From positions 2,402,809-2,466,808 of the forward strand of contig NZ_LNUV01000006.1 of assembly GCF_001512285.1 (NCBI RefSeq): a stretch of DNA of 64,000 nt, in the 5' to 3' direction. Below, piece by piece: positions 1 to 64,000 of the stretch. The stretch comes from Arthrobacter sp. EpRS71. GTDB lineage: Bacteria > Actinomycetota > Actinomycetes > Actinomycetales > Micrococcaceae. Below the pieces are notes generated by a model. The model ran no database searches. It saw only the letters and a list, made by a program, of their open reading frames with translations, and was not told the DNA's origin. Both the position numbers and the translations under genes were made by a program. The first letter of the stretch is position 1, and the number at the start of each line of letters is the position of its first letter.

Positions 1-729
1 CTTGCCTTCGCCGGTGGCGTGCTCGGTGATGCCGGAGAACCAAAACCGGTTCGGTGCATCGGCGTTGAACTCGTGGCTGGCCCTGCCCTTGCTGTCGGTC
101 ACGGCGCACAGGTCATCGTGGACTGGCGGGCCGGCTTTCTTGGTCTTGCCTTCTTTCCGAAGACTGACCACCAGCCGTTGTCCGCGCAGATCCGCCACGT
201 GGTCCGCTCAGACATCGGCTCACCCGCCCTCACGGGCTTCATCGACCAGGAACCGGTACCCGAACTCGGGGTCCTCACGGTGGGCATCAAACAAGACGTT
301 GGCCCGGTCGGCCTGCTCGTACTCAGCATCGGTGACCGGGGTGGCCAGCCAGCGGTAGTGGGGCTGACGGGCGATCTTCAGCACCCGGCACGTAACCGTG
401 ACGGCAACACCGTCAGCGGCTAAGTGTTGGACGAGCGGGTAGCTCATTTTCCCGGCAGATGAGCTTGAGAGAAATACGCAGCAGCCTGACGAAAGCTTCA
501 ACTTCCTGCTCCAAGGTCCTGATCCGCAGCTTCGCGGCCGCGAGTTCCGCCTGCTCACCAGTGGTCCCGGACCGGACCCGGCCTCTTTCATCCACCCATA
601 CAACGTGGTGAAGTGGACTCCGAAATACTTCGCGATCTGGGCCAGCTCAACCCAGGACTCACGATTCAACGCGACCCGGACAACATCCTCCCGGAGTTCC
701 TTTGGGTACGGCTTGGTAACAGTAGACAT
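1..729 (-). pseudogene. IS3-family transposase remnant (orfA/orfB, frameshifted)
   Basis: Reading from 729 leftwards, the first codons give an IS3-type OrfA start (MSTVTKPYPKELREDV) with the helix-turn-helix region that follows. The frame then breaks near 590 and the leucine-zipper part continues in another frame (EQAELAAAKLRIRTLEQEVE). OrfB begins near 455 (MSYPLVQHLAADGV) with the HTH_21-type stretch ending at DPEFGYRFLVDEA. It breaks again near 220 and runs on, in yet another frame, through KAGPPVHDDL and NRFWFSGITEHATGEGK to the left edge. The order matches OrfA then OrfB of IS3 elements, but at least two frame breaks exclude a functional fusion beyond the normal programmed -1 shift. The catalytic DDE core would lie mostly outside the window. 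No terminal repeat could be fixed with confidence. Confidence 0.8.
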
Positions 730-1105
730 CCTCTCAGCCCAGTCCCATTGACTAGGCTCAACAGACGTCACCTATCCGTGCAGCAGTCCCGACCGCGCTG
801 ATTGCGATTGGCGAAAATATACAGGCGACCCATTTGCGCCCACCTGACCAATCGGCATCAGTAAGTCGGAACTTCCAAGCAACGATAGATGGGTTGTCCG
901 ACCCAGTTGAGACGGCGGCCTCCGCGGCGGTGAGCCTCAGCCTACAGGGCAGTGGCCTGACACTGGCAACAACGGACGTTGCATGGAGTTTGAACCTGCA
1001 AACGAAGTCGATTTTACAACAAACTCTCAACGAGCCACCCGCCATATAGCGCGCTACGGTATCCTACAGAACGGCCCCGCGCCTAAACAGAGCTGAACAA
1101 AGCCC
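730..1105. other. Intergenic stretch without a recognisable gene
   Basis: Both strands have short open frames here, but none resembles a known family or has a convincing ribosome site. The stretch lies between the transposase remnant and a phosphomannomutase tail and is probably residual flanking DNA. The right end of the insertion sequence may lie in the first 60 bases, but no inverted repeat partner is available within the window. Confidence 0.4.
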
Positions 1106-1290
1106 CTAGGCCCGGACCAGCGCCAGGACGCGATCGCGGATCTTTTCCATCGTGGGGCGATCCTTGGCTTCTGCGTTCAGGCGCAGGAAAGGCTCCGTGT
1201 TGGATGGGCGGAGGTTGAACCACCAGCTGCCGTTGTGGTGCCATTCCACTCGTTGGTGCCGTTCCATAGCAACACCATAGGACCCTAACC
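1106..1290 (-). pseudogene. Phosphomannomutase/phosphoglucomutase C-terminal fragment
   Basis: The frame ending at 1106 reads WHHNGSWWFNLRPSNTEPF followed by LRLNAEA and MEKIRDRVLALVRA. This is the C-terminal phosphate-binding domain of ManB-type hexose-phosphate mutases; the WWFNLRxSNTEPxLRLNxEA block binds the sugar phosphate. Only about 55 residues remain of a protein normally about 450-480 aa, and the catalytic serine and metal loops are absent. It sits beside an IS3 remnant and a broken sugar permease, consistent with repeated rearrangement. It is certainly non-functional as a mutase. Confidence 0.75.
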
Positions 1291-1306
1291 CCCAAGTGAA
1301 CGTCAC

Positions 1307-1521
1307 GTGCGACGAAAACGGCTTACTCCCGCCTCACGAATAACCGTGCATGCCAGTTGGTTAGGACGAGCGGAGGCTGGAAGGCACCTTCCAAACCCAC
1401 GAGAACGACAAGTCCAGTGCCATCTCCGACCCGCTGTCCACACGATGCGTAGCGCCTTCGTCGGCGATTTGCAGTCGAAACAAGCTGGACAATCAGGTGC
1501 TAGTGCACAGTGAGGCATGCC
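1307..1521. other. Short intergenic stretch, nothing recognised
   Basis: Between the mutase tail and the permease tail. Open frames on both strands show no family features, and no hairpin or promoter stood out. Confidence 0.3.
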
Positions 1522-1741
1522 CTAATTGATGCCGGTGGTGGCGATGCCCTTGATGAGGAATCACTGGCCGAACAGGAACACCGGGAGCAGGGACACGACG
1601 GACATCGCGAAGAATGTCCCAGCTGGTGGCGGACTGCGAGTCAACGAAGGCGCGAAGGTCTACCGGAACGGTGAACATGGTCCGGGTCCGTGAGGTAAAT
1701 GAGTGCGCCGAAGAAGTCGCTCCAGGCCCGCTTTCCTTGGG
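1522..1741 (-). pseudogene. Carbohydrate ABC transporter permease, C-terminal fragment
   Basis: Reading leftwards from 1741, three frames together spell the end of a MalG-type inner membrane permease: AWSDFFGALIYLTDP, then TVPVDLRAFVDSQSATSW, then FFAMSVVSLLPVFLFGQ, a stop, and FLIKGIATTGIN. The normal family ending is a hydrophobic last helix followed by a GIATTGIK-like tail. Two frameshifts and one in-frame stop in about 70 codons make it a clear pseudogene. The rest of the gene and its operon are missing, so it was probably left by a deletion. Confidence 0.75.
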
Positions 1742-1752
1742 GACCAGTCGCT

Positions 1753-2709
1753 TTAGAGGGAGTGCTGGCTGATGGTTGTAGGAACCGATTTGAGAGAATC
1801 AACTATCGTAGACCAGGCAGCTTCGAGGATCTCAGGAGCATTTTCATCGAGGGCCTGGATGGCAATAGTTGCCTTGATCTCAGGCAGGATTGCTAATATT
1901 TGGCTGAACATTCCTTCGGCGCGGTATGACCCGTCCGGATTTATCCAGAAACCGAATCCGTAGCCGGCAGTGAAGAACCTGCCATCGCTTTCAGATTGAG
2001 GGGTGTGGCTTATGACTTGGCGCGTGGTAGCCGAGCGCAGGTATTTGGCTGATACAATTCGGTGGCCTCGATAGCTGCCCTCATTAATCAGGAGCTCACC
2101 AAATCGTGTAAGCTCATCAATGCTCAATGATAATCCGTAGCCACCCATGGTGTGCCCATGAGGGCAGTTGAGCCAGTCTGGATTCTCAATACCAAGGGGG
2201 ATGAAGATTCTTGAATTGCAGAAGTCGTGAAGGGTCTTTCCGGTGCGCTGCTCGATGATGCGCCCAAGGACGTAAGTACAGATGCTGGCGTAGTGAAATT
2301 GACTACCCGGCTCAGTGTTGAATTGCCTTGAGAAGAAGAATCCGAGCCAATCGGACGTTTCCTTTCTGGAGTCTCCGTCCCACGCCATATCAGAATCCGA
2401 AATGCCTGAGGTCATTGTAAGGAGATGCCTGACCCGCACCTTGAGCAAATTGCCCGATGCGCTGTCCGGGATTTCTTCTTTGAAGAAATCGCAAACCAAG
2501 TCGTCGAGTTCAAACAGGCCATCATCGACCGCGATTCCCACCGCTACTGACGTAATGCTCTTCGCGATTGAATAAACATGAAGTCGGGCATGGCGCGACA
2601 GGCGGCTGTATTCTTCAATAACATTTCCCAGGTGAGATACTTGTACAAAGTTCAGGTATCTCTGCTGCGCTTCCATCTCGCGCACAAACGTGTGCAATGC
2701 GTCGTTCAT
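1753..2709 (-). CDS. Serine hydrolase, class C beta-lactamase/PBP4* fold
   Basis: A 318-residue protein of the beta-lactamase-related family (esterase/DD-peptidase-like). The nucleophile motif SIAK lies at about residues 47-50 and the tyrosine motif YAS at about 140-142. A conserved HLLTMTSG block and a late GYGFGFW segment, equivalent to the third motif, are also present. No signal peptide is visible, so it is probably cytoplasmic. Its ATG overlaps the fumarase stop as ATGA, so it is the second gene of a two-gene operon and likely translationally coupled. The substrate cannot be deduced; hydrolysis of an ester, lactone or amide feeding the fumarase is a guess from context. Beta-lactam resistance is unlikely given the family's breadth. 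Confidence 0.85.
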
Positions 2710-4421
2710 GATTGACTCCTTTTGGCTTGCGGCCGCACCTGCTGGCCGTCGGGATTGTCTACAATGCGGCGGGTGGTTCCGAGCCCCACAAGCTTCTTAT
2801 CGTCCTTGTTGAAGAAATCAGTACCTTTGTCGTCAATGACTACGAAAGCGGGAAAGTCCTCAACCTCAATTTTGAACACGGCCTCCATGCCTAGCTCACG
2901 GTAATCAACCACTTCAAGGGACTTGATGCAGTCCTGTGCAAGTCGGGCTGCCGGACCCCCAACAGAACCAAGATAGAACCCGCCATTGGCCCTGCAGGAC
3001 TCAGCCACAACACGGGACCGGTTTCCTTTGGCCAGCATCACCAGGGACCCCCCGAGCGTTTGAAATTCGGCTACGTAACTGTCCATCCGTCCGGCGGTCG
3101 TTGGTCCGAAAGATCCCGAGGGCATCCCCTCCGGGGCTTTAGCCGGCCCGGCATAATAGACGGGGTGGTCAATCAGATATTGCGGCAAACCTTCCCCGCG
3201 CTCCACGCGGCGGCGGAACTCCGCGTGTGCAATATCCCGAGCAACAATCAGCGTCCCGGTAAGCGAGACTCTCGTGCCGACTTGGCACTTAGTGAGTTGC
3301 TGCCGGATCTGGTCCATCGGTACGTTCAGGTCGATGGCGACGGCCGCATCCGATTCTGTGATGTCCTCTAGCCCGGTGCTGGGGATATAGGTTGCGGGGT
3401 CTTTTTCAAGCTCCTCCAGGAAGGCACCCTGGGGCGTGATTCTCCCAAGAACCTGACGGTCGGCGGAGCACGAAACCGCCAAAGCGATAGGAAGTGACCC
3501 ACCATGCCGCGGCAAACGAATCACACGGACATCGTGGCAAAAGTACTTTCCGCCGAACTGCGCCCCAAAGCCGATCTGTGTGGTCAGGGCGAACACTTTT
3601 TGCTCAAATTCGAGGTCACGGTAGCCGTGTCCTGCGTCGCTGCCCTCAAACGGCAGCGTATCGAGGTAGTGGGCAGATGCCAGCTTCGCAGTCTTCAACG
3701 CAAATTCCGCGGACGTACCGCCAACCACGATGGCCAAATGGTAAGGCGGACACGCCGCTGTGCCTAGGCCTGCTATTTTTCCCCTCAGGAACTCCAACAT
3801 CCGATCTTCATCCAGAATCGACTTCGTCTCTTGGAAAAGAAAGGACTTGTTTGCGCTGCCGCCCCCCTTGGCCATGAACAGGAACTCATAGTGCAGGCCC
3901 TTCCCCAGCGAGATTTCTATCTGTGCGGGAAGGTTGGTTCCCGTATTGGCCTCTTTCCACATCGTCACGGGCGACAATTGAGAATATCGAAGGTTCAAGT
4001 CTTGAAAAACGTCATAGATCCCGCGCGAGAGGTGCATCGCATCGTCCCCGTCGGTCATGACACGGTGGCCTCGCTTTGCAAAGACCATGGCAGTTCCCGT
4101 GTCCTGGCACATGGGTAGGACACCACCTGAAGCGACATTGGCGTTTTTGAGCAACTCCAGGGCAACATACCTGTCGTTCGGCGATGATTCTGGATCCTCC
4201 AGGATCCGGCGCAGTTGGGCAAGGTGTGCCGGACGCAGGTAATGGGATACGTCTCTGAACGCCTCACGCGCCATCCGCTGCAGGACCGTCGAGTCAATGT
4301 CGAGGACGGCATCGTCACCCACGCCCCGGAGTTTAATTCCTTCGCGGGTGACCAGTCTCATGGGAGCATCCGTGGCACCGACTGGAAGCAGATCTACGTG
4401 GCGGAACGATGTAGTAGTCAT
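2706..4421 (-). CDS. Class I (Fe-S) fumarate hydratase / possible mesaconase
   Basis: A 571-residue oxygen-sensitive class I fumarase, with the alpha and beta domains fused in one chain as in FumA/FumB. Cysteines at 105 ([11 protein letters not shown]), 224 (AACPPYH) and 318 (AVSCSADRQ) correspond to the three [4Fe-4S] ligands. The late domain carries the [11 protein letters not shown] block typical of the family. It hydrates fumarate to malate. Several class I enzymes also convert mesaconate to citramalate, which would fit the itaconate/mesaconate module at 33-37 kb. A good ribosome site (GGAGAG) precedes the ATG at 4421. It is first in an operon with the serine hydrolase. The DNA just upstream is a decayed copy of the caiB/lysR promoter, suggesting it now uses that promoter. 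Confidence 0.93.
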
Positions 4422-4481
4422 TTTTAACTCTCCTGACTTCCCCTACGTTATTTCGCAGGTTTGGGGGGCACCTGTCATATC

Positions 4482-4721
4482 TCCTTGCCTCGGTTGAGCC
4501 AGACAAGAGACTTCCCAGGCCCTTGACGGTTGTGTCGTAGCCGCGGGCCAGATCCCCGGCGCCTGGTCGCTCGACCTTGATGACCCGGGCACCAAGATCT
4601 GCCAGTTGTCTTGTCGCAAAGGTGCGCGGTCTGTTCAACGGTACGACTACGACCCCGCCCCAGGGTCAGAACGGGGTGTGGAAGAAGGGGCCGAAGGCGA
4701 GGAATTGTTGCGTAGCTGCAT
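4482..4721 (-). pseudogene. CaiB-type CoA-transferase, 5' remnant (copy of the gene at 33302-34498)
   Basis: The sequence is closely similar to 34252-34498. It encodes, across frameshifts, the start of the CoA-transferase: ATRQLADLGARVIKVERPGA, then GDLARGYDTTVKGL and VWLNRGKE. The original ATG is at 4721. Only about 80 codons remain before the sequence joins the DNA upstream of the fumarase. Several single-base indels destroy the frame. It shows that a second copy of the module's transferase once stood here, oriented towards the fumarase. Confidence 0.85.
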
Positions 4722-4840
4722 GCCTTAACTTTCGAGGCTGACGTCCGAAGAGTCCAATGAAAACTGTTGGCAAAAATCATGCGTCCAGCGCATCATTGCG
4801 TGTTGAAGAATTGCGGTGATTCGCGGCTCTGGGTTTGTGA
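4722..4840. promoter_or_regulatory. Decayed copy of the lysR/caiB divergent promoter region
   Basis: Matches 34499-34625 nearly base for base at first, including the palindrome-like operator candidate (here ATGCGTCCAGCGCAT at about 4788-4802, one half imperfect). It then breaks up in the first codons of lysR: the ATG is lost but TTGAAGAATTGCGGTG remains. Promoter activity towards the fumarase is inferred, not shown. Confidence 0.7.
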
Positions 4841-4849
4841 GCAACGCAG

Positions 4850-4937
4850 CACGACCCACCGCCAACAGGGGCGGTCGCGAGTCCAATGCCGGTCGCCCGC
4901 CCGTGATCAGGGCGACTTTAGCTTGTCTCGTTTGCAA
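4850..4937 (-). pseudogene. Short-chain dehydrogenase/reductase N-terminal fragment
   Basis: Starting at 4937 the frame reads MQTRQAKVALITGG. After a one-base shift it continues GRATGIGLATAPVGGG. Together these form the dinucleotide-binding start of an SDR enzyme (TGxxxGIG glycine motif following a beta strand). Only about 30 codons survive before the sequence runs into the decayed lysR copy. The stretch 4938-5145 to its right shows nothing recognisable. Confidence 0.55.
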
Positions 4938-5145
4938 ATTCCGGGGTATTTACCCCTTCGGCTGAATCCGCGTTGTGGACGTTTACTCGGCCGACACATT
5001 GGACAGTCGCGCACACATTCAGTGGCCCTTTCCCGGAATCCTGCGCGCAGATCCATTTAGGTTGCTTCGCCGCGATTCAATGCATCAACCCCTTGATCGA
5101 GAAAGTAAAGGGCCTCCCTGTAAGTGGGATGGTCTGATTGGTTGT

Positions 5146-6585
5146 TTAGCCGAGTTGACCTGGGTCACGAAGTTCAGTTCGTTTTGCCCAGACCACGCGG
5201 TTCACGATGTAGGTGACTACCCAGAGGATGACGCCTAGCAGCAGGAGTCCGCCGGCTATCTCGTATTGGGCAAGTGGCCGTCCAGATGACCAGGGCAGTG
5301 TCAGGTAAGTGCAGGCCACGATGCCGATGACGGGGGTTATCTTTCCTGCGGAGTAGTGGGGCCGGGCTGTGCGGTCCTTGCGGAGGACGAGGACGGCGAT
5401 GTTCACGATGGTGAACACGCCAGTGAGGAGCAGAGATGTTGTCCCGCCAAGCAGGGAGATCACCGTCCCGCGGTCGTCGAGCGAGAGCACCGTGATAAGG
5501 ACCAGTGCGATTCCTGTGGTGACTAGAATTCCGGCCCAGGGTGTCTGTCGCTTCGGCAGTACTCTTCCGAGGAAGGGCGGCAGGACGGCCTGTTTGCTCA
5601 TTCCGTAAAGCAGCCTGCTTGCCATCAGCATGTTGAGCAGAGCTCCGTTGGCGACAGCGACCATGGAGATGAAGGGGAAAACTTGGTCGATCGGGAAGTC
5701 CGGAAGTGCGGTCTTCACCACGGTTGTCAGGGGCGTCTCGGTGGCGGCCAGCTCGGCAACGGGTACAACGGCGACGGCGCAAATCGAAACGATTGTGTAG
5801 GTGATCACACCGATTCCGAGGCCGGTGAGCATGATTTTGGGGAAGATCTTTGACGGGTTCTTCGTTTCTTCGGCCATGTTGACGGAGTCTTCGAACCCGA
5901 CCATGGCAAAAAATGCCAGTGAAGTTGCCGTGCTGAGCGCTAGGAAGGTGTTCTTGTCTTCGGGTGTTTCGAAGGCAACGGCCCGACTGAAGTCAGCTTC
6001 GCCACCGCTGATGAAATAGATGCTCGCGCCAATGACCATGAGAAGGCCGCTGAGCTCGACGATGGTCAGTACGACGTTGACTTTGACGCTTTCGCTGACG
6101 CCCCGCAGGTTTACGATCATCAGCACGATCATGAAGCAGAGGGCTACGAGCATGACGCCGGTGGGACCGAAGTCGAGGTGGAATCCTTTAACGAAGTTCG
6201 CGGCGAAGGAGCGTGCAGCGGCGGATGCGGAGGTGATGCCGGAGGCCATGACCGTGAAGCAGACGATAAATGTCAGGAAGTGTATACCGAAAGCCTTGTG
6301 CACGTACAGAGCGGCTCCGGCCGCCTGCGGATACTTAGTGACAAGTTCCAGATATGAACGGGCGGTCACATATGCGACGGTGAAGGCAATAATGAACGGC
6401 AGCCAGGCAGCCCCGCCGACTTCCTTGGCGACTTGGCCGGTGAGTGCGTAGATGCCGGTGCCTAGCATGTCACCGACGATGAACAGGAGAAGGAGGCCTG
6501 GGCCAATGGCCCGCTTCAGCTGCGTGTCCTTCTGGCCGGCGGAAGCGGGGGCGGTCACGGAGTTGTTGGAGGGTGAGCTGCTCAT
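5146..6585 (-). CDS. APC-superfamily amino-acid permease
   Basis: A 479-residue multi-helix membrane carrier. The first helix carries the APC signature region (IGPGLLLLFIVGDMLGTGIY, about residues 27-46), where the unwound GxG segment binds the amino-acid backbone. Around twelve hydrophobic segments follow. The loop EDSVNMAEETKNPSKIFPK (helix 6 onward) is also characteristic of the family. It is expected to import an amino acid or amine with protons. Its ATG overlaps the stop of the small upstream gene (ATGA), and that gene in turn overlaps a USP gene, so the three form one coupled operon. The substrate is not predictable from sequence. Confidence 0.92.
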   Translation of the reverse strand: MSSSPSNNSVTAPASAGQKDTQLKRAIGPGLLLLFIVGDMLGTGIYALTGQVAKEVGGAAWLPFIIAFTVAYVTARSYLELVTKYPQAAGAALYVHKAFGIHFLTFIVCFTVMASGITSASAAARSFAANFVKGFHLDFGPTGVMLVALCFMIVLMIVNLRGVSESVKVNVVLTIVELSGLLMVIGASIYFISGGEADFSRAVAFETPEDKNTFLALSTATSLAFFAMVGFEDSVNMAEETKNPSKIFPKIMLTGLGIGVITYTIVSICAVAVVPVAELAATETPLTTVVKTALPDFPIDQVFPFISMVAVANGALLNMLMASRLLYGMSKQAVLPPFLGRVLPKRQTPWAGILVTTGIALVLITVLSLDDRGTVISLLGGTTSLLLTGVFTIVNIAVLVLRKDRTARPHYSAGKITPVIGIVACTYLTLPWSSGRPLAQYEIAGGLLLLGVILWVVTYIVNRVVWAKRTELRDPGQLG

Positions 6586-6836
6586 CGGTTCGTCCTTTGA
6601 CTTGTCTCGTGTCCGTCTCGTTCCCCAATAGTGGCCTTCGAACGGGTGTGCTGGGTAGAGAGTTTCGCAAGGTCGTCAATGACCTTACCCAGTGCTATCG
6701 CTCGGCCCACCTGCGTGCTCGACGGCCGGTTCTGGTTGGTGTCTATGGGGGTGGCGGCAGGTCGTTGCACGACGCTTCGTGTCAGGTGGATTTGTTTTCC
6801 TTTAAGAGGATCGTGGAAGAGGACCATGTTGTTCAT
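6582..6836 (-). CDS. Small hypothetical protein between USP and permease genes
   Basis: 84 residues, hydrophilic, no membrane segment or signal peptide and no family recognised. It is judged real mainly by position. Its ATG overlaps the TGA of the upstream USP gene, and its own TGA overlaps the ATG of the APC permease, both as ATGA, the arrangement expected for coupled translation. The C-terminal third is rich in Lys/Arg/Thr and probably flexible. The alternative is a purely translational bridge with no protein function. Confidence 0.55.
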   Translation of the reverse strand: MNNMVLFHDPLKGKQIHLTRSVVQRPAATPIDTNQNRPSSTQVGRAIALGKVIDDLAKLSTQHTRSKATIGERDGHETSQRTNR

Positions 6837-7288
6837 TGACGTCCCTCCCTTTTAGAGGAGGGGATGTCGTCTGTTTTGGCGATGAGCACATCGCAGGGGG
6901 CGTGGTGCGCAACGTGGCTGGCCACGTTGCCGAGGACGCGGCCAAGGCCTTGCATGCGCTTGTTTCCGACGACGATCATCCGAGCCCGGTAGGTTTCAGC
7001 CTGTTTGACCAGTGCTTGGGCTGGGCTTCCTTTGACTGCGAAATATTCGATCCTGAGGTTTTGTGCGTTCAGGCTGGCCGCCGAGTTGCGGGCTATTTCC
7101 TCGGCGTCATCGGCGCCGCTGACGATCTTCCGGTCGCTGCCCGTGCCAAAAACTTCGGTCCGATCGTTATCGAAGGCGGTAACCACATGGAGGCTGGTTC
7201 CCAGAGCTAGGGCTATGTCGCTCGCCGCTTCGGCGGCCATTTGGGCGGTTTCGCTGCCATCTACGCCGACGACTATGATTCCTGTCAA
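6833..7288 (-). CDS. Universal stress protein (UspA family)
   Basis: 151 residues from a TTG at 7288, chosen because GAGGAG sits five bases before it; the frame can be extended to 7453 but without a ribosome site. The N-terminal strand TGIIVVGVDGSETA and the C-terminal nucleotide-binding block (VVGNKRMQGLGRVLGNVA) are typical of single-domain USPs. The usual GS/T phosphate loop is replaced by GNVA, so ATP binding is uncertain. Closely related in sequence to the broken USP at 43046-43476 (both share TEVFG.GSDR and RMIVVGN.RMQG). First gene of the operon with the small protein and the APC permease. Confidence 0.9.
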   Translation of the reverse strand: MTGIIVVGVDGSETAQMAAEAASDIALALGTSLHVVTAFDNDRTEVFGTGSDRKIVSGADDAEEIARNSAASLNAQNLRIEYFAVKGSPAQALVKQAETYRARMIVVGNKRMQGLGRVLGNVASHVAHHAPCDVLIAKTDDIPSSKREGRQ

Positions 7289-7554
7289 TTTTCTCTCCTC
7301 AACTGTTACGTGGGCATAAGCCCAGATAGGTTGGTTGGCTCGTTGCTCGCTCCCGTAATCCAACCGGGAGCACAGCGATGCTCCTTCAAGGGGTGGGAGT
7401 AGATCCCCGTACGCCGTCACTAACTGGGAGCAATAAGGTGATTGGTGTGGCACGGTACGGGGAGGTCCGGCGCTGCCAGCGCGTCTGCCGACGGTGACCG
7501 GTGTGGCCGCTTCCGATCGGCGCTGAGGTACTGCTAGGGCGGCACCAAGTCGGG
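7289..7554. other. Intergenic stretch, nothing recognised
   Basis: Lies upstream of the USP operon and downstream of the tetR stop. It should hold the USP promoter, but no clear -35/-10 pair or palindrome was identified. Confidence 0.3.
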
Positions 7555-8178
7555 TCAGCGCGCTGTCATGCCTCGAAGCGCCCCGTAGTAGGCCTGGATC
7601 AGGGTCTGGATGGTCTCGTCCTTGGACAGCCTGCCACGGTTGTGGATCATGTCGTTGATCTCGCGGGGGTCGAACATGGCGTTGTAGAACATCAACGCAA
7701 AATCAAAGCGTTCTTCGGGCACGCCGAGCTCCCGCAGAACCTCCCGGATGGGCCGCTCCCACGCGTCATGCACTGTGCCAATGACCTCGTCATTGGCGTG
7801 GAGACGGGTGAGGAAACCCTCCTTGGACCGGACCTGGATCATCGCCGGGCCGTACGTTTCCAGCAGCTTCACCCAGCGGGCGATGACATCCTCAAACAAG
7901 GAAGTGCCGTGCAAAGGCGAAGCCAGGGTGTAGTCGCGCAGGTTCACCAGTACGCTGTGCAGGTAAGCGCTGTGCAGTTCTTCCAGGGTGGGGAAGTAAC
8001 GGTACGCCGTGGCCACCGATAGCTGAGCCTTTTCAGCGATTGCCGGCATTGACGCATTTTTAGGGTCTTCCCGGAGCAGCTCCCCCGCAGCGTTAAGTAG
8101 CCGGCGTTTGTTTCGCACGGTATCGCGGCGTCCGCGTACGGATGCCCCGCTGAGCTGTTCGGTAGCCACGATGGTCAC
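7555..8178 (-). CDS. TetR-family transcriptional regulator
   Basis: 207 residues. An N-terminal helix-turn-helix of TetR type spans about residues 20-65 (the recognition part reads AEKAQLSVATAYRYFPTLEEL). The rest is an all-helical ligand-binding domain ending in a QTLIQAYYGAL helix. Its ATG overlaps the stop of the aminotransferase by ATGA, so it is cotranscribed as the second gene and probably senses the substrate or product of that module. It may also act on the divergent RraA/ABC operon that starts near 9600, but no operator was identified. Confidence 0.9.
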   Translation of the reverse strand: MTIVATEQLSGASVRGRRDTVRNKRRLLNAAGELLREDPKNASMPAIAEKAQLSVATAYRYFPTLEELHSAYLHSVLVNLRDYTLASPLHGTSLFEDVIARWVKLLETYGPAMIQVRSKEGFLTRLHANDEVIGTVHDAWERPIREVLRELGVPEERFDFALMFYNAMFDPREINDMIHNRGRLSKDETIQTLIQAYYGALRGMTAR

Positions 8179-9320
8179 CCCTGTATCTCCAGAATGCCTT
8201 GTTCGATGCGATCAAGGGCCGTCTCTAGAGTATCGAGGTCCGCGGCAAACGACAGCCTCAGGTGCCCTTCGCCGGACGGTCCGTACTCGCTTCCCGCCCG
8301 CAGGATGACCCCGTGGTCCTTGAACCTGTCGAGCATGACTGTCGCCGGGAGTGCCTGTGGGTAGCTGAAGAACGCGTAGAAGGCTCCGGTCGGTTCGGTG
8401 AATTCGACACCTGGAATGTTTTTCAAGCGTTCGACCACGTAGTCGCGGCGTTCACGATAGGCCGCAAGCATGGCCGAGGAGATACCGGGTCCCAGTTGCA
8501 GGGCTTTCAGTGATGCCCGCTGCACCGTTGCATTGACTGCACTGTTCATGGTTCGGTGCACCGCCCGGATCGATTCGATGATCCCATCGGGGGCCACCAC
8601 GTAGCCGATCCGCCAACCGGTCATGGCAAAGGTCTTGGACAGAGTCTGGCAGTACACGAGGCGTTCCTGCAGAGCCGGGATGGCTAGAGAGGAGATAAAC
8701 CCTTCGTCGTAGACCATGTGGGAGTACGCCTCATCGGCCAAGACCAACGTGTCGGTTCCTTGAAGCCCTTCAGCCAGCTGTTCCAGCGATTCCGGTGTGA
8801 AGACAGCCCCTGTGGGGTTCACAGGGTTGCAGAGCGCAATCAGCCTGGCGCCCCTGGCCGCAGCCACGAGCGCAGGGACATCCAGTTGGTTGTCCGACCG
8901 GGTGGGGACAAAGACGGGCTCGCCACCGGCAAGTCGTACAGCGTCCGGGTAGAGAGAGTACGTGGGTTCGGGGATGACGACCTTCTCACCAGGGTTCACA
9001 GTGGCCAGGATGGTCGCCGTGATCGCCGCCGCGCCGCCGTGGGAGACCAGAACTTCCTCAGGTCCGACACTTCGTCCGGACTCGGTCGAAACCAGGTCCG
9101 CGATGCACTGGCGAAGTTCCGGATCTCCGTTCAGATTTCCGTAATGCGTCCATCCTTCATGGAGCGCTTCGACAGCGGCGTCGATGATCTCAGAGGGCGT
9201 TTCAAAGTCAGGCTCGCCCATCGACAACGACACTGCGCCTGCCGGGGCGGCCGCACCGGTAGGGCGCAGGGAAGCGGCGGTAACGCGGGCAATGGCTGCT
9301 GAGGGCCGATATAAGTTCAC
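8175..9320 (-). CDS. PLP-dependent aminotransferase, class I/II (fold type I)
   Basis: About 381 residues from a GTG at 9320, preceded by ACGGAG at normal distance; an upstream ATG at 9353 lacks a ribosome site. Family marks in order: LSMGEPDFETP near the N-terminus, the CNPVNPTGAVF motif (Asn contacting PLP), LADEAYSHMVYDEGF (Asp/Tyr of the cofactor site), the lysine motif SKTFAMTGWRIGY (the Lys forms the aldimine) and a C-terminal LRLSFAADLD with the substrate-carboxylate Arg. It most resembles aspartate/aromatic-type aminotransferases acting on 2-amino acids. Divergent from the RraA-aldolase/amino-acid-ABC operon, which suggests use of imported amino acids. Confidence 0.92.
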   Translation of the reverse strand: MNLYRPSAAIARVTAASLRPTGAAAPAGAVSLSMGEPDFETPSEIIDAAVEALHEGWTHYGNLNGDPELRQCIADLVSTESGRSVGPEEVLVSHGGAAAITATILATVNPGEKVVIPEPTYSLYPDAVRLAGGEPVFVPTRSDNQLDVPALVAAARGARLIALCNPVNPTGAVFTPESLEQLAEGLQGTDTLVLADEAYSHMVYDEGFISSLAIPALQERLVYCQTLSKTFAMTGWRIGYVVAPDGIIESIRAVHRTMNSAVNATVQRASLKALQLGPGISSAMLAAYRERRDYVVERLKNIPGVEFTEPTGAFYAFFSYPQALPATVMLDRFKDHGVILRAGSEYGPSGEGHLRLSFAADLDTLETALDRIEQGILEIQG

Positions 9321-9603
9321 GATGGCTCCGTAATAGTAGGGTCTCCCATCCAAAGTAAGACATCACTCGCAAAGTCACAAGGTCATCGCAAATAATTGCC
9401 ATTCTTCGCGTATTTTCGGCGTACGGACGAAGTCAGAAACTTTGTTTCAGCCTTGTAAACACTCGCTTCACCTATTGACCCATCAAATCAATGCGAGCAA
9501 ACTCGTAGTTGCGACTTCACTCTCAATGTGCTTTAGTGTGATTCAAGGCACAGCGAGGTGTGGGGTTCGCCAAGCCGAACCCACGTAGAAGGAGAAGGCC
9601 AAG

Positions 9604-9786
9604 ATGAAGCGCAGATCGCTCGTCGAGCTCAGGAAAGATACCCGCCACGAGACGGTCCGGCGTTCGACGTCGTCGCCCGGGAGTGCTTCCCGCGCCGGGA
9701 CTCCCGGCGCCCCTTCCCGTCGCCCTCAAACCTCTGGCCAATACCGCAATCCCGAAGGAGACCAGGCGTCACGCCGATCGCAATGA
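9604..9786 (+). CDS. Possible 60-codon leader ORF
   Basis: A 60-codon frame beginning ATGAAGCGCAGATCGC directly after a very strong ribosome site (AGAAGGAGAAGG). Its TGA overlaps the ATG of the RraA-type aldolase as ATGA, while the aldolase ATG has no good site of its own. The peptide is Arg/Ser/Pro-rich and resembles no family. This layout suggests a translated leader whose passage couples or gates translation of the operon. Two mutually exclusive GC hairpins lie inside it (9677-9707 versus 9692-9710). A chance ORF cannot be excluded. Confidence 0.4.
   Translation: MKRRSLVELRKDTRHETVRRSTSSPGSASRAGTPGAPSRRPQTSGQYRNPEGDQASRRSQ
9677..9710 (+). promoter_or_regulatory. Mutually exclusive hairpins within the leader ORF
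   Basis: CCGGGAGT (9677-9684) can pair with ACTCCCGG (9700-9707). Alternatively GCGCCGGG (9692-9699) pairs with CCCGGCGC (9703-9710). The two structures share the right arm, so only one can form at a time, as in attenuators. There is no U-tract, so any effect would be on translation or on Rho access. High GC content makes chance pairing possible. Confidence 0.35.
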
Positions 9787-10466
9787 CCAAGACACAGGAA
9801 TACAACCAGACCAACGCCGAGGTTTCGGAATACACCCACGAGCAGCTGCAGCGCTTGAAGCAGCTCGGCACGGCCACCGTCTACGAGGCGCAGGGCCAGC
9901 GAGGGTCCATTGCTTCGGAAATCCGACCCCTGGATCCGGCCATGAAACTGGTGGGAACGGCGCTCACCGTCAACACCACTCCCGGGGACAATCTGATGTT
10001 TCACCAAGCGGTGCTGATGGCACGCCCGGGCGATGTCCTGGTCGTGGACGCCAAAGGTTTCACCGACGCCGGCCCGTGGGGCGACGTCCTCACCCTCGCT
10101 GCACAGCAGGCGGGTATCGCCGGGTTGGTCATCGACGGTTCCGTCCGGGACTCCGAAGCCATTATCGAAGCTGGTTTCCCGGTGTTCTCCCGTGGCATCT
10201 CAATCCGCGGAACTACGAAAGTTGACCCCGGAGAAGTGGGCGGGACCATCAACCTGGCAGGCACGTTGGTCGAGCGCGGGGACATCATCATCGGCGACCG
10301 TGACGGACTCGTTGTGGTCAAGGCTGCGGACGTCCTCGACTCGCTGGAGAAGGCAGAAGCCCGCGAGGCCAAAGAAGAGGAGTTCCGTCGCCGAATCCTG
10401 GACGAAGGCGCCTCCACGGCAGAACTTCTGGGGCTGCTCCCAACTCTCCAACGCTACGGATGGTAA
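9783..10466 (+). CDS. RraA-like HMG/CHA aldolase-superfamily protein
   Basis: 227 residues of the RraA/4-hydroxy-4-methyl-2-oxoglutarate aldolase fold. The substrate loop [10 protein letters not shown] and the metal/carboxylate motif [10 protein letters not shown] (Arg-Asp pair) match aldolase members rather than pure RraA RNase-E inhibitors. The neighbourhood also points to an enzyme, which would cleave a 4-hydroxy-2-oxo dicarboxylate to pyruvate or oxaloacetate, or decarboxylate oxaloacetate. It opens an operon: its stop is overlapped by the ABC ATPase ATG (10460). The ATG at 9783 lies in ATGA overlap with the leader ORF. This is one of three paralogues in the window, each beside a different transporter. 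Confidence 0.88.
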
Positions 10467-11263
10467 CCATGGCTTCCTCCCACACCCCAGCAGCTGCGCT
10501 GATCCCCGACGGTGATACTTCCATCGTGCCCACGATGATCTCCATGAGGGGCGTGAACAAGCACTTCGGTCCCCTCCACGTCCTTCGTGACATCAACCTT
10601 GAAGTCACCCGCGGCCAGGTCGTCGTCGTCCTGGGCCCCTCCGGCTCCGGCAAGTCCACTCTGTGCCGGACAATCAACAGGCTGGAAACGACCGACACCG
10701 GATTCATCGCCATCGATGGCCAGGCGCTGCCCGCAGAGGGCAAAGCACTCACCCGATACCGGGCTGACGTCGGCATGGTATTCCAGTCATTCAACCTCTT
10801 CGCCCACAAGACAATCCTCGAAAACGTCATGCTTGCACCCCAGAAAGTGCGCAGACTCTCCAAGACTGCAGCCCGGGACCGTGCGATGGCCCTGTTGGAG
10901 CGGGTTGGCATCGCCAACCAGGCAGACAAGCTGCCGGCCCAACTCTCCGGCGGCCAGCAACAGCGCGTCGCCATCGCCCGGGCCCTCGCCATGGAGCCAA
11001 AGGTCATGCTCTTCGATGAACCAACTTCGGCGCTGGACCCCGAAATGGTCACCGAGGTCCTGGAAGTCATGTCGTCTCTGGCCAAAGGCGGCATGACGAT
11101 GCTCGTAGTCACCCATGAAATGGGCTTCGCCCGCCGGGCCGCGGACAGAGTGGTCTTCATGGCTGACGGTCAGATTCTTGAAGACACCACGCCCAACGAG
11201 TTCTTCTCCAATCCCGCAACTTCGCGTGCGCGGGACTTCCTTAGCAAGATCCTCAGCCACTAA
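10460..11263 (+). CDS. Polar amino-acid ABC transporter, ATP-binding protein (GlnQ-type)
   Basis: 267 residues. Walker [10 protein letters not shown] at about residues 61-69, Q-loop MVFQSFNLF, signature [15 protein letters not shown], Walker [14 protein letters not shown] and the H-loop [10 protein letters not shown] are all intact. The order and spacing are those of GlnQ/HisP-type ATPases driving amino-acid import. It starts inside the last codons of the aldolase gene; a second in-frame ATG at 10469 is equally possible. It is followed by the binding protein and two permeases, a complete transporter. Confidence 0.95.
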
Positions 11264-11297
11264 CTCCCCAAATCTCCCCAAAAGAAGAGCGATCCCC

Positions 11298-12134
11298 ATG
11301 AAACTCAAAGCACTTATTGCAGTCCCTGCCCTCGCCGTCATCCTCGCCGCCACCGGCTGCGGTGGCCAGGCAGGCAGCAGCGACGCCAAAGGCCTGACCG
11401 CCAGCGCTTCGGACGGCCTGACAATCGGTATCGCCTTCGACCGCCCCGGCATCAGCCAGAAGAACCCTGACGGCTCCTTCAGCGGCTTCGACGTCGACGT
11501 CGCAAAGTACGTCGCCACCAAGCTCGGCGTTGAAGAATCCAAAATCACCTGGCTGGAAGCACCGACCCCGCAGCGCGAAAACCTGATCCAGAACGGCCAA
11601 GTTGACTACGTAGTCGCCGCCTACACCATCAACGATGCGCGCAAGGAAAAGGTCGGATTCGCCGGCCCCTACCTGACGGTCGGCCAGTCGCTGCTCGTCC
11701 GCCAAGATGAAACGGCCATCACCGGCCCGGAATCACTCACCGGCGGCAAGAAACTCTGCTCCGTGACAGGCTCCACCCCGGCCCAGAACATCAAGAAAAA
11801 ATACGCCCAGGACGTCCAGCTCCAGGAGTACGACACCAACTCCGCCTGCGTCGAAGCACTCAAGGCCGGCGCAATCGACGCGATGACCACCGATGATGTC
11901 GTCCTGGCCGGCTACGCAGCTGTCAATCAGGGCAAGCTCAAGGTCGTCGGCAAGCCGTTCACCAAGGACTCCTACGGCATCGGTGTGAAGAAGGACGACG
12001 CCGAAGGCCGCAACAAGGTCAACGATGCCATCGAGGAAATGATCAAGGATGGTTCCTGGGCCAAGGCCTTCGAAAAGAACCTGGGCGCCTCCGGCTATGA
12101 AATGCCGACGCCTCCGTCTGTCGACCGGTACTAA
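11298..12134 (+). CDS. Amino-acid ABC transporter, substrate-binding lipoprotein
   Basis: 278 residues from the ATG at 11298, chosen because it starts a lipoprotein signal peptide (MKLKALIAVPALAVILAATGC) with Cys at about residue 21. The mature part is a SBP_bac_3 protein: IGIAFDRPG, FSGFDVDVAKYVATKLGV, a middle VDYVVAAYTINDARKEKV and KDSYGIGVKKDD near the end. It should be anchored outside the membrane and deliver a polar amino acid, perhaps glutamate-like, to the two permeases. Spacing to the ATPase is 34 bases, with AAAAGAAGAG as a modest ribosome site. Confidence 0.94.
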   Translation: MKLKALIAVPALAVILAATGCGGQAGSSDAKGLTASASDGLTIGIAFDRPGISQKNPDGSFSGFDVDVAKYVATKLGVEESKITWLEAPTPQRENLIQNGQVDYVVAAYTINDARKEKVGFAGPYLTVGQSLLVRQDETAITGPESLTGGKKLCSVTGSTPAQNIKKKYAQDVQLQEYDTNSACVEALKAGAIDAMTTDDVVLAGYAAVNQGKLKVVGKPFTKDSYGIGVKKDDAEGRNKVNDAIEEMIKDGSWAKAFEKNLGASGYEMPTPPSVDRY

Positions 12135-12173
12135 GCACCGCCGCGCCGCCCCTACGGATCCGGAAGTCATCCC

Positions 12174-12854
12174 ATGGAAATACTCACAGAATATGGTGAC
12201 CAACTGATCACCGCGTTCATTCGCACGATACAGCTCGCCGGGCTCTCTGCCGTGGGGGCGCTCGTACTCGGCACCATCCTCGCCGCAATGCGCGTCTCCC
12301 CTGTTTGGGCGCTGCGCACCGTGGCCACAGGCTACGTCAACATTGTCCGGAACACCCCCCTGACCCTGGTGGTGTTGTTCGCCTCCTTCGGCCTTGCCCA
12401 GCAGCTCGGCGTCACCCTGGTGGATCCCAACTCCCCCACCTCAATCACTGACAGTTCCTTCCGCCTCGCGGTTCTGGCCTTCAGCACCTACACGGCCACG
12501 TTCGTCTGCGAAGCACTCCGGGCAGGTGTGAACACCGTCCCGATCGGGCAGTCCGAAGCCGCACGTTCCTTGGGTCTGGGCTTCACCCAAGGGTTGCGCT
12601 ACATCGTTTTGCCCCAGGCGTTCCGTGCCGTCGTCGCCCCCTTGGGCAGCATCATGATCGCACTGATCAAAAACACCACGATCGCATCGGTCATCGGCGT
12701 CGCTGAAGCGTCACTGCTGATGAAAGAAGTCATCGAAAACACATCGGCCCTGATCGTCGTCGGCCTCATCTTCGCCCTCGGGTTCATGTGCCTGACGATC
12801 CCCACCGGCGCCGTATTCGGATTCCTCAGCAAGAAACTGGCGGTACGAACATGA
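12174..12854 (+). CDS. Amino-acid ABC transporter permease 1
   Basis: 226 residues, about five membrane helices. The cytoplasmic EAA loop (GQSEAARSLGLGFTQGLRYI) contacts the ATPase. It belongs to the HisM/GlnP-type permeases that pair as a heterodimer. Its TGA overlaps the ATG of the second permease (ATGA at 12851-12854), consistent with equal production of both. Confidence 0.93.
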   Translation: MEILTEYGDQLITAFIRTIQLAGLSAVGALVLGTILAAMRVSPVWALRTVATGYVNIVRNTPLTLVVLFASFGLAQQLGVTLVDPNSPTSITDSSFRLAVLAFSTYTATFVCEALRAGVNTVPIGQSEAARSLGLGFTQGLRYIVLPQAFRAVVAPLGSIMIALIKNTTIASVIGVAEASLLMKEVIENTSALIVVGLIFALGFMCLTIPTGAVFGFLSKKLAVRT

Positions 12855-13717
12855 GCAATCAGCCTGCACTCAAGACTCTCTACGACGCACCCGGACCCCG
12901 CGGTAAGACGCTGAACATCATCATCAGCGCCCTTTGCCTGGCCGGCCTCGTCGGCGGCATGTTCTGGGTCATATCGGCGCTGAACGCCAAAGGCCAGCTG
13001 GCCCCGGAAAAGTGGCAGCCCTTCCTTACCGCTGACATGTGGCGCACCTACCTGCTGCCCGGAATCGCCGGGACCCTGCAGGCAGCCGGCCTCGCCGTTG
13101 TCCTGGCAACCGCACTGGGGATCGTGCTCGGCGTGGGACGCATGTCCCAGATCAAAATCCTCCGCTACGGCTGCGGCGCCGTCGTTGAGTTCTTCCGGGC
13201 CATGCCTCTGCTGATCCTTATGATCTTCTGCTTCCAACTCTTTGCCAACTACAACCTGTTCCCATCAACCCAGATGGCCATGGCAGCGGTCGTTACCGGC
13301 CTGACCTTATGCAACGGGGCAGTTATCGCAGAGATTGTCCGCGCGGGCGTCCACTCGCTTCCGCGGGGTCAGAGCGAAGCATCCATGGCGCTTGGCCTCG
13401 GCAGCGGACAGATGATGCGGATGATCCTACTCCCTCAGGCCATCACCGCCATGCTCCCCCCGATCGTGTCCCAGCTGGTCGTCGCGCTCAAGGACACCGC
13501 GCTGGGCTACCAGATCACCTATGTCGAGGCGGTCCGGCAGGGTGTTCAGGCAGGGTCTGCATACTCCAACTACATCCCGGCTCTGCTGGTTGTGGCGGCA
13601 GTAATGATAGCCATCAACTTCGCCCTATCCCAGCTAGCCGTCACGGCCGAAAACAGGCTCCGAAAAGGCCGCAAAGCCGTTGTCAAACCTGAAGAAGTAG
13701 CTATCCCCCAGATCTAA
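12851..13717 (+). CDS. Amino-acid ABC transporter permease 2
   Basis: 288 residues; longer than its partner because of an N-terminal extension with an extra helix (NIIISALCLAGLVGGMFWV). The EAA loop reads GQSEASMALGLGSGQMMRMI. It belongs to the same HisQ/GluD-type family. It ends the transporter operon. A GC hairpin follows at 13741-13767, then a gene for a small protein. Confidence 0.93.
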   Translation: MSNQPALKTLYDAPGPRGKTLNIIISALCLAGLVGGMFWVISALNAKGQLAPEKWQPFLTADMWRTYLLPGIAGTLQAAGLAVVLATALGIVLGVGRMSQIKILRYGCGAVVEFFRAMPLLILMIFCFQLFANYNLFPSTQMAMAAVVTGLTLCNGAVIAEIVRAGVHSLPRGQSEASMALGLGSGQMMRMILLPQAITAMLPPIVSQLVVALKDTALGYQITYVEAVRQGVQAGSAYSNYIPALLVVAAVMIAINFALSQLAVTAENRLRKGRKAVVKPEEVAIPQI

Positions 13718-13740
13718 TTGCAGGCACATGGAAAGGTCTC

Positions 13741-13767
13741 CCTCCGCAGCGAGTTCAGCTGCGGAGG
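13741..13767 (+). terminator. GC-rich hairpin downstream of the amino-acid ABC operon
   Basis: CCTCCGCAGC and GCTGCGGAGG pair perfectly over 10 bp around a 7-base loop, and GGTCT/AGACC just outside can extend the stem past a mismatch. There is no U-run after it, so it may be a transcript-stabilising or Rho-associated structure rather than a strong intrinsic terminator. Confidence 0.5.
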
Positions 13768-13840
13768 AAGACCAACATCGTGAGACCGCAACCAAAAATC
13801 GTGTGCTCTCCCGCCATCACTCAACAAGGAAGTAAAGGCT

Positions 13841-14116
13841 ATGACCGCCTACCGCCATAAGGACTGGAACCAGCTCGTTGGTGCTTTCGTGGAAATCCGG
13901 CTAAACCGTGTAACCCTCCGCAAGGGCTACGTCGAACACGCGATGCCTAACTCGTCCGCCTTGTGGCTGGCCGCTGATAAGGAGCACGGCAGGGCCATTT
14001 TTGAATCTGCGGAAGGTCACGAGGTTTGGGTGGAACCCCAGGAAATGGAAGGCACTTTCACCTATCGCATGACGACATCTGCCCTCTACCCCGCGCTTCG
14101 CCGTAGCGATCCCTGA
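13841..14116 (+). CDS. Small conserved protein, three-copy family (member A)
   Basis: 91 residues, no known family recognised. Its core (about residues 7-65) aligns with two other small proteins in this window, at 30153 and 36945. The shared pattern is DW, a Gly four residues later, then V-x-[IL]-R, R-x-G-x-V-[ED], a Ser followed by a W-[LI] strand, an Arg and Phe, and G-x-[EK]-[VL]-W at the end. Alternating hydrophobic residues and glycines suggest a small all-beta barrel (SH3- or Sm-like; inference). AAGGAAG precedes the ATG. It lies 123 bases after the second permease gene of the amino-acid transporter. Confidence 0.7.
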   Translation: MTAYRHKDWNQLVGAFVEIRLNRVTLRKGYVEHAMPNSSALWLAADKEHGRAIFESAEGHEVWVEPQEMEGTFTYRMTTSALYPALRRSDP

Positions 14117-14182
14117 CGCTGTAAAGAGGGTTGGAAATACCTGAAGACCCAATCCTTCCAATATCAAAGGAAAGAACACGCC

Positions 14183-14431
14183 GTGACGCCAACCACCTCT
14201 CCCACCCCACAGGCAACAGCTCTGGCGGCTACCGGCGATCACGCGCCGGTTAGCGGGTGGTGGCGGCCGAACGAAGACCCACAACCGTTCCGTTACGTGC
14301 AGGAGGGGGACGTCATGCCCTCCCTCGGCGGTGAACGGACCTTGTGGACCTTGGTTCACGAGCTGGCACCAACGCGACGAGCACATCGTCAGCAAAGCGT
14401 TGTCGCGGAAGGGCCCCAAAGGGAACTTTAG
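14183..14431 (+). CDS. Small hypothetical protein
   Basis: 82 residues from a GTG at 14183, preceded by AAAGGAAAG. A central patch SGWWRPNEDPQPFRYVQEGD with MPSLGGERTLWTLV looks folded. The last 25 residues look unstructured, and a frameshift near the end is possible because a neighbouring frame stays open to 14606. It is vaguely like short GxW-x-P-G small proteins (YjzC-type) but is not assigned. It follows member A by 66 bases and may share its transcript. Confidence 0.45.
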   Translation: MTPTTSPTPQATALAATGDHAPVSGWWRPNEDPQPFRYVQEGDVMPSLGGERTLWTLVHELAPTRRAHRQQSVVAEGPQREL

Positions 14432-14591
14432 GACCAGCTGGAATACCCGAGACTTCCTGCCACAACCGAGTTCGGCACTGATCATTCTGCCCTTTTGGGA
14501 CCCGGCCGCGGGGTCCTCACCCATCGGTCTTTATAGGGCACCAAAACGAAGCTGGAGCAGCGTCAAGGGATTGCTTTGTCCCCGGCGTTGC

Positions 14592-15598
14592 CTATTTCTG
14601 TGCTAAAACCTCCTGGATGATCGGTTTGACCATCGTTTCCCGTTTCTCCCACAGGATGCTGACATCCTTTCCAGAGATCCAAGTGGGCTGCGTTCCCGAG
14701 GCGCGAATTTTTTCCTGCACGTCGTGATTCTGGGCTGCTTTTTCCAAGGCTGATTCCAGCGCGGCCACTACGGCCGGTGGTGTCGTCGCAGGGACGGAAA
14801 TCGTGAAGTTGCTGCTCATCGGTTCCACGTCATACCCAGCGCTTCGCAGGGTGGGTACATCCGGGGTGAATGAGCTGACCTGGTCGTCAACGACAGAAAG
14901 AACCCGGACGTCTCCTGCCTTGTATTGGGCAAAAAAGCTGGCGACACCTCCCAGTGCAAAATCTATCTCCCCACTAATAAGAGCAGATACCTTGTCCGCG
15001 CCGCTGTTGTAGTGCACTACGTTGAAGTCCAGCCCCAGTTTCTGCTCCAGGATTGCCAGGTTTATGTGGTCATCACCTCCTCTGGAATCGGTGCCTACTT
15101 TGACTGTCCCGGTGCAGCTTTCACCGCGTCGAATAGCGACTTGATGTCTTTGTGGGAGCTGTTCGTGTTGACACTGATCACTAAAGCATTGGATCCGAAG
15201 GAGCCGATTGGTGTGAAGCTGCTGCGGTCAAAGCCAGCCTTTTTGCTCGGGTCCAGGTACCGGCCCAAAATGGAGGGAAGGTTAGTAGCGCCCAGTGTTA
15301 GCCCGTCCGGTTTAGCGTTTGCAAGGTAGTTCAAGCCCAGTATCTGGCCTCCGCCTTCCTTGTTTAGAACTTTGATCGTCGCGCCTAAGTGTTCCTGCAT
15401 GGCAGGTGCCACGATGCGAGCAACCACGTCGTTACCGCCGCCCGCTGCGGAGGGCACCACCCACTCCACTGTCGCCCCGGGCTTCGGAAAGTCAGCCTCT
15501 GCTGCTGCCGGAGGGGAACCGGCCTGGCCAGCGCAAGCGCTGAGGATCAACGCCATGGAGCCAGCCAGCACCGTAGTTTTAAGCACAGCGAATTTCAT
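14592..15598 (-). pseudogene. tctC: Tripartite tricarboxylate transporter binding protein TctC, one-base frameshift
   Basis: The ATG at 15598 follows AAGGAGATC and opens a lipoprotein signal (MKFAVLKTTVLAGSMALILS, then AC). The first frame matches the intact TctC at 17344-18354 through LFDAVKAAPG, then ends in QSK and a stop at about 15095. One base away the match resumes (VGTDSRGGDDH, LGLDFNVVHY) and continues to 14592. A single base is missing near 15100. Everything else is intact and conserved, so this is either a recent inactivation or a sequencing error. If repaired it would be a periplasmic-type solute receptor close to the tctBAC operon's own, perhaps with altered specificity. Confidence 0.85.
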
Positions 15599-15841
15599 GA
15601 TGCGATCTCCTTTGAATTGACGTATTACTGTTTCCCAGGTTCTCACTGGGATCCTCAATCGGAGGGCGGTGTTCTGAATTGGCCTGCGACAGGTAATTGC
15701 CCGTCCCTAACGCACACGGGGCCAGCCGACCCTCAAGTTTGTACCTTGATTCTGATCGAAATTGAATGACTGCCAGGGGTGATGACTTCTAAACTCTTAG
15801 GGGCTGTATCCTGCTAGGGGCAGGCGCATAATGGCCACTTT

Positions 15842-16267
15842 CTAGTCCATCCTTTTGTCCCTTGGCTTGCGGTCGGTGTGCGCCTTCACGGCCAGCACCG
15901 GGCATGAGGCTTCCAATAGGATGCCCTGGGCGGTGCTGCCCATTATCAGCTTGCCTACTGGTGTGCGCCGACGTAGTCCGATTACAATCAGTTCCGCGCC
16001 ATACTCCTGCGCGGCTTCCAAGACTTCGGTCACGGCATCTCTGCCACGAATTGGATGCCTAATCAGGTGATCGACACCGTCACGAGCTAACCGCTCTTGG
16101 ATGGCCTTGATGTGTAGGTCATCAGCTTGGCGGTCGTCGACGTACGCGTCCCCTCGTGACGAGTTAATCACTAGGAGCAGCTTTTGGTCCCTTCTAGCCA
16201 TATCGATTGCGTGTTCCAGCGCCGCGTTGCCTTCAGGCGTGGGGATATAACCGACCACTATGGTCAT
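15842..16267 (-). CDS. Universal stress protein
   Basis: 141 residues. The N-terminus MTIVVGYIPTPEGNAALEHA and the nucleotide loop GLRRRTPVGKLIMGSTAQ fit the G-2x-G-9x-G-(S/T) type of ATP-binding USPs. Closely related to the USP at 29661 (both start with VVGYIPT and share RRR.PVGKL.MGSTA-like blocks). It lies upstream of the frameshifted tctC on the same strand, as 29661 lies next to another tctC, so the pairing recurs. Function beyond stress/energy sensing cannot be stated. Confidence 0.9.
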   Translation of the reverse strand: MTIVVGYIPTPEGNAALEHAIDMARRDQKLLLVINSSRGDAYVDDRQADDLHIKAIQERLARDGVDHLIRHPIRGRDAVTEVLEAAQEYGAELIVIGLRRRTPVGKLIMGSTAQGILLEASCPVLAVKAHTDRKPRDKRMD

Positions 16268-16709
16268 GTGTTCTCCTAGGTTTGGATGGGCAGAAAACCG
16301 ATTTCATCTCGCTAGTGAGCCCCCGCTGGGTGGCCGTAAAGTGCTGAATGGCATCTAAAAATGCCCAGCTGAGGTGGGGTCGCGCGCCGTTCCCGCGTTG
16401 CCCTGCCGCCCGGTTGATTTGTGGCCCTTCGTGCAGCTCAGGTGCAACCCGTGCACAGTGACTACGTTGTATTTGGGGTCGGGTGGCGAAGGTCGCATCT
16501 TTGATTTTGCGGCGGAGGACTTGCCCTTGCCCAAGATTTCTGACGCACCAGACATTCGAGTACTCGATACACGGCGGAAGGTGAAGAGTTATAGGCGCCT
16601 TCCAGCGAATACTGCGACGCAGGCGACTACGAGGCGATGGAAGTGCCGGGCGGACTTTCTTCGAATCCGCCCGGCACCGAGCCCAGCCGATAAGATACTG
16701 CGAGGGACT
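16268..16709. other. Intergenic stretch with one strong hairpin
   Basis: No gene is recognised. It contains the 12-bp stem-loop at 16643-16677, listed separately. The part nearest 16268 should hold the promoter of the USP gene. Confidence 0.4.
16643..16677 (-). terminator. Stem-loop after the tctBAC-aldolase operon
   Basis: GTGCCGGGCGGA (16643-16654) pairs perfectly with TCCGCCCGGCAC (16666-16677) around an 11-base loop. It lies 32 bases past the stop of the RraA-type aldolase on the minus strand, where transcription should end. Only two U residues follow, so it is an imperfect intrinsic terminator. Confidence 0.6.
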
Positions 16710-17315
16710 TTAGACAACGCTCGCGAAGGCGACGCGTTTGGCTGCTTCTCCTGCTTCGATCTTTTCCGCCTCGGCCAGCACCTGTTCCGCTTCCTCGCGC
16801 CGGACTACCACGACGCCGTCGGCATCAGCTACGACGATGTCTCCGGGTGAGACGACGACTCCGTCGATTGCTACGGGGAGTTGCAGGCGGCCGGGGCCGA
16901 ACTTGTAGGGTCCTGCCGGGGTGACGGAGCGGGCGAAGACGGGCAGTCCGCATTCTGCCAGTGCGTCGGCGTCGCGGACGGCGCCGTCGATGACGAAGCC
17001 GGCCAGGCCCAGGCTTTTAGCCCGAATACCGATCAGGTCACCGATAAGAGCGCGGGACTGGTCACCGCCGCCGTTGACCACTATCACATCGCCAGGTTTT
17101 GCTTCGTCCAGGGCTTTGTGGATGTTGAGGTTGTCGCCCGGCCGGGTCCATACGGTGAAAGCAGGTCCGGCGAGTTTCGCTCCGGTCCATGTCGGTGAGA
17201 GTGAGGAAGCTACGCCGATTCGCTCCTGTGCATCACCAATATTGGCGGCCGGGATGACCGCGAACCGCCGCACTAGTTCAGCGGTGGAGGGGTGGGATGT
17301 GTTTTCTGCCTGCAT
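16710..17315 (-). CDS. RraA-like aldolase-superfamily protein in the tct operon
   Basis: 201 residues from the ATG at 17315; a further in-frame ATG at 17366 lies inside tctC and lacks a ribosome site. It carries the RraA/HMG-aldolase marks RPGDNLNIHKA, VVNGGGDQSRALIGDL and the Arg-Asp motif DGAVRDADAL, then GDIVVADADGVVVV. Probable reaction: metal-dependent retro-aldol cleavage of a 4-hydroxy-4-carboxy-2-oxo acid, or oxaloacetate decarboxylation. It is the last gene after tctB-tctA-tctC, so it should process a polycarboxylate brought in by that transporter. Confidence 0.87.
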   Translation of the reverse strand: MQAENTSHPSTAELVRRFAVIPAANIGDAQERIGVASSLSPTWTGAKLAGPAFTVWTRPGDNLNIHKALDEAKPGDVIVVNGGGDQSRALIGDLIGIRAKSLGLAGFVIDGAVRDADALAECGLPVFARSVTPAGPYKFGPGRLQLPVAIDGVVVSPGDIVVADADGVVVVRREEAEQVLAEAEKIEAGEAAKRVAFASVV

Positions 17316-17343
17316 CGTTTCGTCGGTCTTTCTGCTGGTGTGA

Positions 17344-18354
17344 TTACTGCTGTTGGAGGAGTTCATCGATGACTGGCTTCATTTGCTGTTCACGCTTTTC
17401 CCAAAGGGCGCTGATGTCACTCCCGGACACCCAGTCCGATTGGGTGGCAGCGCCCTTGAGCTTTTCTTGAACGGTGGGATCCTCTGAGGCCTTCTTCAGT
17501 GCAGACTCGAGCCTTGCCACAACTTCCTTAGGGGTCTTGGACGGGACGGATACTGCGAAGTTGTTTGTCATGGGTTCGACGTCGTAGCCGGCGCTCTCCA
17601 GAGTGGGAACCTCCGGCAAGAAAGAGCTGGCCTCGTCATCGATAACGGTAAGAATCTTGATGTCACCGGATTTGTACTGGCCGAAGAAGCTGGATACGCC
17701 GCCGATCGCGAAGTCGATTTCGCCGGAGACAAGGGCCGCGACTTTGTCGCCTCCGCTGCCGTAATGGACGATGTTGAAGTCCAGGTCGAGTTCCTTCTCC
17801 AGGATGCGCAGGAAGATGTGGTCATCGCCCGCCCGTGAGTCGGTACCTGCTGTGATCTTGCCGGGCTCGGCCTTGACGGCGTCGAACAGTTCTTTGATGG
17901 TTTTGTACTTGCTGTCCTTGTTGACGCCTATGATGACGTCATTGGAAGCGAAGGAGCCGACGGGCGTGAAGCTGCTCCGGTCGAACGCTGCCTTCTTGCT
18001 GGGGTCCAGGTAGCGGCCCAGAATGGACGGGACATTGGTGTAACCGAAGGTGAGGCCGTTGGGCTTTGACTGGGCGAGGTAGTTGAGGCCGATTACTTGG
18101 CTGCCGCCTTCCTTGTTGACCACGTTCACAGTGGCGCCGAGATCTGCTTGCACAGCTGGCGCCATAATGCGGGCCAGCGTGTCGTTGGCGGCACCTGGTG
18201 CCCCGGGTACGATCCACTCAAGGGTGGAGCCCGCTTTGGGGAAGTCGGCCGCTGCTGTGGTGGAGGTGCTGCCGCCTTGGCCACCGCAGCCGGTAAGGGC
18301 CAAGGCGATGGATGCGGCGAGGGCCGTGGTGGTCAGTGCGGTCAGTTTCTTCAT
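17344..18354 (-). CDS. tctC: Tripartite tricarboxylate transporter substrate-binding protein TctC
   Basis: 336 residues. Lipoprotein signal with an LTGC box at about residues 20-23. The mature protein is of the TctC/Bug family: LEWIVPGAPGAANDTLARI, VNVVNKEGGSQVIGLNYLA, RAGDDHIFLRILEKELDLDF and a C-terminal KEVVARLESALKKA. It captures a di- or tricarboxylate outside the membrane for TctAB. Its ATG overlaps the tctA stop as ATGA. Nearly all residues align with the frameshifted copy at 14592. Confidence 0.93.
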   Translation of the reverse strand: MKKLTALTTTALAASIALALTGCGGQGGSTSTTAAADFPKAGSTLEWIVPGAPGAANDTLARIMAPAVQADLGATVNVVNKEGGSQVIGLNYLAQSKPNGLTFGYTNVPSILGRYLDPSKKAAFDRSSFTPVGSFASNDVIIGVNKDSKYKTIKELFDAVKAEPGKITAGTDSRAGDDHIFLRILEKELDLDFNIVHYGSGGDKVAALVSGEIDFAIGGVSSFFGQYKSGDIKILTVIDDEASSFLPEVPTLESAGYDVEPMTNNFAVSVPSKTPKEVVARLESALKKASEDPTVQEKLKGAATQSDWVSGSDISALWEKREQQMKPVIDELLQQQ

Positions 18355-19883
18355 TTCGCAAGCTCCTTTGGTGCGATGGCGGTGCGGGATTTCTTCTTCA
18401 GCATTGAAGCGATCAGAGGACGAACCGCGCCGAACAGGACGGCGGCGGTGATGACGGCAAGGAGAGTGAGGCTGATGGGTCCTTGCAGGAAGACGCCGTA
18501 GTCGCCGCGTGACAGGGCCAGGGACCGCTGGAAGTTCTCCTCCAGCAGCGGGCCCAAGATGAGGCCCAGGACTAGCGGGGTGAGGGGGACCTTAACCAGT
18601 TGGAAGATGTAGCCAAGGACACCGGCGCCGAGCATGATGAGGATGTCGAACGGGCTGCCGTTGATGGAGTAGGTGCCTAGGAACATGAACGCCAGGATGG
18701 CGGCCATGAGGTAGTGGAACGGGACTTTCAGTACGGTGATCCAGACCCGGGCCAGCGGGACGTTGAGGAGCAGGAGGATCAGGTTGCCTACGATCAGGCT
18801 GGCGATGATGGCCCAAGCCACGTCCGGGTTGTCGCGGAACAGCAGGGGTCCGGGGATGAGGCCGTTCATGGTGAACGCGCCAGCCATGATGGCCACGGTG
18901 GCGGAGGTGGGGATTCCTAGGGTGAACAGCGGGATCATGGAAGAGACCGCCAGTGCGTTGTTGGCTGATTCAGGGCCGGCGATGCCTTCCACAGCGCCCT
19001 TGCCGAACTCGTGCCGGTGCTTGGACAACTTCTTCTCCGCGGCGTAGGAGGCCAGCGAAGTTGCGGCGCCGGGAGAACCGGGCAGCAGGCCCATGAAGAA
19101 GCCGATCAGGGAGCCGCGCAGGGAGGGGAACGCCGAGCGGCGCAGGTCGGTGCGGGTGGGCATGAGCCGGGCGACCTTCAGTGGACTGGGGACGCCCAGC
19201 GGCCCTTTTTGGGCTTGGCCGAGGACTTCGCTGAGGCCGAAGATGCCCATGACGACCGCTACCAGTCCCAAGCCGTCGAACAATTCGGGCATGTCGAAAG
19301 TGAAGCGGGCGATGCCGACGCCGGAGTCTACCCCTACCGTGGCGATGGCAAGACCGGCCGCGGCGCTGAGGAGGGCCTTGGCCGGGTTGTTGCCCGCGAA
19401 GCTGGTGATAAGGGCGAATCCGAGTAGGGAGACAAGGAACAGTTCCGGGGCCCCGAATTCGAGGGCGAGCCTGCTGAACGGTGCTACCACCACGAAACCG
19501 ACGACGCCGATCAGGCCACCCACAAATGAGGCAAGGGCGGCGATCACCAAGGCGGGTCCGCCGCGTCCCTTTTTGGCCATCTGGTAGCCGTCCAGTGTGG
19601 TTGCGATGGAGGAGGCCTCGCCCGGGATCCGCAGCAGGACCGCGGTGGTCGTCCCGCCGTAGGCCGCGCCATAGAGGATTGCTGCCAGCATGATGATCGC
19701 AGAGGTTGCATCAAGCCCGAAGGTCACCGGGATCAGTAGTGAGACGGCGGCCGCCGGACCGAAACCAGGCAGCACGCCCACCAGCATTCCGAGGACACAG
19801 CCGAGCAGCGCGAACAGGAGATGTTCTGGGGTGAAGACTGTGGCTAGGCCACCGAGGAGCTGGTCGAAGCCAATGTTGATCAT
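18351..19883 (-). CDS. tctA: Tripartite tricarboxylate transporter large membrane subunit TctA
   Basis: 510 residues with about 12 hydrophobic segments. Two repeated family motifs appear: GVLPGFGPAAAVSLLIPVTF near residue 40 and GLLPGSPGAATSLASYAAEK near 265. AAILYGAAYGGTTTAVLLRI is the conserved loop between them. It forms the sodium- or proton-driven channel. It is preceded by tctB with two bases between, and overlaps tctC. Very similar in layout to the TctA at 26055. Confidence 0.95.
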   Translation of the reverse strand: MINIGFDQLLGGLATVFTPEHLLFALLGCVLGMLVGVLPGFGPAAAVSLLIPVTFGLDATSAIIMLAAILYGAAYGGTTTAVLLRIPGEASSIATTLDGYQMAKKGRGGPALVIAALASFVGGLIGVVGFVVVAPFSRLALEFGAPELFLVSLLGFALITSFAGNNPAKALLSAAAGLAIATVGVDSGVGIARFTFDMPELFDGLGLVAVVMGIFGLSEVLGQAQKGPLGVPSPLKVARLMPTRTDLRRSAFPSLRGSLIGFFMGLLPGSPGAATSLASYAAEKKLSKHRHEFGKGAVEGIAGPESANNALAVSSMIPLFTLGIPTSATVAIMAGAFTMNGLIPGPLLFRDNPDVAWAIIASLIVGNLILLLLNVPLARVWITVLKVPFHYLMAAILAFMFLGTYSINGSPFDILIMLGAGVLGYIFQLVKVPLTPLVLGLILGPLLEENFQRSLALSRGDYGVFLQGPISLTLLAVITAAVLFGAVRPLIASMLKKKSRTAIAPKELAK

Positions 19884-19885
19884 GA

Positions 19886-20479
19886 CTACAGCCCCAATCC
19901 GGCAAGGAAGTCAATGGACGCGGTGGGCAGCGCGGTCCCCAACCACACTTCGAAAACCAGCCGTGATGCGAGAGCCGACCCAACTGCAACCAGAGCGGAT
20001 ATCCAGAGCTTCCGTTTGCTGACAAAGAACAGGATGGTTCCAAGCATCAGCGTCATCACAAGGGTGTAGCCCAGCAGTGGCAACAGGAGGGCAGCCAGCA
20101 GGATCGCGGCAGCGATGATTCCCACCCTCGCCCAGCCTTGGCGGTCAGGAAAGTCGGCTTCAGGTTCTTCGCTGTTGTCATCGTCGAGCAAGGCCACCAA
20201 GGCAGACTCGGACTCGTGGTGCGGCGGCAGCGATTCGACGGTGTCGCCGGTGACGGGTGCTGCTGCGGACGTCCGGTGTGACGCGGCCAGTTGGAGGGCC
20301 CAGAGCACGCCGGCCAATGCCATCAGCATGCCAGCGGCTGTGGGAAAGAACCCGGCCCCTACCCCGGAGGTGTTGGTCAGGCCGTAGCCGGCGCCGACTA
20401 TTGCCATCGAGGTCCCCCCGGCGGTGGCCGCTGCGGCCACGGCCCATTCAAGCGCAACAGGCGCGTTGAGATTTTGCAT
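19886..20479 (-). CDS. tctB: Tripartite tricarboxylate transporter small membrane subunit TctB
   Basis: 197 residues from the ATG at 20479, the first Met giving a standard TctB start; the frame stays open to 20587 through the operator region. Four hydrophobic segments are seen: AAAATAGGTSMAIVGAGYGL, FPTAAGMLMALAGVLWALQL, a pair in the middle and LWISALVAVGSALASRLVF. A long acidic cytoplasmic loop (DDDNSEEPEAD) separates the two halves. First gene of the tctBAC-aldolase operon, divergent from rpiR. Confidence 0.88.
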   Translation of the reverse strand: MQNLNAPVALEWAVAAAATAGGTSMAIVGAGYGLTNTSGVGAGFFPTAAGMLMALAGVLWALQLAASHRTSAAAPVTGDTVESLPPHHESESALVALLDDDNSEEPEADFPDRQGWARVGIIAAAILLAALLLPLLGYTLVMTLMLGTILFFVSKRKLWISALVAVGSALASRLVFEVWLGTALPTASIDFLAGLGL

Positions 20480-20624
20480 CTTGATTGTCCGCCTCTCTGC
20501 GGAAAGTAAGAAAAGTTGAATGCAAGGTCGGTCAGAAGCCGATGTTGCAACCTTGCACAGAATTGCACAACCGTGAGAGAGTGTCAATCATCACATATCG
20601 CGTGGGACCTCAAAGGAGAGTCAA
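20480..20624. promoter_or_regulatory. Divergent tctB/rpiR promoter region with TGCAA operators
   Basis: TGCAAGG (20521-20527) and its inverse CCTTGCA (20551-20557) are 23 bases apart. TTGCAA (20545-20550) and TTGCACAA (20563-20570) lie between or beside them. The block TTGCAACCTTGC recurs upstream of the MFS gene at 21755-21766, and related TGCAAG/CTTGCA elements precede the other tct modules. Best guess: binding sites for the adjacent RpiR regulator. The assignment rests on motif recurrence only. Confidence 0.5.
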
Positions 20625-21464
20625 GTGAGTTTCAGAACCGTGGCGTCTGGCAGCACGCTTTCGCTCAGCACGTCCGAGGAGCGCGTGATGAACGTGCTGA
20701 TGGGTGAGTCCGTTGCCTCCGCACCGGCCGCTGAAGTTGCCAAAAGAGCTAATACCCACGTTTCCACGGTGATACGGCTGGCACAGAAGCTGGGCTACAA
20801 GGGGTACCCCGAGCTCCGTGAGGACCTGCGCAAGGACGAAGAAGGAGTCGTGCAAAGCGCTACGATCATGAGGGGAAGCACCGGGCACACCCTCGCAGAA
20901 TTCCTCGCTGACGAGGCAAAATCGATCACAAGGTTGAGCCAATTCGTCTCTCAGGAAGACTTGGACTCCGTGGCCCGCACTCTCCACTCATCAGGCATCA
21001 TCTACCTGTTTTCCAACGTCGATGAACACCCGCCCTTGAACGTCCTTGCACGGCGTCTTCGGCGCTTGGGGATGACCACTGTAATTCTCGGCCCTACGGC
21101 CAAGGACCTCGCTGAATCATTCGTCCCCTTTGATCACACCAGCACTCTTATCGCCATGGCAATGAAAGAGGCTCCACGTCAGCTGCCAGCCATCATGGCA
21201 GAAGCCCAAAGGCGCGGCGGCCGGACTGTCCTGATCTCGGACACCCCCGGTCATCAGTTCCGCCCCGCCCCGCATCATCTCCTGGCGGCCCGGCGGGGAG
21301 ACGACCTCGAATACCGCACCCAACTCGTACCAATGGCACTCACCTACGCCATTCAGCTGGCAATCTTCCACTTGGACCCCGAAAAATACGGCGCAGCAAG
21401 GGATGATATCGAGGACCTAATCCGGCTGTTCGGAGGGACGGACGAAATCTCCCTCCGCTCATGA
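20625..21464 (+). CDS. RpiR/MurR-family transcriptional regulator
   Basis: 279 residues from a GTG at 20625 with AAAGGAGAG eight bases upstream. The N-terminal HTH_6 domain (AEVAKRANTHVSTVIRLAQK, then LGYKGYPELREDL) is followed by a SIS domain (about residues 120-250; IIYLFSNVDEHPPLNVLARR and later VLISDTPGHQ). SIS domains usually bind a phosphosugar; here the neighbours suggest a carboxylate or its derivative. Divergent from tctBAC-aldolase, hence its likely regulator. Confidence 0.92.
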   Translation: MSFRTVASGSTLSLSTSEERVMNVLMGESVASAPAAEVAKRANTHVSTVIRLAQKLGYKGYPELREDLRKDEEGVVQSATIMRGSTGHTLAEFLADEAKSITRLSQFVSQEDLDSVARTLHSSGIIYLFSNVDEHPPLNVLARRLRRLGMTTVILGPTAKDLAESFVPFDHTSTLIAMAMKEAPRQLPAIMAEAQRRGGRTVLISDTPGHQFRPAPHHLLAARRGDDLEYRTQLVPMALTYAIQLAIFHLDPEKYGAARDDIEDLIRLFGGTDEISLRS

Positions 21465-21857
21465 CCCTGGACAGTGAAGCAGGCTCCTAGCCGATAACAA
21501 GGAAGGGTTCCTGGCAGTCATGCGATTTGCCGCCAAACAAACGGAGGGCTTGACGGGGAGTGCTTAACTGGATCCCTGGCCGGCGTTTGGAAGCAGCAGC
21601 ACAGCCATGTGATTCCGCAATTTAAACGGTGACCGTGGGCCGGATCTTCGACTTAACGCGAGTAGCCCAATCAGCTAAGCCATAAAGAGCTCAGGGACCG
21701 ACCGAAGACCTTGACGCAACGCGTCCGAAGGTGTCGCCGACTTTGCATCTTTTCTTGCAACCTTGCCTTGTTCTGCATACTTGTGAAAGAGTCCCAATCG
21801 TCGAACGTGATTTTGGAGGAGATCCTGAGTGAGTATCAAAGCCATGGCCTTTAGCGG
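21465..21857. other. Intergenic stretch ending in a decayed copy of the rpiR promoter
   Basis: The first 250 bases show nothing recognisable. From about 21742 the sequence repeats elements of 20540-20650: TTGCAACCTTGC (21755-21766), a TTGTGAAAGAGTCCCAATC stretch, a ribosome site GGAGGAGATCC and a start-like GTGAGTATCAAAGCC (21829) matching the rpiR start GTGAGTTTCAGAACC. The rpiR reading frame itself is lost after about ten codons, where the MFS gene begins. Confidence 0.6.
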
Positions 21858-23090
21858 TTGGGAGTGAGTGCAGCCCGGTGGCGGGCAGCGCTCAGTGCCG
21901 AAGCTGTATTGGCCCAAGCTGCATGGGTCGGAGTCCGGCTCATGGTTGGCTACCGGGCTCTTGCTGAAGGCGCCGACCCTTTATATCTCGGGGCTCTGGC
22001 CTCAAGCTTCGCTTTGCCGGCACTGTTGGCGGCCATTCCGGCGGGACGGGTGGCCGATAAGGCCGGCGGTACGCTCATGGCCTTTGCGGGGCTGGTTATC
22101 GCGGGAGGCGGAATAGGCGCCTTGGTTGTATTCCCGGGGCTAGTGCCGCTCCTGATTAGCAGTGTAGTGATCGGGTTGGGCCAGCTGTTGATCATGGTAG
22201 GGCAACAGACCTTCGTGGCACATGCTAGCGCTGGGGGCTCAGCCGATAGCGCTTTCGGAACACTGACTGCCGCCAGTTCGGTTGGGCAGCTCATTGGCCC
22301 TCCCGCCGTGACTTTCGCGGCCTCCCTTGTTATAGCGGCCGATAGCCCGACGCCGGATACGACTTTGGGCCTTTTGGTGTGTCTGGGGTTGACGCTCATG
22401 GCTATGCCAGCGTTCTTTTTTCTTCGACGCATTGATGCCGGGTTGCGGAGGGGGCGGCAGCTGCAGACTAAGAAATGGGCAATGACCGGCAATAAGCCCA
22501 CGAGCCCAGGCCTGTGGCGTTCAATGCTCGTCAGCGGTGCTGTCCTGGTCACGATGGATCTGATGTACGCGTTCGTCCCGGTCTGGGCGACTGATGCCGG
22601 CGTATCAGCCGCCACCGTCGGGATCCTACTTGCCCTGCGCGCTGCCGTTTCGGTCGTGAGCAGGGTTGGACTCGGCTGGCTTATTGGCTTGTTGGGCCGC
22701 AAGGCCACTTTGATAGCTTCCATTGCGGCAGCGACCGTGGCGCTCATCGCTCTTCCGTTATCCGACCTTTATGGTGCAATAGCCGTCATGATCGGATTGG
22801 GCATCGGCCTCGGAATCCCGCAGCCACTAACTATGGCCTGGGTCATTGCCCTAACCGATCCGACCCGGCATGGAGCTGCTTTGGGGCTTCGGCTTACAGT
22901 TAACCGATTCGCCCAATTAACGTTGCCTCTCGCGGTCGGCGCGCTGGCGGCGCCGTTGGGCGTTTCGGGTATCTTTTGGTCCAATGCGGGTCTCCTTGCG
23001 GGCGCCATCGCAGTTGCCGCCGGTGCCGACGTCACTGGTCCGTCCGGAAAAGCAGTGCCAGATGTCGGGCCGGAGGGCGACGCCACCTAG
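21858..23090 (+). CDS. MFS transporter
   Basis: 410 residues, about 12 membrane helices. The loop between helices 2 and 3 reads AIPAGRVADKAGG, the usual MFS G-x3-D-R/K motif in variant form. A cytoplasmic central loop (RRIDAGLRRGRQLQ) separates the two halves. GIGLGIPQPLTMAWVIALTD lies in the second half, as in drug or organic-acid exporters. The start is uncertain: TTG 21858 or GTG 21864, neither with a clean ribosome site, probably because the gene became joined to a duplicated rpiR leader. Substrate unknown. Confidence 0.85.
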   Translation: MGVSAARWRAALSAEAVLAQAAWVGVRLMVGYRALAEGADPLYLGALASSFALPALLAAIPAGRVADKAGGTLMAFAGLVIAGGGIGALVVFPGLVPLLISSVVIGLGQLLIMVGQQTFVAHASAGGSADSAFGTLTAASSVGQLIGPPAVTFAASLVIAADSPTPDTTLGLLVCLGLTLMAMPAFFFLRRIDAGLRRGRQLQTKKWAMTGNKPTSPGLWRSMLVSGAVLVTMDLMYAFVPVWATDAGVSAATVGILLALRAAVSVVSRVGLGWLIGLLGRKATLIASIAAATVALIALPLSDLYGAIAVMIGLGIGLGIPQPLTMAWVIALTDPTRHGAALGLRLTVNRFAQLTLPLAVGALAAPLGVSGIFWSNAGLLAGAIAVAAGADVTGPSGKAVPDVGPEGDAT

Positions 23091-23276
23091 CCGGGCGACC
23101 CGTGCCGGCGCTGCGGAGACCAGAATTTAGCTCAAGCATTCCCACATCCAAGACCCCTGGTGGCTCCTATCTGCGTGAGCTCTCATGGCCATGCCCATCA
23201 CCCTCAAACCCTTCGACAGTCGAGCCTAAACCCCTTCACATCAAGACCTGCAAGAAAATTGCATTAGATATTGAAC

Positions 23277-23294
23277 ATGCATGAAATCATGCAT
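23277..23294. promoter_or_regulatory. Perfect 18-bp palindrome upstream of the second tct/lig operon
   Basis: ATGCATGAAATCATGCAT has 8-bp arms around AA. Fifteen bases to its left, TGCAAGAAAATTGCAT shows another inverted TGCA pair. The first gene starts 72 bases downstream. Likely operator for the RpiR protein encoded at 27568. Confidence 0.55.
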
Positions 23295-23366
23295 ATAGTG
23301 GTGGAGTTCACTAAGCTGACCTCGATTCGAAGCGGGTCAGTGACTCAATGAGGAGGAAGAGCAAGG

Positions 23367-23723
23367 ATGCTTACCCGGATCGATCACATAGACCTGAAGG
23401 TCCCCGACCTTGCCAGCGCGGTTGATTTCCTGAAGTCTCTTGGGCTTGAAGTTGTTCGCGTTACAGACCCGGAGAGAGGTTCTGTTGAACTTGCCCTTCC
23501 TGGCCAAGGGCAGATCGTCTTCGAACTTCGTGAAGACCGATCCGTGGCGTCCACGACCCTGAACCATGTGGCCTTTGCCACCAGCGACGCCGTTACAGAT
23601 GTCAACGCGTTCAAGTTGATGGGCCTTGCTGTGACGAAGGAACACGCTCTCATTCAGCACTCAGGACGGACCATTTCAAACATCGCCGATCCAAGCGGCG
23701 TTACCTGGCAGCTCACAAACTAA
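23367..23723 (+). CDS. VOC-superfamily (glyoxalase-like) protein
   Basis: 118 residues: a single vicinal-oxygen-chelate module of two beta-alpha-beta-beta-beta units. HIDLKVPDL at the start supplies a metal His; LNHVAFATSD in the middle and the terminal SNIADPSGVTWQL complete the fold. An excellent ribosome site (GAGGAGGAAG) precedes the ATG. First gene of the VOC-ligJ-ligK-tctB-tctA operon. The role is open: a ring-cleaving dioxygenase is unlikely at this size, so an isomerase/lyase acting on the oxo-acid pathway or a binding protein is more plausible. Confidence 0.85.
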   Translation: MLTRIDHIDLKVPDLASAVDFLKSLGLEVVRVTDPERGSVELALPGQGQIVFELREDRSVASTTLNHVAFATSDAVTDVNAFKLMGLAVTKEHALIQHSGRTISNIADPSGVTWQLTN

Positions 23724-23753
23724 CGACGCATCCAGAAAGGGAAATTCAGTAGC

Positions 23754-24794
23754 ATGCGCATCGACACCCACGCACACTTCACGACCGCTCCCCCTCAGCT
23801 TGAGGCTTGGCGCGGGAGGCAGATCGCCCAGGCAAACAGGCCAAGCAAGGGCAAGATTTCCATCAGCGATGACGAAATCCGCGAGGCGCTTCAGCGTCAG
23901 TTGGCGGAGATGGAGCAGACCGGAACTGACAAGCTCATCTTCTCGCCGCGCGCCTCCGGCATGGGACACGAATTCGGTGATGAACGCATCAGCCGCTACT
24001 GGACTGAGCACTGCAATGACCTGATTTACCGTGCCTGCGCGTTGTACCCCGACAGGCTGATCCCCGCCGCCCAACTTCCGCAGTCACCAGGCGTTAGCCC
24101 TGCCAATTGCATCGAAGAGCTGGATCGCGTGGTAAACGACATGGGCTTCGTAGGCGTTAATGTCAACCCTGACGTGGCAGGAGGAGGACAGCCCTTTACC
24201 CCGGCCATCAGCTCTTCCTGGTGGTATCCCCTGTGGGAACGCGTCGTCGAACTCGATGTACCCGTCTTGCTGCACGCCACGTCCACGGTTAATCCTGCCC
24301 TGCATCTTAATGGCTCCCACTACACAAACTGCGATTCCGCAGTTGTATTTGACCTTGCATGGTCCGACCTTTTCGACAGGTTTCCTACCCTGAAGATCAT
24401 CGTCCCGCACGGCGGAGGCGCGGCCCCCTTCCAATACAACCGCCACCGTTCCCTCCACGAACTGGCCGGCAAGAAGCCCTTTGAGGAGGCGGTCAAGAAC
24501 GTCTACTTCGACACCGCAATCTATGACCGCGACTCCATGGAGATGCTCATTCGCAAGATGGGCGTTGACAACGTCCTTTTTGCCGCCGAGATCGTTGGCA
24601 CCGCCAAGGTGACCGACCCGCAGACGGGGAAACGATTCGACGACACCGCAGGCTTCATAGAAGACATCGAATGGCTTACAGATACCGATAAGGAAAAGAT
24701 CTTCGCCGGCAATGCCCGGAAGCTCTACACGCGCGCAAACTTTGACGATGACAGCGCACTTAAGACGATGGCAGGCAAAGGAGCAGTTTCATGA
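23754..24794 (+). CDS. ligJ: 4-oxalomesaconate hydratase, amidohydrolase family (LigJ)
   Basis: 346 residues. It begins with the metal motif DTHAH (residues 3-7). Family blocks match LigJ of protocatechuate 4,5-cleavage: FSPRASGMGHEFGD, AAQLPQSPGVSPANCIEELD, LLHATSTVNPALH, IVPHGGGAAPF and the late DNVLFAAEIVGTAKVTDPQT. LigJ hydrates 4-oxalomesaconate to 4-carboxy-4-hydroxy-2-oxoadipate. Length fits LigJ (about 340). Its stop overlaps the LigK-like gene start by four bases, placing consecutive reactions side by side. No ring-cleaving LigAB or GalA was seen in the window. Confidence 0.85.
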   Translation: MRIDTHAHFTTAPPQLEAWRGRQIAQANRPSKGKISISDDEIREALQRQLAEMEQTGTDKLIFSPRASGMGHEFGDERISRYWTEHCNDLIYRACALYPDRLIPAAQLPQSPGVSPANCIEELDRVVNDMGFVGVNVNPDVAGGGQPFTPAISSSWWYPLWERVVELDVPVLLHATSTVNPALHLNGSHYTNCDSAVVFDLAWSDLFDRFPTLKIIVPHGGGAAPFQYNRHRSLHELAGKKPFEEAVKNVYFDTAIYDRDSMEMLIRKMGVDNVLFAAEIVGTAKVTDPQTGKRFDDTAGFIEDIEWLTDTDKEKIFAGNARKLYTRANFDDDSALKTMAGKGAVS

Positions 24795-25468
24795 ACATTG
24801 GATTTCAGGTCCTCAACCGCAAACAGTCGGTAACCCTTGAGCTTGCCCAGCGCTTCAAGGAGGTGCCAGTCTCAACTGTCAGTGATTCGATGAACCGGCT
24901 CACGGCGGCTGGTTCGAATCTGCGCCCGATGCACCGTGGCGGGCCGCTGGCCGGGCCGGCATTAACGGTGCGCACCCGGCCGGGTGACAATCTGATGGTA
25001 CACCTCGCCCTTGATCTTGCGGAGCCAGGAGACGTCGTCGTTGTTGATGCTGGCGGGGATACGACTAACGCCATCATGGGTGAACTCATGGTCATGCACG
25101 CCCTGAAGCAAGGGATTGCCGGCATCGTCATCAATGGCGCCATCAGGGACAGCGCCGCGATTAAGGAACAGGACCTTCCTGTCTACGCGGTAGGGATTAC
25201 CCACCGCGGACCATACAAGGACGGGCCCGGCGAAATCAATGTGCCAATTTCGCTGAACGGTATGACCGTCAGGCCCGGTGACCTCATCATTGGTGACGAT
25301 GACGGCGTTCTGGCTGTACCGCTGGAGGAAGCTGAGATGGTACTGGAGGCAGCAATCGCGAAGAACGCAAAAGAATTGGAAGCCGCAGTCGAGTTCCAAG
25401 CAGGCACGAGCGACCGCAACCCCATCAGGGCCAGGGCTGAAAAGCTTGGCGCCTTCTTCGAAGCCTGA
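24791..25468 (+). CDS. ligK: 4-carboxy-4-hydroxy-2-oxoadipate aldolase-like (LigK/ProA, RraA superfamily)
   Basis: 225 residues with the HMG/CHA-aldolase features: VSTVSDSMNRL near the N-terminus, RPGDNLMVHLALDLAEPGD, VVVDAGGDTTNAIMGEL, the metal Arg-Asp motif NGAIRDSAAI and DLIIGDDDGVLAVP. It would split 4-carboxy-4-hydroxy-2-oxoadipate into pyruvate and oxaloacetate, the step after LigJ. Overlap with ligJ (ATGA) and with tctB (TGATG) supports one tightly coupled unit. The substrate assignment depends on the LigJ neighbour. Confidence 0.85.
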   Translation: MNIGFQVLNRKQSVTLELAQRFKEVPVSTVSDSMNRLTAAGSNLRPMHRGGPLAGPALTVRTRPGDNLMVHLALDLAEPGDVVVVDAGGDTTNAIMGELMVMHALKQGIAGIVINGAIRDSAAIKEQDLPVYAVGITHRGPYKDGPGEINVPISLNGMTVRPGDLIIGDDDGVLAVPLEEAEMVLEAAIAKNAKELEAAVEFQAGTSDRNPIRARAEKLGAFFEA

Positions 25469-26052
25469 TGTCTGTGACCACCATGGCAACGCATAATGAG
25501 CCGCCACCCGATGAACCCAACGAGGCGCTGGTGGACGTTCTGGAGCAGACCGATCCTCTGCCCGTTACAACTGCATACCGGCGGGCAAACCAAGTGGCAG
25601 GAATCCTGTTTGCCATGCTTGGGGCGGGTTTGACCTTTGGTGGGCTATCACTGGGATTGACGGTTCGCAGTGTGCCCGGGCCTGGTCTTTTCCCGACGAT
25701 CATCGGCAGCCTCCTGATCTTTCTCGGGGTGCTTCTATTCTTCGTCGCGGTATTGGGAAAGCTCGACCGGAGTGAGGACACGTCCGTTCCGGACCGCGTG
25801 GGTGTCCGGCGGATTCTCGTCACGATTCTGGCCAGTGCCATATTCGTCTGGGCGGTCCTGTGGGCCGGATACCTGATTGCGATGACACTTTACGTTTTCG
25901 CGCTCCTGTCAGTGGTAGGCGGCCGACGCCGAATTAACAGTGCGTTAATCGCCGTCATCTTTGGTGTTGGCTCCTTCGCAGCTTTCAAGTACGGACTTGG
26001 CTTGCCGCTGCCAACAGCTGCGCTGCCATTCCTTCGGGAAATGGGGCTCTGA
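25468..26052 (+). CDS. tctB: TctB small membrane subunit (second module)
   Basis: 194 residues, four hydrophobic segments (QVAGILFAMLGAGLTFGGLS, LFPTIIGSLLIFLGVLLFFV, ILASAIFVWAVLWAGYLIAM, ALIAVIFGVGSFAAFKYGL). The N-terminal tail is acidic. It starts at an ATG that overlaps the ligK stop (TGATG) and ends two bases before tctA. Partner of the TctA encoded next. Confidence 0.88.
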   Translation: MSVTTMATHNEPPPDEPNEALVDVLEQTDPLPVTTAYRRANQVAGILFAMLGAGLTFGGLSLGLTVRSVPGPGLFPTIIGSLLIFLGVLLFFVAVLGKLDRSEDTSVPDRVGVRRILVTILASAIFVWAVLWAGYLIAMTLYVFALLSVVGGRRRINSALIAVIFGVGSFAAFKYGLGLPLPTAALPFLREMGL

Positions 26053-26054
26053 CC

Positions 26055-27566
26055 ATGGAAATTTTTGAACAGCTCCTGAACGGGCTGCTTGCGGTCCTCA
26101 CATGGGAAAACCTGCTCCTGGCCTTGATCGGCTGCGTACTCGGCATGCTAGTGGGAATTCTTCCGGGTTTTGGGCCTGCGGCTGCTGTAGCAATCCTCCT
26201 CCCGGTGACCTTCGTCCTGGGTCCTGCACCTGCACTCATCATGCTCGCCGCGATCCTCTACGGCGCGAGTTACGGCGGCACCATAACCGCTGTCCTGCTC
26301 AACGTCCCTGGCGAAACTTCGTCCGTGGCCACCACTATCGATGGCTATCAGATGGCGCTCAAGGGTCGTGCGGGGGCTGCTTTGACCATCGCGGCGCTGG
26401 GTTCTTTCGTAGGCTGCGTCGTCGGATTGCTGGGCTTCGTGGTCGCGACCCCCCTATCACGGTTTGCCCTGTCCTTCGGGGCACCAGAGTTCTTCGCGCT
26501 GACGATCCTGGGCTTGAGTTTAGTGATTGGGCTTGCGGGCAAGTCCCTGGTGAAGGCCTTGATCAGTGCGGTATTCGGGCTTTCCATCGGCATGGTGGGT
26601 ATTGACCCGCTGGCCGGCGTCCCGAGATTTACCTTCGGTCAGGCTCCGCTCCTGGACGGGATCAATTTTATTGCGGTTGTGATGGGACTTTTTGGAGTAT
26701 CCGAACTTCTGGCTACGGTCGACCACTCTGCCAAGTTTGGCCGAGCCCTGCCCGTAGGGAAGATCTGGCCGACGCGCACAGATCTGCGGCGATCAGTAGG
26801 CCCCATTCTCCGCGGCGCCCCCTTGGGGTTCCTCTTCGGATTGCTCCCCGGTTCTCCCGGCGCGGCAACTTCATTTGCTTCCTACGCCCTTGAAAAAGCC
26901 ATCTCCAAGCGCAAATCCGAATTCGGGAAAGGAGCGATAGAGGGCGTCGCCGGACCTGAAACGGCGAACAACTCGCTGGCCATCGCCGGCATGATCCCCC
27001 TCTTCACTCTCGGCGTTCCGACGTCGGCGACCACGGCAATCCTAATGGGGGCTTTCATTGTCAACGGGCTCGTACCCGGTCCGCTCCTATTTCAGAACTC
27101 CCCCGACGTGGCGTGGACCATCATTGCGAGCATGCTCGTTGGTAACGTGATCCTGCTGATCCTGAACGTCCCCTTGGTTCGGGTGTGGGTTTCCTTCCTG
27201 AAAACACCCTTCCCGGTGCTGTACGCCATAGTGTTCGGTTTCATGATACTTGGCGCCTACACGCTGGATGGAAGCGTATTCAACATTGGCGTACTGCTCG
27301 TTTTTGGACTCATAGGCTACCTCATGCGCAAAGTTGATATTCCGCTGGCACCGATGGCATTGACGATCGTCCTTGGAGAGCTGATGGAAAGCAACCTACG
27401 ACGCGCACTGGCGATCTCAGGTGGCGACCCCTCCATCTTCGTGCACAGCGGCATCTCCCTGACATTGCTGATTCTTGCCGCCTTGGCCATCGTCGGCGCG
27501 CTGATCGGCCGCATGCTCAGTAGCAGGGCCACCCGAAAGAAGGAACTGTCCGGAGCGGCCCTTTGA
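26055..27566 (+). CDS. tctA: TctA large membrane subunit (second module)
   Basis: 503 residues, about 12 helices, with the two family motifs GILPGFGPAAAVAILLPVTF and GLLPGSPGAATSFASYALEK and the loop AAILYGASYGGTITAVLLNV. It should carry a polycarboxylate for the LigJ/LigK pathway. The operon lacks its own tctC; the nearest candidate is the gene at 28530, beyond the convergent rpiR. It ends one base before the rpiR stop on the other strand. Confidence 0.95.
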   Translation: MEIFEQLLNGLLAVLTWENLLLALIGCVLGMLVGILPGFGPAAAVAILLPVTFVLGPAPALIMLAAILYGASYGGTITAVLLNVPGETSSVATTIDGYQMALKGRAGAALTIAALGSFVGCVVGLLGFVVATPLSRFALSFGAPEFFALTILGLSLVIGLAGKSLVKALISAVFGLSIGMVGIDPLAGVPRFTFGQAPLLDGINFIAVVMGLFGVSELLATVDHSAKFGRALPVGKIWPTRTDLRRSVGPILRGAPLGFLFGLLPGSPGAATSFASYALEKAISKRKSEFGKGAIEGVAGPETANNSLAIAGMIPLFTLGVPTSATTAILMGAFIVNGLVPGPLLFQNSPDVAWTIIASMLVGNVILLILNVPLVRVWVSFLKTPFPVLYAIVFGFMILGAYTLDGSVFNIGVLLVFGLIGYLMRKVDIPLAPMALTIVLGELMESNLRRALAISGGDPSIFVHSGISLTLLILAALAIVGALIGRMLSSRATRKKELSGAAL

Positions 27567-27567
27567 A

Positions 27568-28353
27568 CTAGTCCTCGACTTCCGGGTCCGCTGCTGCAAG
27601 CTGCTGCATGAGCGAGTAGTCCATGGCATAGCAAATGGTCGCAAGTACAACAAATACCCCATGCTTCAGCTCGGACCGCGGAACTGCCAGGACGTACTGC
27701 GCCTTCGGTTGCAGGGCAAGAATCGGCTGGTCCGTCACGAAAACCACGGTGGTTCCCTGCTCCAACAGAACACCTTCAAACGCACTTATGGACTCGTACT
27801 CAGTGGAAAGCAGGAAAAACAAGACGATGTCCCGAGTACCCACGGTGGCCAACTGATGGCCGAGCTCAGTACCAGTCTGATGGATCACTGTGGAAGGTAT
27901 CCCTAGAAGCGCAATTTTCCTTGCAAAGAAGTCTGCCAGGGGGCCGGCGAGCCCATTTGCTGCGAGGAACACTCGGTCGGCCCCCAGCAGCGCCTTCATG
28001 GCACCATCGATGGTTGACTGAGGAACGTGCTCTGAAACCTTTTCAAGCACCTCGATCTGACCGCGCAATACCCTGTTCAAGGACGATTCTTCGCTACCAG
28101 GCTGCTTTTCAATCTTCAGAGTGGGGCCCAAGCTGTCAGAGGCAAGTTCTAGGCGAAGTGCAAGGTACCCCGCGTACCCCAGCTTCTGGGCGAAGCGCAC
28201 GACTGTGGACTCATGCACGTTAGCCCGCTCCGCCAATTGTGCTGCCGTAAACAAGGGAGCGCCACGCCGGTCCCCGAGGAGCACCTCGCTAATCCTGAGC
28301 TCGGAAGAGGTGAGGTTACCGGGTGCATTGCTTAGCGCTTCTCGAAATCCCAC
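27568..28353 (-). CDS. RpiR/MurR-family transcriptional regulator (second)
   Basis: 261 residues from a GTG at 28353 with GAAGGAGAC just upstream. The HTH_6 domain reads AAQLAERANVHESTVVRFAQ, then KLGYAGYLALRLEL. A SIS domain follows (VFLAANGLAGPLADFFARKI, later TVVFVTDQPILAL). It is convergent with the tct/lig operon and divergent from the third tctC, so it is placed to control both. Both target promoters carry TGCA-type palindromes. Confidence 0.92.
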   Translation of the reverse strand: MGFREALSNAPGNLTSSELRISEVLLGDRRGAPLFTAAQLAERANVHESTVVRFAQKLGYAGYLALRLELASDSLGPTLKIEKQPGSEESSLNRVLRGQIEVLEKVSEHVPQSTIDGAMKALLGADRVFLAANGLAGPLADFFARKIALLGIPSTVIHQTGTELGHQLATVGTRDIVLFFLLSTEYESISAFEGVLLEQGTTVVFVTDQPILALQPKAQYVLAVPRSELKHGVFVVLATICYAMDYSLMQQLAAADPEVED

Positions 28354-28421
28354 TTATGTCTCCTTCTCCAAACGGTGAACACCCATTGCTCACCGCGCTC
28401 CATACCATCAAAAAATAACCC

Positions 28422-28460
28422 TTGACACCCTCTGCATATTTCTTGCATTATATCTGCAAG
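28422..28460 (+). promoter_or_regulatory. Promoter/operator of the third tctC
   Basis: TTGACA at 28422-28427 is a consensus -35 box. About 20 bases on, CTTGCA (28442-28447) and TGCAAG (28455-28460) form an inverted repeat around TTATATC, which overlaps the expected -10 region. An operator on the -10 implies repression. The repeat is related to elements in front of the other tct operons. Confidence 0.55.
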
Positions 28461-28529
28461 GTGCAGGAAAAATTAGCACTAGCCCCCTGCGTCTTGCGGG
28501 ACAGGCGCAAATAACCACCAGGAGATTCA

Positions 28530-29498
28530 ATGAAGAAGCTCGTCATGGCCCTTGCAGCGACCGCAGCGTTATCGCTGACGGCATGTGCCCCGGACGCCGC
28601 CCCATCGGCCGAGGCAGACTACCCAAAGGCAGGATCGACCGTCAAACTCGTCGTCCCTTTCTCTGCGGGAGGAACTACCGATATCACTGCCCGTGCATTC
28701 GCTCCGGTTCTGTCGGATGCACTGGGGGCGAATGTGGAGGTCATCAACACCCCTGGAGCCGGCGGCCAAGTCGGCCTTACCTCTCTTGCCTCCGCGGCGG
28801 CTGACGGCTACACGATCGGGTTCACCAATCTCCCGTCCAGTATCCCCACCTACCTGGTCAAAGACAGGGGAGCTACGTACACAAAGGACAGCTTTGCTCC
28901 CATCGGGGCCCTCGCGCGCACTACCAACTACTTGGCTGTCAGTGCATCCAGTTCATATGGATCCCTGAACGACCTTCTCGCAGCCGCGAAGGCAGCGCCT
29001 GGAAAAATTACAGTGGGGGTCGCTGGCGACGACGAACAGCTGGGGGTGGAGGCAGCCGCCAAGTCGGCTGGCGTGACCTTTAATATCGTCCCCTTCGATG
29101 GGGGCAGTGAGAAGACCACCGCCTTACTTGGAAAGCAGGTAGAAGCGATCGTCGGAGGCGGCACCACCATCATCCCCGGAGTCAAAAACGGAGACTTCCG
29201 GGCGCTAGGTCTCTTCGGCGGGAGCAAGGATCCATTCCTTCCGGATATCCCCACGTTCAAAGACCAGGGCATTGACATTGATATCAACGGCTACCTCGTT
29301 GTATCAGCACCTGCAGGGACGCCGGAACCTGTCCTCGAGCGCATCGAAGATGCAATTGAAAAAGCCACCACAGACAGCAAGTTCCGAGATCTCGTCAATG
29401 CTGGCTTCCAGGAGCCGTTGTTCGTGCCTGGAAGCGAGATCTCTCAGAAGTGGTCGGACCAACAAGCAACCTTTGAAACTCAGTTAGCGGCCAAGTAG
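28530..29498 (+). CDS. tctC: TctC substrate-binding lipoprotein (third)
   Basis: 322 residues with a lipoprotein signal (MKKLVMALAATAALSL, then TAC). Family blocks: VKLVVPFSAGGTTDITARAF, VEVINTPGAGGQVGLTSLAS, the aspartate region LPDIPTFKDQGIDIDINGYL and PEPVLERIEDAIEKA. More divergent from the other two TctCs than they are from each other. It probably serves the TctAB pair encoded at 25468-27566, with the rpiR gene in between. Followed by a hairpin terminator and a USP gene. Confidence 0.93.
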   Translation: MKKLVMALAATAALSLTACAPDAAPSAEADYPKAGSTVKLVVPFSAGGTTDITARAFAPVLSDALGANVEVINTPGAGGQVGLTSLASAAADGYTIGFTNLPSSIPTYLVKDRGATYTKDSFAPIGALARTTNYLAVSASSSYGSLNDLLAAAKAAPGKITVGVAGDDEQLGVEAAAKSAGVTFNIVPFDGGSEKTTALLGKQVEAIVGGGTTIIPGVKNGDFRALGLFGGSKDPFLPDIPTFKDQGIDIDINGYLVVSAPAGTPEPVLERIEDAIEKATTDSKFRDLVNAGFQEPLFVPGSEISQKWSDQQATFETQLAAK

Positions 29499-29512
29499 CC
29501 CAACACAGCCGC

Positions 29513-29538
29513 CAGGGCCCCACAGGCGTAGGGCCCTG
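29513..29538 (+). terminator. Hairpin after tctC
   Basis: CAGGGCCC (29513-29520) pairs with GGGCCCTG (29531-29538) around a 10-base loop, 14 bases after the tctC stop. It is followed by CCTCG and not a U-run, so partial termination is most likely. Confidence 0.5.
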
Positions 29539-29660
29539 CCTCGTCGACCAGTGCTAACGGAAGGGACGTTTACGGGGCCGCAGTATTCAGAGCTGGTGCT
29601 TCGGAGGCCCCGAAATGCACAAAAGTAGCAATTATTATCACGGAAAGCAGAGAGAAGCTC

Positions 29661-30059
29661 ATGGCAGTTGTTGTCGGGTATATCCCCACAGTTGAAGGCG
29701 AAGCAGCCCTGAAGCGGGCTGTTCTTGAGGCGAGACTACGCAACACACGCCTAATTCTGGTCAATCTTCAGCAAAACGAGTCTCTGTCAGACGCTCGTTC
29801 GGCCTCTGAGCAGTCTCTAGCCGAGCTTCATAAGCAACTCGTTGCATCTGGAACGGAAGTCGAAACAATCTCCGCACCCGCCACGCACACCAGCGAGGCA
29901 CTTATAGAAATCGCTGCCACCCACAGTGCGGACCTGCTGGTCATCGGCATACGCCGCCGAAGCGCCGTCGGAAAACTATTGATGGGCAGCACGGCGCTGG
30001 AGATTCTAACGGGTGCTCCCTGCCCGGTACTCAGTGTTCGGCCAACCGGCGGGCAATGA
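29661..30059 (+). CDS. Universal stress protein
   Basis: 132 residues. VVVGYIPTVEGEAALKRAV at the start and VIGIRRRSAVGKLLMGSTAL near the end give a complete ATP-binding USP domain. Nearest relative in the window is the USP at 15842. Lies between the third tctC and small protein B, on the same strand. A weak site (AAAGCAGAGAGAAG) precedes the ATG. Confidence 0.9.
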   Translation: MAVVVGYIPTVEGEAALKRAVLEARLRNTRLILVNLQQNESLSDARSASEQSLAELHKQLVASGTEVETISAPATHTSEALIEIAATHSADLLVIGIRRRSAVGKLLMGSTALEILTGAPCPVLSVRPTGGQ

Positions 30060-30152
30060 CCCGCACCCCTCAAACACTCCAGCCGACCAGTCCCCGGCGG
30101 TCTGTCGGACTGGAAACAGCCCCTTGTTTCCCAGAGAAATGCAAACGTAGAA

Positions 30153-30395
30153 ATGACGGAAAACCGGAACCCCGCCCCACCGCACTTCCGGAAGACAGGA
30201 GACTGGCAGACGACAAGAGGCAAAACGGTGGTGCTGCGCACACAAGAAACTTTTGTCCGCCAAGGTGTTGTCGAGGACGTCATGCCCAACTCAGAGGGGC
30301 TATGGCTCAGGAGCACCCCCACCCGGCCAAGAGAGTATTTTGACAAGGCAAGCGGATTCGAGTTGTGGATCCCGACTTTCGGAAGCAGTGCCTGA
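30153..30395 (+). CDS. Small conserved protein, three-copy family (member B)
   Basis: 80 residues. The core aligns with members A (13841) and C (36945): GDWQTTRGKTVVLR, then RQGVVEDVMPNSEGLWLR, a proline/arginine stretch and FDKASGFELWIP. The block MPNS followed three residues on by LWL is identical to member A. The first 15 residues are proline-rich and not shared. It starts 93 bases after the USP stop and is probably on its transcript. No known domain recognised; a small beta barrel is inferred from the pattern. Confidence 0.65.
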   Translation: MTENRNPAPPHFRKTGDWQTTRGKTVVLRTQETFVRQGVVEDVMPNSEGLWLRSTPTRPREYFDKASGFELWIPTFGSSA

Positions 30396-30677
30396 GAAGG
30401 GTGCCCTGCCCGCGAACACCTTCCGCTTCGGCATCACAGTCCGCGATTAGGAAGCCAGCCCGACGTACGGCCGTGCGCCCTCGTCTTCGTTGTTTCGTGA
30501 CCAACCGCCGGACCGCCGTCTTGCCAGATCGAGCTGCCCCGGTCGAACAGGGCGGCTTCGGTCCCTTGAATGGGCCGGTCGTGACAACCTCTGATGAATT
30601 GGCGCAGTAAGCCTGTCGTCCGGCGACCCTCACGTGCTGACCGTCTTGGCCGCGGTCACGGCGGATGCATGTCAGGG
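30396..30677. other. Intergenic stretch, nothing recognised
   Basis: Sits between two convergent transcription units. Short open frames exist on both strands without family features or ribosome sites. No perfect hairpin was found. Confidence 0.3.
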
Positions 30678-32414
30678 CTACCGTGCGATGATCGGCAGAA
30701 TCAACCTGCTGCTGTTCAAGGGGCCGTGGTGAACTCGATTACTGGCCGCTACTGCGGCGTCAACGGACTCGTGCGCAATGATGCCACCGGTATTCGTGTT
30801 GCGGTCGAAGCGCGGAAAGTTGCTGCTGGAAATGTCGAGACGTAGACGGTGCCCCGGGAGGAAAACATTCGATGTAAGCCCCATGTTGACTGTGACCTCG
30901 TAGACCTCCTCCGGAACGAGAGGGCTAGGAGTGGAAAGGCCGCCACGGTAGCGCAGGCGCAGCATTCCATCACAGAGGTTAAAGGCTCGGCCATCGGGGA
31001 ACACGTCGATCAGCTTCGCTGTGATATCAGTGTCCACGGCACTGGAAGACATGAACACCTTCAACTCGACATGGCCGGTCACCTCGAGTGACTTCTCGAG
31101 GACCGGAGTCACATAACATAGGACGTCCTCGCGCCCATCGACTTTAGACTGATCGACGGGACCAATCAGCCCTGGTTGCGCCGGTAGGAGCGCTCCGCCG
31201 GCCGTGGGGACCGGGTCGTGGGGATTGTAGATGAACTCATCAAAAGTATCGCGTTCGGGCAAGGTGACCTGCAGTACTCCGTCACCATGACGAGTTGCTG
31301 CCGCACCACCGCTGTCCAGGTAGTAACCGACGTACCTAGTGTCGGGAAGGGGCCAGTCGACCTCGTTACGCCATCGGTCGATGCCCATCACGAATATCCG
31401 TACCCGGGGTGCGGGCGCGGTCAACGGAACACCGCGCAGGTTCTCATCGAAAAAGGCAATGTGCTCTGCAGAAATGTCGGCTTCGGCACGGATCCCATAA
31501 GACCGATCGGCGAACCGGCCGGTAAAGCTTGTGTGATCCCAGGGCCCGATGAGAAGCCGTGATTTCTCGCGGGCCTCTTCGGATCCGCCGTGCCTCCGAA
31601 CACCAATGAATCCTCCGACGGTTCCGCTGACTTTCAGGTCGTACCAGCCGCCTATCGAGAAGACTGGCACAGAAACTTTCGACATGATCTCGGGTCCGGA
31701 CCAGTCTTGTCTCTTCCAATACTCGTCGAATCCAGGGTGGGCGATGAAATCGTCAAACCAGCGTCCCGTACCGTGAACAGGAAGATCTGCGAGGGGCGTA
31801 AAGCTGTTGAGCTCCAGCGGATCGAGGAGTGCGCCGTCGAGACGTTCTTGGGATGCCGGATTATGGCCCGGGTCCGATATCGAATTGCGGCGCTCTTGCC
31901 CGGAATACATCAAAGCATTCCACCAAGTGTTCAGGCTGAGGGACATCGCTCCGCCCTGTGAATACCAAGCATCCCTGTACCAATCCAGTGCCGCAGTTGT
32001 GGGAATTATTGCGCGAAGTCCCGGAGTGCCGCTGATTGCCAAAGCCCACTGAACCATGCCCATGTACGATTGCCCGTACATGGCCACTGTGCCATCTGAC
32101 CAGCTCTGCTCGCGCACCCAAGCGACCGTATCCTGCCCATCCACGATCTCGTTGAGTTTCGGCTCAAATATTCCGTCGGACATTCCCGTCCCTCGAGCGT
32201 CCTGGATGACCACCGCATATCCCGCATTGATCAGCGGCATCAGTGAAGGAGTGGGGCTGTTGTGACCGCCGAATTGGTGCGTCGCTCGCCTGTCATACGG
32301 GGTACGGAGTAGCAGTGTCGGTGTCCGGCCTTCCAAAGGACGCCACACATCAGCCACGAGTGTCACACCATCGCGTGTCACCAAAGGAACATTCGGGTGA
32401 TACAGATGCGTCAT
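30678..32414 (-). CDS. CocE/NonD-family serine hydrolase (X-Pro dipeptidyl-peptidase S15 type)
   Basis: 578 residues from the ATG at 32414, preferred over 32447 because GAGGAGCGA precedes it. Alpha/beta-hydrolase domain with nucleophile GQSYMG (Ser about 116, matching the cocaine-esterase position), oxyanion region TPYDR, acid in GGWYDLKVSG and His in LIGPWDHTSF. The C-terminal jelly-roll is typical (DTDITAKLIDVFPDGRAFNL, HRLRLDISSSNFPRFDRN). These enzymes hydrolyse esters or amides of small acyl groups. It follows caiB and the DinB-like gene on the minus strand and may release the acid used by the itaconate-type module. Confidence 0.9.
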   Translation of the reverse strand: MTHLYHPNVPLVTRDGVTLVADVWRPLEGRTPTLLLRTPYDRRATHQFGGHNSPTPSLMPLINAGYAVVIQDARGTGMSDGIFEPKLNEIVDGQDTVAWVREQSWSDGTVAMYGQSYMGMVQWALAISGTPGLRAIIPTTAALDWYRDAWYSQGGAMSLSLNTWWNALMYSGQERRNSISDPGHNPASQERLDGALLDPLELNSFTPLADLPVHGTGRWFDDFIAHPGFDEYWKRQDWSGPEIMSKVSVPVFSIGGWYDLKVSGTVGGFIGVRRHGGSEEAREKSRLLIGPWDHTSFTGRFADRSYGIRAEADISAEHIAFFDENLRGVPLTAPAPRVRIFVMGIDRWRNEVDWPLPDTRYVGYYLDSGGAAATRHGDGVLQVTLPERDTFDEFIYNPHDPVPTAGGALLPAQPGLIGPVDQSKVDGREDVLCYVTPVLEKSLEVTGHVELKVFMSSSAVDTDITAKLIDVFPDGRAFNLCDGMLRLRYRGGLSTPSPLVPEEVYEVTVNMGLTSNVFLPGHRLRLDISSSNFPRFDRNTNTGGIIAHESVDAAVAASNRVHHGPLNSSRLILPIIAR

Positions 32415-32522
32415 TCGCTCCTCGTTTGCGAACATGCCCCTCGCCATCTGGCGAAGGGCCCCGTATGGCCATTGCTGGATTGCCTCGTCGGTAGATTTGT
32501 GCCTAAATTTTTCAACCCTGTC

Positions 32523-33191
32523 CTACGGAAACGCCCTTGATTCCGGATCATCGAGGATGACCTTCTGAATCACGGCGTGAAAGCACCGGGTGTCTACTTC
32601 CGACAGTCGTATCTCACGATGAAGATAGGCGTCCAGTTCCAAAATGTCGGCGTCGCCGCCTTCCGCCCAAAAATGCAGCCACAATTCATCAAGTCTGAGC
32701 AGATCCCCCTCCAACAAGCTGCGTGCGGCTTCCACGGATGTTTCCTCCTGAGAAGGGATCGCAGGCTCAGAAGGATCGGCGCCGTGTGGGAGAACAGCTA
32801 TTCGAGATAAGCGCTGCCGTTGATCGGGCCGGGGCTGCATATCGTTCGTGACGAGGAGGTCTTTCGTGATATCCCTTTCCCCCCTTTCGGAGTGAGGGAC
32901 CTTGGCAGGGAATGGCCGGCCGAAGTCCGTAAATACGGATCCCTTCGAGGCCCTCAACCTTGCCAGGAGTGGCTCCATCGGGCCCGAGGCAGTGGACTCT
33001 TCGGCTATGTCCCGGATAAGGGGCCGGCCGAGAAGGACATGGCCGATCCAGAGCTCAATGACTCCGAGGCTGTGGGTGACGATGGCATGCGGGCTGTTCG
33101 CATTCGGCATCGCAGGTTTCCGGTTGGCGAGCCCGTCCCCGAGTTCCTCGAGCACAGATGCCATTCTGCCCAAGGCAGAGCAAATCGCCAT
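32523..33191 (-). CDS. DinB-like protein with unusual C-terminus (possibly frameshifted composite)
   Basis: 222 residues from the ATG at 33191. The first 75 residues (ALGRMASVLEELGDGLANRK, then ANSPHAIVTHSLGVIELWIG) look like DinB/DUF664 four-helix proteins, some of which are mycothiol-dependent enzymes; the His in THSLG would be a metal ligand. The next 40 residues do not fit the family. The final 80 (LLEGDLLRLDELWLHFWAEG, then ADILELDAYLHREIRLS) look like a separate small helical actinobacterial protein. A frameshift or a fusion is likely. It lies between caiB and the CocE-type hydrolase. Confidence 0.5.
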   Translation of the reverse strand: MAICSALGRMASVLEELGDGLANRKPAMPNANSPHAIVTHSLGVIELWIGHVLLGRPLIRDIAEESTASGPMEPLLARLRASKGSVFTDFGRPFPAKVPHSERGERDITKDLLVTNDMQPRPDQRQRLSRIAVLPHGADPSEPAIPSQEETSVEAARSLLEGDLLRLDELWLHFWAEGGDADILELDAYLHREIRLSEVDTRCFHAVIQKVILDDPESRAFP

Positions 33192-33301
33192 GACCTGACG
33201 TACCCGCCCACGGTGCTGCGCGGTGCGTCCAAATGAATAGCTTTTCAAGGATTTCCGAGAGGAGGGAAAGCGGCTTCCAGCGAAATGCGGCACGGCGTGA
33301 A

Positions 33302-34498
33302 TCAGATTCGCGTCGTGTTTAGCCACTGCAGTACCGCTTCTGTGTGTTCGCCCAGGTCTGGAACCGGCAAGAGCGAGGGAGTTTCTCCGTCGAAGGTGAC
33401 CGGCGGGATGAGGGCCTGTATTTCGCCTGCAGGAGTTGACACAGGAGCCCATCGTTTGCGTGCCTCCAGTTGTGGGTGGGTGGCGAAGGACGACATTGTG
33501 CGCTGCTCGGCATACGCAATCGGGGCCCTTTCAAGCCGCGCCACGGCCTCCTCGACGGACAGTTCCGAAAAAACGGAACTGATGATCCGGTCTAGCTGAT
33601 CCCGGTTCTCCACCCTTCGGTAGTTGCTGGAGAAGCGCGGGTCTTCGCGCAGTTCGGGCTGTTCCAGGACCACGGTGCAGAAGTTTTCCCATTCGCGTTC
33701 GTTCTGCAGGCCAAGGTTGATCACGGTGCCGTCCGCTACGGTGAAAGGTCCGTAGGGGGCAATAGTGGCATGGCTTGCTCCGGTGCGGGCCGGCGCCGTA
33801 CCGCCGTACATGGTGTAGAGCAGGGGATAGCCCATCCACTCCCCCAGCGCCTCGAGCATCGAAATTTCCAGGTTGGCTCCCTGGCCCGTTTGTTCTTTGC
33901 GTAAGAGCGCGGTGAGCATTCCGGAGTACGCGTACATGCCCGTGGCGACGTCGGCAATGGACAGGCCAACCTTCGAAGGAGTTTCATCTGTACCCGTGAT
34001 TGAAACCAGCCCCGTCTCGCACTGAATTAACAGGTCGTAGGCCTTCTTGGCCGAATAAGGCCCGCCCGATCCATATCCCGAAATGTCACAAGTGATCAGG
34101 TCCGGCCGGGTTTTGGCCAGCTCATCGGCACCGATGCCCAAGCGGGCTGCAGCCCCGGGCGCCAAATTTTGGACCAGGACATCGGCCCTGTCCACGAGCT
34201 GCCGAAGGATTTCAGCGCCCTCGGCCGTCTTCACGTCGATGGCTACGCTCTCTTTGCCTCGGTTGAGCCAGACAAAGTGACTTGCCAGGCCCTTGACGGT
34301 TGTGTCGTAGCCGCGGGCCAGATCACCGGCGCCTGGTCGTTCGACCTTGATGACCCGGGCACCGAGATCTGCCAGTTGTCTTGTCGCAAAAGGGGCCGCG
34401 ACGGCCTGTTCCAACGAAACGACTACGACCCCGTGCAATGGACCAGGGCGAGATGTGGAAGAGGGGTCAGAAAGCGAGGAACTGTTGCGTAGCTGCAT
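33302..34498 (-). CDS. CaiB/BaiF family III CoA-transferase
   Basis: 398 residues from the ATG at 34498, preceded by GAAGG; the upstream extension has no ribosome site. RPGPLHGVVVVSLEQAVAAP begins the CoA-binding domain, ADLGARVIKVERPGAGDLAR follows, and the catalytic Asp lies in KKAYDLLIQ (about residue 155). It transfers CoA from a donor such as succinyl-CoA to a carboxylic acid. Divergent lysR and the MaoC and CitE-like genes beyond it form the set known for itaconate breakdown (Ict, Ich, Ccl), so itaconate, mesaconate or citramalate is the likely acceptor. A broken copy of its 5' part is at 4482-4721. Confidence 0.9.
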   Translation of the reverse strand: MQLRNSSSLSDPSSTSRPGPLHGVVVVSLEQAVAAPFATRQLADLGARVIKVERPGAGDLARGYDTTVKGLASHFVWLNRGKESVAIDVKTAEGAEILRQLVDRADVLVQNLAPGAAARLGIGADELAKTRPDLITCDISGYGSGGPYSAKKAYDLLIQCETGLVSITGTDETPSKVGLSIADVATGMYAYSGMLTALLRKEQTGQGANLEISMLEALGEWMGYPLLYTMYGGTAPARTGASHATIAPYGPFTVADGTVINLGLQNEREWENFCTVVLEQPELREDPRFSSNYRRVENRDQLDRIISSVFSELSVEEAVARLERAPIAYAEQRTMSSFATHPQLEARKRWAPVSTPAGEIQALIPPVTFDGETPSLLPVPDLGEHTEAVLQWLNTTRI

Positions 34499-34578
34499 GC
34501 CTTCACTTTCGAGGCTCACGCCCCAAGAGTCCAATGAAATATGTTGGCGATAATCATGCGCTCAGCGCATCATTGGGT
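34499..34578. promoter_or_regulatory. caiB/lysR divergent promoter with palindromic LysR-site candidate
   Basis: ATGCGC (34556-34561), TCA, GCGCAT (34565-34570) form a perfect inverted repeat, flanked by AATC and CATT so that the pattern also fits T-N11-A. It lies nine bases before the lysR ATG, as expected for autoregulation with activation of the divergent gene. The same element survives, with one arm altered, in the copy near the fumarase. Confidence 0.6.
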
Positions 34579-35466
34579 ATGGACATTGAAGAATTGCGGT
34601 GGTTTGCGGCTTTGGCAGAGGCGGAGCACGTGACTGAAACGGCTGCTCGTCTTCATGTCTCCCAATCGACGCTGTCGCGTGGTATTCAGCGTGTGGAGCA
34701 GCAGTTTGGTGCCCAGCTGTTCGACCGTTCTGCCAGAAAATTGGCGTTGAACGGCTTCGGTGAGGTGGCACGGACGCACGTGCTTCGCGCACTTGGCGAA
34801 TTGGAGGCCGCTGAACAGCGCATTAGTGCCATGCGCGACCCGGGCCGCGGTGTGATCTCACTTGCCTTTGTTTCATCGTTGGGATCTTGGCTCGTGCCCG
34901 AGATCATTGGGAGCTTCAACTCCATTGAGCCGCAAACGACCTTCCAGCTGGAAGGCGGAGCAGCCGATCAGGTCCTGGATCTGGTGAGGAACCAGGTTGT
35001 CGATGCCGCACTGCTCGCTCCCCGGCCGGCCGACACGACTTTCGACTGGGTTGATATCGTTGATGAGCCGCTGGCCTTGGTGGTTCCGGAGAACCATCAT
35101 GTGGCGGAAGCCGGGCGCCTGCAGTTGCAGGAGGTCATGGATGAGTCCTTCGTTGGTCTTCGCCCGGAGTTTGGGCTGCGGCAAATAGGTGACCGCCTGT
35201 GCGCAGCGGCGGGTTTCAAGCCACGCATGGTCGTCGAGGCGACCGAAATCACGACATTGTGGGGCCTCGTCAGCGCCGGCCTTGGCATGGCAATCCTGCC
35301 GCGCCTAGAAGGTCCTCTCGCTCAAGGAACCCGCCAGATTGATATCGCAGACCCGACAGCCCATCGCACTGTCGGCCTTGCATGGCTGATGGGGCGGCGG
35401 CAACCAGCGCCGGTTGCGAGGTTCCTTGACTTCATGCATGACCGGCATCCAACGCCCGAGAAATAG
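34579..35466 (+). CDS. LysR-family transcriptional regulator
   Basis: 295 residues from the ATG at 34579; the frame is open back to 34381 but that part overlaps caiB antisense. N-terminal winged HTH: LRWFAALAEAEHVTETAARL, HVSQSTLSRGIQRVEQQFG and LFDRSARKLALNGFG. A two-lobed ligand domain follows (VISLAFVSSLGSWLVPEIIG, then LVVPENHHVAEAG). Position between caiB and maoC-citE matches the itaconate-responsive LysR regulators of other bacteria. Probable inducer: the pathway acid or its CoA ester. Confidence 0.93.
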   Translation: MDIEELRWFAALAEAEHVTETAARLHVSQSTLSRGIQRVEQQFGAQLFDRSARKLALNGFGEVARTHVLRALGELEAAEQRISAMRDPGRGVISLAFVSSLGSWLVPEIIGSFNSIEPQTTFQLEGGAADQVLDLVRNQVVDAALLAPRPADTTFDWVDIVDEPLALVVPENHHVAEAGRLQLQEVMDESFVGLRPEFGLRQIGDRLCAAAGFKPRMVVEATEITTLWGLVSAGLGMAILPRLEGPLAQGTRQIDIADPTAHRTVGLAWLMGRRQPAPVARFLDFMHDRHPTPEK

Positions 35467-35542
35467 ATCATGCGCGCCCTGCATTGATTTTGCTCCAAAT
35501 TTTCATTGGCGGCCATTCCGCCAGCACCGGCAAACTGGGTCC

Positions 35543-36124
35543 ATGACTATTGATTCGACTACGACCGGTTCCCCCGCCGAGCAGGCCCCGGCCGCGCCTT
35601 CCTACGTGGAGGGCTGGACGGGCCGATACTACGAAGACTTCAACGTCGGGGACACGTACAGACACCCGCTGGGCAGGACAATCACGCGGACGGACAACAT
35701 CTGGACAACGCTGCTGACCCAAAACTCCTCCCCCATTCACTTTGACGCGCATTATTCAGCCCAAACCGAGTTCGGTCAGCCTTTGGTTGATTCGACGTTC
35801 ACTCTGGCGTTGGTGACCGGACAATCGGTTGTGGACCTCTCGCAGCACGTGCTGGCAAACCTTGGTTGGGACAACGTCAGGCTCCCGCACCCGGTGTTCG
35901 AGGGCGACACCATCTATTCGCAGTCCGAGGTTCTGACCAAGCGGGAATCCAAGTCGCGTCCGAACGTGGGCATCGTGAAGGTCCGCACCATTGGTTTCAA
36001 CCAGCGCCGCCAAATTGTCATCGTGTTTGAACGGACGATGTTGATATACAAGAAGGGTCATGGGCCGGACTTTACTGGCGTGACCCCTGAATGGGACGAG
36101 CTGTCTCTTAGGGCGCTGCGTTGA
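35543..36124 (+). CDS. MaoC-like hydratase (itaconyl-/mesaconyl-CoA hydratase candidate)
   Basis: 193 residues from the ATG at 35543, the first with a full-length fold downstream. Hot-dog domain with the active-site pattern TLLTQNSSPIHFDAHYSAQT (Asp and His of MaoC hydratase 2) and VFEGDTIYSQSEVL. Family members hydrate a C-C double bond in a CoA ester. In Ich of itaconate degradation this gives citramalyl-CoA, the substrate of the next gene's enzyme. Its stop overlaps the TTG start of the CitE-like gene. Confidence 0.9.
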   Translation: MTIDSTTTGSPAEQAPAAPSYVEGWTGRYYEDFNVGDTYRHPLGRTITRTDNIWTTLLTQNSSPIHFDAHYSAQTEFGQPLVDSTFTLALVTGQSVVDLSQHVLANLGWDNVRLPHPVFEGDTIYSQSEVLTKRESKSRPNVGIVKVRTIGFNQRRQIVIVFERTMLIYKKGHGPDFTGVTPEWDELSLRALR

Positions 36125-36948
36125 GCCTGACGGAGAACCTCACAGGAGCTGAGACCTTCTTGTTCGTTTCTGGTGCGCAGCCTGAGCGCTATAGGAAGGC
36201 CGCCGTATCCGGCGCCGATGTGGTCATCATCGACCTCGAAGATGCAGTGCCGCAGAACCAGAAACAGGAAGCACGGCTGGGAGCTGCAAGCTTCCTGGCA
36301 GAGTCACGTGCCCTTGTGCGGATCAACGCAGTGGGCACGCCGCACATAAACGATGACGCAGCCGTCCTGGCCGATTCTGAGGGATTGATCGGCATCATGC
36401 TGCCGAAGGCTGAATGTCTGGACGACGTGGAGGCCGCCGCTGCTTTCTTCCCTGGCGTGCCAGTGGTCGCCCTGATTGAGTCTGCCCGGGGTCTTGCTTC
36501 TGCCCGGGAGATCGCCGAACACCCGGCCGTGGTGCGTCTCGCGTTCGGCAACCTGGATTTCGCCGCTGACCTCGGAATCACGCCAGGGGCGGAAGAGGAA
36601 GAACTGTTCTACGCCTTCTCCCATCTCGTTTTGGCCAGCCGCCTTGCTGGTAAGACAGCCCCCATAGCAGGGGTAACTCCCAATTTCCGGGACCCACACG
36701 TCGCGGCAGGCGATGCCCGCCGCCAACGTGCCTTCGGATTCGGGGGTAAGCTGCTAATCCATCCAGCACAGATCCAGCCAACAGTGGAATCCTTCGCTCC
36801 TACATCTGCCGAACTTGAATGGGCCTCCAGAGTCATCGCAGCTTCCGCCGCAGCCGACGGCGGTGCCGTCCAATTAGAAGGGGCCATGGTTGACCGGCCG
36901 GTTTTGCTCCGCGCCGAACGCATAGCCAGCCGAGGAACAGCAATATGA
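36121..36948 (+). CDS. HpcH/HpaI-CitE family lyase (citramalyl-CoA lyase candidate)
   Basis: 275 residues from a TTG at 36121 that overlaps the maoC stop. TIM-barrel lyase marks: ADVVIIDLEDAVP (metal Asp/Glu), the ALVRIN arginine, VVALIESARGL (Glu), FGNLDFAADLG (Asp) and FGFGGKLLIHP near the end. Comparable to citramalyl-CoA lyase (Ccl), which yields acetyl-CoA and pyruvate. Together with CaiB and MaoC it completes a three-step route. Malyl-CoA or HMG-CoA-like substrates remain possible. Confidence 0.9.
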   Translation: MSLTENLTGAETFLFVSGAQPERYRKAAVSGADVVIIDLEDAVPQNQKQEARLGAASFLAESRALVRINAVGTPHINDDAAVLADSEGLIGIMLPKAECLDDVEAAAAFFPGVPVVALIESARGLASAREIAEHPAVVRLAFGNLDFAADLGITPGAEEEELFYAFSHLVLASRLAGKTAPIAGVTPNFRDPHVAAGDARRQRAFGFGGKLLIHPAQIQPTVESFAPTSAELEWASRVIAASAAADGGAVQLEGAMVDRPVLLRAERIASRGTAI

Positions 36949-37235
36949 GCACGTATGCGCCGAGGACCATGCAGGCCACTCTCTTAGGCGTGGACACCAG
37001 TTTCAGGGCCTACAGGGTGCCCCTTGCTCCCCGCCTGAAAGGAGAAGAGGACGACTGGACCCAGCTCGAAGGCTCCTTAGTCGAAATCCGACAAGCGGGC
37101 GCTCTGATTAGGACAGGTACTGTCGACGCGGTCACCGCCGACTCCAGCATGATATGGATTGGCCAAGACGGCGCCCTACCCCGCCAGCTGTTCCTGCGGG
37201 CCGATGGTACCAAGGTTTGGACCTTCCACAGCTGA
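36945..37235 (+). CDS. Small conserved protein, three-copy family (member C)
   Basis: 96 residues. Its ATG overlaps the lyase stop as ATGA, so it is cotranslated with the pathway gene, the strongest evidence that this family is real. Residues 36-96 align with members A and B: DDWTQLEGSLVEIR, then LIRTGTVDAV, DSSMIWIG, PRQLFLRADGTKVW. The N-terminal 35 residues are unique and basic. No signal peptide and no cysteines. Function unknown; context suggests an accessory role for the uptake or enzyme complex of the module. Confidence 0.75.
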   Translation: MSTYAPRTMQATLLGVDTSFRAYRVPLAPRLKGEEDDWTQLEGSLVEIRQAGALIRTGTVDAVTADSSMIWIGQDGALPRQLFLRADGTKVWTFHS

Positions 37236-37305
37236 CCCGAGATTGCTTGCGCTGATGCTCGATCGGACTACACGTTTGGTGATACTGGTCTCTGGCGCTA
37301 AGCAG

Positions 37306-37336
37306 GGTTTGCGCCTCCGCATCGAAGGCGCAAACC
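37306..37336 (+). terminator. Terminator of the lysR-maoC-citE transcript
   Basis: GGTTTGCGCCT (37306-37316) pairs perfectly with AGGCGCAAACC (37326-37336) around a nine-base loop, then ATTTC follows. It lies 71 bases after the stop of small protein C and before the convergent NTF2-like gene. It could serve both strands. Confidence 0.65.
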
Positions 37337-37473
37337 ATTTCAATGGGTCCATCCCTAAGCCGGGGAAAGCAGTTGGTGCGTCATGACGCGATGGTGTTGA
37401 CCAGCGACGGCTTCTATTTCGCAGCCGGGCTCCGTAGGGTTAGCTCTGGCCGCTCCCTGCTAGGAAGCGGAGG

Positions 37474-37881
37474 TTACCGAGCAGTTTCCACGGCTCCGAT
37501 CGCCGCATCGTTTTCGATGGTGTAATGCCAGGTCTTGGAGATGACCCACCATTGGCCATCAGTCAAAATAAGGATGAGATCATCAACAAACTGCTTCGGG
37601 GCATAGGCGTTTCGCACGCGTGCGTGGCCGCTGGTGGGGCTCGAGCGGGTCACGCTTTCGATGACGTCGCGGCGCTGATCGCCCCGGCTCGCCGGTGAGG
37701 GCCGGCTGCTGACTATTTCCATGTACTGGTCCCGGGTCATGGTTACCAGTGATGATTCCGTGCCCGACGAGAGCAAGACCTTGGGATGTAGTACGGTCTG
37801 GAACAGCTGAGTGTCTCCCTCGTAGAGCGCGTCGAGGTAGGTGTGAACCGCGTTGAGGACTCCGGCGATTTCTGTAGACAT
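37474..37881 (-). CDS. NTF2/SnoaL-like small protein
   Basis: 135 residues from the ATG at 37881; the frame runs back to 38121 without ribosome sites. The N-terminal helix AVHTYLDALYEGDTQLFQTV and the strand pattern LILILTDGQWWVISKTWHYT fit the cone-shaped NTF2-like fold (putative lumazine-binding/SnoaL group). Such proteins bind or isomerise small molecules, or act as nonenzymatic partners. It follows the class III aminotransferase on the same strand, 242 bases further on. Confidence 0.75.
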   Translation of the reverse strand: MSTEIAGVLNAVHTYLDALYEGDTQLFQTVLHPKVLLSSGTESSLVTMTRDQYMEIVSSRPSPASRGDQRRDVIESVTRSSPTSGHARVRNAYAPKQFVDDLILILTDGQWWVISKTWHYTIENDAAIGAVETAR

Positions 37882-38123
37882 CACATTACTTTCTGAGAAG
37901 GGTTCGTTGAGGTGCTGGCTATTGCACTGGGTAGGCCAAGGTCCGCCGGGGCAGCGGTCAGCGAGAGAGACCCCTTCGGCTCCGCGGTCGTCGCGGGCGA
38001 CTTCGGTGTTTTCGCAGGAATTATCAGACGTCGTTCTGAAGCCTGTGCACCGGGCGGACCTGAATCCAGCGGTCAGTAGCCGAAGTCCCGGCCCCATCCG
38101 GGGCCGGGACTTCGGTCTCATCC

Positions 38124-39458
38124 TTAGGACGCGGTGGTCGTGGAAGCCTGAAGAAGTCCGCGGTCAAGAGCCTGGTCAGCTACGTCGAGACCGTGATCCA
38201 GTGCCTGGAACAGGCCTTCAAGATCCTCTTCGGGCATGTTCAACGCCGGCGAAAGGAACAGGGAATCACGTTCCCCACTGGTTCCAATCATGGCCCCTGC
38301 CTCAAGGGCCCTTGCGGCGACCTTCGAGGCGATGGGAGCTTCGAGGGTGTCCCCGTACCAGTTGCGCCAGTCCGTGCCACGCAGTTCAACGGTCCAGTGC
38401 TGTCCATCGCCGTCAACACGTGCAACGCTCGGGTGCTTTTCGGCGATTTCTACGAGCCGCCTGCGGGTGAGCTCACCCATGCGGGCAGCGCGCTCAACAA
38501 GCCCTTCATTCTGGACGATGCGCAGGTGTGCCCTGACTGCAGCCATCAACATCGGGTGGCCACGGAAGGTGCTGTATGTCTGCCAGGTCTTGTCCTTCAT
38601 GTTTTCGACCAGTTCCTTGGACAGGACTACGGCACCGGCAGGAGCTGCGCCGCCGCCGAGGGGCTTGCCGAGGGTGACAATGTCGGGGCGGCTAGTTCCG
38701 CCTTGGAAGGCGAACCAGTTCCCGCCATGGCGTCCCAACCCGGTAACCACTTCGTCGGCGATCCACAGCGAGCCCGCGTTCCGGGCAGCCTCGGCGACGC
38801 GGTCCTGATACGCGGCGTCATAGTACGTGCCACCCTGGGTGTAGTCGATGATGGTTGCGGCCACGTCGGACAGAACTTCCTCTGCTCCGCCAAGTCGCTC
38901 GGACAGGTTTTCGTCGTGCTGGGGTGCGCCATATGCAGCGCGAACCGGGCCCGGAAGAATTTTGACCGGTGCTGTGCGGGGAACGGGCTGTGTGCCGCCG
39001 TGCTGAAGGGAGAGTCCACCGTGCCAGTGGGGCTGGACCGTCATGTCCCGAGACAGTCCTGTCATGCCGTGATAGGCCCGCTCGCGGGTGGCGAGGGCGC
39101 TCCGACCTGTGAAAGCCTGACTAAGCGAAAGGGCGAGGTCATTGGCCTCACTACCGCTAATGAAGAACCGAACGGCTCCTACCCAGTCATGCTCTCCGGC
39201 GAACGCTACGTCAATGAGTTCCTGGGCGGCCTGTTCACGCTCTGCGTAGAACCAGCCTTCGTTAATGACAGGCGCGGTAGCGGCCTTGCGGACTGCCTCG
39301 ACCATTTCCGGGTGGGCGTGGCCCAGGGGGCCGCCCGTGTTGCTGCCATCGATGACCCGTCGTCCGTCATCGAGAATGAAGCGGGAACCTTCACCTCCGA
39401 CGACCTTTACCAATGGCTTGCTGCCAGCGTTAATGCCGGTCTGAAGGAGTCTGCTCAC
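38124..39458 (-). CDS. Class III PLP-dependent aminotransferase
   Basis: 444 residues. Fold type I class III marks: DGSNTGGPLGHAHPEMVEAV, FFISGSEANDLALSLSQAFT (pyridoxal phosphate-binding SGSEAN), the aspartate motif SLWIADEVVTGLGRHG, the Schiff-base lysine in IVTLGKPLGGG and TYSTFRGHPMLMAAV. It moves an amino group from an omega-amino acid, amine or semialdehyde-type donor. Divergent from a GntR regulator and a semialdehyde dehydrogenase, the usual transaminate-then-oxidise pair (as for GABA or beta-alanine-like compounds). Confidence 0.92.
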   Translation of the reverse strand: MSRLLQTGINAGSKPLVKVVGGEGSRFILDDGRRVIDGSNTGGPLGHAHPEMVEAVRKAATAPVINEGWFYAEREQAAQELIDVAFAGEHDWVGAVRFFISGSEANDLALSLSQAFTGRSALATRERAYHGMTGLSRDMTVQPHWHGGLSLQHGGTQPVPRTAPVKILPGPVRAAYGAPQHDENLSERLGGAEEVLSDVAATIIDYTQGGTYYDAAYQDRVAEAARNAGSLWIADEVVTGLGRHGGNWFAFQGGTSRPDIVTLGKPLGGGAAPAGAVVLSKELVENMKDKTWQTYSTFRGHPMLMAAVRAHLRIVQNEGLVERAARMGELTRRRLVEIAEKHPSVARVDGDGQHWTVELRGTDWRNWYGDTLEAPIASKVAARALEAGAMIGTSGERDSLFLSPALNMPEEDLEGLFQALDHGLDVADQALDRGLLQASTTTAS

Positions 39459-39547
39459 TTTTGATTCCTATTCGTTCGCTACACGGCTCGGCCTGAGCCG
39501 TCTTGTTCGACTCTCATGCTGACGCAGGAGAAGCAATCACACACCAA

Positions 39548-39638
39548 GATTGCTAACAGTTTTCTGCTAGCTCTAATCGTGGCGGCGGGAGCAGTCAGTG
39601 TCAAGGATTTTCAGGGAAATTGTAAACTGCTAGCAATC
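39548..39638. promoter_or_regulatory. Inverted operator pair upstream of gntR
   Basis: GATTGCTAACAG (39548-39559) and CTGCTAGCAATC (39627-39638) are inverse copies differing at one base, with a further CTGCTAGC at 39564-39571. The stretch lies in the 234-base gap between the aminotransferase and gntR start codons. Suggested sites for this GntR protein. Confidence 0.45.
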
Positions 39639-39692
39639 GTCAGTTTGCGCGCTATAGTGGTTACACACCGTTACACCGAGGAGGTCCGGATT

Positions 39693-40400
39693 TTGTCCGA
39701 CACAGCAACCCGGCTGGCTCCGGCGCCCCGGAACCGACTCGTCGATATCGCCTATGAGCGTCTACGAGCCGGAATTATCGAGGGCAATTTGGCGATGGGT
39801 TCTCGGCTTAAGGAAACCCATTTGGCTGCAGAACTGCAGGTCAGCCGCGGTCCCGTCAAGCTCGCCATCCAGCGGCTGGTTGAAGAAGGCTTGGTGGACG
39901 AACGGCCACATCAGGGTGCCATCGTCCGGGAGATTGATGGGCCGACAATCGTCGACCTCTATAATGTCCGCGTCGGTCTTGAGCGTGTCGCTTTCGGGAT
40001 CGCAGCAAAGCAAGGCATGGACACATCGGAGTTGAAGCGTCTCGCTGGACTCATTAGGGCAGCTGCCCAGCAAGCTGACACTTTAGCTGTGGCCCGGCAT
40101 GAGTGGGCGTTCCATACCGAGGTGTTCGAGCAGAGCAACAACCCCGTGCTGACCCAGCTCTTTCACGGACTCGAAGCCCGTATTCTCATGGCACTGACGC
40201 TCGATGATGAGGGGTTTGAGAACCTTTCCGATGTTGCGGATGAGTACGACACCCTTATCGCCGCCATTGATTCCAGAGACGAAGAAGCCGCCATGGACGC
40301 TGTGCAACGGTGCATTCTTTCAACCGTGTCCGGCGTCGTTACGCGACTTGGCGGGGACCCTGAACTGCTTCTCACCAACAAAAACCGCAAGCTCTCCTAG
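39693..40400 (+). CDS. GntR-family regulator (FCD/FadR subfamily)
   Basis: 235 residues from a TTG at 39693, chosen because GAGGAGGTCC lies just upstream and the frame before it is not protein-like. Winged HTH: IAYERLRAGIIEGNLAMGSR and ELQVSRGPVKLAIQRLVEEG. An FCD helical ligand domain follows with metal-site histidines in HEWAFHTEVFEQSNN. Encoded between the aminotransferase and the semialdehyde dehydrogenase; likely controls both. Confidence 0.92.
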   Translation: MSDTATRLAPAPRNRLVDIAYERLRAGIIEGNLAMGSRLKETHLAAELQVSRGPVKLAIQRLVEEGLVDERPHQGAIVREIDGPTIVDLYNVRVGLERVAFGIAAKQGMDTSELKRLAGLIRAAAQQADTLAVARHEWAFHTEVFEQSNNPVLTQLFHGLEARILMALTLDDEGFENLSDVADEYDTLIAAIDSRDEEAAMDAVQRCILSTVSGVVTRLGGDPELLLTNKNRKLS

Positions 40401-40512
40401 CCGAGACTGCGACCGAAACACGGTGCTGAACTACCTGACCTTCAGCACCAGCACGAACGTGCTGCCGCACACGGTCAGGGACCCCCCTCAGCCCCCAGAC
40501 AGGACAAATACC

Positions 40513-41955
40513 ATGACACTGAGCACCGAGGTGCAAAGGCTGCGCATCGGCGGACAGCCCTCCGACTCTTCCAACGGCGACACTTTTCCGGTCCACGACC
40601 CGGCCACCGGTGCCGTCATCGCCGAAGTCCACAGCGCCTCGGTAGCCGACGGTGTCCGCGCTGCGGAAACGGCCGAGTCCGTCCTCCCGGAGTGGGGTGC
40701 CAAGGCCCCCCGTGAACGAGCCGAGATCCTGCGCGCCGGATTTGAGAACATCCGGGCCCATCGGGCCGAGCTGGCTGAAATTATCGTCAGTGAGAACGGC
40801 AAGGTCTACGCCGACGCGCTGAGCGAAGCGGACTACGCCGCCGAATTCTTCCGCTGGTTCAGCGAAGAAGCCGTCAGACTCCCCGGATCCCTCAGGGAAT
40901 CCCCCTCGGGCGCACGGAGGATTCTGGAGGTCTCCCAACCGGTCGGCGTCGTCCTGGCTATCACGCCGTGGAACCTTCCCGCGGCGATGGTCACCCGCAA
41001 GGTTGCGCCTGCCCTGGCCGCTGGCTGTACCGTCGTCGTCAAACCCTCCAACCAGACTCCTTTGACAGCCCTGCGCATTGCTGAGCTCCTGGAGGAGGCA
41101 GGCCTTCCCTCCGGCGCCGTCAACGTCATTCCCACAATCCAGGACAAAGAAGTCGTCGGGGAACTCATGTCCCGTGGTCCGGTACGGATGGTCTCCTTTA
41201 CCGGCTCTACGGCAGTTGGCCGGCAGCTCATCGCCCAGGCAAGCGAACGGGTCCTCAACGTTGGCATGGAACTGGGCGGCAACGCCCCCTTCCTCGTTTT
41301 CGAGGACGCCGACATCGACGCAGCAGTCGAAGGTGCCCTCACAGCCAAAATGCGCCATAACGCAGAGGCATGCATCGCCGCCAACCGTTTCTACGTCCAT
41401 GAATCCGTCCGCGACGAATTCACCAGAGCCTTCTCAGCGGCCATGTCACGCCTCAAGGTGGGCCCAGGGCGCCAGTCCGGTGTCGATGTTGGTCCCCTTG
41501 CCAGCTCGGCAGCCCTGACCGGTGTGAATCTCGCCGTCGAAGCGGCATTGGCCGACGGAGCAACACGCATCGTTGGCGGCAACAATCCCAGCGGTCCCGG
41601 CTACTACTTCAACCCCACTGTCCTATCAGGCGTGAGCGCCGATGCGGCCATCCTCAACCACGAATGGTTCGCCCCCGTCGCCCCCATCGTAGGGTTCGAA
41701 TCCGAAGATGAAGTAGTTGGATTGGCCAACGCCACGGAAATGGGCCTGGGCTCCTACGTCTACAGCTCCAACCTCAAGCGTGCCTTGCGGGTGGCGGAGC
41801 GTATTGACGCCGGCATGGTCGGCATTAATACCGGCGTCTTCTCCGACCCGGCGGCACCCTTTGGGGGCACACGCCAAAGCGGGATAGGACGGGAAGGCGG
41901 ACATCACGGTCTCCACGAGTTCCTTGAAACGAAGTACATCGCTGTTGACTGGTGA
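40513..41955 (+). CDS. NAD(P)-dependent semialdehyde dehydrogenase (SSADH/GabD-like)
   Basis: 480 residues of the aldehyde dehydrogenase superfamily. Cofactor and catalytic marks in order: AITPWNLPAAMVTRKVAPAL, VVKPSNQTPLTA, SFTGSTAVGRQL, catalytic Glu in MELGGNAPF, nucleophile Cys in AEACIAANRFYV and the final GGTRQSGIGREGG. Closest to succinate-semialdehyde dehydrogenases. It would oxidise the semialdehyde made by the class III aminotransferase. 112 bases separate it from gntR; pdxS follows. Confidence 0.92.
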   Translation: MTLSTEVQRLRIGGQPSDSSNGDTFPVHDPATGAVIAEVHSASVADGVRAAETAESVLPEWGAKAPRERAEILRAGFENIRAHRAELAEIIVSENGKVYADALSEADYAAEFFRWFSEEAVRLPGSLRESPSGARRILEVSQPVGVVLAITPWNLPAAMVTRKVAPALAAGCTVVVKPSNQTPLTALRIAELLEEAGLPSGAVNVIPTIQDKEVVGELMSRGPVRMVSFTGSTAVGRQLIAQASERVLNVGMELGGNAPFLVFEDADIDAAVEGALTAKMRHNAEACIAANRFYVHESVRDEFTRAFSAAMSRLKVGPGRQSGVDVGPLASSAALTGVNLAVEAALADGATRIVGGNNPSGPGYYFNPTVLSGVSADAAILNHEWFAPVAPIVGFESEDEVVGLANATEMGLGSYVYSSNLKRALRVAERIDAGMVGINTGVFSDPAAPFGGTRQSGIGREGGHHGLHEFLETKYIAVDW

Positions 41956-42003
41956 TCCAGCCCGACTGCACCAAGGCCAGCGACATCACTCACAGGAGTC
42001 CGC

Positions 42004-42900
42004 ATGACACAGAACCAACCCGCCACGGGCAGCAGCCGCGTTAAGCGGGGCATGGCGGAGATGCTCAAGGGCGGCGTCATCATGGACGTCGTTAACGTCG
42101 AGCAGGCCCGCATCGCTGAGGATGCCGGTGCTGTTGCCGTCATGGCGCTCGAGCGTGTCCCGGCCGATATCCGCGCCCAGGGCGGCGTGTCCCGCATGTC
42201 GGATCCGGACATGATCGATGCGATCATCGCAGCGGTCTCCATCCCGGTGATGGCCAAGGCCCGCATCGGCCACTTCGTCGAAGCCCAGGTCCTGCAGTCC
42301 CTCGGTGTTGACTACATCGACGAGTCCGAGGTCCTGACCCCGGCCGACTACATCAACCACATCGATAAGTGGAACTTCACCGTCCCGTTCGTGTGTGGTG
42401 CCACCAACCTTGGTGAAGCGCTGCGCCGCATCAACGAGGGCGCGGCGATGATCCGTTCCAAGGGCGAGGCCGGCACCGGGGATGTTTCCAACGCCACCGG
42501 CCACATGCGCAAGATCCGTTCGGAGATCGCCAAGCTCGCCGCCCTTCCCGAGGACGAGCTGTATGTTGCAGCCAAGGAGCTGCAGGCCCCGTACGAGCTG
42601 GTCAAGGAAGTTGCCGCCACCGGTAAGCTCCCCGTTGTCCTGTTCACCGCTGGTGGTATTGCTACCCCGGCTGATGCTGCGATGATGATGCAGCTCGGCG
42701 CGGACGGCGTGTTCGTCGGTTCCGGTATCTTCAAGTCCGGCAACCCGGCAGAGCGCGCCGCCGCCGTCGTCAAGGCCACCACGTTCCACGACGATCCCGA
42801 TGTGATCGCCAAGGTCTCCCGCGGCCTGGGCGAAGCCATGGTGGGCATCAACGTTGACGACATCCCGCAGCCCCACCGCCTCGCAGAGCGCGGCTGGTAA
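42004..42900 (+). CDS. pdxS: Pyridoxal 5'-phosphate synthase lyase subunit PdxS
   Basis: 298 residues. The family is highly conserved: [40 protein letters not shown], catalytic Lys in [15 protein letters not shown], second Lys in [13 protein letters not shown], and [17 protein letters not shown]. It builds PLP from ribose 5-phosphate and glyceraldehyde 3-phosphate with ammonia from PdxT. No pdxT is in this window, so it must use a chromosomal partner or free ammonia. Placement after a semialdehyde dehydrogenase and near a PLP enzyme suggests cofactor supply for the module. It is probably a second copy in the genome. Confidence 0.95.
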
Positions 42901-43045
42901 GTAGGTTCTCGCTGAGTCTCGATTGCGCATGAGGCAAGCGCCACACGTGCGACCAGGATACGCAAACATCGCGGAGCGCTCTGGCAGCGACCGCTAAAAC
43001 GGACGCGCAAAGTGCCAATGGAGAACTATTGAGGAAAAGTACATG

Positions 43046-43476
43046 ATGACTGGAACCATTGTCGTGGTGTTGACGGAAGCGACACCGCGAAAAAGGCAGC
43101 AGAAAAAGCTCGTGGCTTGGCCGAGGCCCTGAGCGCACCACTTCACGTGGTGACTGCCTTCGACAGCAGCAAGACCGAAGTTTTCGGAAGCGGCAGTGAT
43201 CGCTATGTCGTTTCTGAGGCTGGAACAGCCGAAAATATTGCCCGGACCGCCGCGGAGTCCTTGGGCGGTGGCATTGAGGTGACCTACTCCGCAGCCCGCG
43301 GTAAACCTGCGGAGGCCTTGGTCCGGGAAGCGGAGCGAACACGGGCCCGGATGATCGTAGTGGGCAACCGGAGGATGCAGGGCATCGGCAGGGTACTGGG
43401 CAGTGTCGCGAACAGTGTCGCTCACAACGCCCCCTGTGACGTCTATATCGCACACACATACGACGCGGACGAATAA
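43046..43476 (+). pseudogene. Universal stress protein with early one-base deletion
   Basis: From the ATG at 43046 the frame begins TGTIVV but then leaves the family. One base on, the expected VDGSDTAKKAAEKARGLAEA follows, and the in-frame part from 43117 continues LHVVTAFDSSKTEVFGSGSD to IAHTYDADE. A single G seems missing at about 43066-43069 (GTCGTGGTG where GTCGTGGGTG is expected). The rest closely matches the USP at 6833. Either recently inactivated, a sequencing error, or restarted at the ATG 43117 as a truncated protein. Confidence 0.75.
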
Positions 43477-43549
43477 ATCTGATCTCCCAATCAGCGCAAC
43501 GCCGGTGTCGAACAAGCTGCCAGCCGCCGCGCTTGGAAGCAGTGTCCAA

Positions 43550-43580
43550 AGAGCACAGCCCCTGTAAGGGGCTGTGCTCT
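43550..43580 (+). terminator. Perfect 13-bp hairpin terminator
   Basis: AGAGCACAGCCCC (43550-43562) pairs with GGGGCTGTGCTCT (43568-43580) around TGTAA, followed by CTTTGCC. Lies 73 bases after the broken USP gene, in the right place to end the pdxS/USP transcript. Confidence 0.8.
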
Positions 43581-43627
43581 CTTTGCCCTGCAAGGTCTGG
43601 CGAGGTGTGATGTCTTTGGCCCAGAAT

Positions 43628-43666
43628 ATTGTCCTTGGACTGGTTCCCCACCAGTCCAAGGACAAT
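43628..43666. terminator. Perfect 17-bp hairpin
   Basis: ATTGTCCTTGGACTGGT (43628-43644) and ACCAGTCCAAGGACAAT (43650-43666) are perfect inverse copies around TCCCC. CTTTCCTCC follows on the plus strand. The stem is unusually long for a simple terminator and could serve both strands, since a minus-strand operon ends at 43863. Confidence 0.75.
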
Positions 43667-43677
43667 CTTTCCTCCTT

Positions 43678-43701
43678 GGGTTGGCATCGGCATGCCAACC
43701 C
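43678..43701. terminator. Third hairpin of the cluster (10 bp)
   Basis: GGGTTGGCAT (43678-43687) pairs with ATGCCAACCC (43692-43701) around CGGC. It is only 11 bases from the previous hairpin. No U-run on either side. The rest of the 43477-43862 gap shows no gene. Confidence 0.6.
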
Positions 43702-43862
43702 ACCTGCCGCGCGGTGAGCGGCCCCTGTTTCGTTCAGGGAGTACCCATCAAGCTACGAGCGATGTGGTCCTAACCGCACGGCACTTCTTTGACAAGGACT
43801 TGTGGTCTTTCAAGCACCGGGGCAATTCCTGCGGGTTTCTGCCGAAGACGGAATCCCAGGAT

Positions 43863-45068
43863 TTAGACCTCTCTGACGTCGGCGCCTTTGCCGTCGGAGA
43901 GCAACTCGCATCCGTGTGAGCGAACGACGACCATTTCTTCGCACGTAACGGAGGTGAGGTAGCCCATGTCGTCGTGCTTGAGGGAGGGTTCGATGCACAT
44001 CACCGTTCCCTCGAGGATTTCCGTGTTGTCATCATCGGAGAGGTAGGGCAACTCAGGCATTTGCAGCCCGATGCCATGGCCAAACTTGCCAATGTTGGTG
44101 CCGCTGGTTCCCAGTTCGGGAAGGACTTTGAGGCTCCGGCTATGCACGGTCTGGTTGGCTTCTTTCCAGGTCCGGCCCGGTCGAACCTCCTCATAAATGA
44201 TCTCGGCGACCTCTTTCAACCTGGATAGAGGGTCTGTCAGTTTTGTGGGTGCCTTTCCCCACGTCATGTACCTGTTGAAGTCCGATGCGTAGCCCCGGTG
44301 GACGGCACCGGAATCTAGGAAGATCACAGGATTGTCTTCATTGAATTCACGGGCGGAATCACCCTTGTTGAGGATCATGAAGTAGATTTCCTCGCTGCCG
44401 GCTTCAAAGAGCGCCGACGACATCTTGCGGTAGATTTCACCCTCTGTCAGGCCACGGGCTTCGGACGTGTAAATTGCATCAAACGCTGCGGAGTTGATTG
44501 AGGCCGCCTGGCGCAGTGCCTGGATCTCTGCCTCTGACTTGCGCATCCTGACTAGAGCCAACTGAGTCGAAACTTCGTGGAACGTCGCCTTGGGCAGCTT
44601 GCCTTTGAGGCTTTGCATTTCCGCTTCAGTGATTTCGTAGTTGGTCCACAGACTGCCTTCATAACCGATCCTGGCACTCTCCCCGACCGTGCTGAGAACA
44701 ATATCCCGCACGGCTTCCAGGCTCGGTTCAGCATCCAGGCCCGAGCCACCATAAGGAACCAGGACAAGGTCAGAGGCGGTATTGACGACGCGGCGGCCTT
44801 CCCATCCGACAGCCACAGCGAAGACGTCACCGCTGGCGGTGTACACGGAGAAAATGGGCCGCGACCTGTTTGTCCAGAGGTTGGTGATGTGCCCCGAGAA
44901 ATAGCGGTGGGTATAGCGGTTATTGATAAGAACCGCGTCGAGCCCTTCCTGCTGCATCACCTGGCGCAGCGCAGTCCGCCGTCGGCTGTATTCGGCGGAA
45001 TCGAAATCAGAATGCGGGCCGGCGGGTCCAACCTGTTGGCTGTCTGCGAGGGCTGATATGACGGTCAT
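43863..45068 (-). CDS. M24-family metallopeptidase/creatinase-fold hydrolase
   Basis: 401 residues. N-terminal creatinase/prolidase domain (ALRQVMQQEGLDAVLINNRY, FSGHITNLW) and C-terminal pita-bread domain with all five metal ligands: IFLDSGAV and ASDFNR (Asp), FGHGIGL (His), MCIEPS and TCEEMV (Glu). Family members cleave X-Pro bonds, creatine, or other N-methylated or guanidino compounds. It is the last gene of the amine-oxidation operon, so a creatinase-like cleavage of an imported N-methyl compound is more attractive here than general proteolysis. Substrate unproven. Confidence 0.9.
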   Translation of the reverse strand: MTVISALADSQQVGPAGPHSDFDSAEYSRRRTALRQVMQQEGLDAVLINNRYTHRYFSGHITNLWTNRSRPIFSVYTASGDVFAVAVGWEGRRVVNTASDLVLVPYGGSGLDAEPSLEAVRDIVLSTVGESARIGYEGSLWTNYEITEAEMQSLKGKLPKATFHEVSTQLALVRMRKSEAEIQALRQAASINSAAFDAIYTSEARGLTEGEIYRKMSSALFEAGSEEIYFMILNKGDSAREFNEDNPVIFLDSGAVHRGYASDFNRYMTWGKAPTKLTDPLSRLKEVAEIIYEEVRPGRTWKEANQTVHSRSLKVLPELGTSGTNIGKFGHGIGLQMPELPYLSDDDNTEILEGTVMCIEPSLKHDDMGYLTSVTCEEMVVVRSHGCELLSDGKGADVREV

Positions 45069-45120
45069 TGGGATCTTCTCTTTCTCTTGAAGGCTTCCAT
45101 ACGGAGGAAAAACTGTTGCC

Positions 45121-46386
45121 CTAGCGTGAAACCTTGCCCATTTTGGATGCCAGCGGCGTCGTAAAGACCGGTTTCGTCAGGAACCAGGCCGCAGCAATCA
45201 CCAAAACCGAAGCCAGGAACACCAAAAGTCCAAGCCAGTCGGCGGCGCTGCGGGCGGTGAACATATGGTTCAGGTTTTCGAGTGCGCCGGTCAGAAACAC
45301 CAACAGCACGTGGATCACGGTGAACCCGGCAAAGTACAGCATGACCGGGAAGTGAAGGGCGCGGGCGAAGTCGATGGTGAGGAATCTGCTCGCCTTGGTG
45401 TTGTCGGGCCACCACGTGGACATCCGAATCCCACTGATGATTGCCAGCGGGGCGGCGACAAATACGGTGAGGAAATAGGCCAGGACTTGCAGAGCGTTGT
45501 AGTAGACCCAGCCATTTTCGGCCGGCCAGTTGAGGGATGCGTATTGGACCGCGGCCGAAGCCGCATTGGGCAGTATGTCCCAGGACGTTGGAACGATACG
45601 AGTCCATCGTCCTGTGGTGAAGAGCAGGATGATGAAGATCAGACCGTTGAGGATCCACAGCACATCAAGGCACTGATGCAGCCACTGGGCCAGGCTCACC
45701 TTCTTCCGTGCGTTGCCTTTGGGGGCGAAGAACGACCCTGGCGCCGGGGTCCAGTACCCTGCAGGTCGTTTCTCCAATCGGACCTGCAACCCGGTGCGTA
45801 CGATCAAAACCAAGAAGAAGATATTCAAGAAATGCTGCCAGTTCACCCAGGCCGGGATACCGGTTGGCGCATCTGAGCCCGGTTCCGTGTGGCCGGGATA
45901 CTCGCTGAGAAAATCCATGACGGGTTGGGTGGTCCTTGCCCAGCGCGCGAGCAGAACGATGGCGGCCGTAACGACCGCGACACCAAGAACCTTGAGCACT
46001 ACCCCCTTCCATCGCCGGGACATTGACCCGGGGACACCTTCTTGCCTCACTGCTTTGTTTGCGACACCGTTTTCCAGAACAGATTTGCCGCCGGTTTGAG
46101 TAACCTGCTCTTGCGGTACCCCGGGGTGCTGCTCCTGATCGTGGCTGAGGCTTGACGCTTCGGGCACCGCTTCGCCCATGCGCCGGCGCGTCGGGGCGGC
46201 AGTTGGTGCTTCGGACGGTTTAGTCGTTGCCCGTGGGTCGCCCATGCGCCGACGTGCCGGAGCGGTGGCGGGGAGAGGCTCTGGGGCCGTTGATGGACTG
46301 AGGTTTGGCGTCTCGTCCTGTATCCCGGCCAAGCGGCGGCGTTTGGGCGCTGGTGATGGCTGCGCACCGTTATCTGTGCCGTGCAT
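45121..46386 (-). CDS. Membrane cytochrome b (b561/b6-type) with repeat-rich N-terminus
   Basis: 421 residues. The first 125 are Pro/Ala-rich and cytoplasmic, with three short basic repeats (APKRRRLAG, APARRRMGD, APTRRRMGE). Then come about five membrane helices, beginning VVLKVLGVAVVTAAIVLLAR. Candidate haem histidines lie in NWQHFLNIFFLVL, QWLHQCLDVLW, ALHFPVMLYF and VIHVLLVF. It resembles the cytochrome b subunits that pass electrons to quinone. In an operon with ETF and a TMADH-like enzyme it could be the membrane acceptor of ETF electrons in place of a classical ETF-quinone oxidoreductase, which is absent here (inference). Confidence 0.8.
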   Translation of the reverse strand: MHGTDNGAQPSPAPKRRRLAGIQDETPNLSPSTAPEPLPATAPARRRMGDPRATTKPSEAPTAAPTRRRMGEAVPEASSLSHDQEQHPGVPQEQVTQTGGKSVLENGVANKAVRQEGVPGSMSRRWKGVVLKVLGVAVVTAAIVLLARWARTTQPVMDFLSEYPGHTEPGSDAPTGIPAWVNWQHFLNIFFLVLIVRTGLQVRLEKRPAGYWTPAPGSFFAPKGNARKKVSLAQWLHQCLDVLWILNGLIFIILLFTTGRWTRIVPTSWDILPNAASAAVQYASLNWPAENGWVYYNALQVLAYFLTVFVAAPLAIISGIRMSTWWPDNTKASRFLTIDFARALHFPVMLYFAGFTVIHVLLVFLTGALENLNHMFTARSAADWLGLLVFLASVLVIAAAWFLTKPVFTTPLASKMGKVSR

Positions 46387-46448
46387 GGGAGTGTTCCTGT
46401 CCTTTCGGAGGCTAGAAGAAGTCCTGAACTACGAGAGGCGTTTAGTCC

Positions 46449-47423
46449 TTAGCTCTCTTGCGCTTTGACCGCTTCGATCAACTCGGGAACGACTTTGAAA
46501 ACGTCTCCGACTACACCGAAATCTGCGATGTCGAAGATTGGTGCGTCGGCGTCGTTGTTAATGGCTACGATCGTTTTTGCTGTTTGCATGCCTGCTCGAT
46601 GCTGGATGGCTCCGGAGATGCCGAGAGCAACGTAGAGCTGGGGTGAGACGGTTACACCGGTCTGGCCAACCTGCAGCGCCTGCGGAACATAGTTTGCGTC
46701 AACGGCTGCCCGCGATGCTCCCACTGCCGCCCCTAGAACATCGGCTAGGTCCTCAACCAGGCTGAAGCTCTCCCTCGACCCGATGCCTTTGCCGCCGGAG
46801 ACGACCGTCCGCGCTGCCAGGAGGGATGGACGTTCGGACTCTTCGGTGACGGGTTCAATCGAGATAATTTTCGCTCCGGGGGCCGTTTTTATCCGGAGTT
46901 CTTCTAAACGGACCGAGGGATTGGTCACGGCCGCAGCCCGGGCCTCGATCGCGCCCTGACGAACCGTGACGACCATCAGACCCTCCTCGACGGTTGACTC
47001 AGTCGTGTAGTCACCCCCGAAGACAGAGTGCTCCGCGATGACTTCGTCTTCTTCCATGCGAAGCGCGACCACGTCGGCGGTGACGGCTCCGCCTCGGACG
47101 ATTGCCAGACGTCCGGCGATGTTCTTACTGTCGTTGGTGTGCGGCAAGAGGGCAGCAATAGCCGCGTACTCTTCGGACGCCTGCGCAAGCGCTCCGACCG
47201 CAGCAGTTCCAAGCTCGGAACTGGCCTCGGGCACGGTCACAAGGTAGATGTGCTCGGCGCCGGCCGTTGCCAGGGTCCGGCCCAGGCTCTCAGCCGCCTC
47301 AGCGGGCACAGCTGCCACGGCCACCGGCGTTCCCAGACCGGCAGCGGCGCCCAGCAAAGCTGCCGCGGACGACTTGGTTTCGCCCGTGGTGGTTGTTTCA
47401 ATGAAAACTAGGACATTGCCCAT
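46449..47423 (-). CDS. etfA: Electron transfer flavoprotein alpha subunit
   Basis: 324 residues from the ATG at 47423 (AAGGAATG upstream). N-terminal domain [20 protein letters not shown]. The C-terminal FAD domain contains [60 protein letters not shown] and AIQHRAGM, all standard. It carries the FAD that accepts electrons from the dehydrogenase encoded two genes upstream. Sixteen bases separate it from etfB. Confidence 0.95.
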
Positions 47424-47439
47424 GACTGCATTCCTTCGT

Positions 47440-48231
47440 CTATTGGTGGTTCTGCAGGAGCCGGCGCGAGGACAGGAACTCTGCAAGTTGCTGGGCGGCG
47501 GTGCCGTCGTCGGTGATTTTGGTGCCAGCGTTCCTCGGAGGCCGCTCCGTTGCCCCTACCATCACTGACTTAGCGGTCGCTGCACCCGGTCCGACGTCGA
47601 TTCCGAGATCCGCAAGTGTTTTTACGTCTAAGGGCTTCTTTTTGGCTTTCATGATGCCCTTGAAATTGGGGATTCGCGCCTCTGCACTTTGCTCCGTGAC
47701 GGAAACAAGGGCCGGGTACTCGGACTGGACGGACACGACGGCGCCCTCCACCTGCAGTTGTCCGGTTACCTGGGAGTCGGAGATTTCGACCCGGTCAACC
47801 GCAGGTAAATGGGGAAACTGCAAAACTTCGGCAATCATGGCCGGAACAAGTCCCCCGCGGCCATCTGTTGATTCATTTCCAGCGAGAACCAGATCCGGTC
47901 CGATGTCCCTGAGAGCTGAAGCCAACGCCAACGCGGTTCGAACCATGTCCGAGCCTGCCAAGGACGGATCGTTAACGAGAATGGCCGAATCGGCTCCCAT
48001 GGACAGTGCCCGCCGCAGGGCGGCTTGGGCCCCTGTGGGGCCCATTGTCACAGCGACGATTTCAGTCGATGCGTCCTGGTCCTTATGGCGAAGTGCGCTT
48101 TCGAGGGCACGTTCGTTGATCTCGTCGGCGACTTGCTCGGCTGTCGTGCGATCAATCTGTCCGGTGGTGAGGTCAAGCTTCCGGTCGGACCACGTATCGG
48201 GGACTTGCTTCATGAGAACTGCGATTTTCAA
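47440..48231 (-). CDS. etfB: Electron transfer flavoprotein beta subunit
   Basis: 263 residues from a TTG at 48231 with AGGAGAAG just upstream. Family marks: KIAVLMKQVPDTWSDRKLD, VADEINERALESALRHKDQD, VTMGPTGAQAALRRALSMGA, LAGNESTDGRGGLVPAMIAE and the recognition-loop region EYPALVSVTEQS. It binds AMP and docks to the partner dehydrogenase. A 169-base gap separates it from the dehydrogenase gene, with no hairpin noticed. Confidence 0.95.
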   Translation of the reverse strand: MKIAVLMKQVPDTWSDRKLDLTTGQIDRTTAEQVADEINERALESALRHKDQDASTEIVAVTMGPTGAQAALRRALSMGADSAILVNDPSLAGSDMVRTALALASALRDIGPDLVLAGNESTDGRGGLVPAMIAEVLQFPHLPAVDRVEISDSQVTGQLQVEGAVVSVQSEYPALVSVTEQSAEARIPNFKGIMKAKKKPLDVKTLADLGIDVGPGAATAKSVMVGATERPPRNAGTKITDDGTAAQQLAEFLSSRRLLQNHQ

Positions 48232-48400
48232 GACTTCTCCTGATGGGGCGTTGTGCGGGCTGGATAGAGGAACCTCTCCTGACGGTCTACGCCAAGAGTC
48301 CAAGGCCTGTGAGCCAAAGACTCTTGATGTCAGCCGCGGAAGGCTGGAGTTCACCCGGTTTGGGAGTATTCGGTGCCACGACCTGTGGCGGCTGCAGTGG

Positions 48401-50572
48401 TCATCGTCGTGGTTCGATGGGCAGCAGCTTACGGCTCTCCCGCAGCGGAGCGTCGTAGTCATCGTCGCTCCATCCGAGAACCCGGTGCTCCCGGATAAAC
48501 GGCAGCGGCACGGCGGGGTTGTCCGAATCGAATTCCCTGCCAAGGCGGTGGGCGTCGAAAATCGTATCGGCAAGGTGCATTCGAGGTGCCCTGCAGTCGC
48601 CTACCTTGAGCAACGTATCGATTTCGTTGGCCGCGAGGTGCTCCGGTTCGGCCAGCAGTTCCCGGTAGAGGGCATCGTTGGAGACCCGCTGGGTGACCCA
48701 GACGACTGCGTCGACGTTCATCGTCCATTCTCGGGAATCCACACCGGCGGATGCCAGCTGTACTTCTCCGGCGCTGACGGATTTGACCAGCGTCGAAGGA
48801 ACGATGGACACTCCTGCCTGAGCCAGCCGGCGGATAAGATCCCGTTCGCCGGTGTGCGCCAGCCATCGTCCCACCTCAGGGTAGGGGCTGACCAAGGTCA
48901 CCTTTTTGCCTTCAAGCATCAACCGCTCGGCAATGCTTGGAGCCATGTAGTAGCCGTCGCAGTCAAACACGAGGACATTGTCACCGTCGAGCTGCTGTTC
49001 TTCGGCAACGAGTTGTTCCGGCGTGAATTGCCAGGAGGTTGTCGTATCGGCGCCAGGTATGCCTTCCCTGGACCAGCCGTTTATGCCTTCGGTCGACCAG
49101 GATGAACCGGTGGCTATGACCACAGTGGTTGCCCCGTAGTCCAGAATGTCGGCGGCCGTGAGCCTGGTATTGGTGATGATCTCAACACCCGGGTGCTGGC
49201 GGAGAACCCCTTCACGGTAGTCGATGATCCTGGACCAGGCGGACAGGTTGGGAAGTTTCGGAACCCAGCGGTAGTGGCCGCCGATGGCGGATGCTGCATC
49301 CAGCAGGTGGACAGTCTCGTGGCCGCGGCGGGCCAGAACTGATGCGAGTTCCAGCCCGGCGGGTCCGGCTCCGACAATGAGAACTGGGGCCTCGGCCTTG
49401 GTCGACGGAGCGAATCTTTCGGGGTGCCAGCCCCGCCGGTATTCTTCCCCGAGCGTCGCGTTCTGCGTGCATACGATCCTGCTGCCGTGGTCGTACCGGG
49501 ATACACACACATTGCATCCGATGCACTCCCGGATACTGTCAAAGTCACCGGAGCGGATCTTGTTGGGCAGGAAGGGGTCGGCGATGGAGGGCCGGGCCGC
49601 TCCAATGAGGTCTTGCTGGCCGGACTTGAGGACCCGGGCCATCTCGTCGGCGGATGTGAACCAGCCTGGGGCCACAACCGGTTTGGTTGTTAGTGCCTTA
49701 ATTTCCCGTGTCCACTCCCCGGCATAGTTTTCTACGCCGAAGCGTGCAGCTGGTGAGCTGGACGAGGCCAACTGACCGGGCCGGCCCAACTGGATGTCCC
49801 AGAAGTCCACCAGATCATCAGCTATCTCGATGAAGCGCAGGCCCTCCGGGTCGAGGTTGGTTGCGCTGCCGCGTCCGTTGGTTTCCGACGGATTGAACCG
49901 GGCCGTGATGGCTACGTCGTTGCCGACGGCGTTCCGTACTTTCTCCAGCACTTCCAGCCAGAACCTGGCCCTGTTCTCGAAGGATCCTCCGTAGCTGTCA
50001 GTGCGCTTGTTGTACCAGGGCGAGAGGAACTCCAACGGCAGTCCCGCACCTTCGCAACCGTAGATGTTGACGATGTCGAAACCTGCATCCCGGGACATGA
50101 TGGCCGCGTCGACGTACTGTTGCTGAACACGCTTGATATCGTCAGAATCGAGCTCGTAGTATCCGGCGTTGAAGTCGCCAGGGTTTTGAATAGCGCTTAC
50201 CCGGCCGGCCGGTTCCCGTGTTCCCAAGCCGGAGGATTTGGACGCGGTAACGAGAAGCTCGATGCCGATGAGTGCACCGTGGCTGTGCGCTTCATCGCAG
50301 GTGCGTTTCCAGTTTCGGACATCCGACTGGTCGAGCATCCACGACATGGTTCGGAAACCGCTCATGTCTGATTCGACGCTGATCTTCACCGCTTCAGTGT
50401 TGACAACACCCCAGCCGCCTTCAGCTTTGGTGGCCCGCAGTGCCGCCCCGGCACCGGCGGAATCGCCGAGGCCGGAGGCATGCGGTGTCTGATAGAACCT
50501 GTTGGGGGCGGTCTTGGGACCCAGCTGGATAGGGGTGAAGAGGATCTCATGTCGAGATTCGGGGGCACTCAT
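48401..50572 (-). CDS. Trimethylamine-dehydrogenase-like Fe-S flavoprotein (amine demethylase candidate)
   Basis: 723 residues, co-linear with trimethylamine dehydrogenase (TMADH, 729 aa): FMN TIM-barrel, [4Fe-4S] motif CIGCNVC plus a Cys 13 residues on, then two Rossmann domains (VLIVGAGPAGLELASVLARR). Compared with TMADH numbering recalled from the literature, the Cys30 that binds FMN covalently is Ala (TPHASG), Tyr60 is Ala (NTEAVKI), Trp355 is Tyr (CVSRYD) and His172 appears to be Glu. The Fe-S ligands and the ETF-linked architecture remain. It should oxidise a secondary or tertiary amine other than trimethylamine, perhaps an N-methyl amino acid, passing electrons to the ETF encoded next. 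ATGA overlap with the aldehyde dehydrogenase gene. Confidence 0.88.
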   Translation of the reverse strand: MSAPESRHEILFTPIQLGPKTAPNRFYQTPHASGLGDSAGAGAALRATKAEGGWGVVNTEAVKISVESDMSGFRTMSWMLDQSDVRNWKRTCDEAHSHGALIGIELLVTASKSSGLGTREPAGRVSAIQNPGDFNAGYYELDSDDIKRVQQQYVDAAIMSRDAGFDIVNIYGCEGAGLPLEFLSPWYNKRTDSYGGSFENRARFWLEVLEKVRNAVGNDVAITARFNPSETNGRGSATNLDPEGLRFIEIADDLVDFWDIQLGRPGQLASSSSPAARFGVENYAGEWTREIKALTTKPVVAPGWFTSADEMARVLKSGQQDLIGAARPSIADPFLPNKIRSGDFDSIRECIGCNVCVSRYDHGSRIVCTQNATLGEEYRRGWHPERFAPSTKAEAPVLIVGAGPAGLELASVLARRGHETVHLLDAASAIGGHYRWVPKLPNLSAWSRIIDYREGVLRQHPGVEIITNTRLTAADILDYGATTVVIATGSSWSTEGINGWSREGIPGADTTTSWQFTPEQLVAEEQQLDGDNVLVFDCDGYYMAPSIAERLMLEGKKVTLVSPYPEVGRWLAHTGERDLIRRLAQAGVSIVPSTLVKSVSAGEVQLASAGVDSREWTMNVDAVVWVTQRVSNDALYRELLAEPEHLAANEIDTLLKVGDCRAPRMHLADTIFDAHRLGREFDSDNPAVPLPFIREHRVLGWSDDDYDAPLRESRKLLPIEPRR

Positions 50573-52011
50573 TGGGATCCCAGACTTCCAAACATGATGT
50601 GGCGGGCTTCGGTGTACTCGTGCAGCACCCCGATGGAGAGGTCCTTTCCGCCGCCGGTATCTTTTCCGCCACCGTGGGGGAACTCCGCGGTGACGCTCAG
50701 GTGGTTGTTAACCCAGACGCAGCCGAACTCCAGATCGCGGGAGAATCGCAAAGCCCTGTCGAGGTTGGAAGTCCACACCGAGGAAGCCAGAGCGTAATTG
50801 GTGCCGTTGGCCAGAGCCAGGGCTTCTTCGGGGGTTTTGAACGACTGGGCCGTGACGACTGGGCCGAAGATTTCGTTCTGCACAACTTCGTCCTGTTGTT
50901 CCACGCCGACCAAGATAGTGGGGTCGATGAAGTAGCCGTTGAGGGCTTCGGAGGACCTACCGTTGATTTTTTCGATGCGTGCCGGGCAGCGGTCCAGGAC
51001 ACCGCTGATGCGCTCGTACTGGAGGGCGTTCGAGACCGGGCCGAGTGTTGTGGATTCGGCGGCCGTGCTACCCATTTTGTAGCCCGAGGCTGCCGAGGAC
51101 AGCGCCTTAATGAAGTCATCGTAGATCGCCTCGTGAACTATCATGCGTGTGGCCGCGGTGCAGTCTTGTCCGGCGTTGTAAAAGGCAGCGCCGGCCACCT
51201 CACGTGCGACCACTTCAGGGTCGATGTCGTCAAAGATTACTGAGGGGGCTTTACCGCCCAGTTCCAGGTGCGCATGTTTGAGCTGGCTGGCTGAGATTTC
51301 CGCTACCCGCCTGCCTGCCCGGGTGGACCCAGTGATTGACACCATGCGCACGGTCGGGTGTGCGACGACGGCTTCACCGGTTTGGGCGGCGCCTGTGACG
51401 ACGTTTAGGGCGCCATCAGGGAGAAATTCCGCGGCGACCTCTGCCAGGAGCAGCGTCGACAAGGGCGTGGTCTCAGCTGGCTTTAGGACAACGGTGTTTC
51501 CTACGGCAAGGGCCGGGCCGCACTTCCAGATGGCCATTAGAAGTGGGTAATTCCACGGTGCAATCTGCCCGACCACGCCGATGGGGTCCCTGCGGAGCAT
51601 CGATGTCGTACCGGGCAGGTACTCGCCGGCGACCGCTCCTTGAAGGGTGCGGGCCGCCCCGGCGAAGAAACGCAGGTGATCGACGGCAATTGCGATTTCC
51701 TTACGTGCCGCCGCAATGGGTTTGCCAGCATCTTGGGACTCCAGCAACGCAAACTGCTCAGTACGATCCTCGATGGTTTGAGCGATTCGGAGAAGGGCAG
51801 CTGACCTCTGGGACGGGGTGGTGCTCCTCCAGGAGGTTCGGAAAGCATGATCGGCGCTTCGTACGGCTGCATCTACATCTTCAGGGCTGCAGCGCGGAAC
51901 TACTGCAAGGGTGGATTTGTCGGCCGGGTCAAAGATCTCATCTACCTCGTCGGCTTGGGGCCTGTGTGACCGTCCGCCGATAAAGGGCAGGATGGTTTGT
52001 GCCAATGACAT
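50569..52011 (-). CDS. NAD-dependent aldehyde dehydrogenase (betaine/aminobutyraldehyde type)
   Basis: 480 residues. Marks: GQIAPWNYPLLMAIWKCGPA, VLKPAETTPLST, SITGSTRAGRRV, Glu in LELGGKAPSVIFDD, Cys in YNAGQDCTAATR, EIFGPVV and a C-terminal GGGKDLSIGVLHEYTEARHI. The variant GxG ending and the NAGQDC context are like gamma-aminobutyraldehyde and betaine-aldehyde dehydrogenases. It would oxidise an aminoaldehyde left after amine oxidation, or the aldehyde released on demethylation. Directly abuts potA-type and TMADH-like genes. Confidence 0.92.
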   Translation of the reverse strand: MSLAQTILPFIGGRSHRPQADEVDEIFDPADKSTLAVVPRCSPEDVDAAVRSADHAFRTSWRSTTPSQRSAALLRIAQTIEDRTEQFALLESQDAGKPIAAARKEIAIAVDHLRFFAGAARTLQGAVAGEYLPGTTSMLRRDPIGVVGQIAPWNYPLLMAIWKCGPALAVGNTVVLKPAETTPLSTLLLAEVAAEFLPDGALNVVTGAAQTGEAVVAHPTVRMVSITGSTRAGRRVAEISASQLKHAHLELGGKAPSVIFDDIDPEVVAREVAGAAFYNAGQDCTAATRMIVHEAIYDDFIKALSSAASGYKMGSTAAESTTLGPVSNALQYERISGVLDRCPARIEKINGRSSEALNGYFIDPTILVGVEQQDEVVQNEIFGPVVTAQSFKTPEEALALANGTNYALASSVWTSNLDRALRFSRDLEFGCVWVNNHLSVTAEFPHGGGKDTGGGKDLSIGVLHEYTEARHIMFGSLGSQ

Positions 52012-53137
<1,126 letters not shown>

Positions 53138-53148
<11 letters not shown>

Positions 53149-53959
53149 GATGATTCCTTGTCTGTATCAGCGCGACGATGGGAATGGCAATGGCAGCCAG
53201 GGCGAACACGACGACAGCTGCCGCGGCCACCGTCGGGTCAAGCTCACGGCGCATGCTTGAAAACATCAGAACCGGCAAGGTCTGCAGTCGCGGGCTGGCT
53301 AGGAACAAAGAGATAACCACTTCATCAAAGGACGCCAGGAACGCGAGGACCGCACCTGTGACAACACCTGACCGGATCTGAGGAAGGGTCACGCTCATGA
53401 AGGTGGTTAAGGGGCTGGCACCCAGGCTCGCGGCGGCGTTCTCCTGGTTGCGGTCAAAAACCCGCAAGCTGGAGGAAACAGAAACCAGAACCATGGGCAG
53501 TGCCACGACTGAGTGCGCCAGTACGAACCCGATGAAGGTGCCGTTAAGCTTCCAATTCAGGAACACGGCATAGATACCGATGGCCAGAATCGAGGTCGGA
53601 ACGATCAATGGTGCGAACAAGGAACCCGTAACGAGGCCCTTTCCGGGAAACTTTGAGCGGTCCAGGCCAAGGGCAGCCGCCGTGCCAAGGATCGTTGTCA
53701 GCACGGTGACAACGGCAGCAATCTTGATCGAGTTCAATGCCGCATCACGCCATGCTCCGCCCGAGAGGTTCTCATACAGGGCAAGGGACCAGCCGGGTGG
53801 GGGGAACACGAAGCTGGCTTCCGAAGACGAGAAGCTGAGCGGAATGATCACCAGTGTCGGAACAATCATCCATGCGGCAATCAGGAAAGCAGCTACGGCC
53901 AGCAGAATTCGGCCTACGCTGGGCGACGAACGTCGAAGGGACTTTTCCATGGACTTCAT
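53138..53959 (-). CDS. Polyamine-type ABC transporter permease (PotC-like)
   Basis: 273 residues from the ATG at 53959, which overlaps the stop of the other permease as ATGA; the frame extends further back but only over that gene. Six hydrophobic segments and the EAA loop NAAASLGASPLTTFMSVTLP. LYENLSGGAWRDAALNSIKI just after the first helix is characteristic of PotC-type permeases. Confidence 0.93.
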
Positions 53960-54855
53960 CACCTGATTCCGTATGCCGAGCTGACAGTGTTGCGGGAAAA
54001 TCGCATGGCTACAGCCAGCAGGGCGAAGGTCACCAGTAGGAGCACCAACGCCAGAACGGAGCCTCGGCCCCATGCCAGGAGGTCTTGCACCTGAGTGACG
54101 ACCTGTTGGGCCAGCAATGCATTCTGTGGAGATCCCAGGATCGCCGGGGTCAGGTAGAAACCCAGTCCGAAGACGAAGACCAGGACACTGCCGGCAAGCA
54201 TTCCCGGTGTGGCCAGTGGCAGGTATATCCGGAAGAACGACTTCGCAGGCGAAGCGCCGAGGCTTTCGGACGCCCTCAGGAGGCTTCGGTCAATGCCTTG
54301 CAGCACGGAGTACAGCGGAAGGATCATCAGCGGAAGAAGAGTCTGTGCCATCGCGATCGTTACGGCGAACGTGGTTCCCAGCATATGGAACGGCTCGATT
54401 CCGAAGGCTGACAGCGCACCGTTGACGACCCCGTTGTCCTGAAGAAGGACAACCCAAGCGAAGATCCTCACCAGGTAGTTAGTGAAGAACGGTAGCATGA
54501 CCGCCGTCGTCAAAACGACCAACCAGCGCCGTGAAACCAACGTCATCAGGTACGCGAACGGGAACGCCAGGATCAGCGTGATCACGGTAACCAGCAGAGT
54601 CACGCCAAATGTGCGCAGCAACAGCGTGATGTTTACGTCCTCGGTGAAGAACCAAGCGAAGTTGTCCCAACCGCCCTCCTGAGGTGCCTGGAAATGCGTC
54701 CAAGCACGCGTAAGGATGGAAATGGCGGGATAGACAAAGAACAGAAGGATGACCGCAAATCCCGGTACTACCAACAGCGATACCGGACGGAACACAAACG
54801 GAGTTTTGCGTACCCGGCTTGGCGGCCGGATGGAGGGCGAAAGTGTGGTTGACAT
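53959..54855 (-). CDS. Polyamine-type ABC transporter permease (PotB-like)
   Basis: 298 residues, six helices starting with LLVVPGFAVILLFFVYPAIS. The EAA loop reads RASESLGASPAKSFFRIYLP. NYLVRIFAWVVLLQDNGVVN is the conserved PotB/PotH stretch. Forms the membrane heterodimer with the next gene product. Confidence 0.93.
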   Translation of the reverse strand: MSTTLSPSIRPPSRVRKTPFVFRPVSLLVVPGFAVILLFFVYPAISILTRAWTHFQAPQEGGWDNFAWFFTEDVNITLLLRTFGVTLLVTVITLILAFPFAYLMTLVSRRWLVVLTTAVMLPFFTNYLVRIFAWVVLLQDNGVVNGALSAFGIEPFHMLGTTFAVTIAMAQTLLPLMILPLYSVLQGIDRSLLRASESLGASPAKSFFRIYLPLATPGMLAGSVLVFVFGLGFYLTPAILGSPQNALLAQQVVTQVQDLLAWGRGSVLALVLLLVTFALLAVAMRFSRNTVSSAYGIR

Positions 54856-54868
54856 TTAGACTTCCCTA

Positions 54869-55939
54869 CTAGCCAACCAGGGCTGCGCGCCACTGCGACT
54901 CGGCGGCATCCTTGTACTGCGCGTACCATTCGTTGTCAAGTGCCACACCGTCGGTCCGGTGGTTGGAGACGAGATACTGCTTCTGCAGATCGGAGGTCTG
55001 GGGGTCACTGCCCTTTGAAGAGGTCGATCCGTAAGGGGCGATCTCTTCAAACTTGGTCTGCGCGTCGGGGTTGTTCGAGAGCCAGTTAAGGAACTTCTTT
55101 GCTGCGTCGGCGTTCTTGGAGCCCTTCAGGATCACCAGGTTGTCCCAGACCTTGAGTGCCGTAGGCCAGACTACGTCCCACTTGGCGCCTTGATTCACGG
55201 CATCAAAGGCGCGCGGTGAGTAAACCATGCACATGACAGCTCCGCCGGAGAGCATCGTGTCAACCTGCTGGGTACTGGAAGTGAGGAAAGTCGTGTCCTG
55301 CTTGATCGTCTCGTACTTGGCGATCGCCTTAGTGACATCCAGCGGGTAAAGGTTCTCCGGCTGCACACCGGAGGCCAGGCTCGCTGCCTCCAGGTTGTAC
55401 TGGGAGGAGGTGGGGGCACAGCGCTTGCCGGGGAATTTCTGCGTGTCGAAGAAGTCAGCCCAACTGGTGGGAGGGTTATCGCCGAATTTCGTCTTGTCGT
55501 AGGCCAGTACCGCGCCCCACTCCAGGACGGGCAGACCGCACTTGTTGGTCACGCGACCCTCAGCGAACTTTGAAGGGTCGAGCGTGTCGGCGTCAATTTC
55601 CTCGAATTGCTTTCCGCACTGCTGGTTGGCGAGCCAGGTGTCGACCTCAGCCAAATCCCATTCGATGTTTCCGCTTTGGATCTGAAGGGCGATCTTGTTG
55701 TATTCCATGTTGCCGTCCTGGGTGAACTTAGCACCCGACTCGGCACTGTAGGGCTCGAGGAAGGCGGTGTTCATTGCCTTGCTGAGCTTTCCGCCGAAGT
55801 CGGCGATCGTGAGCTGCGCGTCCGAACCGGCCGGGGACTGGCCGCCGTCGGAACCGCAACCGGCCAGCACGAGCGCAGCCACTGCTGAAATGGCTACTGC
55901 TGGGATACAACGTATTGCTCGGGATGTGAATGACATCAA
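54869..55939 (-). CDS. Polyamine-type ABC transporter substrate-binding lipoprotein (PotD-like)
   Basis: 356 residues; the first or second Met may be used. Lipoprotein signal ending VAALVLAGC. The mature part is a SBP_bac_6/8-type protein: LTIADFGGKLSKAMNTAFLE, GNIEWDLAEVDTWLANQQCG, LPVLEWGAVLAYDKTKFGDN, PTSWADFFDTQKFPGKR. Ligand class: polyamine or another amine/betaine. It opens the ten-gene minus-strand operon, downstream of a promoter region containing GTCGAC-type operators. Confidence 0.93.
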   Translation of the reverse strand: MMSFTSRAIRCIPAVAISAVAALVLAGCGSDGGQSPAGSDAQLTIADFGGKLSKAMNTAFLEPYSAESGAKFTQDGNMEYNKIALQIQSGNIEWDLAEVDTWLANQQCGKQFEEIDADTLDPSKFAEGRVTNKCGLPVLEWGAVLAYDKTKFGDNPPTSWADFFDTQKFPGKRCAPTSSQYNLEAASLASGVQPENLYPLDVTKAIAKYETIKQDTTFLTSSTQQVDTMLSGGAVMCMVYSPRAFDAVNQGAKWDVVWPTALKVWDNLVILKGSKNADAAKKFLNWLSNNPDAQTKFEEIAPYGSTSSKGSDPQTSDLQKQYLVSNHRTDGVALDNEWYAQYKDAAESQWRAALVG

Positions 55940-56318
55940 GCTCTCCTTGGGGTGTGACCCCGGCTACTTTGGCGGGGTTCGTTTGGTCGATTGTCGACAT
56001 TGACCTTGCGTCTTGTCAAGAGATGACGCCGTTCAGCACACTGGCCAACTTCTTCTGCTGATGCGGTTCATTTCTCGCTCCAAGCCGCCGATTGGCTGCG
56101 ATTCATGATGGTTTTACCCTGATGCCACGATCGCTCGCCCATCGGCTGCATATGCGCTACTCTACTAGCGTAGTAGACAGTCGACAACGCTTTCGAAGTA
56201 TGAACTTGAAGAGAATCCGGAACGGCCTGCGCTTTCGCCGTCGAATCAGTGCCGTCTCCGCTCCGACGGCGTTTTCCATCCCTAAATCCCAAAAATTTTG
56301 AAGGGACTCGATCCTAAA
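55940..56318. promoter_or_regulatory. Divergent promoter region (potD-like / amidase) with TTGTCGAC sites
   Basis: TTGTCGAC at 55991-55998 and its inverse GTCGACAA at 56180-56187 (in GTAGACAGTCGACAACG) stand about 190 bases apart, one near each gene. The same words occur twice in the gntR/SSADH intergenic region at 59449-59512. No gene is seen in the stretch. The likely binder is the FCD-type GntR regulator at 58682. Confidence 0.55.
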
Positions 56319-57215
56319 ATGACAACTTTGACCAACTACGAGGTTGCAACGCCAAGAACCCCAGAGCCTGGGGACCTAACTGTGGCCGCCGTACAGATGA
56401 ACAGCGGCCCGGACCGGGACGCGAACATCGCGAAGGCCATCGCTTTGATTGACGTCGCCGCGACTGAGCACGGGGCACAGTTGATCGTGCTGCCAGAATT
56501 TTTCAATACCGAGTATGTTTTCGCGCGTCATGACCCGTCCCTGGTTCGTCTGGCAGAGAACGACGAGGGCCCGTCGATCAGTGCTGTCAGGGAAGCTGCA
56601 CGCAAGCACGGGGTTACTATTGTTGCGACTCTCCTGGAGGAAGACGGTCCCGGGATCAGTTACGATACCGCCATGGTGATTGGTCCCGACGGCACCATCG
56701 TCAGCAAATACCGTAAGACGCACCCTGCAGCAACCGTGACGCTGGAGAAAGTATTCTTCCGCAACGGCAGCTATTTCAATGTCACTCAGGTCGGTGACTT
56801 CGCCATGGGAATCAACATCTGCTATGACAATGAGTTCCCCGAGTCAGCGCGAGCCACCGCTCTGAACGGAGCGGACCTGATAGTTGCGCCGTTTGCGACC
56901 CCCGAACAGTTCCCGTTCAAAACCGTGATGTCTGCACGAGCCTGCGACAATCAGCTGTTCTTCCTTGCCGCCAACAAAGTTGGGCGTGAGGATGGGCTCG
57001 AATTCTGCGGAACCAGCCTTATCGCTGATCCTGAGGGAGGACTTCTGGCAGTGGCTTCCAACACTGAGGACGAGGTTATCTCTGCGGTCATCAATCGTCG
57101 TGCCGTCATCGAGACTAGGCTGTCGCGCCCGATCTACCGCGACCGACGTCCGGATCTCTATAACTCAATCTCGACAGCAACCGAGGACCTGCCCCGTTGG
57201 AAGACAGCGAAATGA
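56319..57215 (+). CDS. Nitrilase-superfamily carbon-nitrogen hydrolase (N-carbamoylputrescine amidase-like)
   Basis: 298 residues from the ATG at 56319 (GAAGGGA upstream). Catalytic triad visible as Glu in IVLPEFFNTEY, Lys in SKYRKTH and Cys in GINICYDNEFPE. The Cys environment and FFRNGSYFNV resemble N-carbamoyl-amine/amino-acid amidases and omega-amidases. It hydrolyses a linear amide or carbamoyl group of a small acid or amine in the cytoplasm. Its stop overlaps the zinc alcohol dehydrogenase ATG (ATGA). Divergent from the amine importer, so it plausibly works in the same route. Confidence 0.9.
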   Translation: MTTLTNYEVATPRTPEPGDLTVAAVQMNSGPDRDANIAKAIALIDVAATEHGAQLIVLPEFFNTEYVFARHDPSLVRLAENDEGPSISAVREAARKHGVTIVATLLEEDGPGISYDTAMVIGPDGTIVSKYRKTHPAATVTLEKVFFRNGSYFNVTQVGDFAMGINICYDNEFPESARATALNGADLIVAPFATPEQFPFKTVMSARACDNQLFFLAANKVGREDGLEFCGTSLIADPEGGLLAVASNTEDEVISAVINRRAVIETRLSRPIYRDRRPDLYNSISTATEDLPRWKTAK

Positions 57216-58312
57216 CGGCAATTTCGGCCCAAGCGCTAATTTTTACAGACAATTCGGAGCTGGAGCTTACCACCATCGACGTCGCCGCCCCGGGACCCGG
57301 CGAGGTCAGGGTAAAGGTGCACGCCAGCGGGGTATGCCACTCGGACCTCCATGTTGCCGCCGGTGACTGGACCATGCCCTCGCCCATGATCCTCGGCCAC
57401 GAGGGATCCGGAATCATCGAGGCCGTTGGGCCCGGTGTTTCCGAATCCAGGATCGGCGAGCGTGTTGCCCTGTCCTGGTTCGCGCCATGTCTGCGCTGCA
57501 AGTTCTGCGTCAGCGGGCGGCAGTGGGCCTGCCAAAACACCACAGCCAACGATTGCGTGATGGCCGACGGTAAGACGCGGCTGTCCCAGCAGGGATCCAG
57601 CGTTTATCCGTTCCTGAATGTCGGCAGTTTCGCGGAGTACGCAGTGGTGCCGGAATCCGGCGCCATCACCGTCCCCGATGGTCTTCCATTTGAAATTGCT
57701 GCCCTCATTGGCTGCGCGGCCACGACGGGCATCGGGGCGGCTCTGAACACCGCAAAAGTTCGTGCCGGCAGTTCAGCGGTCGTGGTTGGTTGCGGTGGCG
57801 TGGGCTTGTCCGTGGTGATGGGACTGTCGCTTGCTGGTGCCAATCCCATCATTGCTGTTGATATGTCCGACGAAAAACTGGATGCAGCCAAAAGTGTCGG
57901 CGCGACGCATGTCCTCAACGCTCAGCAAGGAAATGTTGTGGAACAGTGTCATGACCTCTTGGGCGGCGGCGCGGAGTTTGTCTTTGAGGCAGCTGGCCGT
58001 ACGGACACTGCAACTCAGTGTCTGGCCATGACGGAAACTGCCGGGACTACAGTATTGGTTGGAATGCCGTCTCGGGGCGCCAAGGTTGCTCTTGATGTTC
58101 TTGACCTGACGCTCAATGGCAAAACTGTCATTGGATGCAGTTATGGGAGTTCGAACCCGTCGATCACCTTTGCTACCTTAGCGGATCTGTACCTGTCCGG
58201 TCGGCTTCCGCTCGACAAGCTGTTGGGTGAGCGAATCTCCCTCGGCGATGTATCTCATGCCTTCGATCAGATGAAGGCCGGGCACGGGCTACGCCAGGTC
58301 GTAGCATTCTGA
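57212..58312 (+). CDS. Zinc-dependent alcohol dehydrogenase, class III-like
   Basis: 366 residues from the ATG at 57212; a TTG at 57197 is in frame but lies within the amidase gene. Catalytic zinc ligands in ASGVCHSDLH and LGHEGSG. Structural zinc cysteines in CLRCKFCVSGRQWAC. NAD fold VVVGCGGVGLSV with the Asp in IIAVDMSDEKL. Similar to S-hydroxymethyl-mycothiol (formaldehyde) dehydrogenases and related enzymes. If the TMADH-like enzyme demethylates its substrate, this protein could dispose of the formaldehyde; another alcohol is possible. Confidence 0.9.
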   Translation: MTAISAQALIFTDNSELELTTIDVAAPGPGEVRVKVHASGVCHSDLHVAAGDWTMPSPMILGHEGSGIIEAVGPGVSESRIGERVALSWFAPCLRCKFCVSGRQWACQNTTANDCVMADGKTRLSQQGSSVYPFLNVGSFAEYAVVPESGAITVPDGLPFEIAALIGCAATTGIGAALNTAKVRAGSSAVVVGCGGVGLSVVMGLSLAGANPIIAVDMSDEKLDAAKSVGATHVLNAQQGNVVEQCHDLLGGGAEFVFEAAGRTDTATQCLAMTETAGTTVLVGMPSRGAKVALDVLDLTLNGKTVIGCSYGSSNPSITFATLADLYLSGRLPLDKLLGERISLGDVSHAFDQMKAGHGLRQVVAF

Positions 58313-58681
58313 TCGACAGACAGCGCCGCCGGCGAGGCTCCATCTGCGCGGTCCAGCAGGAACGGGATGGGGCCTCGTCGGCGTATGCGTATGGCAAGAC
58401 GCAGGGATCTGCCCGGAAGCAGAGAACGGCTCCTAAGTAGGAAACATCCTCAAGCGAGACAGTAGGGCTGTATCGCGCCAACGATGCGTCGCGATTGTTC
58501 GGGGGCGTGGCTTTCCGCCACCGCATCCATCACGTCGGTTGCTGCCGTCGCTGGAAGGATGTCAAGGTGCAAATCCGGTGGCCGGAGAATGTCCTGGGTA
58601 ACCATGGCTGAGGAGCCGCCAAATGTAAGGTCCACGCGAACGCGGTCAGGCGTCCTTGGTTATGATCCTCGGATCGCTGAA
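58313..58681. other. Intergenic stretch, no firm gene
   Basis: Lies between the ADH and gntR stops, i.e. between convergent genes. A 61-codon frame on the minus strand (58635-58450, starting MDLTFGGSSAMVTQDILRP) has amino-acid composition that is not absurd but shows no family and no ribosome site. It may be a remnant. Confidence 0.35.
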
Positions 58682-59425
58682 TCAGTTGGTAGGGGCGGGA
58701 GCGGTCTCCGAGAGTGGTTCCAACAGCAGGGATGAGTCTCCGCCCAATCGCTGCAGGAGCAGGGCCACAGTTGAAAGGAAGTGCTTCTCGAAGAGACGCA
58801 AAGCTTCGGCCTTCCTGCCCTCCTCAATGGCCGCAATGATCTGCTCATGCTCTTCCACCACATAGTTGAGGTGGGAGTGCCCTGAACCGGCGGAGGACAT
58901 CACTCGCAAAACACGGTCTTCGAGGGACGTGGCAAGAAGAATGCGGCCTTCGAGCTCACCAAACATGCGGCCAATCAGGTGGTTTCCGGAGCCGACGTTG
59001 ATGCTACGGTGCCAATCAAGTTCAGCGTTGATCAGTCTGCTGGCGTCCTTCTTCGTAGCCGCTGCCTTCATTTCGTTCAAATGGGTGCGCAGGGGCTTGG
59101 TTGAGCTCCCCCGGGCCAGAAACAACCGCAACGCTGTTGTTTCAAGGCCAAGGCGCAGATTATGAAGGTCAACGATGTCCTCTAGGGACAAATCCAGAAC
59201 CTGCGCACCCAGGTGGGGCTCGACGAGGACCAATCCCTCTGCCGCCAGCCGTTGGATGGCCTCTCTTACCGGGGCCCGGCTCATTCCCAGTTCCTCGGCG
59301 ATATGGGCTTCAGTCAGCCGCTCCCCCAGACCCAGCTTGCCTTCGATAATGGCAAGTCGAAGCGACTGGTGGGCGGCATCCGCGAGCCGCATCCGCGGTG
59401 GCCTGGTCAGGCCGTGAGTAGTCAT
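58682..59425 (-). CDS. GntR-family regulator (FCD subfamily) of the amine module
   Basis: 247 residues from the ATG at 59425; an ATG two codons earlier (59431) is equally possible and neither has a clear ribosome site, so the mRNA may be leaderless. Winged HTH (LRLAIIEGKLGLGERLTEAH, ELGMSRAPVREAIQRLAAEG). FCD domain with metal histidines in ELDWHRSINVGSGNHL and EEHEQIIAAIEEG. Divergent from SSADH. TTGTCGAC sites lie upstream of it and of the amine importer and amidase. Confidence 0.92.
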   Translation of the reverse strand: MTTHGLTRPPRMRLADAAHQSLRLAIIEGKLGLGERLTEAHIAEELGMSRAPVREAIQRLAAEGLVLVEPHLGAQVLDLSLEDIVDLHNLRLGLETTALRLFLARGSSTKPLRTHLNEMKAAATKKDASRLINAELDWHRSINVGSGNHLIGRMFGELEGRILLATSLEDRVLRVMSSAGSGHSHLNYVVEEHEQIIAAIEEGRKAEALRLFEKHFLSTVALLLQRLGGDSSLLLEPLSETAPAPTN

Positions 59426-59790
59426 ACACACAATTGTAATCTAGCGCGGTCGACAATGTACAACCTTTCCGCAAGTTCAAGAGAAAGTTCTTGCAATTGC
59501 CTCGTTGTCGACAGTAGTCTGTCTACAACAAATCAAGATGATCGGCGAAGTTCGGCTCATTCCTGCGCATGCGTGGAGTTGAGGAAACTCGTCGGGGATC
59601 AAGATCACTATCCACGAGTGGGCGGATGGGGCGCTGGAAGACTCTTCCCGAACGCCCTTTGAACTGGGCCGATGGCCGAAAAGTCTAGTGCGCGTTCCGA
59701 GCCATAGTCAGAGCAGACGGTTCGGGCGACTACGACAGACCGCTCACCACACCCAGCTGCCCGCCCTGAGGCAACAAAGAAAGCGATCGG
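59426..59790. promoter_or_regulatory. Divergent gntR/SSADH promoter region with operators
   Basis: GTCGACAATGTACAAC begins at 59449. A long imperfect palindrome spans 59504-59529: arms GTTGT/ACAAC and ACAG/CTGT, with TTGTCGAC in its left half. The words match those in the 55940-56318 region. The gap 59530-59790 before the SSADH ATG shows no gene; GAAAGCGATCGG is its weak ribosome site. Confidence 0.55.
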
Positions 59791-61272
59791 ATGACTAATC
59801 TCACAGAACGTGAACAGGAACTGCTGGCCTCCGTCCCCAAGGGTCTGCTGATCGCGGGGCAATGGCAGGAGGCTTCCTCGGGGAAGACCTTCCCTGTGGC
59901 GGACCCCGCCACCGGCGAAGTGCTGGCCCATGTGGCGGACGCCGGCCGCGCCGACGCTGAAGCAGCCCTGGACGCTGCTGACAAGGTCCAGGCTGACTGG
60001 GCGCGAACCCCCTCTCGCCAACGTTCCGAGATCCTGCGCCGAGCCTATGAAATTGTTACTGAACGTGCCGATGACTTCGCGCTGCTGATGACCTTGGAGA
60101 TGGGTAAGCCCCTCGACCAGGCACGTGCAGAGGTCGTTTACGGCGCAGAGTTCCTTCGCTGGTTCGCGGAGGAAGCGGTACGTGATTACGGCCGCTACGT
60201 GACCACCCCTGAGGGGAACAACAAGATCCTTGTTCAGCAGAAGCCGGTCGGGCCGTGCCTGCTGATCACCCCATGGAACTTCCCGTTGGCCATGGCAACC
60301 CGCAAGGTCGGTCCGGCGGTGGCAGCCGGCTGCACGATGGTGCTCAAACCGGCGAAGTTGACACCCCTTACGGCACAGTTGTTCGCTGACGTCATGATTG
60401 AGGCAGGTCTACCCAGCGGCGTCCTGAATGTGGTTTCATCCTCCCGTGCCGGCGAGGTTTCCGGTCCGCTCCTGCGCGACCCCCGCCTGCGCAAGGTCTC
60501 CTTCACCGGGTCCACCCCTGTGGGTAAACAACTGATGGCTGAGGCGTCCGAGAACGTATTACGTAGTTCGATGGAACTCGGCGGAAACGCGCCCTTCATC
60601 GTCTTTGAGGATGCGGACCTCGCGAAGGCAGTGGAAGGTGCCTTGGCTGCGAAGATGCGCAACATGGGCGAAGCATGCACGGCAGCCAACCGCTTCCTGG
60701 TTCACGAGGATGTAGTGGAGGAGTTCACGGCAGCTTTCACCACGGCCATGCAGGAGCTGAAGCTGGGCCGAGGCACGGAGCCTGGTTCAACGGTCGGACC
60801 GTTAATTGACGGGCGAGCCCGTGACGACGTGCACGCTTTGGTTCTCGGGGCTGTGGAAGATGGGGCCACGATTGCCTTGGGCGGACGGTTCGGTGAGGGC
60901 GCGGGCTACTTCTATGAGCCAACTGTCCTGACGGGCGTGCCCCACGATGCCAGGATTTTAGGTCAGGAAATCTTCGGGCCCGTGGCACCGATCACTACGT
61001 TCAGCTCAGAAGCGGAAGCTATCGCCTTGGCAAATGCCACCGAGTACGGGCTCGCCTCGTACATCTACACCCGTGACCACTCCCGGCTCCTGCGCGTAGC
61101 AGAGCAGATCGAGTTCGGTCTGGTCGGATTCAACGCGGGAGTCATTTCCAACGCAGCTGCACCATTCGGCGGTGTCAAGCAGTCAGGGCTGGGACGGGAA
61201 GGCGGCGCGGAAGGCATCGCCGAATACACCACCGTCCAATACATCGGCATCTCCGACCCTTACAAGAACTAG
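59791..61272 (+). CDS. gabD: Succinate-semialdehyde dehydrogenase (GabD-type)
   Basis: 493 residues. LIAGQWQEASSGKTFPVADP, LITPWNFPLAMATRKVGPAV, VLKPAKLTPLTA, SFTGSTPVGKQL, Glu in MELGGNAPF, Cys in GEACTAANRFLV, EIFGPVAP and GGVKQSGLGREGG place it in the GabD group. It oxidises succinate semialdehyde to succinate. Its presence suggests that the amine pathway ends in a 4-carbon semialdehyde. Similar to, but clearly different from, the enzyme at 40513. Confidence 0.93.
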   Translation: MTNLTEREQELLASVPKGLLIAGQWQEASSGKTFPVADPATGEVLAHVADAGRADAEAALDAADKVQADWARTPSRQRSEILRRAYEIVTERADDFALLMTLEMGKPLDQARAEVVYGAEFLRWFAEEAVRDYGRYVTTPEGNNKILVQQKPVGPCLLITPWNFPLAMATRKVGPAVAAGCTMVLKPAKLTPLTAQLFADVMIEAGLPSGVLNVVSSSRAGEVSGPLLRDPRLRKVSFTGSTPVGKQLMAEASENVLRSSMELGGNAPFIVFEDADLAKAVEGALAAKMRNMGEACTAANRFLVHEDVVEEFTAAFTTAMQELKLGRGTEPGSTVGPLIDGRARDDVHALVLGAVEDGATIALGGRFGEGAGYFYEPTVLTGVPHDARILGQEIFGPVAPITTFSSEAEAIALANATEYGLASYIYTRDHSRLLRVAEQIEFGLVGFNAGVISNAAAPFGGVKQSGLGREGGAEGIAEYTTVQYIGISDPYKN

Positions 61273-61371
61273 CCGCACCAACGCCGCCCCCACCCGGCTC
61301 AGCAAAACCGGATGGGCGGCGCCCTGCGCGCCACCACACAGACACCGATGACCACACCAGAAAGACCAGAC

Positions 61372-61725
61372 ATGATCAAAGCAACGGTAATGACAGACGC
61401 CCGCTCCCATGACATCGGCGAACCTAAAATCAAAGAGACTTCAGTAACGGCCGGACAAACAGAAGCCTCAGTGCGACTATGGGGCCGGGACGGAGAGGCG
61501 ACCGGAATCTGGGAAGTCACCCCTGGCACTTTCAAAAGCACTCGCCCGGGTTTCGACGAGGTCTGCTACATCCTCAGCGGTGAGGGCACCATCACGGAGC
61601 CTGATGGCACAAGTTTCGAATTGCGCCCTGGAACACTCTTCGTAACTCCTTCCGGCTGGGAAGCCAGCTGGACCGTTCGCGAAACCCTTCGGAAAGTCTG
61701 GTTCACGTCCCAACTCCCGGCCTAA
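61372..61725 (+). CDS. Cupin-domain protein (DUF861 type)
   Basis: 117 residues from the ATG at 61372 (AGAAAGA upstream); an ATG at 61348 is an alternative. A single cupin barrel: SVRLWGRDGEATGIWEVTPG, GFDEVCYILSGEGTITEPDG, FELRPGTLFVTPSGW, WTVRETLRKVWF. Metal histidines are largely missing, as in the DUF861 subgroup found with amine and ureide catabolism. Probably a small-molecule binding or isomerase-like accessory of the SSADH module. Confidence 0.85.
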   Translation: MIKATVMTDARSHDIGEPKIKETSVTAGQTEASVRLWGRDGEATGIWEVTPGTFKSTRPGFDEVCYILSGEGTITEPDGTSFELRPGTLFVTPSGWEASWTVRETLRKVWFTSQLPA

Positions 61726-61951
61726 GTAATGAAGGCTGCCTGCATCGCCCTAAAACGAGCGATGCAGGTAAACGCCTGAAAAACACCTGCACGGCCGTGG
61801 GACCGTTCGCCTGCCCCTCTGGCGAACGGTCCCCTCCAGAACCCTTTCTGCTAGACCATGCAGTACAGGAGTCAAAGCCGCCTGCTCCTATCCATCAATG
61901 AACACGACGTAGCCTTCACGTCAGACCGCTCTATGCCGGAGTCCAGACTCA

Positions 61952-64000
61952 ATGAATCAAAAAGTCCACGCCACTGCCGAACCCGCATCGATCCTGTCAC
62001 GTCTCGACGAAGCGGGTGTGCTGCTTGAAACATCCGGTCACCGTCTGGCCGCATACTCATACGATGCGTCCAACTACCGTGTACCGCCCCTGGCCGTTGT
62101 CTTCCCGCGCCATGTTGACGACGTCGTGGCAGTGGTGGACGCCTGCCGAGAAACAGGCACACCCCTGATCAGCCGCGGCGGAGGAACCTCCATGGCCGGC
62201 AATGCGATCGGTCCGGGGGTCGTACTGGACTTCTCCCGCCATATGAATCGGATTCTGGAGATCGACGCTGTCGGCGGAACAGCCAACGTAGAGGCCGGCG
62301 TGGTTCTGGCGACGCTGACAAAGGAGAGTGAGAAGGCTACAGGCGGGACCTTGACGTTCGCGCCGGATCCTTCGTCCAAGAATCGCGCCACCATTGGTGG
62401 GGCGATCGGCAATGACGCCTGCGGCAACCACTCGGTCCGTTACGGGCGAACGTCGGATCACGTGGTGGAGATCGACGTCATCACCACCGACGGTGCACGG
62501 CTCACCGCCACTGCCAACGGACTACGGGCAACAGATCCCTCTGACGCTCATTCGGTGGCCCGCGCGTTCGAACTCTTAGAGGATCTCAAAGAGCTCGGCC
62601 AAAGCAACCTTGCGGCGTTCCGGATGGAGCTTGGCCGCATCCCACGACAGGTCTCCGGCTACCATCTGGCCAATCTTCTCCCAGAAAATGGCCTCAACGT
62701 TGCACGTGCCCTGGTGGGAACCGAGGGCACCTGCGGGGTTGTTGTCAGCGCACGGATGAAGCTGGTACCAAAGGCCCCAAGCGCATTACTGGTTTGCCTT
62801 GGGTACGCCGACGTTGTTGACGCCGCGAAAGACATCGAAACCATCCTGGAATTCTCCCCCGCCGCAGTGGAGGGCATCGACGAAGCCATTGTGGACACAA
62901 TGCGACTGCGGCGCGGCGCAGATTCAGTGCAGGGTCTTCCTGAAGGAAAAGCCTTCCTTTACGTAGACCTGGACGGTGACAACCCCGAAGCTGTCGCCCG
63001 GGAGGCTGATCGCCTCCTGAAGCGACTTGCCGCAAACGGCCGGCTGACAGATGGGCGGGCCGTTCCGGATGCGGCACAGCGCGCCACTTTGTGGCGTGTC
63101 CGGGAAGACGGCGCTGGACTGTCTTCCCGACCCGCCAGTGGCGGAGAATCCCAAGCAGGCTGGGAAGATTCAGCAGTCGCGCCCGAAAACCTCGCCACCT
63201 ACCTCGCCGACTTCCGCGCCCTCTTGAACGAATATGGACTGACCGGCATCATGTACGGACACTTCGGCGCCGGCTGCATGCATATCCGCATCACCTATGA
63301 CCTGCGCAGCGAAGAAGGCCGCAGCGTATTCCGAAAATTCACACGGGCCGCAGCCGAACTCGTCGTACGCCACGGCGGTTCGCTCTCCGGCGAACACGGA
63401 GACGGCCGGGCCCGCTCCGCTCTGCTCCCCGTCATGTACTCCCCAACCATGATGTCAGCATTCGAGACATACCGACGAATGTGGGACAGAACCGGAATCT
63501 TGAACCCCGGCTCCATAACCGAGGCCGACGCCTTCGACAGTAACCTGGCCCTTGAAGGCGTACCGTCCCGCGAATGGCGGACCCACTTCGAGCTCCGACC
63601 AATCGAAGCCTCAGCCGCCGGCGCCGACCCGTGGGTGCATGCCGTCCAGGCCTGCATCGGCGTCGGACGCTGCCGCTCCGACGCCGGCGGGGTTATGTGC
63701 CCAAGCTTCCGCGCAACCGGTGATGAGAAGGATTCAACGCGCGGCCGATCCAGGGTACTCCAAGACATGGTCCGAGGTGCCCGCAGTATCGACGAGGGAT
63801 GGAAATCCGAAGACGTTCGAGAAGCACTCGACCTCTGCCTTGCCTGTAAGGCATGCTCCAACGACTGCCCAGCCGGAGTCGACATGGCCACGTACAAGTC
63901 CGAGTTCTTCTCGCACTACTACGAAGGTAGGATCCGCCCCATGTCGCACTTCTCCCTTGGCTGGCTCCCGCGATGGCTCAGGCTTACCACCCTGATTAGT
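61952..64000 (+). CDS. FAD-linked oxidase with Fe-S domain (YdiJ / D-2-hydroxyacid dehydrogenase type), cut by right edge
   Basis: 683 residues are visible and the frame is still open at 64000. FAD_binding_4 domain (residues about 45-250: PLISRGGGTSMAGNAIGPGV, ATIGGAIGNDACGNHSVRYG). FAD oxidase C-terminal domain ends near HGGSLSGEHGDGRARSALLP. A ferredoxin-like region follows with CIGVGRC and CLACKACSNDCPAGVD. This is the layout of D-2-hydroxyglutarate/D-lactate dehydrogenases of about 950-1000 residues, which also have a CCG domain, here beyond the edge. It would oxidise a D-2-hydroxy acid and pass electrons to quinone. It follows the cupin gene by 226 bases. Confidence 0.9.
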   Translation, partial: MNQKVHATAEPASILSRLDEAGVLLETSGHRLAAYSYDASNYRVPPLAVVFPRHVDDVVAVVDACRETGTPLISRGGGTSMAGNAIGPGVVLDFSRHMNRILEIDAVGGTANVEAGVVLATLTKESEKATGGTLTFAPDPSSKNRATIGGAIGNDACGNHSVRYGRTSDHVVEIDVITTDGARLTATANGLRATDPSDAHSVARAFELLEDLKELGQSNLAAFRMELGRIPRQVSGYHLANLLPENGLNVARALVGTEGTCGVVVSARMKLVPKAPSALLVCLGYADVVDAAKDIETILEFSPAAVEGIDEAIVDTMRLRRGADSVQGLPEGKAFLYVDLDGDNPEAVAREADRLLKRLAANGRLTDGRAVPDAAQRATLWRVREDGAGLSSRPASGGESQAGWEDSAVAPENLATYLADFRALLNEYGLTGIMYGHFGAGCMHIRITYDLRSEEGRSVFRKFTRAAAELVVRHGGSLSGEHGDGRARSALLPVMYSPTMMSAFETYRRMWDRTGILNPGSITEADAFDSNLALEGVPSREWRTHFELRPIEASAAGADPWVHAVQACIGVGRCRSDAGGVMCPSFRATGDEKDSTRGRSRVLQDMVRGARSIDEGWKSEDVREALDLCLACKACSNDCPAGVDMATYKSEFFSHYYEGRIRPMSHFSLGWLPRWLRLTTLIS

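Follow-up and report, generated by a model that had tools for sequence, protein, structure and literature searches.

The closest described counterparts of the protein family reported here are small barrel domains and stand-alone barrel proteins. KOW domains, present in uL24 and as the C-terminal domain of NusG/Spt5, are small SH3-like barrels with the motif spacing G-x2-V-x-V ... G-x-V-x2-V. Barrels are also found in Sm, LSm and Hfq proteins, for which the Sm1 motif is D-x-x-M-N, and in the C-terminal SH3 domain of RimP (PF17384). Among stand-alone proteins, PipX is encoded by one gene per genome. Cyanobacterial PipX is described as an 89-residue TLD/KOW protein plus two helices that takes part in nitrogen control, an adaptor with PII and NtcA as its contacts and with a barrel that mediates self-interaction (PMC8696166). 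For PA2504 of Pseudomonas aeruginosa, a modelled Tudor-like domain and changed transcripts in the mutant, mainly of sulphur metabolism, are reported (PMC8466066).

We analysed a window of 64,000 nucleotides, that is, the whole stretch of DNA taken from Arthrobacter sp. EpRS71. An earlier note on this window had singled out three small open reading frames with a common core, and all three were confirmed on the forward strand: member A (13841..14116; 91 aa), with a predicted barrel in residues 1-65 followed by a low-confidence C-terminal tail; member B (30153..30395; 80 aa), scarcely longer than the core; and member C (36945..37235; 96 aa), which has a longer N-terminus and whose start codon overlaps the stop codon of the upstream lyase gene as ATGA. 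The previously described core is present in each of them, and both A and B contain MPNS followed after two residues by LWL. In six-frame searches of the whole 4.85 Mb genome, A retrieved B (E 1.2e-8) and C (1.9e-7), B retrieved A (4.7e-9) and C (5.9e-6), and C retrieved A (2.9e-7) and B (9.3e-6), all pairs being significant. Judged by these alignments, A, B and C are homologous. Three occurrences is the correct count for the window; genome-wide, profile A5, which comprises 38 diverse members, finds 13 places at E<=1e-4. Taken together, the cross-matches and the 13 places indicate that the family is real and larger than had been noticed, and on these grounds chance resemblance was rejected.

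Homologues are also common beyond this strain, so that neither outcome named in the earlier note as refuting it occurred. A search with A matched 131 of the 150 genus genomes at E<=1e-3, with a patchy copy number of 0-10 matches per genome. Within Micrococcaceae, profile A3 matched 46 of 149 genomes spread over 15 of 32 genera. Using A5 at E<=1e-4, matches occurred in 14 of 297 genomes at the order level, every one of them Micrococcaceae, and in 2 of 296 at the phylum level, both within the genus; absence outside Micrococcaceae holds at first-look sensitivity because at most 20 candidates were scored per genome in the order and phylum scans, and at most 35 in the Micrococcaceae scan. At the sensitivity used, the actinobacteria-wide spread anticipated earlier was not borne out and, as far as searched, the family appears confined to Micrococcaceae. 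Among named bacterial genomes, alignment A2 detected 53 loci in records that all belong to Arthrobacter, Pseudarthrobacter, Tersicoccus or Sinomonas, and a scan of such genomes with A alone gave no relatives among 70 pattern matches. Plasmids carry 30 places in 22 records, all from Arthrobacter, Paenarthrobacter or Pseudarthrobacter. A phage origin was rejected, with 0 matches across 50,697 phage records. In 6 of the 22 plasmid records no gene is listed beneath the match (the gene table is incomplete), and on plasmid CP017422.1 of Arthrobacter sp. ZXY-2 (L157:4932-5282) a hypothetical gene is annotated antisense to a lutC-linked member.

Altogether 207 matches were reduced to 131 non-redundant members, including 122 at E<=1e-5 and, for the tree and charge calculations, 113 that are stop-free and no shorter than 50 aa. 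Their 203 sources are loci chosen because they match, 40 of them hand-picked from the Micrococcaceae scan, and form a non-random sample. Members are roughly 65-125 residues long with one predicted barrel each. R51 is invariant in the 113 aligned cores (113/113), followed by W42 (98%), G29, V31 and V17 (97% each) and W9 (92%). A median dN/dS of 0.17, calculated from 35 non-independent pairs of similar members (70-99% identical), implies that the open reading frames are translated and under selection. The 113 cores have a median pI of 5.8 and a net charge of -2, with pI above 8 in 21% of them, and the whole proteins A, B and C have pI values of 6.4, 9.5 and 5.7, respectively. Such mostly mildly acidic cores speak against simple RNA binding by the majority of members, with less force for the basic B, and weaken the suggestion of RNA binding made earlier; binding of a partner by family members is possible.

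An AlphaFold model of A, built from 37 aligned sequences, predicts a five-stranded barrel in residues 1-65. Block means of pLDDT range from 84 to 95 over residues 1-60, and the model has a short helix at 9-12 and strands at 16-21, 24-34, 40-43, 52-55 and 60-64. Past about residue 66 the tail is modelled with low confidence and has a single 4-residue helix. B and C are expected to adopt the same fold as A, the member that was modelled, because of their sequence similarity. A Foldseek search with the model returned mainly Sm/LSm chains in its top rows, with a non-significant best E of 0.14. VIA-align placed A nearest to the RimP C-terminal domain (Z 6.6), a Hfq-like protein (6.1), Sm proteins (about 6), the BirA C-terminal domain (5.8) and a chain of the DSIF complex that we take to be Spt5 (5.6); all rows for A fall below Z 8, a range that may reflect a common arrangement only. 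The structural neighbours of the modelled A are thus SH3-like barrels (RimP-C, Sm, Hfq), none of them decisive, and the SH3- or Sm-like barrel proposed in the earlier note is supported at the level of prediction by AlphaFold, Foldseek and VIA-align.

Comparison with sequence libraries gave no strong assignment. The best match to members in Pfam and NCBIfam has E 0.002, with nothing stronger, and the best match in PHROGs has E 0.016. For 26 members, the weak Pfam matches were to KOW6_SPT5 (10/26), DUF2642 (6/26) and RimP-C (1/26), and for the 38 members of A5 KOW6_SPT5 was found in 4/38 (best E 0.0022). Sequence searches against solved structures weakly pointed to FXR2 (Tudor) at E 0.094 and, in a second search, to FXR2, uL24m and Spt5 at E>=0.44. 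The KOW family PF00467 is absent from the families listed for members in the Pfam runs; in a PF00467 scan of the own genome at E<=0.01 the sole match was uL24 and no member matched, a weak negative because the NusG of this genome was likewise not listed at that threshold. Using KOW profiles of uL24 (18 sequences) and NusG (9 sequences) drawn from the genomes of the same scan, hhalign aligned A5 in register with both. The score against uL24 was 20.6 (60 column shuffles: mean 9.1, maximum 15.8; probability 12%) and that against NusG was 17.9 (60 column shuffles: mean 8.6, maximum 13.2; probability 6%); when A3 is used instead, they drop to 14.8 and 9.0, respectively.

The likeness to KOW consists of a small SH3-like barrel, predicted in the members, weak KOW5/KOW6 Pfam matches and, more tentatively, the G..V.V.........G.V..V spacing in the hhalign register (probability 6-12%). 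The members differ in lacking an NGN domain or ribosomal context, in their mostly acidic core and in two additional conserved residues, W42 and R51. From its sequence and modelled fold the family may fairly be termed KOW/SH3-like, and membership of KOW itself is not claimed. The predicted A model shares the barrel topology of Sm/LSm/Hfq (Z about 5.5-6.1), but the motifs and charge of the members are unlike theirs: column frequencies in the 113 cores show that neither the Sm1 nor the Sm2 motif is kept, and the LSM family is absent from the Pfam listings of members. The RimP C-terminal domain provides the best VIA row with 68 residues aligned at 7% identity; however, the members have no RimP N-terminal domain and no significant sequence match to it (the one weak HMM match mentioned above). 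For DUF2642 (PF10842), the best of the six weak matches has E 0.029, but B scores 14.7 bits against a cut-off of 22.7. PipX, compared by description, resembles the members in its similar size, its stand-alone TLD/KOW-type barrel with a C-terminal tail and its link to metabolism, whereas the low-confidence tail of A is not predicted to form two helices and the members are multi-copy and lie behind catabolic genes. PA2504, similarly compared by description, is likewise bacterial and has a modelled Tudor-like domain and effects on metabolism, but it has a second, C-terminal domain. Both parallels are analogies. No description of the family was seen among the papers listed by searches of an open-access library, which leaves most subscription journals outside coverage, and none of the sequence libraries searched has a name for the family.

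The three window members follow different genes, all on the forward strand. The cluster preceding A begins with an RraA-like aldolase gene (9783..10466; PRK09262, 183.4 bits against a cut-off of 179) and continues with an amino-acid-type ABC transporter comprising an ATPase, a binding protein and two permeases (10460..13717). Upstream of B are genes that we take, by recognition, to encode a TctC-type binding protein (28530-29498) and a USP-like protein (29661-30059), each with 0 NCBIfam matches at 1e-10. C is preceded by a RipB-like hydratase gene (35543-36124) and overlaps by 4 nt a RipC/CitE-like, itaconate-lyase-like gene (36121-36948), both assigned by NCBIfam below the equivalog cut-off. 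The gene after each of A, B and C lies on the opposite strand. The 64 kb also contain three RraA-like aldolase genes (9783-10466, 16710-17366 and 24791-25468), the second of which is presumably RraA-like by recognition; the first belongs to the cluster preceding A and the third lies about 5 kb upstream of B. On the reverse strand at 14592-15598, two adjoining open reading frames resemble pieces of a broken gene, presumably of TctC type, with an intact relative at 17344-18354.

Across the family, neighbours were called with a home-made hexamer gene caller, which misses small genes such as the USP-like gene before B. Of the 121 members with a called upstream gene, 110 share its strand, compared with a baseline of 441/640 (binomial p 7e-9, an optimistic value because members are related), and the other 11/121 have it on the opposite strand. 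Same-strand genes with a gap of at most 300 nt precede 91/121 members. The upstream genes form 56 same-strand clusters and 9 opposite-strand ones, the largest being RraA-like (12), RpiB-like (11), LutC (10), short-chain dehydrogenase (7) and acyl-CoA-dehydrogenase-like (6), followed by HutH (4), hydrolase (3), PntB (3) and pairs such as PdxS, alanine dehydrogenase and acyl-CoA synthetase; several of these names we assume by recognising the sequences. A Pfam run covered 48 of the 56 upstream representatives, leaving out L176 and seven under 100 aa. Metabolic-enzyme domains were found in at least 22 of the 48, as counted over 25 of the 60 families that matched, with one or two representatives each for RraA-like, HpcH/HpaI, zinc alcohol dehydrogenase, aromatic amino acid lyase, PNTB, SOR/SNZ, arginase, proline dehydrogenase, alanine dehydrogenase, AMP-binding, Orn/Lys/Arg decarboxylase and class-III aminotransferase, among others. 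On annotated plasmids (6 of the 22 records), members closely follow lutC, transferase, pdxS and ald genes, or putA at about 750 nt, and one lies behind a conjugation-region gene. The pdxS-linked member L145:5724 overlaps its upstream enzyme gene by 4 nt. Copies linked to lutC, rraA and rpiB were seen repeatedly among soil strains.

The earlier view that the family accompanies carbon-uptake modules in general and no single substrate needs to be recast. Many unrelated genes are indeed involved and no one substrate prevails; these are, however, catabolic and central-metabolism genes generally, including RraA-like, RpiB-like, LutC, acyl-CoA-dehydrogenase-like, HutH, PdxS, alanine dehydrogenase, PutA and PntB, and transporters are a minority. 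Downstream genes are on the same strand in 77/121 members, like the baseline, so the members are not generally the last gene, and the idea that they always are was rejected. In the tree of the 113 cores, which leaves 60 of its 110 inner branches open and for which quick support only was calculated, 66 labelled rows with 14 operon labels require 20 label changes, whereas 200 shuffles need 48.0 on average and never fewer than 43. This indicates that subfamilies keep to operon types. Separate branches nevertheless share an enzyme type, at least three for RraA-like and two for PdxS, with many forks unresolved. Domain fusions were rejected as a clue to function: in 12 of the 16 long-frame candidates the member is called as a separate small gene, and in the remaining 4 no gene is called and 3 run antisense to another called gene. 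Among divergent members, those of other genera (L180, L207, L203, L204 and L208) adjoin, in two separate arrangements, genes that we take to encode translation-linked ABC-F-like ATPases. A very divergent member of the own genome (L150:4967-5200; contig C6, near 2493002; E 0.003, or 6.9e-7 with A5) sits behind a sugar-acid catabolic cluster, presumably of permease, dehydrogenase and kinase genes.

The gap between the last permease gene and A contains a strong hairpin of 15 pairs without a T-run (13735..13773, forward strand) and folds at z -4.35. This hairpin is possibly a terminator, an attenuator or an mRNA-stability element; a consensus scan gave no terminator-like site there. A perfect hairpin of 11 pairs (37306..37336, forward strand), 70 nt past C, is a possible transcript end. 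Perfect stems of 11-20 pairs also lie ahead of several members of the RraA-linked clade, but overall stems of at least 8 pairs are not enriched before members (7/69 vs 30/254). Scanning the flanks of 56 cluster representatives for k-mers highlighted ACGAAAG upstream (8/56 vs 11/987, Bonferroni 0.033) and ATGGAC (14/56 vs 38/981, 0.0005) and CATGGAC (10 vs 16, 0.004) downstream. The former looks like a ribosome-binding site and the latter two look mostly like start regions of differing downstream genes. A mobile cassette or shared cis-element was rejected, as the k-mers seem accounted for by these contexts and hairpins are not enriched.

We tentatively favour, with rather less than even confidence, a function as a KOW/Tudor-like adaptor, one that tunes its own operon while binding a partner common to all members. 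Each copy would be co-produced with its catabolic operon. Through the conserved barrel (R51, W9, V17, G29, V31, W42) the members would bind one common cell partner, most likely a central regulator or a part of the transcription or translation machinery. Their N- and C-terminal tails, which vary, would tie a member to the enzyme or message of its own operon, and the operon-linked adaptor might then tune pathway expression or assembly by analogy with PipX. PipX, itself a TLD/KOW adaptor, shows that proteins of this kind can act in such a manner. Co-transcription is made less certain by the hairpin between the ABC genes and A and by the stems before several members of the RraA-linked clade. The fidelity of subfamilies to operon types and the 4-nt overlaps with an upstream enzyme gene, in C and in the pdxS-linked member, could also be accommodated by a small accessory subunit or chaperone dedicated to the enzyme encoded upstream. 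However, the upstream proteins form 56 unrelated clusters beside which the key residues are nonetheless kept, one enzyme type recurs on separate branches of the incompletely resolved tree, and no fusion was found among the 16 long-frame candidates. The same key barrel residues beside unrelated enzymes fit a shared partner better than enzyme-specific subunits, and we regard the dedicated subunit as unlikely.

The shared-partner adaptor also has to be weighed against an Sm/Hfq-like RNA-binding oligomer that would control the message of its own operon, perhaps in place of Hfq, which to our knowledge is absent from this group. Such an oligomer would agree with the high rank of Sm, LSm and Hfq-like chains in the structural comparison, with the Sm-like order of a short N-terminal helix and five strands in the A model and with the basic B, but it is made unlikely by the mildly acidic charge of most cores, by the missing Sm1 motif and LSM assignments, by flank k-mers that resemble ribosome-binding site and start-codon contexts and by the ordinary frequency of stems before members. 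Alternatively, the family might be a duplicating gene without an operon role that performs an unrelated cellular task and lies behind metabolic genes since the genus is rich in them. Its patchy copy number, its presence on 22 plasmid records and the location of some members behind non-metabolic or opposite-strand genes would be natural under this explanation; purifying selection and long-term loyalty to operon types would not, and neither a flanking mobile-cassette element in the k-mer scan nor a phage match was recognised. A role in the operon fits the retention of subfamilies with their operons better than neutral scatter does, and we consider a gene of the latter kind distinctly improbable.

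Arthrobacter-group soil bacteria are known to degrade many compounds. A wider proposal, which we regard as rather doubtful, is that Micrococcaceae evolved a set of KOW/Tudor-like adaptors, at up to 13 places per genome and behind different catabolic operons, that would all dock on one machine (the ribosome, RNA polymerase or a central regulator), possibly with the companion family described below acting alongside. If this were true, each operon would carry its own plug-in for carbon-source control. Being under selection, expanded in one bacterial family and located after dozens of unrelated genes, of which many are catabolic, the proteins make a good candidate for a layer of nutrient use, in its control or assembly, that has escaped study. 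Recognising the family would also supply a name for proteins at present called hypothetical, missing from gene lists or overlapped by gene calls on the opposite strand.

A second unnamed small family, of about 70 aa with the motif GILVTR...FTVxLSDxVPFGxT, occurs within 600 nt of 15 of the 122 members, for instance at L083:2968-3177, L082:6376-6606, L086:6335-6547, L104:7030-7254 and, in the own genome, C6:910858-911049. Its best Pfam match has E 0.02, and its model (beta-alpha-beta-beta-beta; mean pLDDT 74, a middling value) gave no significant fold match. This companion family is found in the genera coded g8 and g30 and in records named Arthrobacter. The own genome has three matches to it, all located outside the window, and the one at C6:910858 adjoins a divergent member of the barrel family.
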